Source: Frankiaceae bacterium (GTDB lineage: Bacteria; Actinomycetota; Actinomycetes; Frankiales; Frankiaceae). From it: a DNA stretch of 34,850 bases. A program made the translations under genes and the position numbers. The notes below the pieces were generated by a model. That model did no database searches. It saw only the letters and a list, made by a program, of their open reading frames with translations, and was not told the origin of the DNA. Position 1 is the stretch's first letter. Each line of letters starts with the position of its first letter. This document shows positions 1 through 34,850 of this stretch, in pieces. The stretch lies in assembly GCA_017882765.1 (NCBI GenBank), contig JADGOW010000003.1, positions 1 to 34,850 of the forward strand, read 5' to 3'.

Positions 1-1
1 C

Positions 2-185
2 GGTGATGGGATCCATGACCAGGCCCGCATCTCCGACGAGTGCCCAGCCGGGCCCGAACGGCCGCCGGAACGCGTTGGGCAGGTCGGGCGTGGCGCGCAC
101 ACGCTCGGCCCGCCAGCGGTCGTGGCGTCCTCCGAGGCGTCGCTTGAGGGCGTCCGCGGGTGGCAGGTGCTCGGGAATGCTGCCA
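2..185 (-). pseudogene. FAD-dependent monooxygenase/geranylgeranyl-reductase-like fragment, running off the left window edge and lacking its N-terminal part
   Basis: My reverse-strand translation gives ...RAERVRATPDLPNAFRRPFGPGWALVGDAGLVMDPIT, matching the family motif GPGWALVGDAG.xxDPIT. The upstream sequence is explained by a + strand ATPase-like coding fragment. Upstream boundary is uncertain. Confidence 0.5.
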
Positions 186-1290
186 TGATCGCTGAGGCGG
201 CGGCGGCCGCAGGCGATGAGCCCTTGTGCTTGCGCCTCTACGACAAGTTGGCTCCTCACGCCGGCGACATCGTCGTCACCGGGGGAGCAGTGAACGTGGC
301 CGGCCCCGTCTCGCTCTACCTGGGGCTGCTCGCGCCGTGCCTCGGCCGGCGCAGCGACGGGCGGCCCATTTGAGGCACGCGATCGACGCGAGCGAGCGGC
401 TGGACGCGCGGCCCTGGGCGGCGCGGGCTCGTTTCGAGTTGGCGCGCCTCCCGCGCCGCGAGCCAGGTGATGCGGACGGGGTCGAGCACCTGGCCGGCGC
501 TTCAGCCGGTGCGGCGGAGCGGATGGGCATGACGAGGCTGGCGGAGCGCGCCCGTGCGCTCCTGCCGGTTGGGGCGGGCGCGGTCCGGACGGCGAGGCCG
601 ACCGTGCCAGCCATGCCGACCGTGTCGACCGTGTCGACCGTGCCAGCCATGCCGACCGTGCCAGCCATGCCTTTGGCGCCCTCTGCGTCCCCTGTCCCGG
701 ACGCCGTGCCTCCGGCGCCCTCACCATCCCCTGCCGGGAACGCGTTCACCAGCCAGGAAAACGCGTTCAGCCGCCAGGAAGACGTGTGGACGCTTGCCTT
801 CGCCGGGTCCGTGATCCGCCTTCCCGATGCGAAGGGTCTGCGCGACATCGCCCGCCTGCTTGCGACGCCGCGCCGCGACGTCGCCGCGACTGCCCTGCTG
901 GGCGCGGGCACCGAGGTGGAAGCGGCGATGGGAGCCGACGTCCTGCTCGACGAGGAGGCCATCCGTTCGTACCGGTGGCTGCTGACGTCGCTGGAGGCCG
1001 AACTCCAAGCCGCAGATGCGGCCGGGGACGAGGCCCGAAGCGCCCAGGCACAGTCCGAACGGGATGCGCTCGTAGCCGGGCTCAGCAGCGCCCGTGGCCT
1101 CGCGGGGCGACCCCGGCGGCTCGGTGACTCCGGGGAGCGCGCGCGCAAGGCCGTCACCGCGCGGATCCGGGACAGCCTGAGCCGCATCCAGGCACGCCAC
1201 CCCGCGCTCGGCGACCATCTGCGCCAGTCGATCGTCACGGGCACCTACTGCGCCTACCGCCCGGACGCAGACATCGACTGGCGCCTCTGA
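150..1290 (+). pseudogene. C-terminal part of an AAA/ATPase-type (LuxR/AfsR/adenylate-cyclase-associated) regulator, apparently frameshifted near 350-370
   Basis: Frame 2 (ORF 122-373) encodes GWQVLGNAAMIAEAAAAAGDEPLCLRLYDKLAPHAGDIVVTGGAVNVAGPVSLYLGLLA. Frame 1 (ORF 226-1290) continues with HLRHAIDASERLDARPWAARARFELARL, the usual continuation in these ATPases. Confidence 0.55.
604..669 (+). repeat. 9/15-bp micro-repeats encoding PTVPAMPTVSTVSTVPAMPTVPAMP
   Basis: Repeated gtgccagccatgccgacc / gtgtcgacc units. Confidence 0.8.
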
Positions 1291-1399
1291 CCCGACGTCG
1301 CGAGTCCGGCGAGGTGGCGGGGATCGGGAATGTTCCGTCAGCGCACGCAGCAGGCTGCGGACCCCTGGTCTGGGAGCTTCCCAGTCATGACATCTACGG

Positions 1400-1532
1400 C
1401 AAGCAACTTGCCGCCGCGGTCAACGGGGCTATCGGCGAGGCGGGAATCACCATCGAGGATCTTTTCGGTGAGGGCGACCGAGTGGCAGCCCGCTTCACGC
1501 TCAGCGGGATCCATGGCGGCAACACTGCGGCC
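1400..1532 (+). pseudogene. SnoaL-like/ester cyclase fragment
   Basis: Translation EAGITIEDLFGEGDRVAARFTLSGIHGG resembles the SnoaL-like motif xVTIEDxxAEGDKVVxRxTxxGTHxG. Flanks do not continue the family. Confidence 0.5.
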
Positions 1533-1556
1533 CAACCCGCTCCGCCGTCCTGCAAC

Positions 1557-2003
1557 TCAGCCGTACTGCAGCGACCCCGGCGTCGTCAACCGCTCACCCG
1601 TCTCGAGCCAGGTCTTCAGGCCGGACAGGATCATCGGCCAGCCGCCGTAGAGCTCAGCGTTGGCTCCCTCGCGAAGTTCGTCGTGCGTCACGGTGAGGCG
1701 GCAGGAGTCGCCGACGGGCTCGATCTCCCAGGTGACCCTGGATGCGCCCTCGCGCTTAACGTCCTCGCTCCAGAGCGCGACCATGCTCTGAACCAGCCGG
1801 CGCGGCGGGTCCACTTCGAGGTTCTCCCCTTCGCCCACCAGCCCGGGGGCTTTCGGACTGCCCATCTCGAAGCGGGAGCCCGGCGTCCAGTCGGAGCGGA
1901 TGCTCGCGCCGAAGTTGTACTTGCTTCTGATGTCAGCGTCCGTGATGGCCTCCCAAAGGCGCTCCGGGGTCGTGCGGATGTAGATCTCGTAGACCTTCTC
2001 CAT
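1557..2003 (-). CDS. SRPBCC/AHSA1-family (activator of Hsp90 ATPase homolog) protein
   Basis: MEKVYEIYIRTTPERLWEAITDADIRSKYNFGASIRSDWTPGSRFEMGSP... is a typical AHSA1 N-terminus. GGGAGAG lies upstream of ATG 2003. Confidence 0.85.
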   Translation of the reverse strand: MEKVYEIYIRTTPERLWEAITDADIRSKYNFGASIRSDWTPGSRFEMGSPKAPGLVGEGENLEVDPPRRLVQSMVALWSEDVKREGASRVTWEIEPVGDSCRLTVTHDELREGANAELYGGWPMILSGLKTWLETGERLTTPGSLQYG

Positions 2004-2122
2004 GGGACTCTCCCGTCTCATCCAGACCACTGGGCGCTGCGGCTCAGGGTGCAGCGTGGCTGCGGAGTTGCTCGGACGAGCTTCCGCAAGGACGGGCCGC
2101 TCACGCCGCGGCCGTGCTCTCG

Positions 2123-2152
2123 AAGATAGGTGACTGTTTGGTCACATGTCAA
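2123..2152 (-). promoter_or_regulatory. Promoter-like TTGACA-N18-TATCTT with palindrome GTGACcaaacaGTCAC in the spacer
   Basis: Reverse strand reads TTGACATGTGACCAAACAGTCACCTATCTT. Palindrome at 2130-2145; upstream of the SRPBCC gene. Confidence 0.5.
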
Positions 2153-2268
2153 CCGGCCGCCGAGGCTGCCCTCATTTGCTCGGGGCGGCGCATTCGCGGC
2201 GCCCGACACACAGCTGCACCGCCAAGTCGAAATGTCACGGTTTCCGAACCACCACACTCGGTGCAATT

Positions 2269-2374
2269 GGGACTGATCTTGTGCAGGTGTGTGCTCGGCG
2301 GCGGGACGAACTGGGGTATTAGGGACTGATCTTGTGCAGGTGTGTGCTCGGCGGCGGGACGAACTGGGGTCTTA
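2269..2374. repeat. 53-bp direct tandem duplication (2 copies, 1 mismatch)
   Basis: gggactgatcttgtgcaggtgtgtgctcggcggcgggacgaactggggt(a/c)tta at 2269-2321 and 2322-2374. Confidence 0.95.
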
Positions 2375-2440
2375 CGGGATCAGGGTCCTGACCCCGGGTG
2401 TCGCTCGACCCGCGTGGACGCAGCCCGCCTCGCAGCCAAG

Positions 2441-2478
2441 GGCGCCATGGGTGTGTGCGAACTCACACCCATGGCGCC
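2441..2478. repeat. Perfect 15-bp inverted repeat with 8-nt loop
   Basis: ggcgccatgggtgtg - tgcgaact - cacacccatggcgcc. Confidence 0.95.
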
Positions 2479-2686
2479 ATTGTGGAATCGTCCGGATAGT
2501 CCCATTCGGCGCAGCCCTGTGCGAGAATGATCGCTGAGAGCGGGAGAGCCGAACGGTGTCCCCGACTTTGGTCCACGGCACGTCGTAACCCGGGAAGTAG
2601 CGAGGGTTGCGACAGGATCAGCGCGTGTCCTGCGCCGCCGCCGCCACAACCGCCGGAGGGCTCGTCATGAACACCGGCAGCGGTGG

Positions 2687-4255
2687 TTGCCGCCTGTGAC
2701 CACCCGACAAGAGATCGCTATCCCAGCGCAGGTGGGCGAGCGGGCCCTCCGTAATGCGCCCGCGACCCCGCGCGCCCGGCCCGGGTTCCTGGAGCGGCTG
2801 GGGTCGTTTCGGCTCGCGGCCGTCGGCGCCCTGGCCGCGGTGACCTTCGTCTGCCTGTTCGGGCACACCCATGTCGTGCCGGGCCAGATCCCCCCGTCGA
2901 GCTGGTTCGGGCTGCTGTCCGTGCCGGGCAGCGTGGCGACCCGCGGTTTCCTGTCCATCGCTGCGTGGATGGCCGCAATCCTGCTGGCATTGTGCTGGTA
3001 CGGCTTCATGCGTAACGCCCTCGCCGGTCGCCTCTCGGTACGCGTGGCCGCCGCGACAGCTGCGGTCTGGGCCGCACCGTTCGCGATCGGCCCCCCGCTC
3101 ACCAGCCTCGACATCTACAGCTTCGCGGCGCAGGGCAAGTTGCTCCAGGGTGGCCACAGCCCGTACGTGCGGGGCCCGGCGGCTCTGGGTCAGGGGGATT
3201 TCCTTGCTGCCGTGGACCCGAGGTGGCGAAATGCCTTGTCGCCCTACGGGCCGGTGGGCTTGCGGTTCGAGTGGCTGAGCGCGCTGCTGGGGCGGGGTGA
3301 CGCGACGGCTACTGTCGTGTGGCTCCGGGTCCTGACGATCCTGTGCGTCGCGGGGGCCATCGTCCTGGCCGTCGCGCTCGCCAGTCCCGCCCGCCGGCCG
3401 CTGACGGTCGTCCTGCTGGCAATGAACCCGCTTCTGCTTGTGACCGGGGTGTCCGCCGGACACCTTGAGGCGCTGATGCTGGTAATGATGCTGGCAGCGG
3501 TCCTGGCCGAGCGAAGGCACCGACCGGTCCTGGCGCTGGTGCTCTCGGTTGCCGCCGGGCTCGTCAAAGCGCCGGCGCTGCTGCTGACGGTCTTCCTGGT
3601 GGTCGAGCACCTACGTGCTGCCGCGCCCTACCGCGCCCGCCGTTTCACGGCACTTCGTGACGGCGCCGCGGTGGTCGGGGCGTTGGCGGCGGGCACGCTC
3701 CTCATCCCGAAGGGATGGGGATGGATCGGCACCGCGGTGCAGACGCCCGCCAGCGGGCGTGCCCTGTGGACGCCGAGCACGGCCGTCGCCGAGGTATTCA
3801 CCGCCTTCGGCCGGTGGTTCGGCGTCGACCCTTCGTTGGACCACGTCCTGTCGGTCACCCGCCTGATCGGTGACGTCGCCGCGCTCGCCGTCGTGATCAT
3901 TCTGCTTCGGCGCCGCGGGAACTACGAGGCACGACTGGGCGCGGCTCTGGTAGCCGTTGCCGTGCTCGGGGTGGTGTTATATCCGTGGTATCTGCTGTGG
4001 GGAATCCCCATCTTGATCGTGAGCGCGAGGCGCCGCCTGACGAGCTTCGTCACCCTCGCCGTGGTGGTATTCGCAACCATCTACCTGTGGCCTGAGCCGA
4101 AGGAGGCGGTTGCAGCCGGCGGAGCCTTGGTCGGGACGCTAGGCAAGGATCCGCTGGTGGAGCTGCTGTTCTTGGTTACCGTGGCGGTCGCCGCGGCCCA
4201 GTTCCTGCTCTGGCGACGGGTGGTGAACACGCGGCTGGCCGCGCTTGCCGACTAG
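2687..4255 (+). CDS. Polytopic membrane glycosyltransferase, MptA/MptB-like (polyprenyl-phosphate-mannose-dependent) family
   Basis: Many TM segments; TSLDIYSFAAQGKLLQGGHSPYVRGPAAL...SPYGPVGLRFEW resembles MptB-type proteins. Start codon uncertain (TTG 2687 or GTG 2696). Confidence 0.7.
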   Translation: MPPVTTRQEIAIPAQVGERALRNAPATPRARPGFLERLGSFRLAAVGALAAVTFVCLFGHTHVVPGQIPPSSWFGLLSVPGSVATRGFLSIAAWMAAILLALCWYGFMRNALAGRLSVRVAAATAAVWAAPFAIGPPLTSLDIYSFAAQGKLLQGGHSPYVRGPAALGQGDFLAAVDPRWRNALSPYGPVGLRFEWLSALLGRGDATATVVWLRVLTILCVAGAIVLAVALASPARRPLTVVLLAMNPLLLVTGVSAGHLEALMLVMMLAAVLAERRHRPVLALVLSVAAGLVKAPALLLTVFLVVEHLRAAAPYRARRFTALRDGAAVVGALAAGTLLIPKGWGWIGTAVQTPASGRALWTPSTAVAEVFTAFGRWFGVDPSLDHVLSVTRLIGDVAALAVVIILLRRRGNYEARLGAALVAVAVLGVVLYPWYLLWGIPILIVSARRRLTSFVTLAVVVFATIYLWPEPKEAVAAGGALVGTLGKDPLVELLFLVTVAVAAAQFLLWRRVVNTRLAALAD

Positions 4256-4273
4256 CCCCGCCGACTAGCCCCG
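4248..4273. repeat. 13-bp tandem duplication spanning the stop codon
   Basis: ccgactagccccg x2; the first copy contains the TAG stop of the membrane GT gene. Confidence 0.9.
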
Positions 4274-4293
4274 CCGCGCGCCTGCGTCCCGGC

Positions 4294-5763
4294 TCAGGTC
4301 TGACCAGGTTGCGAGATGGGCTCGGGCGGCAGGGCGGGCCACGGTGGCGGCGTGTAGGTGAGGTCCAGGCCGGTGGGCTTCTTGAACGCGGTCTGGATCT
4401 GCTCGTTGGTCGGCTTGTTGCCGCTGCTCACCCATCCGTCGAGCAGCTGGATCAGCGCCAGACGTTCAGTCGCCGTGAAATTGCAGTGCCCCGCACCATA
4501 GGGAGCCGTCTGGTAGGACGCGGGGGGCTTCGTGTAGAGCTGCACCAAGCTGTTGGTCTTGCCGTTGTCGCTGACCCGCTGTTTGAAGACCGATTCCTCG
4601 TAGACCGGCACGGCTGGGTCATACTCGGTGTGCAACGTGATCGTTGGAACCTTCAGCACCCCGGTCGGGTTCCCCATCTTGGTGTTTGCCGTCACCCTGG
4701 GTGCCTGCTCGAACTGGACGCGCTTGGCCTGATCGAGCTGGCTCAGCCACTCGTTCGCACTGCCGGGCCCGCCGAAGGCGTCGATCTGCTGCTTCTCCGC
4801 GGCCGTCACGCGGTTGGCGTAGGTGGCCTGCTCGTTGGTCGAGAAGTTGCCGCCGACCTGCGACTCGATGTTGGCCCGGCCGAGCGTCCCGAAGCCGAGC
4901 CCGGTCAGCAGCGCCTCGGCCTGCGCCTGCAGCTTGGACGCGGTGTTCGCGCCATCGGCCGTCGTCGTCTTGGTGGTGGCGTCGACGATGGACGCGACGG
5001 TGAGCAGCTTGCCGAGGTTCTCTTTGTTGAGCGTCTTTGCGCTCTGGGTGACGAGGTTGTAGACCTGCGTGAAGGCTGCGGCCGCCTGCTGCGAGTCAGC
5101 GTAGCCGTTGATCTGCAGGTTCGGCAGCAGCAGTTGCTGGACGCCGAACGCTCCGTCGAGGGCGAGGTCCATCGTCATGTTCGTGCCGGCCAGTACCCCG
5201 CATTGGGGGGCGGCCGCGGTGACCCACGGGTACTGCTCGGCTACCAGCTCGGTGATCAGCCCTCCGAGCGACTCTCCCCACACGTAGGTCCGCTTCGGCA
5301 GGCCCACATGCTCGACGAAGTAGTTGTATAGGTCGTTGGCCTCAGGGACGGCGACGGGCACGGCCCAGTTCTGCTGGCTGTAGGCGGAGCCGGCGAGGGC
5401 GTAGCCCTGGTCGAGCAGCGGCCCGACAACGGACCGGTCGTTCGGGTCCTTGGACGGCCCGTCGGGCGCGTAGGTGTCCGCGGGCTTGGCGTCCGGCACC
5501 GGGGGCGGCGGATCCAGCCGCAGCCCGTGGTTCCAGACCAGGAGCGTCCCGTTCCACTGGTTCGGCAGCTCGATCAGGAATTTGGCTCCGTTGATCTCAC
5601 CTGCGCACGGGATGTTCTGGCAGTTTGGTGAGCTGCCCGCGCTTGCGGACCCGGTGCTCGTGGGCCCGGCCGCCGGATTGCTGCTGCTGCCGCAGGCCGC
5701 GACAATCAGGGCGGACGACATGATTGCCGCCACGGGGAGGGTCGTGCGACGGCGAATCGCCAT
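4294..5763 (-). CDS. Secreted alpha/beta-hydrolase-like lipoprotein
   Basis: N-terminus MAIRRRTTLPVAAIMSSALIVAACGSSS carries a lipobox; GESLGG nucleophile-elbow motif (YVWGESLGGLITELVAEQYP). Confidence 0.75.
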   Translation of the reverse strand: MAIRRRTTLPVAAIMSSALIVAACGSSSNPAAGPTSTGSASAGSSPNCQNIPCAGEINGAKFLIELPNQWNGTLLVWNHGLRLDPPPPVPDAKPADTYAPDGPSKDPNDRSVVGPLLDQGYALAGSAYSQQNWAVPVAVPEANDLYNYFVEHVGLPKRTYVWGESLGGLITELVAEQYPWVTAAAPQCGVLAGTNMTMDLALDGAFGVQQLLLPNLQINGYADSQQAAAAFTQVYNLVTQSAKTLNKENLGKLLTVASIVDATTKTTTADGANTASKLQAQAEALLTGLGFGTLGRANIESQVGGNFSTNEQATYANRVTAAEKQQIDAFGGPGSANEWLSQLDQAKRVQFEQAPRVTANTKMGNPTGVLKVPTITLHTEYDPAVPVYEESVFKQRVSDNGKTNSLVQLYTKPPASYQTAPYGAGHCNFTATERLALIQLLDGWVSSGNKPTNEQIQTAFKKPTGLDLTYTPPPWPALPPEPISQPGQT

Positions 5764-5942
5764 CGGTACTCCTTGTTCGGCTCAACTGGTCGGGCTCGCC
5801 GAGCCGGCAGCCCCAAACCCAGGCTAGAACCCACCCTTTCGGGCATTTCGGTCGGCCCCTGACAAACCGGCCGCCCGTGTCCGGAGCAACCCGGACGTCC
5901 ACGCTGACGCCCGGCGCCGGCAGCCGGCCTGCTTCGCCTCTG

Positions 5943-6028
5943 CGGAGGATGCGAGATTCGAACTCGCGAGGGGTTGCCCCCAACACGCTTTCCAAGCGTG
6001 CGCCCTAGGCCAACTAGGCGAATCCTCC
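5943..6028 (-). tRNA. tRNA-Ser (anticodon GGA)
   Basis: Reverse strand GGAGGATTCGCCTAG...CGCTTGGAAAGCG...GAGTTCGAATCTCGCATCCTCCG: 7-bp acceptor stem, long variable arm, TTCGAATC. Confidence 0.93.
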
Positions 6029-6204
6029 GAGGTGATTCTAAGCGGCAGCCGTAGCGGCGCCAGCGTGCGCGCGACTTCGCGGAGTGGGGAGCGTTAACGG
6101 TGCCAGAGCCCCGCTAAGTCTCCCCACTCGCGTGGTGGGTGCGTGCGTCACGGACCGAAGCGGCTCTGGCCGACCAGCGCACCCGCGGCGGTTACAGTGA
6201 CAGT

Positions 6205-6293
6205 GGCCCCTCGCGCGGCGCCACCCCTGTGAACCCCCCCAGGGCCGGAAGGCAGCAAGGGTCAGCAGGCTCTGGCGGGTGCGCGAGGGGTCC
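6205..6293 (+). ncRNA. ffs: Small SRP RNA (4.5S-type)
   Basis: Conserved GTGAACCCCCCCAGGGCCGGAAGGCAGCAAGGGTCAGCAGGCTCTGG core with terminal stem CCCCTCGCGC/GCGCGAGGGG; sits upstream of dnaX as in other actinobacteria. Confidence 0.92.
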
Positions 6294-6392
6294 TCCTGGT
6301 GCGACCCCCAGCGCTCGCTGTCCCCCGAAGATGCTGTCCCCCGAAGACGCGACGGGGCCTGCCGCGGGCCGTTCGGATGGCAGGCTGTGCCC

Positions 6393-8396
6393 GTGGCCCT
6401 CTACAACCGCCACCGACCGCGGACGTTCGCCGAGGTCATCGGCCAAGACCATGTGACCGATGCGCTCAGACAAGCGCTGCGCACCGGTCGCGTCCACCAT
6501 GCCTACTTGTTCAGCGGTCCCCGGGGCTGCGGGAAGACCTCGAGCGCGCGCATCCTCGCCGCGTCCCTGAACTGCGTGGACGGCCCCACGCCGGATCCGT
6601 GCGGCGAGTGCGACCACTGTGTGTCCATCCGGCTCGGCTCGTCCCTCGACGTGATCGAGATCGACGCCGCGTCGCACGGCGGCGTCGAGGACGCCCGTGA
6701 CCTGCGCGAGCGTGCCTACTTCGCCCCTGCCTCGGCCCGCTACAAGGTCTACGTCGTCGACGAGGCGCACATGGTGACCCGGGAGGGCTTCAACGCTCTG
6801 CTCAAGGTCGTCGAGGAGCCGCCGCCGTACCTGAAGTTCGTCTTCGCCACCACGGAGCCCGAAAAGGTCATCTCCACGATCCGCTCCCGGACGCACCACT
6901 ACCCCTTCCGTCTCGTCCCCCCAGGAGCGCTTCGGCGCCACCTGGAGATGATCTGCATCCGGGAGGGTGTCGACATCGACCCGGCTGTGCTGCCCGTGGT
7001 CGTTCGGGCCGGCGCCGGGTCGGTTCGCGACGCCCTGTCGGTTCTGGACCAGCTACTGGCGGGCGCCGGCGCGGAGGGTGTCACCTACGAGCGCGCTGCC
7101 GCGCTGCTGGGCGTGACCGACGCCGAGCTGCTCGACGAGGCGGTGGACGCGCTCGCCGCCCGCGACGGCGCCGCCCTGTTCGGTGTTTCGGGGCGGGTCA
7201 TCGAGGCGGGCCACGACTCCCGCCGGTTCCTCGCGGACCTGCTGGCCAGGTTGCGCGACCTGATCATCATTGACGCCGTCCCGGATGCGGAGGAGCGGGG
7301 GCTGCTGGAGACCTACGCTCCCGACCAGTTGGACAGGATGCGCGCGCAAGCCGGCCGGCTCGGCCCCGCTGAGCTGTCACGGGCCGCGGACGTCATGCAT
7401 GCCGGGCTCGTGGAGATGCGGGGGACGGCCAGCCCGCGGCTACTGCTGGAGCTCGTACTGGCCCGCGTCCTGCTGCCGGAGGGCGGTCGTGACCAGGCGG
7501 CCCTTCTGGTGCGCATCGAACGGCTGGAGCGCAGGTTCCAGCTGGCCGGCGACACAGGTGACGCCGGTGGGCGTTCGCGGGGCAGCGTCGCACCCACGGC
7601 ACCGCGCGCCGCGTCCGCCACCCCCGCGCCGGCGATCGCAGCGGGGGACGACCGTCCCGCGCAGCCGGTGCCTCAGCCTGAGGCGAACCGTCCCGAACGC
7701 GATGGCCGGGACGCCCCACCGTCAGCTGGACGGGATGGCGGGCCCGCGGCGGGCGGTGCCGTCGACGCCACCGGGCTGCGTCAGGTGTGGGAGCAGGTGC
7801 TGGCGGCAGTGCGTGCGCGCAAGCGCACCACCGAGGCCCTGCTGGCCCACGCTCAGGTGACCGGCGTGCGCGGTTCCGAGGTAGTCGTGCGCTTCTCGAC
7901 GAGCCATATCGCGCGGCTGTTCGCGACGGGGGTGAACCTGGACGTGTTGGCCGACGCGCTGCGTGAGGTCGTCGGCGGCCAGTGGCGGGTCGTCATCGAG
8001 GGCGGTGACGAGCCAGGCGGGCAGTCCGACGCCGGCCGCAACCGGGCTCCCGGCCCGCGTGGCCCGTCCCGGGGACGTGGGTCACCAGTTCAAGGAACGC
8101 CAGGTCAAGGAACGCCAGGTCACGGACAGCCGACCCACGGCAGCGCAGGTCGCGCGGACGCGACGGACGTGGGGTGGCCCGTTCCCGGCCCGCCAGCGCC
8201 CTCGGCGCCTTTCGACGACCCGTTCAGCGAACCTGGCAACGGCGACCCGGGCAACGGCGACCCGGGCGGTGCCGGCCCGGGCAACGACGACCCGACTGGC
8301 CACGGTGACTCCCACGCACAGGCGATGAGCCTGCTTCGCCAGGGGCTCGGGGCGCACGTCCTGCAGGACTCTGCGGGCGACCCCACCCCCTCCTGA
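6393..8396 (+). CDS. dnaX: DNA polymerase III subunit gamma/tau
   Basis: [70 protein letters not shown] start at 6393 chosen. Confidence 0.97.
8085..8129 (+). repeat. 15-bp imperfect tandem repeat x3 within the dnaX tail
   Basis: ccagttcaaggaacg / ccaggtcaaggaacg / ccaggtcacggacag. Confidence 0.85.
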
Positions 8397-8491
8397 GTCG
8401 CCGGGACGGGAACCGAGCCACGCCTCAGCGAGGTCCGGAGGTTGGCCGAGGAGCAGTTAGGCTGGCCGCGCAGACGATCCGAGGGGGAGCG

Positions 8492-8962
8492 GTGCCCGAC
8501 CCGAGCATGCCGTCCGGCGAGCAGCCCAGCATGCAGGGGCTGCTTCAGCAGGCGCTGAAGATGCAGGCCCAGCTCACGGCCGCCCAGGATGAGCTGGCCG
8601 CGGCCGAGGTCGAGGGCAGCGCGGGCGGCGGGCTCGTCACCGCGCGGATGACTGGTTCCGGCGAGCTGGTGGGGCTCGTCATCGACCCCGGCGCGGTCGA
8701 CCAGGAAGACACGGAGACGCTGGCCGACCTGGTGCTGGCGGCTGTCCGGGACGCTAGTCGTGAGGCGCGGCAGCTCGCCGCGGAGAAGATGGGCGTAGTG
8801 ACCGCCGGCCTGGGCGCCCCGGGCGGGCTGGGCGCCCTCAGCGGCCTGGGCGCCCCGGGCGGGCTGGGCGCCCTCAGCGGGCTGGGTGGGCCCGGCGAAC
8901 TCGGTCGTCTCGGCGGGCTGGGCACCCCGGCGGGCTCAGCTTCCCTGCCCGACCCCCCGTGA
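8492..8962 (+). CDS. ybaB: YbaB/EbfC nucleoid-associated protein with Gly-Leu-rich C-terminal extension
   Basis: [57 protein letters not shown]...; between dnaX and recR. Confidence 0.92.
8809..8880 (+). repeat. Perfect 36-bp tandem duplication within the ybaB coding tail
   Basis: cctgggcgccccgggcgggctgggcgccctcagcgg at 8809-8844 and 8845-8880. Confidence 0.95.
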
Positions 8963-8972
8963 GGCTGGGGCC

Positions 8973-9572
8973 GTGTATGAAGGGGCCGTCCAGGACCTGA
9001 TCGACGAGCTGGGTCGCCTGCCGGGGATCGGGCCGAAGAGCGCGCAGCGCATCGCCTTCCACGTTCTCCAGGCGAGTGCCACCGACGTCAAGCGGCTTGC
9101 GGCAGTCCTCGTCGACGTGAAGGACAAGGTCCGGTTCTGCAAGGTGTGCGGCAATGTGAGCTCGGCTGAGCTGTGCCGGATCTGCGCCGATCCCCGCCGT
9201 GACCCGGCGCAGATCTGCGTGGTGGAGGAGCCGAAGGATGTCGTTGCGGTCGAGCGCACCCGCGAGTTCCGCGGCCGCTACCACGTCCTGGGCGGGGCGA
9301 TCAGCCCGATCGACGGGGTGGGGCCGGACGACCTGCGGATACGCGAGCTTCTCGCCCGGCTGGCGGATGGAACCGTCACCGAGGTCATCCTCGCGACCGA
9401 TCCCAATCTCGAGGGGGAGGCGACCGCGACCTACCTCGCGCGCCTCGTCAAGCCCATGGGCGTGCACGTGACGCGCCCGGCCAGCGGGCTGCCGGTCGGT
9501 GGCGACCTTGAGTACGCGGACGAGGTCACGCTGGGTCGCGCCTTCGAGGGACGCCGCCAGATCGACGTGTGA
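8973..9572 (+). CDS. recR: Recombination protein RecR
   Basis: [32 protein letters not shown], four-Cys zinc motif [16 protein letters not shown], Toprim region [14 protein letters not shown]...[18 protein letters not shown]. Confidence 0.97.
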
Positions 9573-9618
9573 GGACACGCCGTTCGGCCGCCCTCCGGCC
9601 CCGCGGGGCTGTTACCCG

Positions 9619-9666
9619 CCCGCACCCGCACCCGCACCCGCACCCGCACCCGCACCCGCACCCGCA
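9619..9666. repeat. CCCGCA hexamer microsatellite, 8 units
   Basis: Eight consecutive cccgca units just after recR. Confidence 0.95.
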
Positions 9667-9789
9667 CGGCGCCCCCGCACCGCGCACCCGCCCGGTCCGA
9701 TTGGTCCGTTTCCCGGCACACAGCAGCACAAGATCGGTCCCGTTCGCGACGAATGCCCCATCTGAAGACCGGGACAAATCGCCTTCGTG

Positions 9790-9809
9790 GTGCCGACGTG
9801 TGTCGGCAC
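9790..9809. repeat. Perfect 8-bp stem hairpin, GTGT loop
   Basis: gtgccgac-gtgt-gtcggcac. Confidence 0.85.
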
Positions 9810-9948
9810 TGAACGGACTGACATTCCGAGCGGCCCCGGTCGGGTGGGCGGCCGTGCAGTGGCGTGCACCACCCCCGTGTCGGTGGAGCAGGCCCAGATG
9901 CGCGCCCACTCTTCCGCTCGCCAGCTCGCGCCGTCCGTCTCGGTGCCG

Positions 9949-10497
9949 TCAGGTGTGCTGCTCGCGCTGCAGCGCCTTCTCGGGCGGGGGATGCCATGCC
10001 AGGTGATGCCCTGATTTATTGCGTTCGGCCTCCGCCTTGATGCTGCACAGCGAAGTGAGAATGCCTCGGCGCTGTTTCTTGGGGAGGCGGCACACCTTGT
10101 AGAAGAGCCTTAGGCTACCGGCGCCCTTTCTCGGCTCGATCACCTGCATCTGGTGCTCCAGGCGCGTCCCGCCGCCTTCAGGAATCAGCCCGTAACGCCA
10201 GAAGACGCGACCACCTTCGCCTCTGTTGCGCTCCTTCATGGGAGGGAACGACACCCATCGGAGCTCGCGCTCCGGATCCACGGCGAGGATGTCGGAAGGG
10301 GCGTCGAATCTTTGCGGTCCGAATCGCTCATGCGCCACGAAGCTGCGCCCGGGCGCGACTGGGCCGTCGAACTCGACGGCCTTCGTGATGCTCTTGGGCC
10401 CCGCGAATTCGGGATGTCGCCGGATGTCGGTGACCAGTGCCCATACGGTGGCCGGGGGGGCGTCCACGAGCACGTTCTCGGTGATGTCGACCAGCAT
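9949..10497 (-). CDS. SRPBCC (polyketide cyclase/dehydrase-like) family protein
   Basis: MLVDITENVLVDAPPATVWALVTDIRRHPEFAGPKSITKAVEFDGPVAPGRSFVAHERFG...; ATG 10497 selected inside the longer ORF. Confidence 0.8.
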   Translation of the reverse strand: MLVDITENVLVDAPPATVWALVTDIRRHPEFAGPKSITKAVEFDGPVAPGRSFVAHERFGPQRFDAPSDILAVDPERELRWVSFPPMKERNRGEGGRVFWRYGLIPEGGGTRLEHQMQVIEPRKGAGSLRLFYKVCRLPKKQRRGILTSLCSIKAEAERNKSGHHLAWHPPPEKALQREQHT

Positions 10498-10650
10498 CGC
10501 TATCTCCCGGGTCCGGCCGGTCACTGGGGCCATTTCCGAGTGTGCCTTACCGCTCCCGTACCGGGTACGCCGGGCGGCTGAGGACTGTGCGTACGCTCGT
10601 CCGCACGGGACCGATCGCGGGTGTCCGCGCGTGCGGCGGGGAGGGTGACG

Positions 10651-11109
10651 ATGTTGGTCACGACCCACGTGTTCGTCGGCGCCCTGATCGGGCTGGCAAT
10701 GCCCAACCCGGTGTCGGCTTTTGCCGCCGGGGCCAGCAGTCATCTCGCACTCGACGCCGTGCCCCATTGGGGGCCCCTGCCCGAGGCGGATTGGTATCCC
10801 GTCGCGCGCGCGGACGGGCTCGCCGGGCTGTCCTCGATCCTCACCTGCGCCGTGGTGACCCCCCGCCGCCGGCTTCCAGGTGTGCTTGCTGGCATCGCGG
10901 GCTCGGCCGTGGTCGACATGGACAAGCCGATGGGCTACTGGTTCGGACGCAGCCCGTGGCCGGGCTGGTTCGATCGGTTCCACGTCTGGGTCCAGCGCGA
11001 GGCCCCGACCAGGCTGCCTCGCGACGTGGCGGTCTGCGCGGTGGTCGGCGGGGTGACCGTGGCGGTGTTGTGGCTGTCCGGCCGCCAGGCCCGAGCGAGG
11101 TGTCCTTGA
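10651..11109 (+). CDS. Small integral membrane protein of unknown function (HLALDAVPHW motif; membrane metal-dependent-hydrolase-like)
   Basis: MLVTTHVFVGALIGLAMPNPVSAFAAGASSHLALDAVPHWGPLPEADWYPVARADGLAGLSSILTCAVVTP... Confidence 0.65.
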   Translation: MLVTTHVFVGALIGLAMPNPVSAFAAGASSHLALDAVPHWGPLPEADWYPVARADGLAGLSSILTCAVVTPRRRLPGVLAGIAGSAVVDMDKPMGYWFGRSPWPGWFDRFHVWVQREAPTRLPRDVAVCAVVGGVTVAVLWLSGRQARARCP

Positions 11110-11178
11110 GGGTGGGGCACGAGGTGGCGAGCAGGATGACCCGCCGGTTCCCGAAGTCATACCAATCGGGCAACCGGC

Positions 11179-11205
11179 GCAAAGGGTGCAAAGGGTGCAA
11201 AGGGT
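11179..11205. repeat. GCAAAGGGT 9-bp tandem repeat x3
   Basis: gcaaagggtgcaaagggtgcaaagggt. Confidence 0.95.
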
Positions 11206-11301
11206 GTGGTCACGGTGGCGGTTGGGACGAGACCTTCGCCGGCCCGGCCAGGCGAGGCTTACCGCGGCAGGGGCGCGGCCGCGCTGCGTAGCCTTGTCGC
11301 C

Positions 11302-12594
11302 GTGGGCTTGGTGGTACAGAAGTACGGCGGTTCGTCGGTGGCCGATGCCGAGCGCATCAGGCGTGTCGCCGAGCGCATCGTCGCGGTGCGCAAGCGCGGG
11401 GACAGCGTCGTCGTCGTGGTCTCCGCGATGGGCGACACGACCGATGAGCTGCTCGCCCTCGCTCAGCAGGTGTCCCCGCTGCCCCAGGCGCGCGAGCTGG
11501 ACATGCTGCTCACAGCGGGCGAGCGGATCAGCATGGCCCTGCTCGCCATGGCGATCTCCAGCCTGGGGCTGAAGGCCCGCTCGTTCACCGGCTCTCAGGC
11601 CGGTATGATCACCGATTCAGCGCACGGCCGGGCCCGGATCATCGACGTCACTCCCGGCCGCATCCGTGCCGCGCTGGAAGAGGGTGCGATCGCCATCGTC
11701 GCCGGGTTCCAGGGGGTCAGCCAGGACACCAAGGACGTCACGACGCTCGGCCGCGGCGGCTCGGACACGACCGCCGTCGCTCTCGCCGCATCCCTGCACG
11801 CGGATGTCTGTGAGATCTACACCGACGTCGACGGGGTGTTCACCGCCGATCCGCGCATCGTGCCGCACGCCCGCAAGCTCGACCGCGTGTCCTACGAGGA
11901 GATGCTGGAGTTGGCGGCGATGGGGGCCAAGGTCCTGATGTTGCGTTGCGTCGAGTATGCGCGGCGCTACGACGTGCCGGTGCACGTCCGCTCGTCGTTC
12001 TCGGCCCACGACGGCACTCTCGTGACCGCGAAGGCAGCCATCCAGAGCACGGAGGAGACCGTGGAGCACGCCATCATCAGCGGAGTCGCGCACGATCGCA
12101 GCGAGGCAAAGGTGACGGTCGTGGGGTGTCCCGACAAGCCGGGCGTCGCGGCCTCGGTCTTCCGCGCGCTCGCGGACGCCGGCGTCAACCTCGACATGAT
12201 CGTCCAGGTCGGCAGCGTCTCGGTCGGGACGGCGTCGCAGGCGGGCCGCGCCGACATCTCCTTCACCGTGCCCGAGGCGGACGGCGCCCACGCGATCCAG
12301 GCGCTGGAGAAGGTGCGGCCGGAGATCGGGTTCGAGCGGACCGTCTATGACGAGCACATCGGTAAGGTGTCGCTGATCGGGGCGGGGATGAAGTCGCATC
12401 CCGGGGTGTCGGCGACCTTCTTCGGCGCCCTGGCGGACGCCGGGATCAACGTCGAGATCATCTCGACGTCGGAGATCCGCATTAGCGTGGTGGTCAGGGA
12501 TTCGGACGTGCCCGGCGCGGTGCGCTCGGTCCACGACGCGTTCGAGTTGGGCGGCGAGGACGAGGCGATGGTGTACGCGGGGAGCGGGCGATGA
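11302..12594 (+). CDS. lysC: Aspartate kinase
   Basis: [41 protein letters not shown], and ACT domains ending [18 protein letters not shown] 11302 chosen. Confidence 0.97.
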
Positions 12595-13646
12595 GCGCCC
12601 GGCCGGGCCCACGGCTTGCGGTGGTCGGTGCGACCGGTGCCGTCGGTGGGGTGATGCTGTCGCTGCTCGATGAGCGGCCCGCGCACTGGGGCGACATCCG
12701 GCTGGTGGCCTCCGCCCGCAGCGCCGGCCGGCGGCTGAGCGTGCGGGGCGAGCAGGTCGAGGTCAGGGCTCTGTCGCCGGAGGTCTTCGACGGGGTCGAC
12801 GTGGCCGTCTTCGACGTGCCCGACGAGGTGTCAAAGCAGTGGGCCCCGGTGGCGGCAGCGCACGGCGCGGTCGCGGTCGACAACAGCGGCGCGTTCCGGA
12901 TGGATCCGGACGTTCCGCTCGTCGTTCCCGAGGTCAACCCGCAGGCGGTGGACGATCGTCCGCGCGGCATCATCAGCAACCCGAACTGCACGACCCTCTC
13001 GATGATCGTCGCGATCGGCGCGCTGCACCGGCGCTACGGTGTCGAGGCGCTTGTCGTCGCGAGCTACCAGGCGGCCAGCGGGGCCGGCCAAGCCGGCATC
13101 GACACGCTCTACGACCAGATCGAGGCGGTGGCCGGGGCCCGTGACGTCGGGCAGGTCGCCGGGGACGTCCGCAAGAGCGTCGGCGGCGCGCTGGGGCCCT
13201 TCCCCGCGCCGCTGGCACTCAACGTCGTCCCCTGGGCGGGCTCGGCGAAGCCGGACGGGTGGACCTCGGAGGAGCTGAAGGTCCGCAACGAATCCCGCAA
13301 GATTCTCGGGCTTCCCGACCTGCGGGTTTCGGCGACCTGCGTGCGGGTGCCGGTCGTGACCACGCACTCGCTCGCAGTCCACGCCGAGTTCGCGAGCGAG
13401 GTGTCAGCCGCGGAGGCACGCGATGTTCTGCGGGCCGCGTCAGGGGTCGTGGTTCTCGACGATCCGGCGGGGACGGAGTTCCCCACGCCGGCCGACGTCG
13501 TCGGGACCGACCCGACGTACGTGGGTCGCATTCGGCGGGCGCTGGACGATCCAAAGGCGCTCGATCTGTTCCTGTGCGGCGACAACCTTCGCAAGGGGGC
13601 CGCGCTGAACACCCTCCAGATCGCCGAGATGGTCTCCGGCGGCTGA
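12591..13646 (+). CDS. asd: Aspartate-semialdehyde dehydrogenase
   Basis: [22 protein letters not shown], active-site [21 protein letters not shown] overlap with lysC. Confidence 0.97.
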
Positions 13647-13695
13647 CTCGGGCGGGCATCGCCCGCACGGCGGTGGGTGCGCTGACCTCGCCTGC

Positions 13696-14721
13696 CTATC
13701 GTTCGGCGACTCGGCTGAGCGCATTCGAGACGAGCATGCCGTTCTGCGAGAGCACGTCGAGCCAGTGGTTCATCCGCTCGGCGTTCGTCGTGTCCCGCCA
13801 GTGTCGGAAGAGGTCTCGGGCATCGTCGACGGGCAGGCGGCCGGGAGGGTCGTGGATCTCAAGCGTGAAAGAGGCGCCCTGCGGGCCGCGCGTTTCGGCG
13901 GCCGTCGTGACGATCGCCTCCAGGCCGCCGGCGCCGTAGAGCAGGTCGAGCGATCTGCGCCCGCCGAACGCGAAGGGCACCGGCAGCCGGGTGAGGAAGC
14001 TGGCATGGTCGGCAAGCCCCGGGCGCAGTGGATGCCCGTCATGCAGGTGGAAGTGCAGCGGCCCGCCGAGCAGAGCGAGGCCTCGGATGAGGTCCAGGAC
14101 GGTGCCCAGCGCGGAGCGCACGGCGGCCTGGACGTCGTCGACCAACTCCGGTAGCCGCGGGTCCGTGGTGGTCAAGGTGGTGACATCGAGTCCCGGGTGC
14201 CGGTGGCCGAACGTGGTGCGGGCCGCCCGGATGCCGACGTGGCCGACATCCAGGCAGATGCCGGCCGTGGGAATCGGCGCGAGCCGCTCCGCCACCGCAA
14301 GGAACCGGCCTGGATCGAGCCCGGCTGCGTACTCGAGCCACAGGCGCGGTGGCCCCGGCAGGCTCCGGAACCGGCCGTCGAGGTAGGAGACGGCCTCGGC
14401 TAGATCGTCGATGCGGTCGGCCATCTGCGCCCGGTCATGGGCCACGAAGCCATCGACCCGCCCGGCGAACCGGACGGCGAGCTGTTCCACCTTCTCGCGG
14501 TCGCGCGGCACGAGCAGGTTGATGCCGCGGCTGAGGTGCACGACCGGCGCAGTCGCTGCCGCCGGCGCGTAGGTGAGGACCCAGGAGAGTTCGTCGGCGT
14601 TGTCGGCGTAGACCTCAGCGGCGAGGCCTGCCTCCTCGAATCGTCGCCGGGCCAGTTCGAGGAGCGCGTCGTCCCCGCCGATCCGCTTCTGGAACAGGGC
14701 ACGGATCACTGGCGCCGTCAT
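13696..14721 (-). CDS. Xylose-isomerase-like TIM-barrel protein
   Basis: MTAPVIRALFQKRIGGDDALLELARRRFEEAGL...AGICLDVGHVGIRAARTTFG...LHFHLHDGHPLRPGLADH...FTLEIHDP. ATGA overlap with the upstream gene. Confidence 0.65.
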   Translation of the reverse strand: MTAPVIRALFQKRIGGDDALLELARRRFEEAGLAAEVYADNADELSWVLTYAPAAATAPVVHLSRGINLLVPRDREKVEQLAVRFAGRVDGFVAHDRAQMADRIDDLAEAVSYLDGRFRSLPGPPRLWLEYAAGLDPGRFLAVAERLAPIPTAGICLDVGHVGIRAARTTFGHRHPGLDVTTLTTTDPRLPELVDDVQAAVRSALGTVLDLIRGLALLGGPLHFHLHDGHPLRPGLADHASFLTRLPVPFAFGGRRSLDLLYGAGGLEAIVTTAAETRGPQGASFTLEIHDPPGRLPVDDARDLFRHWRDTTNAERMNHWLDVLSQNGMLVSNALSRVAER

Positions 14722-15692
14722 CGGCCACCAGATGTCGCGCTGCTGTGCCGGCGTCCCCGCATCGGGGCGGCCTGTTCCCCAGACGGGTACACGAGTTCGG
14801 CTGCCTGCTGCGTCGACGGGACGGCGAACAAGTGCAGCGACTGGTCCTTCTTCCGGCACCGTGCGGGTTGTGTCGGCTTCGCTTTGTCCGAGACCACGGC
14901 GAGGCGGTCGGCGCCGAGCCACGCGACACCCTCCGGGGTTGCGTACACCGTCTTGCCCTGCGCATCGCGCGGGAATCCGAACACCGCGCCCTCGTCCACG
15001 ACGTCCCAGCCGGACGCAGTCAGCGTCCCGAGCCAGAGGGCCGACGAGGCCTGGGAGACGACCGCCACGCGCTCGCCGTCGACAGCCAGGCTGCTGTAGT
15101 CCTCGAAGGGCAGCGATTTCGGGAGCCGAATGGTGGCGGCACGAGCCCAGTCGCGACCTTCCCTTGCGAAGACGTGCACCCGCCCGCCGCCGGTCCGCCG
15201 CCCCGCCGCTCCGCCCTTGCACCTGTTGCCTTCGCAGGAGGCGAGCAAGAACCGCTCGCCCTCGCGGCTGACGAGGGTGAGCCCCTCGATGCCCTTGTTG
15301 GGCGTCTCGAGCGGCAGGTCGAGCCAACCCGAGCTGACGTGCCGGAACGTTGAGTCGTATTCCCGAACCTTCGCCATGAATCGGTTGCCCCGGCGCCGCG
15401 CCTCGACCAGAAGGAAGAAGTCGCCGGTGGCAGGGTCGTGGGCGATGTCCTCGTAGCCGACGTCGCGCCCGCGCCCGGCGTCGATGAGCACGTTGTCGGG
15501 CGCGGCGGGTTCCAGCTCGGTGGATATCCGCCCGACGCGGGTCGTGTTGTCGAAGATGATGTAGCAGACGCTTCCCACCGCAACGACGCCACTGGCCTCG
15601 AAGCGCTCGGTGTCGGGCGCGCCCAGCAGGCGTGCGATCTTCGCCTCACCGAGCAGCTGCAGCGACCCGGCATCGGCGGGTGCAGCCATCAC
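14718..15692 (-). CDS. Esterase-like/phytase-like beta-propeller protein
   Basis: FEASGVVAVGSVCYIIFDNTTRVGRI...DVGYEDIAHDPATGDFFLLVEARR...NKGIEGLTLVSREGERFLLASCEGNRC. Confidence 0.65.
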   Translation of the reverse strand: MMAAPADAGSLQLLGEAKIARLLGAPDTERFEASGVVAVGSVCYIIFDNTTRVGRISTELEPAAPDNVLIDAGRGRDVGYEDIAHDPATGDFFLLVEARRRGNRFMAKVREYDSTFRHVSSGWLDLPLETPNKGIEGLTLVSREGERFLLASCEGNRCKGGAAGRRTGGGRVHVFAREGRDWARAATIRLPKSLPFEDYSSLAVDGERVAVVSQASSALWLGTLTASGWDVVDEGAVFGFPRDAQGKTVYATPEGVAWLGADRLAVVSDKAKPTQPARCRKKDQSLHLFAVPSTQQAAELVYPSGEQAAPMRGRRHSSATSGGR

Positions 15693-15701
15693 CGGTGCGC
15701 C

Positions 15702-17282
15702 CTAGGGAAGGGCTTCGAAGGCGGCTGGGAAGGTCGCGCCACTTGCGCCGCTCGGGTACTCGGCGCGCAGTTTCTGCAACTGCTCTCCTGCCCGGTCCCG
15801 GCGCATGTGCACGTAGTGGACAACACCTTCGATTCTGGCGCCACCCTTGGAAAGCTCCTCGTGCTTGCAGCCGCACCGGTACACCTCGTCATTGGTGAAT
15901 TGCCGTCCGGTGGACGCGGCCCCGAACGGTGTGGCCGACTCGGCGAAGGCAGCCTTCGAAACCCGGGCCCACAGCCCGCCTGTGTCGTCGAGGCCGGTCT
16001 CGGTGGCGATGGCATCCGGGGTGAACGACGTGCTCACCATGTGCTCGACGTAGTCGAGGTAGTACTGGCACAGATCGTGGTTGCGCAGCAGGTTCTGTAC
16101 GAGCGGGATGTGTGAACGGCGCGTTCGCGAGTTGTTGGCCCGCCAATAGGCGGCCGTATTGCCGGCGGGATCGAGGAGGTCGGTGTACTGCCACGGCGTC
16201 CCGAAGAAGTCGATCCCGAAGCTGTTGTCGTAGTCCCACGGGATGAAGGTGAAGTACGGCGTATTCATGAAGCCGTCGGGAGCGCCGCTGCGGCCCGAGT
16301 TGTAGAGGTAGTAGTTCGCGGGCGTGGCGAAGTAATTGTCCCAGCTGCCGAGTAACACGTTCGTCGCCGCCCACCGTAGGAAGGCCTTGACGTTGAGGAC
16401 GCTCTCCAGCGAGGTGCGGAACGCGTCGGTGCCGAATCGCGCATCGCCGCCCGGCAGCCCGATGCCGTCGATGGCCCTGGTGAGGGCGGCAAGGTCGTCG
16501 TAGGTGTTGGCCGCAGATTCGTCCTCGTTGGTCTTGAGCCGGTACGCGCGATCGTCCGGCTTACCGGAGAAGTACTGGCGACCGCTGTCGTCGCCGTTCG
16601 CGCCGACGCGGTGCTCCAGCGTCGCGCAGCCGATGTCGCCGCAGTAGGCCTTGTACAGGTTGCCCTTGTGGTTCTTGCCGTAGTGGTCCTTGAGGAAGCG
16701 CTTGTCCACCTGCTCGATCAGCGAGAACAGGCCGCGGTAGCCGCCGTTGATGGTCAGCTTGGCGTAGGTGTGCCGGGCTGCGGGGATGCCGGCCGCTGCG
16801 AGGTAGCGCCAGGCCAATGCCTCGCGCATCTGGGAGGGGTCGTTGTACATGGCCTTGAGGTTGAAAGTGGCCTGGCCGCCCAGGGCGTCGCCCGGACCGT
16901 CGAAGCGGGCCTTCCACGAGCGCTTCGGGGCTCGAAGGGTTCGGTTGCCGCTGTTCATGAGGGAGAACGTCGTTGTGGCAAACAGCGCGGCGTCGGGGAG
17001 GACGACGGGAATGGTGCTGTCCTGTGGGTCGGCCGCGGCCACGAGCAGCCGCGCCGCGCCCGATGACTGCACCGGCTGCTCGGGGGTCAACTTGTCCGCC
17101 GGCCAGTCGCTGACCTGGACGAGGTACATCGCCCCGCCGTAGAACCCACCGGCTTGCTTCGCAGTCTCGCGCTCGGCCACCGCCACGCCGCCCGCGGCCG
17201 TCTTCCGGGTGCCGGCCTTCCCCGCAGGTCCTGACCTGCCGCCCCCACCGCTCTTGCCCTGACCTGCAGCAATGTCCGTCAC
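15702..17282 (-). CDS. CotH kinase family protein
   Basis: NRTLRAPKRSWKARFDGPG..., YRGLFSLIEQVDKRFLKDHYG, FTFIPWDYDNSFGIDFFG match the CotH-family Lys and DxDxxFG regions. Start uncertain: GTG 17282, or further upstream to 17438. Confidence 0.85.
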   Translation of the reverse strand: MTDIAAGQGKSGGGGRSGPAGKAGTRKTAAGGVAVAERETAKQAGGFYGGAMYLVQVSDWPADKLTPEQPVQSSGAARLLVAAADPQDSTIPVVLPDAALFATTTFSLMNSGNRTLRAPKRSWKARFDGPGDALGGQATFNLKAMYNDPSQMREALAWRYLAAAGIPAARHTYAKLTINGGYRGLFSLIEQVDKRFLKDHYGKNHKGNLYKAYCGDIGCATLEHRVGANGDDSGRQYFSGKPDDRAYRLKTNEDESAANTYDDLAALTRAIDGIGLPGGDARFGTDAFRTSLESVLNVKAFLRWAATNVLLGSWDNYFATPANYYLYNSGRSGAPDGFMNTPYFTFIPWDYDNSFGIDFFGTPWQYTDLLDPAGNTAAYWRANNSRTRRSHIPLVQNLLRNHDLCQYYLDYVEHMVSTSFTPDAIATETGLDDTGGLWARVSKAAFAESATPFGAASTGRQFTNDEVYRCGCKHEELSKGGARIEGVVHYVHMRRDRAGEQLQKLRAEYPSGASGATFPAAFEALP

Positions 17283-17507
17283 GGCAGCCCTCCTCGAAGC
17301 GTGTGAACCGGGCTGCGGCCCCGGGAAGGCGACAGGCTCGGCGGTTTCCTGCAGCAGACCGTGCGCCATCGTCGACACCCGCACTCCTCGTGTCAATGCC
17401 CTTGCGACGGCGGCCCGCGACGGCGCCGGGGAACCCAAGCAACGCAGGACATCTGGGCGCAGCCCGGACGGCGGGACAGGGCGCCGACGGCTGATCGCCG
17501 CCGCTGC

Positions 17508-17726
17508 TCAGGGGAGGCGGGTAACCACCCGTACGGTGCCCGCCTGCGGGCCCGAGCGAGCCTGCACGATCTCGAATTCGACCGTCTGGCCTTCCTCGAG
17601 TGTCTTGAACCCGTCCATCTCGATGGCGCTGTACTCGACGAAGAGATCCTCGGGGAGCCCGCCCTCCATGCGGATCATTCCGTACCCCTTCTCGGAGTTG
17701 AACCACCTGACGGTGCCGTGCGACAT
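17508..17726 (-). CDS. Cold shock domain protein
   Basis: [55 protein letters not shown]. Confidence 0.93.
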
Positions 17727-17906
17727 GGCCCTCCATTCTTCTTCCCGCCCCAGTGTCTTCCCGCCCCGCTGACGGGAGCGGCACTCTCTCACGCCGCTGC
17801 CCACACTGCCGAACCGTGGACGCACGCACTGCCAGACGCGCCGCCGTCGATACCCCCGTCCGATGCCCCATTCGTACCGAGCACCCAGCCAGAACGCGCC
17901 CGCGGG

Positions 17907-19685
17907 TCAGTCCGGTGGCATCTGGCGCGCGAGGAAGTCGAGCTCAGCGCGCATCTGGCGCACCCGCTCCTCGAGCACCAATGAGCCGTGACCGGCGTCG
18001 AATCGGTAGATCTCGACCGTCCTGCCGATCCCGCGCAGCTGCTCCACGTAGCGTTCGACCTGCCGGATGGGACATCGCGGGTCGTTGTCGCCGGCCAGGA
18101 TCAGCACCGGGGCTCGCACGCTTTCCGCGTACGTGATCGGGTTCGCCTTGCGATAGGCGTCGGGGACCTCCGCCGGCGAGCCGCCGAACAAGGCCCGGTC
18201 GAACGCCCGCAGCGCCTCCATCTCGTCCTCGTAGGCGGCCACGTAGTCGGCGACCGGCACCGCCGCGGACCCGGCCGCCCACAGCTCGGGCTGAATCCCC
18301 AGCCCCAGCAGGGTGAGGTACCCGCCCCAGGACGCTCCGGCGAGGGCGGTCCGCTGCCCGTCCACGCCACCGTCCGCGACGAGTGCGGCTCGTACCGCGG
18401 CGACGTCCTCGAGCTCGGTGTTGCCGGGGGCGGCCTCCAGGGCATCGCGCCAGGCGGTGCCGTACCCGGTGGAGCCGCGGTAGTTCACGCAGACCACCGC
18501 GTAGCCGGCATCGACGAGCGCAGAGACATCCGGTGCGTAGCTGTCCTGGTCGTGGGCTTCAGGACCGCCGTGCAAGAGGAAGACGGCGGGATGGGGCGGC
18601 TGCCGCCCGGGCCGCGCCAGCAGGGCATGGATCGTCCCGCCCGGCCCCGGCACGTCGACGTCGACGAAACCCGCTCCCGGCGGCGGCGTCGGGCCCGCGG
18701 GGGCCACCACCACGGTGCCGTCGAGGTCGAGCACCTGCGGGGGTTGAACCCCCGAGCTGAACGACAGCCATACGGCGCCGTCCGGGCGCGCGGTGGCCGC
18801 CGCAATCACTCCCGGCGGTGTATCCAGCCGCTGCAGGCGCCGGGCGCTCAGGTCGTACCGGTAGAGCTCGGTGCGGGCCCGTACCTGGTGCGACAGGAGA
18901 AGCGCGCGCCCGTCCGGGTACCAGGACGCGTCGACCTCGCCGGGCAGGTCGAGGCCCAGTTCGTCGGTGACACCGGTGTCGGGGTCCCAGATGAGCACGC
19001 TCGGCCGGCCTTGCCGCTCGTGCCCGACAAGGAGCCGGTTGTCGACCGGCGAGAAGCCCTCGACGGCCAGCCCCTTGCCCGGGCCGTCCCACAGGTCAGC
19101 CAGCGTGCTGCCGTCCAGGCGCAGGACCCGCACCGCCGGGTGCCGCGAGTCGCCGTGCTCGCTGTGGGAGAAGGCAAGGAGCCTGCCGTCCGGGGAGATT
19201 TCGCCCGCCGCGGCGTCCTCCCGCGAGGAGTAGACGAGCGTGGCGATCCCCTCGCCCCTCCGGTCGCTCTGCTGCCGGTCGCCCTTGCGGTCGATCAACC
19301 ACAACTGCGTGCCCGCGTCGTCCACTCGGCCCGCGAGCGCCATCCCGGCGGGGCCGAATCCGAGCCCGGCGGGGTAGCCGGGCGCCAGCTCGGGCGCGGC
19401 CGGGACGGGTGGACCTGATCCATCGAACGGCTCGGTCATCCAGATGCCGAACTCGTCACCGTCCTGGTCCGCGAACCACCAGATCTCGGCTCCGGACGGA
19501 TCGACAGCGGTGAGGTAGGTGCCGTGCGGCCGCGAGGTCACCTGCCGCCGGGTACCGGCAGCCGCGTCCCAGGCGTAGACCTCCCAGGTTCCGCTCTCGC
19601 TGGACTTGAGGACGCATATTTGCGGCGCGTGCAACGCCCACTGCGGCAGGGTCATCCGAGGGGCGCGAAAGCGCTCCTCCCACAT
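17907..19685 (-). CDS. S9 family (prolyl-oligopeptidase-like) serine peptidase
   Basis: C-terminal alpha/beta-hydrolase: PHPAVFLLHGGPEAHDQDSYAPDVSALVDAGYAVVCVNYRGSTGYG...ALAGASWGGYLTLLGLG...DAGHGS. N-terminal WD-like propeller. Confidence 0.92.
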   Translation of the reverse strand: MWEERFRAPRMTLPQWALHAPQICVLKSSESGTWEVYAWDAAAGTRRQVTSRPHGTYLTAVDPSGAEIWWFADQDGDEFGIWMTEPFDGSGPPVPAAPELAPGYPAGLGFGPAGMALAGRVDDAGTQLWLIDRKGDRQQSDRRGEGIATLVYSSREDAAAGEISPDGRLLAFSHSEHGDSRHPAVRVLRLDGSTLADLWDGPGKGLAVEGFSPVDNRLLVGHERQGRPSVLIWDPDTGVTDELGLDLPGEVDASWYPDGRALLLSHQVRARTELYRYDLSARRLQRLDTPPGVIAAATARPDGAVWLSFSSGVQPPQVLDLDGTVVVAPAGPTPPPGAGFVDVDVPGPGGTIHALLARPGRQPPHPAVFLLHGGPEAHDQDSYAPDVSALVDAGYAVVCVNYRGSTGYGTAWRDALEAAPGNTELEDVAAVRAALVADGGVDGQRTALAGASWGGYLTLLGLGIQPELWAAGSAAVPVADYVAAYEDEMEALRAFDRALFGGSPAEVPDAYRKANPITYAESVRAPVLILAGDNDPRCPIRQVERYVEQLRGIGRTVEIYRFDAGHGSLVLEERVRQMRAELDFLARQMPPD

Positions 19686-19797
19686 CACAGCCTGACCTCC
19701 GCGACCCTGACCCGCCCGACCAAGGTGCCTGCTGCACCGCGCCCAGCCGATACGAAGACTCAAGGCCGCCCGCTGCCGGAGCGGACGGCCTCCACCG

Positions 19798-19871
19798 TCG
19801 GGATGGCGGGATTTGAACCCACGACCTCCTCGACCCGAACGAGGCGCGCTCCCAAGCTGCGCTACATCCCG
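19798..19871 (-). tRNA. tRNA-Pro (anticodon CGG)
   Basis: Reverse strand CGGGATGTAGCGCAGCTTGGGAGCGCGCCTCGTTCGGGTCGAGGAGGTCGTGGGTTCAAATCCCGCCATCCCGA. Confidence 0.95.
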
Positions 19872-19910
19872 AACTCTGCCGCCGGGCCGAAAACGGCCGG
19901 CGACCGTAGT

Positions 19911-20846
19911 TTAGCGAACTGCGGGGTCCGCTCGCTGTGACGACCTGGTAGCGCTGGGATCCGGGACGAGGCGGAGCAGGGTTGCCTCCGGCCGGCAGGC
20001 GAACCGCACGGGGGCATACGGCGAGGTCCCCAGCCCCGCCGACACGTGCAGCCACGCGGTGCGCCCGCGGGTTCCCCAACGGGACAGTCCCCGGGCGCGG
20101 GTGCGGTCAAGACCGCAGTTGGTCACCAGCGCGCCGATTCCGGGCACGCGGACCTGCCCGCCGTGGGTGTGGCCCGCCAGGAGCAGATCGACACCGTCGG
20201 CCGCGTAGGCGTCGAGCACCCGCGGCTCCGGCGCGTGGGCGATTCCCAGCCGCAGCGCGGCGTCCGGGGCCGCCGCGCCGGCGACCTTCGCGAGCCGGTC
20301 CCGCCGTGTGTAGGGGTCGTCCACCCCTCTGATGTCGACGTCACGGCCGCCGATCCGCAACCTGGCCCGGACGTTGGTGAGGTCGTGCCAGCCGGTGTCC
20401 GCCAGCCGCGCGGCGAAGCCACACCAGTCGAGGGGGCGCTTGTGGCGGAGGGGGTCGCTGCCGGTGAAGTAGCGCACCGGGTTCTTGAACTGGGGGGCGT
20501 AGTAGTCGTTGTTGCCGGGCACGAACGCCCCGGGGAAGTCCAGGAGCGGCCGCAGTGCGTCCAGCACCGTGTCGCCCGCGTCGTCACTGCAGATGACGTC
20601 GCCGGTGAGCACCACGAGATCGGGAGCGACGCGGACCAGGCCCGACAGCCATTCCGCCTTGCTCCGGTCGGAGGGCAGCATGTGCAGGTCGGACAGGTGC
20701 AGCAGGGTCATCGGCGGCGTCCCGGGCGACAGCACGGGAGCCTCGGCGCGCCGCAGGGTGTACGCCCGCGTCTCGTAGAGCCAGGAGTACGCCAGAGTTC
20801 CCAATCCGAGGGCGGTCAGGCCGCCGAGCGCGTCGGTCATCCCCAC
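19911..20846 (-). CDS. Membrane-anchored metallophosphoesterase
   Basis: LLHLSDLHM, VLTGDVICSDD, PGNNDYYAP, LLAGHTHGGQVRVPGIGALVTNCG. Confidence 0.93.
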   Translation of the reverse strand: MGMTDALGGLTALGLGTLAYSWLYETRAYTLRRAEAPVLSPGTPPMTLLHLSDLHMLPSDRSKAEWLSGLVRVAPDLVVLTGDVICSDDAGDTVLDALRPLLDFPGAFVPGNNDYYAPQFKNPVRYFTGSDPLRHKRPLDWCGFAARLADTGWHDLTNVRARLRIGGRDVDIRGVDDPYTRRDRLAKVAGAAAPDAALRLGIAHAPEPRVLDAYAADGVDLLLAGHTHGGQVRVPGIGALVTNCGLDRTRARGLSRWGTRGRTAWLHVSAGLGTSPYAPVRFACRPEATLLRLVPDPSATRSSQRADPAVR

Positions 20847-20866
20847 CCCGTTAGTCTGACCGGCTT

Positions 20867-21325
20867 GTGAGCGAATTGTCCGACCGGCTGCATGCCGACC
20901 TGACCACGGCCATGAAGGCCCGTGACGAGCTGCGGGTCTCCACCTTGCGGCTGACGCTGGCTGCCGTCCGCACCCAGGAGGTGGCTGGCGACGTGGCCCG
21001 CGAGCTCACCGACGACGAGGTGGTCACGGTGCTGCGCCGGGAGGATCGCAAGCGCCGGGAGGCTGCGGACGCGTTCGGGCAAGCTGGCCGGACCGACTCG
21101 GCGGCGCGAGAACGCGCTGAGGCCGAGATCATCGCGGAGTACCTGCCGCGGCAGCTTTCCGACGACGAGCTCGACGCGTTGGTACGGAAGGTGCTGGCCG
21201 ATGCCGGCCTGTCCGGGCCGAAGGCAATGGGGGCAGCGATGAAGGTCGTGACCGCCGAGGTGGCCGGCCGGGCGGACGGGCGTCGCGTGTCGGCGGTCGT
21301 GCGCCAGGTACTGGCATCGACCTGA
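20867..21325 (+). CDS. GatB/YqeY domain protein
   Basis: LSDRLHADLTTAMKARDELRVSTLRLTLAAVRTQEV...EYLPRQLSDDELDALV...GPKAMGAAMKVV. Confidence 0.94.
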   Translation: MSELSDRLHADLTTAMKARDELRVSTLRLTLAAVRTQEVAGDVARELTDDEVVTVLRREDRKRREAADAFGQAGRTDSAARERAEAEIIAEYLPRQLSDDELDALVRKVLADAGLSGPKAMGAAMKVVTAEVAGRADGRRVSAVVRQVLAST

Positions 21326-21351
21326 CCCGCGGCTTCCGGCGGCCCGGCGGC

Positions 21352-23685
21352 TCAACGGACGAGCATCACCACCGGGCTGCCGAGGTTCACGGTGCTCCCG
21401 GGGCCGGGCACGGTGCGCACGACCCGGCCGGATCCGCCGTACGTCGTCCCGTAGGTAGTCGTGCCGACACCGCCGCCCAGGGGGTTGAAGCCCTCGGCCC
21501 TGAGGACGCCCTCCGCGGTCTTGACATCCATGCCCGTGACATCCGGCACCTGGTTGGGGCCGCCGGTCGGGGCCGTCGCATCTGCTGGCGGCATGTACGC
21601 GGCCGAGTAGTTGACCAGGGCGTTGCGCATCTCGTTGGACCAAATCATGGCGGGCAGGTCGCCGCCGTACACGTGCGCGTAGGACCCGACGGGGACTGTC
21701 ACGTTGTTCAGCGGGAATTGCACGGTCGAACGCGGGTCGCCGACCCACACCGCCGCCGCCATCTGCGGGACGTAGCCGACGAACCAGGCGTTGCTGAAGT
21801 TGTCGGTGGTGCCCGTCTTGCCTGCTGCCGGCCGGCCGATCGGCGCGTTGGCCGCTCCTGTGCCCTGGTTGATGACGCCCTCGAGGACGCTCGTGACCTT
21901 GTCGGCGACCTCCGGCCGGAGCACCGGGCGGCACTTCGGCGGCGCGGTGGGCACCAGGCCCTGGGCGTCCGCCATTGCCACCACGCTGCGCGGGTCGCAG
22001 CGGATGCCGTGGGCTGCGAGCGTGGCGTAGGCGCTCGCCATGTCGATGACGCTGACCTCGAACGTGCCCAGAGTCAGCGTTCCGTCCTTGGACCAGACAC
22101 CCTTGGGGGTGCGGGGCTCCACGCGGTAGGAGGTCACGCCCAGCCGGCGGGCCATGTTCGCCACGTTGTAGACGCCGACCTTCTCCTCGAGCTGCACGAA
22201 GTACGTGTTGACGGAGTTCCAGGTCGCCTGCGTCATCGAGAAGACGCCGCCCTCGCCCTCCTCGGCGTTGTGGTAGCCGATGCCGTCGGGGCTGAACGGG
22301 GTGACCGGGCAGTGGCCGTCCGGGTTGTGGAAGACATGTGACTGGTAGCACGGCGGCGCCTTCAAGGTCAGGGACAGCGGCAAGCCCTGCTCCAGGGCCG
22401 CAGCCAGCGTGAAGACCTTGAAGGTCGACCCGGGTTGGAACGCGTCGCTCGTCGTCGCCAGCGGGAACTTGGTGTGGGTGAAGTCGGTCGTCGTCGAGGC
22501 CGGCTTTCCGTCGTCGGCAGGCCCGTAGATCCGGTTGGTGGCGATCGCCAGCACGTTTCCGGTGCCCGGTTCGATGATGACGCTGGCCGTGGCGATGCGG
22601 TTGCCCGGCGGGATGATCGTGTTGACGGCGTGCTGGGCTGCTTCCTGGATGTCCGGGTCGAGCGAAGTACGGATGACGAGCCCGCCTTCGAACAGCCGCC
22701 GCTGCCGCTCCTCCGGCGTCGGCCCGAACTCGGGGTCGGACAGCAGCTGAGAGCGCACGTACTGGCAGTAGAAGGGCGCCGACGAGCTTTGGCAGCTGTC
22801 GGTGGCGGCCTTGCGGGGGTCCAGCTGTAGCGGTCGCCCTTTGGAGAAGGTCCAGAACATGTCGGGCAAATGGCCCAGCTCGTGCATCCGGTCCAGCACC
22901 CCGTTGCGCCGGTCGCGGGCCGCGACTGGATGCAGCAGCGGGTCATACCTGCTCGGGTTCTTCACGATGCCGGCGAGGGTCGCGGCCTCGTCGACGGTGA
23001 GCTGGTTGACGTCCTTGCTGAAGTAGTGCTGGGCTGCGGTCTGGACACCGTACGCCCCGTCACCGAAGTAGGCGATGTTGAGGTAGCGCTCCAGGATCTG
23101 CTGCTTGGTGAGCTGGTGCTCCAGGGCGATCGCGTACTTGGCTTCACGCAGCTTGCGCGACACCGAGCGTTCGGTAGCCGCTTGCCGCTCCTCGGGAGTG
23201 TTCGCCGATTCCAGCAGGACGTTCTTGACGTATTGCTGTGTCAGGGTCGACCCGCCCTGCGTGAACCCGCCGGACTCCTGGTTGGCGACGGCTGCCCGGG
23301 CGAGGCCCTTGAAGTCGATGCCGTGGTGCTCGTAGAACCGCGAGTCCTCGATGTCGATGACGGCCTGCTGCAGGTAGCGGGGGACGAAGGCCAGGGGCAC
23401 CACCTGCCGGTCCTCGCTGCCGTGCAGGTAGGCGATCACGTGCCCCTTGGCGTCGTACATCTTCGACGCCTGCGGCAGCGGGGGGGTGAGGAGGTCGGTG
23501 GGCATATCGTTGAAGGTGTTCGCGCCACGCTTGGCCGTCACCGCGAACAGCCCCACGATGGGCCCGGTGAGCCCGGCCAGGACCAGGCCGCCGACAACGC
23601 TGAGGGCCAGCATCCTTGCGCCGGTGGACATGAGCCGGCGGCGGGAATGGAACCGGGACGGCGAAGGGGCGGGCGCGACGCTCAC
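21352..23685 (-). CDS. Bifunctional transglycosylase/transpeptidase penicillin-binding protein with C-terminal PASTA-like domain
   Basis: IEDSRFYEHHGIDFKGLARA (GT51), FQPGSTFKVFTLAAAL, KTGTTDNFSNAWFVGY, PASTA-like VPDVTGMDVKTAEGVLRAEGF. GTG 23685 chosen. Confidence 0.95.
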   Translation of the reverse strand: MSVAPAPSPSRFHSRRRLMSTGARMLALSVVGGLVLAGLTGPIVGLFAVTAKRGANTFNDMPTDLLTPPLPQASKMYDAKGHVIAYLHGSEDRQVVPLAFVPRYLQQAVIDIEDSRFYEHHGIDFKGLARAAVANQESGGFTQGGSTLTQQYVKNVLLESANTPEERQAATERSVSRKLREAKYAIALEHQLTKQQILERYLNIAYFGDGAYGVQTAAQHYFSKDVNQLTVDEAATLAGIVKNPSRYDPLLHPVAARDRRNGVLDRMHELGHLPDMFWTFSKGRPLQLDPRKAATDSCQSSSAPFYCQYVRSQLLSDPEFGPTPEERQRRLFEGGLVIRTSLDPDIQEAAQHAVNTIIPPGNRIATASVIIEPGTGNVLAIATNRIYGPADDGKPASTTTDFTHTKFPLATTSDAFQPGSTFKVFTLAAALEQGLPLSLTLKAPPCYQSHVFHNPDGHCPVTPFSPDGIGYHNAEEGEGGVFSMTQATWNSVNTYFVQLEEKVGVYNVANMARRLGVTSYRVEPRTPKGVWSKDGTLTLGTFEVSVIDMASAYATLAAHGIRCDPRSVVAMADAQGLVPTAPPKCRPVLRPEVADKVTSVLEGVINQGTGAANAPIGRPAAGKTGTTDNFSNAWFVGYVPQMAAAVWVGDPRSTVQFPLNNVTVPVGSYAHVYGGDLPAMIWSNEMRNALVNYSAAYMPPADATAPTGGPNQVPDVTGMDVKTAEGVLRAEGFNPLGGGVGTTTYGTTYGGSGRVVRTVPGPGSTVNLGSPVVMLVR

Positions 23686-24000
23686 TGCGGGGCTCTCTCC
23701 ATGCCATGCTCGGGTGGCCCGTCCGGCAGGCCCGCGGACGCATCCACGGTCCTGTGTCCCGATTGGGCAACGTGTGACGAACGCCTCAGCGTACGGCCTT
23801 CCCTTTCCCACGGAAGCCTACGAGTATCTGCGAGGGACCGGCTGCGGTAGTTGTCCATCACCCGGACGGGGGGTATGGAAATCACCCATGCGGATACTGT
23901 CTGCGCTCCAGGCAGTTTCATACGGTCCAAGTTAACCGGCGGGTTCCCCGCCTCCACTTGCTCGGGACCCCCGACCCGGCTCGATCTGAAGGAATCCGGT

Positions 24001-24345
24001 ATGCTGCGCACGACGACACGTGTTCGCCGTCGCCCTGGTTCGCCCGATCTTGTTGCTTCCCCCATCGACGGTGACTGGACCGCGCTCGGCGCCTGCCGGG
24101 ACGCCGACCCTGACGAGTTCTTCGTGCAAGGGGCGGCCCAGAACAGAGTGAAGACCCGCTGCTTCGGCTGCGCTGTACGTACGGAGTGCCTCGCCGATGC
24201 CCTGGATAACCGCGTCGAGTTCGGCGTCTGGGGCGGCATGACCGAGCGTGAGCGTAGGGCTCTGCTGCGTCGCCGCCCCGATGTGCTGTCGTGGCGGCAG
24301 CTTCTCCTGGACGCACGGGCCGCCCACCTGGCGTCTGCTGGCTGA
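24001..24345 (+). CDS. WhiB-family Fe-S transcriptional regulator (WhiB4-like by context)
   Basis: ACRDADPDEFFVQG...TRCFGCAVRTECLADALDNRVEFGVWGGMTERERRALLRRRP; divergent from the PBP gene. Confidence 0.93.
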   Translation: MLRTTTRVRRRPGSPDLVASPIDGDWTALGACRDADPDEFFVQGAAQNRVKTRCFGCAVRTECLADALDNRVEFGVWGGMTERERRALLRRRPDVLSWRQLLLDARAAHLASAG

Positions 24346-24396
24346 CCCGACGGCCTCCCACCTTCCCGCTCCCGCGGCGTGACCGAGTTGCGGCTT

Positions 24397-24440
24397 CGGC
24401 CGATATCCTGTCCGGGTCTCTCCCGTCCGGGTATCGGCCG
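24397..24440. repeat. 9-bp inverted repeat CGGCCGATA/TATCGGCCG enclosing a gtccggg direct repeat
   Basis: Arms at 24397-24405 and 24432-24440, downstream of whiB. Confidence 0.75.
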
Positions 24441-24588
24441 GGAAGCGTAATTGTCTGGCCGGGCGCGTCGGCGGTCGCTTCGGCGTACTTGCAGCCAAGC
24501 TGGCGGCGTACTGGCGGGTCCGGGGGCGGCTGACCGCGAACCGGCCCCTGCTGACGGAATGCCGGTGGGATACGACGAGGGGGATGGG

Positions 24589-26046
24589 ATGCGTTCCTTC
24601 GCGCTACCCGGGCGCGGCGCCCACCCGTACCAGCGGGGAGGCGTTGATGCCGTTCGGGCCCGGGCGGTCCGCCTGGCATCGACGTTCCGCAGCGCCGACG
24701 AGGGCCGCTCGACGGCCCTCGACGCCCTGCGGGCCATCGCCGCCCTGCTGGTCGTGGTCATGCACACGGTGCTCATCGCGCCCGAGCCGGTGGCCCACAA
24801 CCCTGCACTGCACTTCGTGCGGTCCCACCTGTGGGTCGGGGTCGACATCTTCTTCGCGCTGTCCGGGTTCCTGATCGCCGGGCCGTTTCTTCGCTCGCTC
24901 CTGCGCGGCTCGGCCCTGCCGAACACCGCCGGGTACGCCGTCCGCCGCATCGCCCGCATCGTGCCCGCGTACTGGGTGGCCCTGACCGCGGCCGTGCTGT
25001 TCGTGGCCCCGCGTCCGATCGGCTGGGGCTCCGTCATCTCCCATTACCTGTTCCTGCAGAACTGGGTGCCGGGGGAGTCCCGAAGCGACATCTACGTGGT
25101 GGCCTGGACGCTGGGCATCGAGGCGCTCTTCTACATCATCGTCCCGATCGGTGCGGCCCTGCTCCGCGCCCGGTTCCCGGGCCCGATCCGGGCCGACCGG
25201 CTGATCCGCATCCTTCTCGGCGTGTGGGCGTTCAGCCTCCTCTGGGGCTTCCTGTGGGGGGTCGCGTTCGACTACATCCCGGTGCTGACCGACCACCAGG
25301 ACACGTGGCGGACCGTCGTCGCCGACAACCTTCCCACCCAGCTCGGCTTGTTCTGCCCGGGCATGATCCTCGCGGTCGTGTTCGCGAAGGAACGCCGGAT
25401 AGACCTGGGGTCCCCGGCCGAGGCGCCCCGCCTCCACGGGCTGCTGGGCGCCCGGTCGAGCCTCATCCTCCTGTTGTCCTTCGGCTTGGCGGTCGTCGGC
25501 ATCGGCGTGGGCGGGCGCGGCCGCACGGGCCAGTCCGTGCGGGAGGGCCTGTTCCTTCCGCTGGCCTGTGGCCTGCTGCTCCTGCTGTTCCTTCGCGGCG
25601 GCCCGTACATCCGGGCGATCAGCCGCTACCTCGCACCGCTCGGCGTCATCTCCTACGGCATCTACCTCTGGCACTGGATCGTGGCCCAGTGGCTCGCCGA
25701 CCGCGGCTTGGAGATCACCGTGGGTGGCCAGTGGTTCGCGTGGGTCTTCGCATTCGTTCTGCTGTGCCTGATCACCTTCCCGCTAGCGGCTGCGAGCTGG
25801 CTGTTCGTGGAGCACCCGGCGATGAAGCGCGCAGCCGACTGGAACCGGCGGCGGGCCCAGGCGCGTGCGGTGCCGGGGGGTTCAGCCGCCCCGGGTGCCC
25901 CAGGGCGCCCAAGGGGCCCAGCGGGCCCAGCGGGCCCGGAAAGCGCGGTGCCCGCGGGCACGGCTCCACGCTCTCCAGGCCGGCCCTACCCAGCTGACCC
26001 GCCTAGCGGTCAGCCCGACCCAGTGGTGCCACCGGCAACTCGCTGA
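24589..26046 (+). CDS. Acyltransferase 3 (OafA/YrhL-like) membrane protein with Pro/Gly-rich tail
   Basis: STALDALRAIAALLVVVMHTVL...LWVGVDIFFALSGFLIAGPFLRS...ISYGIYLWHWIVAQWLA. Start uncertain. Confidence 0.9.
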   Translation: MRSFALPGRGAHPYQRGGVDAVRARAVRLASTFRSADEGRSTALDALRAIAALLVVVMHTVLIAPEPVAHNPALHFVRSHLWVGVDIFFALSGFLIAGPFLRSLLRGSALPNTAGYAVRRIARIVPAYWVALTAAVLFVAPRPIGWGSVISHYLFLQNWVPGESRSDIYVVAWTLGIEALFYIIVPIGAALLRARFPGPIRADRLIRILLGVWAFSLLWGFLWGVAFDYIPVLTDHQDTWRTVVADNLPTQLGLFCPGMILAVVFAKERRIDLGSPAEAPRLHGLLGARSSLILLLSFGLAVVGIGVGGRGRTGQSVREGLFLPLACGLLLLLFLRGGPYIRAISRYLAPLGVISYGIYLWHWIVAQWLADRGLEITVGGQWFAWVFAFVLLCLITFPLAAASWLFVEHPAMKRAADWNRRRAQARAVPGGSAAPGAPGRPRGPAGPAGPESAVPAGTAPRSPGRPYPADPPSGQPDPVVPPATR

Positions 26047-26061
26047 CGCCGAGGCCCGCGG

Positions 26062-27480
26062 TCACCCAGGTGGGATGTTCTGGTTGAGCCGGAAGAAGTT
26101 CGTGGGGTCGTACTTCCGCTTCAGGGCCTTCAGCTGGTCGTATTTGACCTCGCCATAAGCCTGCCGGATCCGTTCTTCGCCTTCCTCCATGAGGAAGTTC
26201 ACGTACACGCTGGTGTGATACGGGCCCAGGGCCGACCAGTAGTCGCGGGCCCACTGGCGTTGTTCCGCAAACCCGGCGGCCGTCTCGCTATTGCCGTTGA
26301 TGTTGAAGGTGAAGCCGGCGTCGCGCCCGCTGAAGGCGGTCTCGGCCTCCCCTACGCGGCCGACCGCGCCCCCGAGTTGCCAGAGGGCGAGGCTGGACAC
26401 GGGTGAGGTGATGCGGCTGCCGTAATCACTGACGAGGTCGATGACGTCGTCGGTGAGTTCGGCCACGTCGCAGGAGCGAACGTAATACCACCAGCCGTGC
26501 CGGAACGACGGGTCCAAGAGCTGTTGGTGCGCAAGGAACGTGGTGGGTTCGCATTGGTCGAGTACGGGCGAGCCGAACCGCTTCAGCGCCTGTAGCACGC
26601 GTCGGCCTTCGTCAACAGGGCCGGCGTAGCACGCAACTACAGCGATGACGGGTTTGCCGACCAGGTCGGCGGGCATCGTAGGCAGGGCGGGTGCCCTGCG
26701 CTGCGTGACGATGGTCATGAGCTCGTCCGGGCAGTCGGCGACCCAGTCGCGGTAGAACCGCAGCACCTGCGGGGCGGCGGCCATGTGCCAGACGACCGGA
26801 CCGGCCATGACCTCCGGCCCGACAGGCTGTAACCGGAACTCGAAGTCGGTCACGACGCCGAAGTTGCCCCCACCACCGCGCACACCCCAGAAGAGATCGC
26901 TGTTCTCGTTCTCGCTCGCGTGCACGATTTCACCGTCGGCGGTGACGACATCGACCGCGAGAAGCTGGTCGATGGTCAGCCCGTACCTGCGCATGACCCA
27001 GCCGATCCCGCCGCCGAGGGTGAGCCCAGCCAGCCCGGTATGGGAGACGATGCCGGCGGGCACCGCCAGCCCGTACGGCTGGGTCTGCTGGTCTAGTTCG
27101 CCGATCAGGGCGCCTGCCTGGGCTCGGGCCGTGCGGGCCGACGGGTCGACCCGGATGCCCTTCATAAGGCTGAGGTCGATCACCATGCCGTCGTCGCAGA
27201 CGGACAGGCCCGGAAAGCTGTGCCCCCCGCTCCGGACGGCGACCCGCAGGCCGCGCTCGCGTGCGAAGCGGACCGCGCAACCGACGTCGTCGGCCCCCGC
27301 GCACCGTGCGATGAGCCGGGGGCGGCGGTCGATGGACCCGTTCCAGACCCGACGGTGCTGGTCGTAGCCATCGTCCTCGGGAAGGACAAGCGCTCCCCGC
27401 AAGGACGCGCGGAGGTCGCGGATCGCCGATGCCTGCAGGGCGTCCCCATGTCCCGCCGTGTGGTCCGTGGCGGGATTCAT
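26062..27480 (-). CDS. FAD-binding oxidoreductase (PCMH-type/berberine-bridge-like)
   Basis: VRSGGHSFPGLSVCDDGMVIDLSLMKGIRVDP, GLAGLTLGGGIGWVMRRYGLTIDQLL, C-terminal BBE-type YGEVKYDQLKALKRKYDPTNFFRLNQNI. Confidence 0.94.
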   Translation of the reverse strand: MNPATDHTAGHGDALQASAIRDLRASLRGALVLPEDDGYDQHRRVWNGSIDRRPRLIARCAGADDVGCAVRFARERGLRVAVRSGGHSFPGLSVCDDGMVIDLSLMKGIRVDPSARTARAQAGALIGELDQQTQPYGLAVPAGIVSHTGLAGLTLGGGIGWVMRRYGLTIDQLLAVDVVTADGEIVHASENENSDLFWGVRGGGGNFGVVTDFEFRLQPVGPEVMAGPVVWHMAAAPQVLRFYRDWVADCPDELMTIVTQRRAPALPTMPADLVGKPVIAVVACYAGPVDEGRRVLQALKRFGSPVLDQCEPTTFLAHQQLLDPSFRHGWWYYVRSCDVAELTDDVIDLVSDYGSRITSPVSSLALWQLGGAVGRVGEAETAFSGRDAGFTFNINGNSETAAGFAEQRQWARDYWSALGPYHTSVYVNFLMEEGEERIRQAYGEVKYDQLKALKRKYDPTNFFRLNQNIPPG

Positions 27481-27678
27481 GACGAAAGCCTCCTCCGGTC
27501 CTCGGCGACGACGGCGTTGAGCAGCCTCGTGGTTACCCCGCCCTGGACGATAAGACCGCCGCACCGGCTCGCACCAGCGAGGCCTTCGTCGTAGTGCAGG
27601 GGGCGCGCGGTTGGCCGAAAGGCAGGCGCGGGGAAGACCGCTATCCGGGGCTGCCACGCGCCGACTATCCCGGGGCTG

Positions 27679-28914
27679 TTACGCGCCGACCGCCGGTGGC
27701 TCGCTGAGACCGCCCCCCAACTGGTCACCGACGAATCGCAAGCTGTCGAGGTCGTGGACGTCCTCGGCCAGTGCCGGCACTTCCGCCACCGGGACCCCGG
27801 GGTGGGCCATCGTGAACCGCTCGCGCAACAGGTGCTCGCGGGCCGACAGCTGCACCCGGTCGGCGTGCAGCCGCAGCACGGCCGCAGCCAGGGGGAACTC
27901 GCCGCGCTCGGCGAGGACTTCGGCGCCGCTCAGGCTCCGGGGAGCCGACAGCGCCGCCGCCCTGGAGCGGTGCACCCGGTTGAGCACCAGGCCGGCCAGG
28001 GGCATCTCCTCGGTTCCCAGGCGGTCCACGAAGTAGCTGGCCTCCCGCAGCGCATCGGGCTCGGGCGCCGCCACCACGAAGAACGCCGTCCCGGGCGCGG
28101 CGAGCAGGCGGTAGGTCTCCTCGGCCCGCTGCCGGAACCCGCCGAACATGGTTTCCAGGGCGGAGACGAACTGGCTGACATCCGTGAGCAGCTGGAGACC
28201 GATGACCCGCGTCAATGCTCTGGTCATGATGGAAAACCCTGCGCCGAGCACCTTCATGTAGGCGCGCCCGCCCGCCTTCGCGGGGACGAGCAGCAGGCGT
28301 AGCAGGCGGCCGTCGAGAAACGCGCCGAGCCGCTGCGGGGCATCCAGGAAGTCCAGCGCAGACCGGGTGGGCGGGGTGTCGACGACAATGAGATCCCATT
28401 TCTCGGTCGCCTGCAGCTGCCCGAGTTTTTCCATCGCCATGTACTCCTGCGTCCCGGCGAACGAGGACGACAGGGATTGGTAGAACGGGTTGGCCAGCAA
28501 CGCCTCGGCACGTTCCCGGCTGGCATGGGTGAGGACGATGTCATCGAACGTCCTCTTCATGTCCAGCATCATTGCCCAGAGCTCACCGGGGGCTGATTCC
28601 CCCGCGGCCCTGCTCGGTACGGGCCCGGCATGTCGAGGGGCCCTGACCCCGCTCACATCCATGACTCGGCGCGGGGTGTTGTCCAGCTCGGTCAGGCCCA
28701 TTGCCTGTGCCAGGCGCCGGGCGGGGTCGATGGTGAGGACGACCACGTTGCGGCCGCGCTCGGCCGCCCGCAGGGCGAGGGCAGCCGCCGTCGTCGTCTT
28801 ACCCACACCGCCGGAGCCGCAGCACACGATGATCCGGGCGTCATCCAGGTGCGCGTCGACGTCGAGGACGGGCGGCTCGCGTACCGGCGGGGGCACGGGC
28901 GTATCCGGGATCAT
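27679..28914 (-). CDS. ArsA/Get3-like P-loop ATPase, second of pair (Rv3680/BagB-like)
   Basis: IIVCCGSGGVGKTTTAAALALRAAERGRNVVVLTIDPARRLAQAMG; LIVVDTPPTRSALDFLDAP. Confidence 0.92.
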   Translation of the reverse strand: MIPDTPVPPPVREPPVLDVDAHLDDARIIVCCGSGGVGKTTTAAALALRAAERGRNVVVLTIDPARRLAQAMGLTELDNTPRRVMDVSGVRAPRHAGPVPSRAAGESAPGELWAMMLDMKRTFDDIVLTHASRERAEALLANPFYQSLSSSFAGTQEYMAMEKLGQLQATEKWDLIVVDTPPTRSALDFLDAPQRLGAFLDGRLLRLLLVPAKAGGRAYMKVLGAGFSIMTRALTRVIGLQLLTDVSQFVSALETMFGGFRQRAEETYRLLAAPGTAFFVVAAPEPDALREASYFVDRLGTEEMPLAGLVLNRVHRSRAAALSAPRSLSGAEVLAERGEFPLAAAVLRLHADRVQLSAREHLLRERFTMAHPGVPVAEVPALAEDVHDLDSLRFVGDQLGGGLSEPPAVGA

Positions 28915-30023
28915 CCGACCATCCCCTGGGCTCGAAGCAGGTCGGCCAACCGGTACAGCCCACCGAGGTCCACCCGGTCGACGTCGGTGAGCAGGGGCAG
29001 CTCGTAGGAGGGACGGCGCAGGTCGGCAAGCGCCCGCCGCTCGGCATTTTCGAGTTCGACGCGCCGGGCGTGGTCGGCGGCCTCCTCGAGCAGCGCGGTC
29101 AGCAGCTCGGGCTCCGCGTCGATGCCGACCTCCTTGAGCCCGGCCGCAAGCTCGCCCCGATCCAGCGAGCCGGATCGGGCGCGGGCCAGCTCCGACTTGG
29201 GCAGGAGGGGCGGCCGCATCTTGTTGATCACGATGGCGCCGACTGGGAAGACCTGGGAGCGCAGCTCGCGGGTCCCGTCCCGGGTCTCCTGGGTCGGCAT
29301 CTCCTCAAGCAGGGTCACGAGGTGCACCGCCGTACGGGGGGAGCGCAGGAGGGCCATCACACTTTCGGCCTGCCCGCGAACGGGTCCGACCTTGGCCAGC
29401 CCGGCGACCTCGGCCGTGACGTTGAGGAACCGGGCGATCCGGCCGGTCGGTGGGGCGTCCATGACCACGCAGTCGTAGGCCAGGCCGAGCCTGCGGGACT
29501 TGTCCTCCCGGCTGACGGCCTCTTTGGCCTTCCCGGTGAGCAGGACGTCGCGCAGGCCAGGGGCGATCGTGGTCGCGAAGTCGACGGCGCCGAGGCGCTT
29601 GAGGGCGCGCCCGGCACGCTTCATGTTGTAGAAGAGCTCCAAGTATTCCAGCAGCGCGGCCTCGGGGTCGATGGCCAGCGCGAACACCTCCCCGCCACCC
29701 GCGCCCGACGCAATCTTGCGTTCCTCGTAGGGCAGGGGAGGCGAGTCGAACAGCTGTGCCAGGCCCTGGCGGCCCTCCACCTCCACGAGCAGCACCTTGT
29801 GGCCGCCGGAGGCCAGTGCGAGGGCCAGCGCGGCCGCGACGGTGGTCTTGCCGGTGCCCCCCTTGCCGCTGACGACGTGCAGGCGGACGTCCCGGAAGGG
29901 ATGGCGGCGGCGGGCGGGGGCCTCGTAGGGGCCGGGTGGGGGCATCGGCGAATCAGCAGGCCGCGCCCCGGGGCTGGACGGGCTCGACACCTCGGGCCCC
30001 GAGGGCTCCGGACGCGCGGACAC
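28911..30023 (-). CDS. ArsA/Get3-like P-loop ATPase, first of pair (Rv3679/BagA-like)
   Basis: LHVVSGKGGTGKTTVAAALALALASGGHKVLLVEVEGRQGLAQLF; VVMDAPPTGRIARFLNVT; ATGA overlap with the downstream paralog. Confidence 0.92.
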   Translation of the reverse strand: MSARPEPSGPEVSSPSSPGARPADSPMPPPGPYEAPARRRHPFRDVRLHVVSGKGGTGKTTVAAALALALASGGHKVLLVEVEGRQGLAQLFDSPPLPYEERKIASGAGGGEVFALAIDPEAALLEYLELFYNMKRAGRALKRLGAVDFATTIAPGLRDVLLTGKAKEAVSREDKSRRLGLAYDCVVMDAPPTGRIARFLNVTAEVAGLAKVGPVRGQAESVMALLRSPRTAVHLVTLLEEMPTQETRDGTRELRSQVFPVGAIVINKMRPPLLPKSELARARSGSLDRGELAAGLKEVGIDAEPELLTALLEEAADHARRVELENAERRALADLRRPSYELPLLTDVDRVDLGGLYRLADLLRAQGMVG

Positions 30024-30216
30024 GCCTGCGACAGTACCCAGCCACGCGGCATCCCAAGTGCTGCGTGCGCGAAGCCCGAATCGGACCCGGGCCGGGTCGA
30101 GAATGGGCGGGTGACCGGCTGAGGAGCGTGCGGCCGCTGGGGCGCTTCATCCTGCCCACTTGCTTCGGTTGCCCCACATCGGTCCGCCGGGCTCGCCCGG
30201 CCCTTACCCTGCGTTC

Positions 30217-30381
30217 ATGCAGCGTTGGGAGTACGTCACGGTGCCGCTCCTCGTGCACGCGACCAAACAGATCCTCGACTCCTGGGGCGACCAGGGCTAC
30301 GAGCTGGTCAGTGTGGTGCCGGGCCCGAGTGGGGAGCAGATGGTCGCCTACCTCAAACGGCCGGTCGAGCCGGGCACATGA
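30217..30381 (+). CDS. Small DUF4177-like protein
   Basis: MQRWEYVTVPLLVHATKQILDSWGDQGYELVSVVPGPSGEQMVAYLKRPVEPGT. Confidence 0.85.
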   Translation: MQRWEYVTVPLLVHATKQILDSWGDQGYELVSVVPGPSGEQMVAYLKRPVEPGT

Positions 30382-30851
30382 ACTCGGGCGATCTCCCATC
30401 CCGCCGGCTCGCCGATCTCGGTCTGACCCTGCCCCCCGTCCCGGCACCGCTGGCTGCCTACGTCCCGGCTGTCCGGGTCGGCAACACAGTGTGGACGAGC
30501 GGCCAACTCCCGCTTCGTGACGGCCGGCTGGTGGCCAGCGGGCTCGTCGGGCGCGCCCTGGACGCGCAGGACGCGGCCGCCTGCGCCCGCACCTGCGCCC
30601 TCAACGCGCTCGCGGCCGCCGCCAGCGCCGCAGGTGACCTCGACTCCATCGCCGGAATCGTCAAGGTGGTGGGCTATGTGGCGAGCGCCCCTGGCTTCAC
30701 CGCCCAGCCACAGGTGCTCAACGGGGCCAGCGAGTTGTTCGGCGCGGTCTTCGGGACCGCCGGTCGGCACGTGCGCAGCGCCGTGGGCGTGGCCTCGCTG
30801 CCATTGGACGCTCCCGTGGAAGTCGAATTGGTGGCGATCCTGCATGGGTAA
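30378..30851 (+). CDS. RidA family protein
   Basis: AAYVPAVRVGNTVWTSGQLPLRDGRLVASGLVG...; ATGA overlap with the upstream ORF. Confidence 0.92.
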   Translation: MNSGDLPSRRLADLGLTLPPVPAPLAAYVPAVRVGNTVWTSGQLPLRDGRLVASGLVGRALDAQDAAACARTCALNALAAAASAAGDLDSIAGIVKVVGYVASAPGFTAQPQVLNGASELFGAVFGTAGRHVRSAVGVASLPLDAPVEVELVAILHG

Positions 30852-31956
30852 GGACGACCCCGGCCGGCAGGGCGACGAGGCCCGGCGCGTTCTCGCGGAC
30901 TACCGTGCCAGACTTCCGGACCACTTCGCTGCGCCCGAGGTGATCGAGCGCGCACGGGCCATCGAGGCGGGCACCGTCGTCCCCCCGGTGCCACGGCATG
31001 CGGCCACGGTCGTCCTGCTGCGGGATGCGTCCCGGGGCGGCGTCGAGGCCTACCTGCTGCGACGGGTCGGGACGCTCGCGTTCGCTGCCGGGATGTATGT
31101 GTTCCCCGGCGGTGGGGTCGACTCCGAGGACGCCCGGACCGAGATCGGCTGGGTGGGCCCGGCGCCGGAGGAGTGGTCGGTCGCTTTGCGCGCGGACGCA
31201 CCCCTGGCCCGCGCCCTCGTCTGCGCGGCCGTCCGCGAAACGTTCGAGGAGTCGGGCGTGCTGCTGGCCGGCCCTTCCCCGACGAAGGTGGCCGACGTCT
31301 CCGACCTCGCCTGGGAACGGGATCGGGTGGCCCTCGAGCAGCACAAGGCCCACCTCGCGGGCCTGCTGGCCCACCGCGGCCTGATGCTGCGGGCGGACCT
31401 GTTGCGCCCGTGGGCGCATTGGGTCACCCCGGAGGTTGAGCCGCGCCGCTACGACACCCGCTTCTTCGTCGCTGCCCTCCCTGCCGGCCAGACCACGCGA
31501 GAGGTCGGCGGCGAGGCCGACCGGGCGGTCTGGCTTGCCCCGCAGGAGGCACTGGACCGGCTGCGCCGCGGGGAGTTGACCATGCTCCCCCCGACGGCCT
31601 TCACGTTGGCGGAGCTGACCGCCTACCCGAACGTGGCCGCCGTGGTCGCGGCGGCGCAACGGCGCGACATCGCCCCCGTGCTGCCCCGGATCGTGGTGAG
31701 CGGCGACGAGGCGCGCCTGCTGCTGCCCCACGATGACGCCGGCGACGTGCCCAGTCGGTCCGGTCCGGCCAGCCCCGAAAAGCCCGGCGGCCCCCAGGGT
31801 CCGGGCAGCCCCCCAAAGCCCGGCGGCGCCCAGGGCCCCGGCGGCCCCCAGGGTCCCGGCGGCCGACAGGGTCCCGCCGGCCCCCACGGTCCCGGCCGCC
31901 CCGACCGTCCCGGCGGTCCCATTGGCCCCGAACCGGACGCAACGCGGGATGCCTGA
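30844..31956 (+). CDS. NUDIX hydrolase (NUDT19-like long insert) with collagen-like C-terminal tail
   Basis: [15 protein letters not shown]...[18 protein letters not shown]; 8-bp overlap with ridA; tail [36 protein letters not shown]. Confidence 0.88.
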
Positions 31957-32809
31957 CCCACGGGCTCGCGTCGTGCTCGCGCCCAATCCGGGGCCGCTGA
32001 CCCTGGAAGGCACCAATACCTACGTTCTGTGCAGGCCGGGCGGGCGCGGTGCCGTGGTCGTCGACCCCGGGCCGGACGACCCGGCGCACCTGGCGGCGAT
32101 CGCGCAGGAGGCGGCGAACGGCGGCCAGCGCATCGAGCTGATCCTGCTCACCCACGGGCACGAAGACCACAGCGCCGGTGCGCCCGCCCTGGCCCGGCGC
32201 ACCGGGGTGCCCGTCCGGGCGCTGGACCCGGCGCACCGGCTGGGCTCCGAGGGTCTCGGAGACGGGGACGTGGTGACCGTGGACGGCCTGGAGATCCGGG
32301 TGGTCGCCACGCCGGGGCACAGCGGGGATTCCCTGTGTTTCCTCCTTCCGGCCGCAGGAGACGGCGCCGCGGCTGGTTCGAGCCGCGCGGTGCTCACCGG
32401 GGACACAGTTCTCGGGCGTGGGACAAGTGTGGTCGCCCACCCCGACGGCCGCCTCCGTGACTACCTGGACACCCTCTGCCGCCTCCGTGACCTCGGCGAC
32501 ACCCTCGTGCTACCCGGCCACGGCCCGGAGTTGCCCTCGGCCGGCCAGATCGCCCAGCAGTACCTGCAGCACCGGCAGGCGCGCCTGGAGCAGGTTCGGG
32601 CCGCGCTGCGCGCCAGAGCCGGAGCCGGAGCCGGAGCCGGAGTGGGAGTGGGCACCGGAGCGGAAGGCGGGCAGCGGGAGCCGGTGGGGGACATCGTCGA
32701 GTCCGTCGTGGCGACGGTGTACGCCGACGTGGACCGGTCGCTGTGGCCGGCTGCTGCGCTGTCGGTGCGCGCCCAACTCGACTACCTGGCGGAACGGCCA
32801 GCACGCTGA
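31949..32809 (+). CDS. MBL-fold metallohydrolase
   Basis: [12 protein letters not shown]...[14 protein letters not shown]...[16 protein letters not shown]...[13 protein letters not shown]; 8-bp overlap with the NUDIX gene. Confidence 0.95.
32616..32652 (+). repeat. Hexamer microsatellite inside the MBL gene encoding (GA)n(GV)n
   Basis: ggagccggagccggagccggagtgggagtggg. Confidence 0.9.
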
Positions 32810-32825
32810 CCCGCTGACCGGCAGG

Positions 32826-33503
32826 TCAGCGCGCGCGGCGGGCGAGCCGATCCGGATCGAGCAGGATCACCGCCCGCGAGTCGAGCCGCAGCCATCCCCG
32901 GCTGGCGAAGTCGGCCAACGCCTTGTTCACCGTCTCCCGGGACGCGCCGACGTATTGGGCAAGCTCTTCCTGGGTCAGGCCGTGCTCGACCCTGGTGCCG
33001 GGCCCGGGCCCAGGCGAGGAAAACTTCTGCGCCAGGTCGAGCAGCGCCTTCGCGACCCGGCCGGGAACGTCGGTGAAGACGAGATCGGCCATGGCTTCGT
33101 TGGTACGGCGCAGTCGCCGCGCCAACACCTGCAGGAGCCGCATGGCTGCCTGCGGGCGGGAGGCCAGCCAGGGCGGGAGGGCGGCATGGTCGAGGGTCGC
33201 GACCTCGATGTCGGTGAGGGCGGTGGCGGTCGCGGTTCGGGGACCGGGATCGAACAGGGACAGCTCGCCGAACAGCTCCCCGGGCCCCAGCAGCGCCAGT
33301 AGGTTCTCCCGCCCGTCGGCGGCGGCCCTGGTGATCTTTACCTTCCCGGCCAGGACCAAATGGACGTTCTCGCCGCGGTCGCCCTCGGAGAACAGCACGG
33401 TGCCCCGCTTCGCGCTTCGCCTGGTGAGCTGGTGTGCGAGAGCCTGCCGATCTTCCTCGGAGAGGCCGGAGAACAACTTCATCCGCGCGAGGAGTTCGTC
33501 CAC
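32826..33503 (-). CDS. crp: CRP/FNR-family transcriptional regulator
   Basis: cNMP domain GTVLFSEGDRGENVHLVLAGKVKIT...LGPGELFGELSLFDPGPRTATATAL; HTH HGLTQEELAQYVGASRETVNKALADFASRGWLRLD. Confidence 0.95.
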   Translation of the reverse strand: MDELLARMKLFSGLSEEDRQALAHQLTRRSAKRGTVLFSEGDRGENVHLVLAGKVKITRAAADGRENLLALLGPGELFGELSLFDPGPRTATATALTDIEVATLDHAALPPWLASRPQAAMRLLQVLARRLRRTNEAMADLVFTDVPGRVAKALLDLAQKFSSPGPGPGTRVEHGLTQEELAQYVGASRETVNKALADFASRGWLRLDSRAVILLDPDRLARRAR

Positions 33504-33532
33504 GGCCCCAGTCTGCCCGATTCCCCTGGCGC

Positions 33533-33548
33533 TGTGATGTGCGTCACT
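33533..33548. promoter_or_regulatory. CRP-type binding site TGTGA-N6-TCACT
   Basis: tgtgatgtgcgtcact: one mismatch to TGTGA-N6-TCACA, about 30 bp upstream of the crp start. Confidence 0.65.
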
Positions 33549-33569
33549 TGAAAGCAGACCACGCGGTGA

Positions 33570-33842
33570 TCAGCTGCCCGAGGGTTCCATCTGGGCTGCG
33601 ATGGACTCACCGGACGGTTCCGTGCGCCAGTAGGTGTCCAGGGCTGTTGCGAAGTGTTCGGTGACGAGAGCCTCCAGTTCGTCGGGCGTCCCGGCCTCCT
33701 GCGGCTGCTGCTCAGGCGGGAGGGCCTGCACCTGCTGCCGGCCGCCCAGGGGCTGCTCCACCTGCTCCATCAGCAGGAGGAGGAGCAACAGGAGCAGTGG
33801 GAACGCAAACGGCAACAGCACGGCTACCCCCGGCGTGCTCAT
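33570..33842 (-). CDS. Small single-TM protein with poly-Leu segment
   Basis: MSTPGVAVLLPFAFPLLLLLLLLLMEQVEQPLGG...; hydrophobic N-terminus, short acidic tail. Confidence 0.5.
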   Translation of the reverse strand: MSTPGVAVLLPFAFPLLLLLLLLLMEQVEQPLGGRQQVQALPPEQQPQEAGTPDELEALVTEHFATALDTYWRTEPSGESIAAQMEPSGS

Positions 33843-33939
33843 CGTCGCGTCCGCTCGCTCGTCATGGCGCCGACATCTTCGCAGGCTTGAGTGTCGCCGT
33901 GGTGGCCACCCCCCCCGCGTACCGCTTTCGAGCTGGTGT

Positions 33940-34662
33940 TTAGGTCCGGCGGGAACGCCCGGCCGCCGGCTTGGCCTGCGGTGCTGAGACCGGAAGGGCC
34001 ACCAGGCACGCGTTCGGGTTCTCGCGGTAGCGAGCCACCAGCTCCGCCGTCACGGCGTCAATCTTTTCGTGCAAGCTGCGCCGATAGTGCGAAAGCTCGG
34101 ACTCCGCGTCCTCCAGGTCCCGCTCCAGAGCCGCGACCCTCTCGGGGTCGTCGATCGGTGTGGCCATCTCCCAGAGTCGGCCCAGGTCAGGCAGCGGCGG
34201 AATGTCGCTGATCGGCAGGAACGAGACGAGGGCGATTCGGCCCTTGTTCATCCGTTCGGTCGTCAGCACCGGCCGCAGTGCCGCCACGTCCGCCGTCCGG
34301 ACGTTCTCCCGCTCGCGGACGGTGTCCAGCTTCGCCTGCAGGATGCGGCGCCAATACGAGACCCGCTGCTCCTCCGCCATCAGCGCTTGCCGGAAATGCC
34401 GCAGATGGGGCAGATCGAGGTGGGCGTACTCGGGCTTGCGCTTCGGCGGAACGGATCGTGCAGCGGCCCTGGCCGCGGCGCGAGCAGCGCGGGCCTTCGC
34501 GCGGTCGTCCGGGTCCTTGATCGACACGCTGTTGCCACCCGGCGTCGCGGTGTCGTCGCGTTCCACCGGCGCAGGCGTCTGCGCCGCCAGGCTCGGCTCC
34601 CCGTGTTCGGGGCCGGGTGCCGGCGGGACGGGGATCTCGCCGCGTGACATCGGCTTGTCCAC
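33940..34662 (-). CDS. rsiG: RsiG-like coiled-coil protein (candidate c-di-GMP-dependent anti-sigma factor)
   Basis: Exact E(X)3S(X)2R(X)3Q(X)3D in EQRVSYWRRILQAKLD and a near-exact second copy ESELSHYRRSLHEKID (Q to H). Confidence 0.8.
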   Translation of the reverse strand: MDKPMSRGEIPVPPAPGPEHGEPSLAAQTPAPVERDDTATPGGNSVSIKDPDDRAKARAARAAARAAARSVPPKRKPEYAHLDLPHLRHFRQALMAEEQRVSYWRRILQAKLDTVRERENVRTADVAALRPVLTTERMNKGRIALVSFLPISDIPPLPDLGRLWEMATPIDDPERVAALERDLEDAESELSHYRRSLHEKIDAVTAELVARYRENPNACLVALPVSAPQAKPAAGRSRRT

Positions 34663-34780
34663 GTGCTCCTCTTGAGACCGGGCGTTGGCGGCGTCAGATG
34701 CACCAGCCGCACCTAGCTACCGATAGGGGCATCGGGTGACAAGCCCAGGAGCTTGAGATCGCCCGCGTAGTCTCAGCCGG

Positions 34781-34850
34781 GTGAAAGAGCCCGTGCCTGT
34801 CGGCGAGCCGGGCGCCGGGCCCGTACCGAGCAGGGCCCCAGGGGGCGCCG
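34781..34850 (+). CDS. Possible 5' end of a CDS truncated by the window edge
   Basis: GTG start VKEPVPVGEPGAGPVPSRAPGGA, open to the edge; no family recognised. Confidence 0.25.
   Translation, partial: MKEPVPVGEPGAGPVPSRAPGGA

Follow-up and report, generated by a model that had tools for sequence, protein, structure and literature searches.

A second, hitherto undescribed RsiG clade, of candidate c-di-GMP-dependent anti-sigma factors, lies beside crp in many actinobacteria

The window analysed here, that is, the whole stretch of 34,850 nucleotides from contig JADGOW010000003.1 of a Frankiaceae bacterium, contains at positions 33940–34662 of the reverse strand a gene for a 240-amino-acid candidate twin-motif anti-sigma factor of the RsiG family, which we call rsiG2. 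The open reading frame has a GTG start codon with the sequence GAGGAG directly 5' of it. On the same strand lie an open reading frame for a small membrane protein of 90 amino acids (33570–33842) and then crp (32826–33503), which encodes a CRP/FNR-family cAMP-type regulator with cNMP_binding and HTH_Crp_2 domains, and a gene for an MBL-fold hydrolase (31900–32809, forward strand) is convergent with crp and belongs to the same conserved locus. The crp product matches the structures 3h3u/3d0s with 271 bits and 4cyd with 248 bits, and judged from these matches it is likely the orthologue of Mycobacterium tuberculosis CRP. The small membrane-anchored protein has no match in Pfam or NCBIfam; a phmmer search matched it to the protein in the same position at a related locus (L057), and the position is kept in several Frankiales-type relatives. 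Its place is that of Rv3675, next to M. tuberculosis crp. The earlier note on this DNA, made from the letters alone, had pointed to the CRP-type regulator as a neighbour, and this neighbourhood is conserved: in 54 of 67 named relatives RsiG2 is encoded at an nth-rsiG2-(small membrane protein)-crp locus, a few of these loci being cut by contig ends. In these relatives rsiG2 is divergent from nth and directed toward crp, sometimes with the membrane-protein gene between. The window shares the rsiG2-crp order, and its contig stops before nth.

Two motifs of the c-di-GMP type are recognized in the predicted protein, at the codons where the earlier note had read them. The N-terminal (alpha1) motif, EQRVSYWRRILQAKLD (residues 98–113; 34324–34371, reverse strand), fits E(X)3S(X)2R(X)3Q(X)3D exactly and is near-invariant across RsiG2, and in the C-terminal (alpha5) motif, ESELSHYRRSLHEKID (residues 187–202; 34057–34104, reverse strand), His replaces Gln. 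A six-frame scan of the whole window, with 353 open reading frames, gave one strict motif where 0.005 were expected and two of the form allowing Q or H where 0.035 were expected, and the two motifs never arose in 200,000 shuffles of the protein. The RsiG-type character proposed in the same note agrees with the Pfam model RsiG (PF22802), which matches the protein in two stretches with 72 bits (E 3.2e-20) against a cut-off of 27; NCBIfam gave no match. The best sequence match among solved structures is Streptomyces venezuelae RsiG (6pfj, E 1.5e-6). Membership of the RsiG family is near certain, and the protein carries two motifs in a single chain, unlike the single-motif Rubrobacter type.

An AlphaFold2 model built from 60 sequences (mean pLDDT 81.6, pTM 0.66) predicts two long helices, residues 84–117 and 173–214, each containing one motif and modelled with block pLDDT of about 90–96. 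Foldseek ranked RsiG (6pfv) at the top with a probability of 0.99, but with a weak E-value (0.03), a large rmsd and a TM-score of about 0.5 by target; the flexibility of a hairpin chain probably accounts for the poor E-value and rmsd. The model and the fold match are consistent with an antiparallel coiled coil, although they fall short of proof.

The host genome (3.0 Mb, 94% complete) also contains an ordinary twin-motif RsiG (L044, contig C262, 97 bits) with the motifs ETDLSYLRRLLQGRID and EAEVSAVRRRVQAVFD, and the gene in the window is therefore the second RsiG paralogue of this genome. A tree of 61 proteins resolved two clades with support of 100, separated by a long branch: RsiG1, which is the Streptomyces-type clade and contains L044, and RsiG2, which contains the protein of the window. 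A profile made for RsiG2 separates them cleanly, giving 99–234 bits to RsiG2 members, 217.6 bits to the protein of the window and at most 69 bits to RsiG1. RsiG2 was found in 68 of 297 sampled genomes of the class, mostly alongside RsiG1 and often with one WhiG. No named relatives were obtained by a single-protein search, and an alignment-based search yielded the 67 mentioned above, from Frankiaceae and Frankiales MAGs, Acidothermaceae, Nanopelagicales, Motilibacter and Nocardioides. Judged by its nearest relatives only, the host probably represents a novel Frankiaceae-like genus. Seven genomes of one family (f9: G008, G033, G051, G068, G084, G097 and G119) have two RsiG2 copies plus RsiG1. 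Three actinobacterial RsiG2 loci (L222, L180 and L185) come from records labelled Acidobacteria or Bifidobacterium breve, and these labels appear to be wrong.

RsiG2 proteins share the signature E..VSYWRR..QARLD (helix 1) with LS.YR..LH (helix 5), together with a linker, DD(I/M)PPLPDL..LW, and a C-terminus, YRE.P.LCL.ALP, both of which are unlike those of RsiG1. The alpha1 region, the linker and the C-terminus are strongly conserved at 37–52% identity across many families, the conservation of alpha1 being partly circular, as alpha1 patterns served to collect the sequences; alpha5 is unaffected by this. At the alpha5 Q/H position, 67 of 77 RsiG2 sequences have His, ten have Phe and none has Gln, whereas Gln is present in 46 of 50 RsiG1 sequences. 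The substitution, which had been regarded as an asymmetry of this individual protein, is therefore a trait of the whole clade, and we reject the former view. The alpha5 Asp is present in 49 of 50 RsiG1 sequences and in 46 of 77 RsiG2 sequences, including that of the window, and has been lost in about 40% of the RsiG2 clade. In the published RsiG proteins, Q-to-H changes are common in the alpha1 motif, and His is able to make the same stacking contact (PMC8325347); the arrangement in RsiG2, with an exact alpha1 and His in alpha5, is the opposite.

A WhiG-like sigma factor, to which the earlier note had proposed that the gene couples c-di-GMP, is encoded in the genome (L009, 1429–2202, contig C129), as are 19 GGDEF domains. 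None of the findings that the earlier note had named as contradicting its proposal was obtained. This WhiG contains LVKYVAGRV and so retains KxxxGR (K57/G61/R62-type residues), the residues of WhiG that contact c-di-GMP in solved complexes, and it is divergent, scoring 212 bits compared with about 283 in relatives. WhiG scored over the cut-off in 62 of the 68 genomes with RsiG2, and in 97 of 103 genomes with any RsiG as against 8 of 194 without; the genomes compared are relatives and not independent, so that Fisher p-values overstate the certainty of this co-occurrence. The six exceptions comprise four genomes less than 95% complete and two with WhiG fragments only. RsiG2 adjoins or clusters with a WhiG-type sigma factor at L092, L143–L146, L222, L227 and L229 (directly beside it at L092, L222, L227 and L229), and shares a locus with one at L217. 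Every RsiG2-linked sigma factor with a readable region has KxxxGR. A second FliA/WhiG-like sigma factor of the host genome (L010, 1291–2217, reverse strand, contig C12) has no KxxxGR and no obvious RsiG partner; lacking these residues, it was set aside as the partner of RsiG2. Sigma factors of this second kind occur in a minority of the sampled genomes. In genome G030, a long-branch RsiG1-type protein (L106, L147) is located approximately 8 kb from a FliA-like sigma factor without KxxxGR.

In other lineages RsiG2 is linked to type IV pili. At ten Nocardioides loci and the four sampled loci of family f13, RsiG2 is encoded among type IV pilus genes that include pilT and pilB, and a WhiG-type sigma gene is present in the same stretch in all four of the f13 loci and in L217. 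At L144, the pilB product adjoining RsiG2 has an MshEN domain. The host genome has pilT and a gene for a PilB-like ATPase on separate contigs, and a search of it for PilM found none; we do not claim a complete type IV pilus for this organism.

A putative WhiG/sigma-28-type promoter, TCAA-N16-CCCGATGC, is located at 34729–34756 of the reverse strand, 67 nt before the GTG of rsiG2; its sequence is TCAAGCTCCTGGGCTTGTCACCCGATGC. Promoters of this type are enriched 5' of rsiG2. With up to two mismatches, the published WhiG/sigma-28 consensus was found in 11 of 73 rsiG2 upstream regions, compared with 0.4 expected, and TCAA-N16-GCCGATGC, a consensus refined on the same upstream regions on which it was scored, in 33 of 64, compared with a mean of 0.9% and a maximum of 6.2% for letter-permuted patterns. 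The latter was absent from all 50 rsiG1 upstream regions, including 25 from RsiG2-type genomes; in the rsiG2 upstream regions, spacings of 14, 17 and 18 gave no comparable excess, and the reverse strand gave about 1%. Across the whole genome, the strict Rubrobacter consensus TAAA-N15-GCCGATAA (up to two mismatches) was not enriched, with 25 matches as against 20 in the backward control, and TCAA-N16-GCCGATGC (up to one mismatch) gave 37 as against 11; most of the matches checked for the latter are intragenic, and we therefore do not claim a genome-wide WhiG regulon. Two individual sites stand at the same distance, 8 nt, from the GTG that follows them: the one ahead of a PAS-GGDEF gene (L255, 3–1493, reverse strand, contig C3) matches TCAA-N16-GCCGATGC perfectly, and the one ahead of pilT (L285, 5764–6834, reverse strand, contig C175) near-perfectly, the short distance at pilT suggesting a leaderless transcript. 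This pilT (TIGR01420, 454 bits against 319) is away from any pilus cluster, and its contig also carries a GGDEF-EAL gene with a 7TM domain. In the RsiG2-bearing pilus clusters, perfect or near-perfect TCAA-N16-GCCGATRA sites stand 5' of pilM, pilB and pilin-like genes, and the published consensus has 16 matches compared with 2.3 expected.

Our preferred reading, probable at roughly 60%, is that RsiG2 is a further anti-WhiG factor, armed by c-di-GMP and under feedback, whose gene may be co-transcribed with crp. The RsiG family match, the two modelled helices with their motifs, the KxxxGR of the host's WhiG, the co-occurrence of RsiG with WhiG, the linkage to WhiG-type sigma genes in other lineages and the promoter enrichment speak for it; the binding of c-di-GMP and of WhiG, the use of the promoter and co-transcription with crp are inferred. 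Its two helices would fold back on each other to form an antiparallel coiled coil holding a c-di-GMP dimer, and once armed in this way the protein would use its own linker and tails to bind WhiG, keeping WhiG off RNA polymerase. If the WhiG-type promoter drives rsiG2, active WhiG would make more of its own inhibitor, in a c-di-GMP-gated negative feedback. The same promoter may also feed the downstream crp, which would tie regulation by cAMP-CRP to the c-di-GMP/WhiG switch; a WhiG-type promoter before rsiG2, beside crp, points to a switch with feedback in which two second messengers come together. Likely WhiG targets in the host genome would include the GGDEF gene and pilT. Against this anti-WhiG reading stand the ordinary RsiG already available for WhiG in most RsiG2 genomes, the loss, by some members of the clade, of the Asp in alpha5 that reads guanine, though it is kept in the window, and also the weak fold match, the lack of genome-wide enrichment of the strict consensus and the divergence of the WhiG of this genome. 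A broader proposal is more tentative, and we would sooner doubt it than rely on it: in many actinobacteria that have received little study, rsiG2, the membrane-protein gene and crp would form a conserved operon controlled by WhiG, through which c-di-GMP, by way of RsiG2 and WhiG, would set its own feedback and also how much of the cAMP receptor CRP is supplied, and in Nocardioides the same anti-sigma factor would run type IV pili.

The linker and C-terminus of RsiG2 correspond to the regions with which RsiG grips WhiG, and because they are unlike those of RsiG1 and the branch is long, its partner could differ from WhiG: RsiG2 would still bind c-di-GMP, with the coiled coil borrowed for a new target, be it a different sigma factor, CRP or some further protein. 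Its lasting linkage to crp, the ordinary RsiG present already and the further FliA/WhiG-like sigma factor on contig C12 would fit such a partner. However, the sigma factors linked to RsiG2 are of the WhiG type, with KxxxGR wherever this can be read, the C12 sigma factor is without it, a second FliA/WhiG-like sigma factor is absent from most genomes with RsiG2, and WhiG-type promoters stand 5' of rsiG2, so that we regard a non-WhiG partner as unlikely. Less probable still is a modulation of ordinary RsiG, in which RsiG2, as a weak decoy, would compete either for c-di-GMP or for the surface of WhiG, freeing WhiG or tuning the threshold. The usual coexistence with RsiG1, often with one WhiG, and the alpha5 site that is degenerate in many RsiG2 would accord with a decoy, and production tied to WhiG-type promoters is expected of a feedback element; but the alpha1 site is near-invariant, and in the sampled Nocardioidaceae-type genomes, which keep a WhiG-type sigma factor, RsiG2 is the only RsiG detected and must act without RsiG1. 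It is very improbable that RsiG2 is merely a duplicate, redundant or in decay, that its linkage to crp has preserved, for although the alpha5 Asp is lost in some members and one copy at the nth-crp locus is degenerate (L088, in G030), the alpha1, linker and C-terminal sequences and the rsiG2 promoter are conserved, and several lineages retain RsiG2 as their only RsiG.

An anti-WhiG factor made under WhiG would resemble FlgM, the anti-sigma factor of a sigma-28-type factor, which is expressed from that factor's own promoters; FlgM is controlled by export, binds no nucleotide and is unrelated to RsiG2 in sequence. The wide occurrence of RsiG2 in genomes that often have one WhiG raises the question of how a single sigma factor would be divided between two inhibitors that are armed by a nucleotide, and its linkage to crp offers a place where the c-di-GMP and cAMP systems could meet physically. 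The pilus-linked form of RsiG2 occurs in culturable Nocardioides strains, which are available for testing it.

RsiG-WhiG was described in 2021 as the sole pair of sigma and anti-sigma factors on which c-di-GMP acts, and the survey of that year, covering 134 genomes, reported one RsiG per genome and a single case of a second copy, in Acidothermus cellulolyticus (PMC8325347). That second copy may itself be RsiG2, by analogy with the Acidothermaceae MAGs that carry RsiG2 (L167 and L168). The twin-motif RsiG of S. venezuelae (AmfC; 6pfj/6pfv; PMC8325347) resembles RsiG2 in its two E3S2R3[Q/H]3D motifs, its two long helices, its Pfam family and its co-occurrence with a KxxxGR-bearing WhiG. In contrast, RsiG2 forms a separate clade with another linker and C-terminus, has His for Gln in alpha5, has motifs spaced 89 residues apart (about 97–112 in sampled RsiG1), and is located beside crp or in pilus clusters with a WhiG-type promoter upstream. 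Rubrobacter RsiG (7lq2–7lq4; PMC8325347) has one motif and forms a homodimer, whereas RsiG2 has two motifs per chain; the links of Rubrobacter RsiG to WhiG, to type IV pili and to GGDEF genes under WhiG-type promoters closely parallel those of RsiG2. In Rubrobacter, WhiG promoters serve pili and GGDEF/EAL genes, and the Nocardioides-type RsiG2 circuit would parallel the Rubrobacter WhiG circuit.
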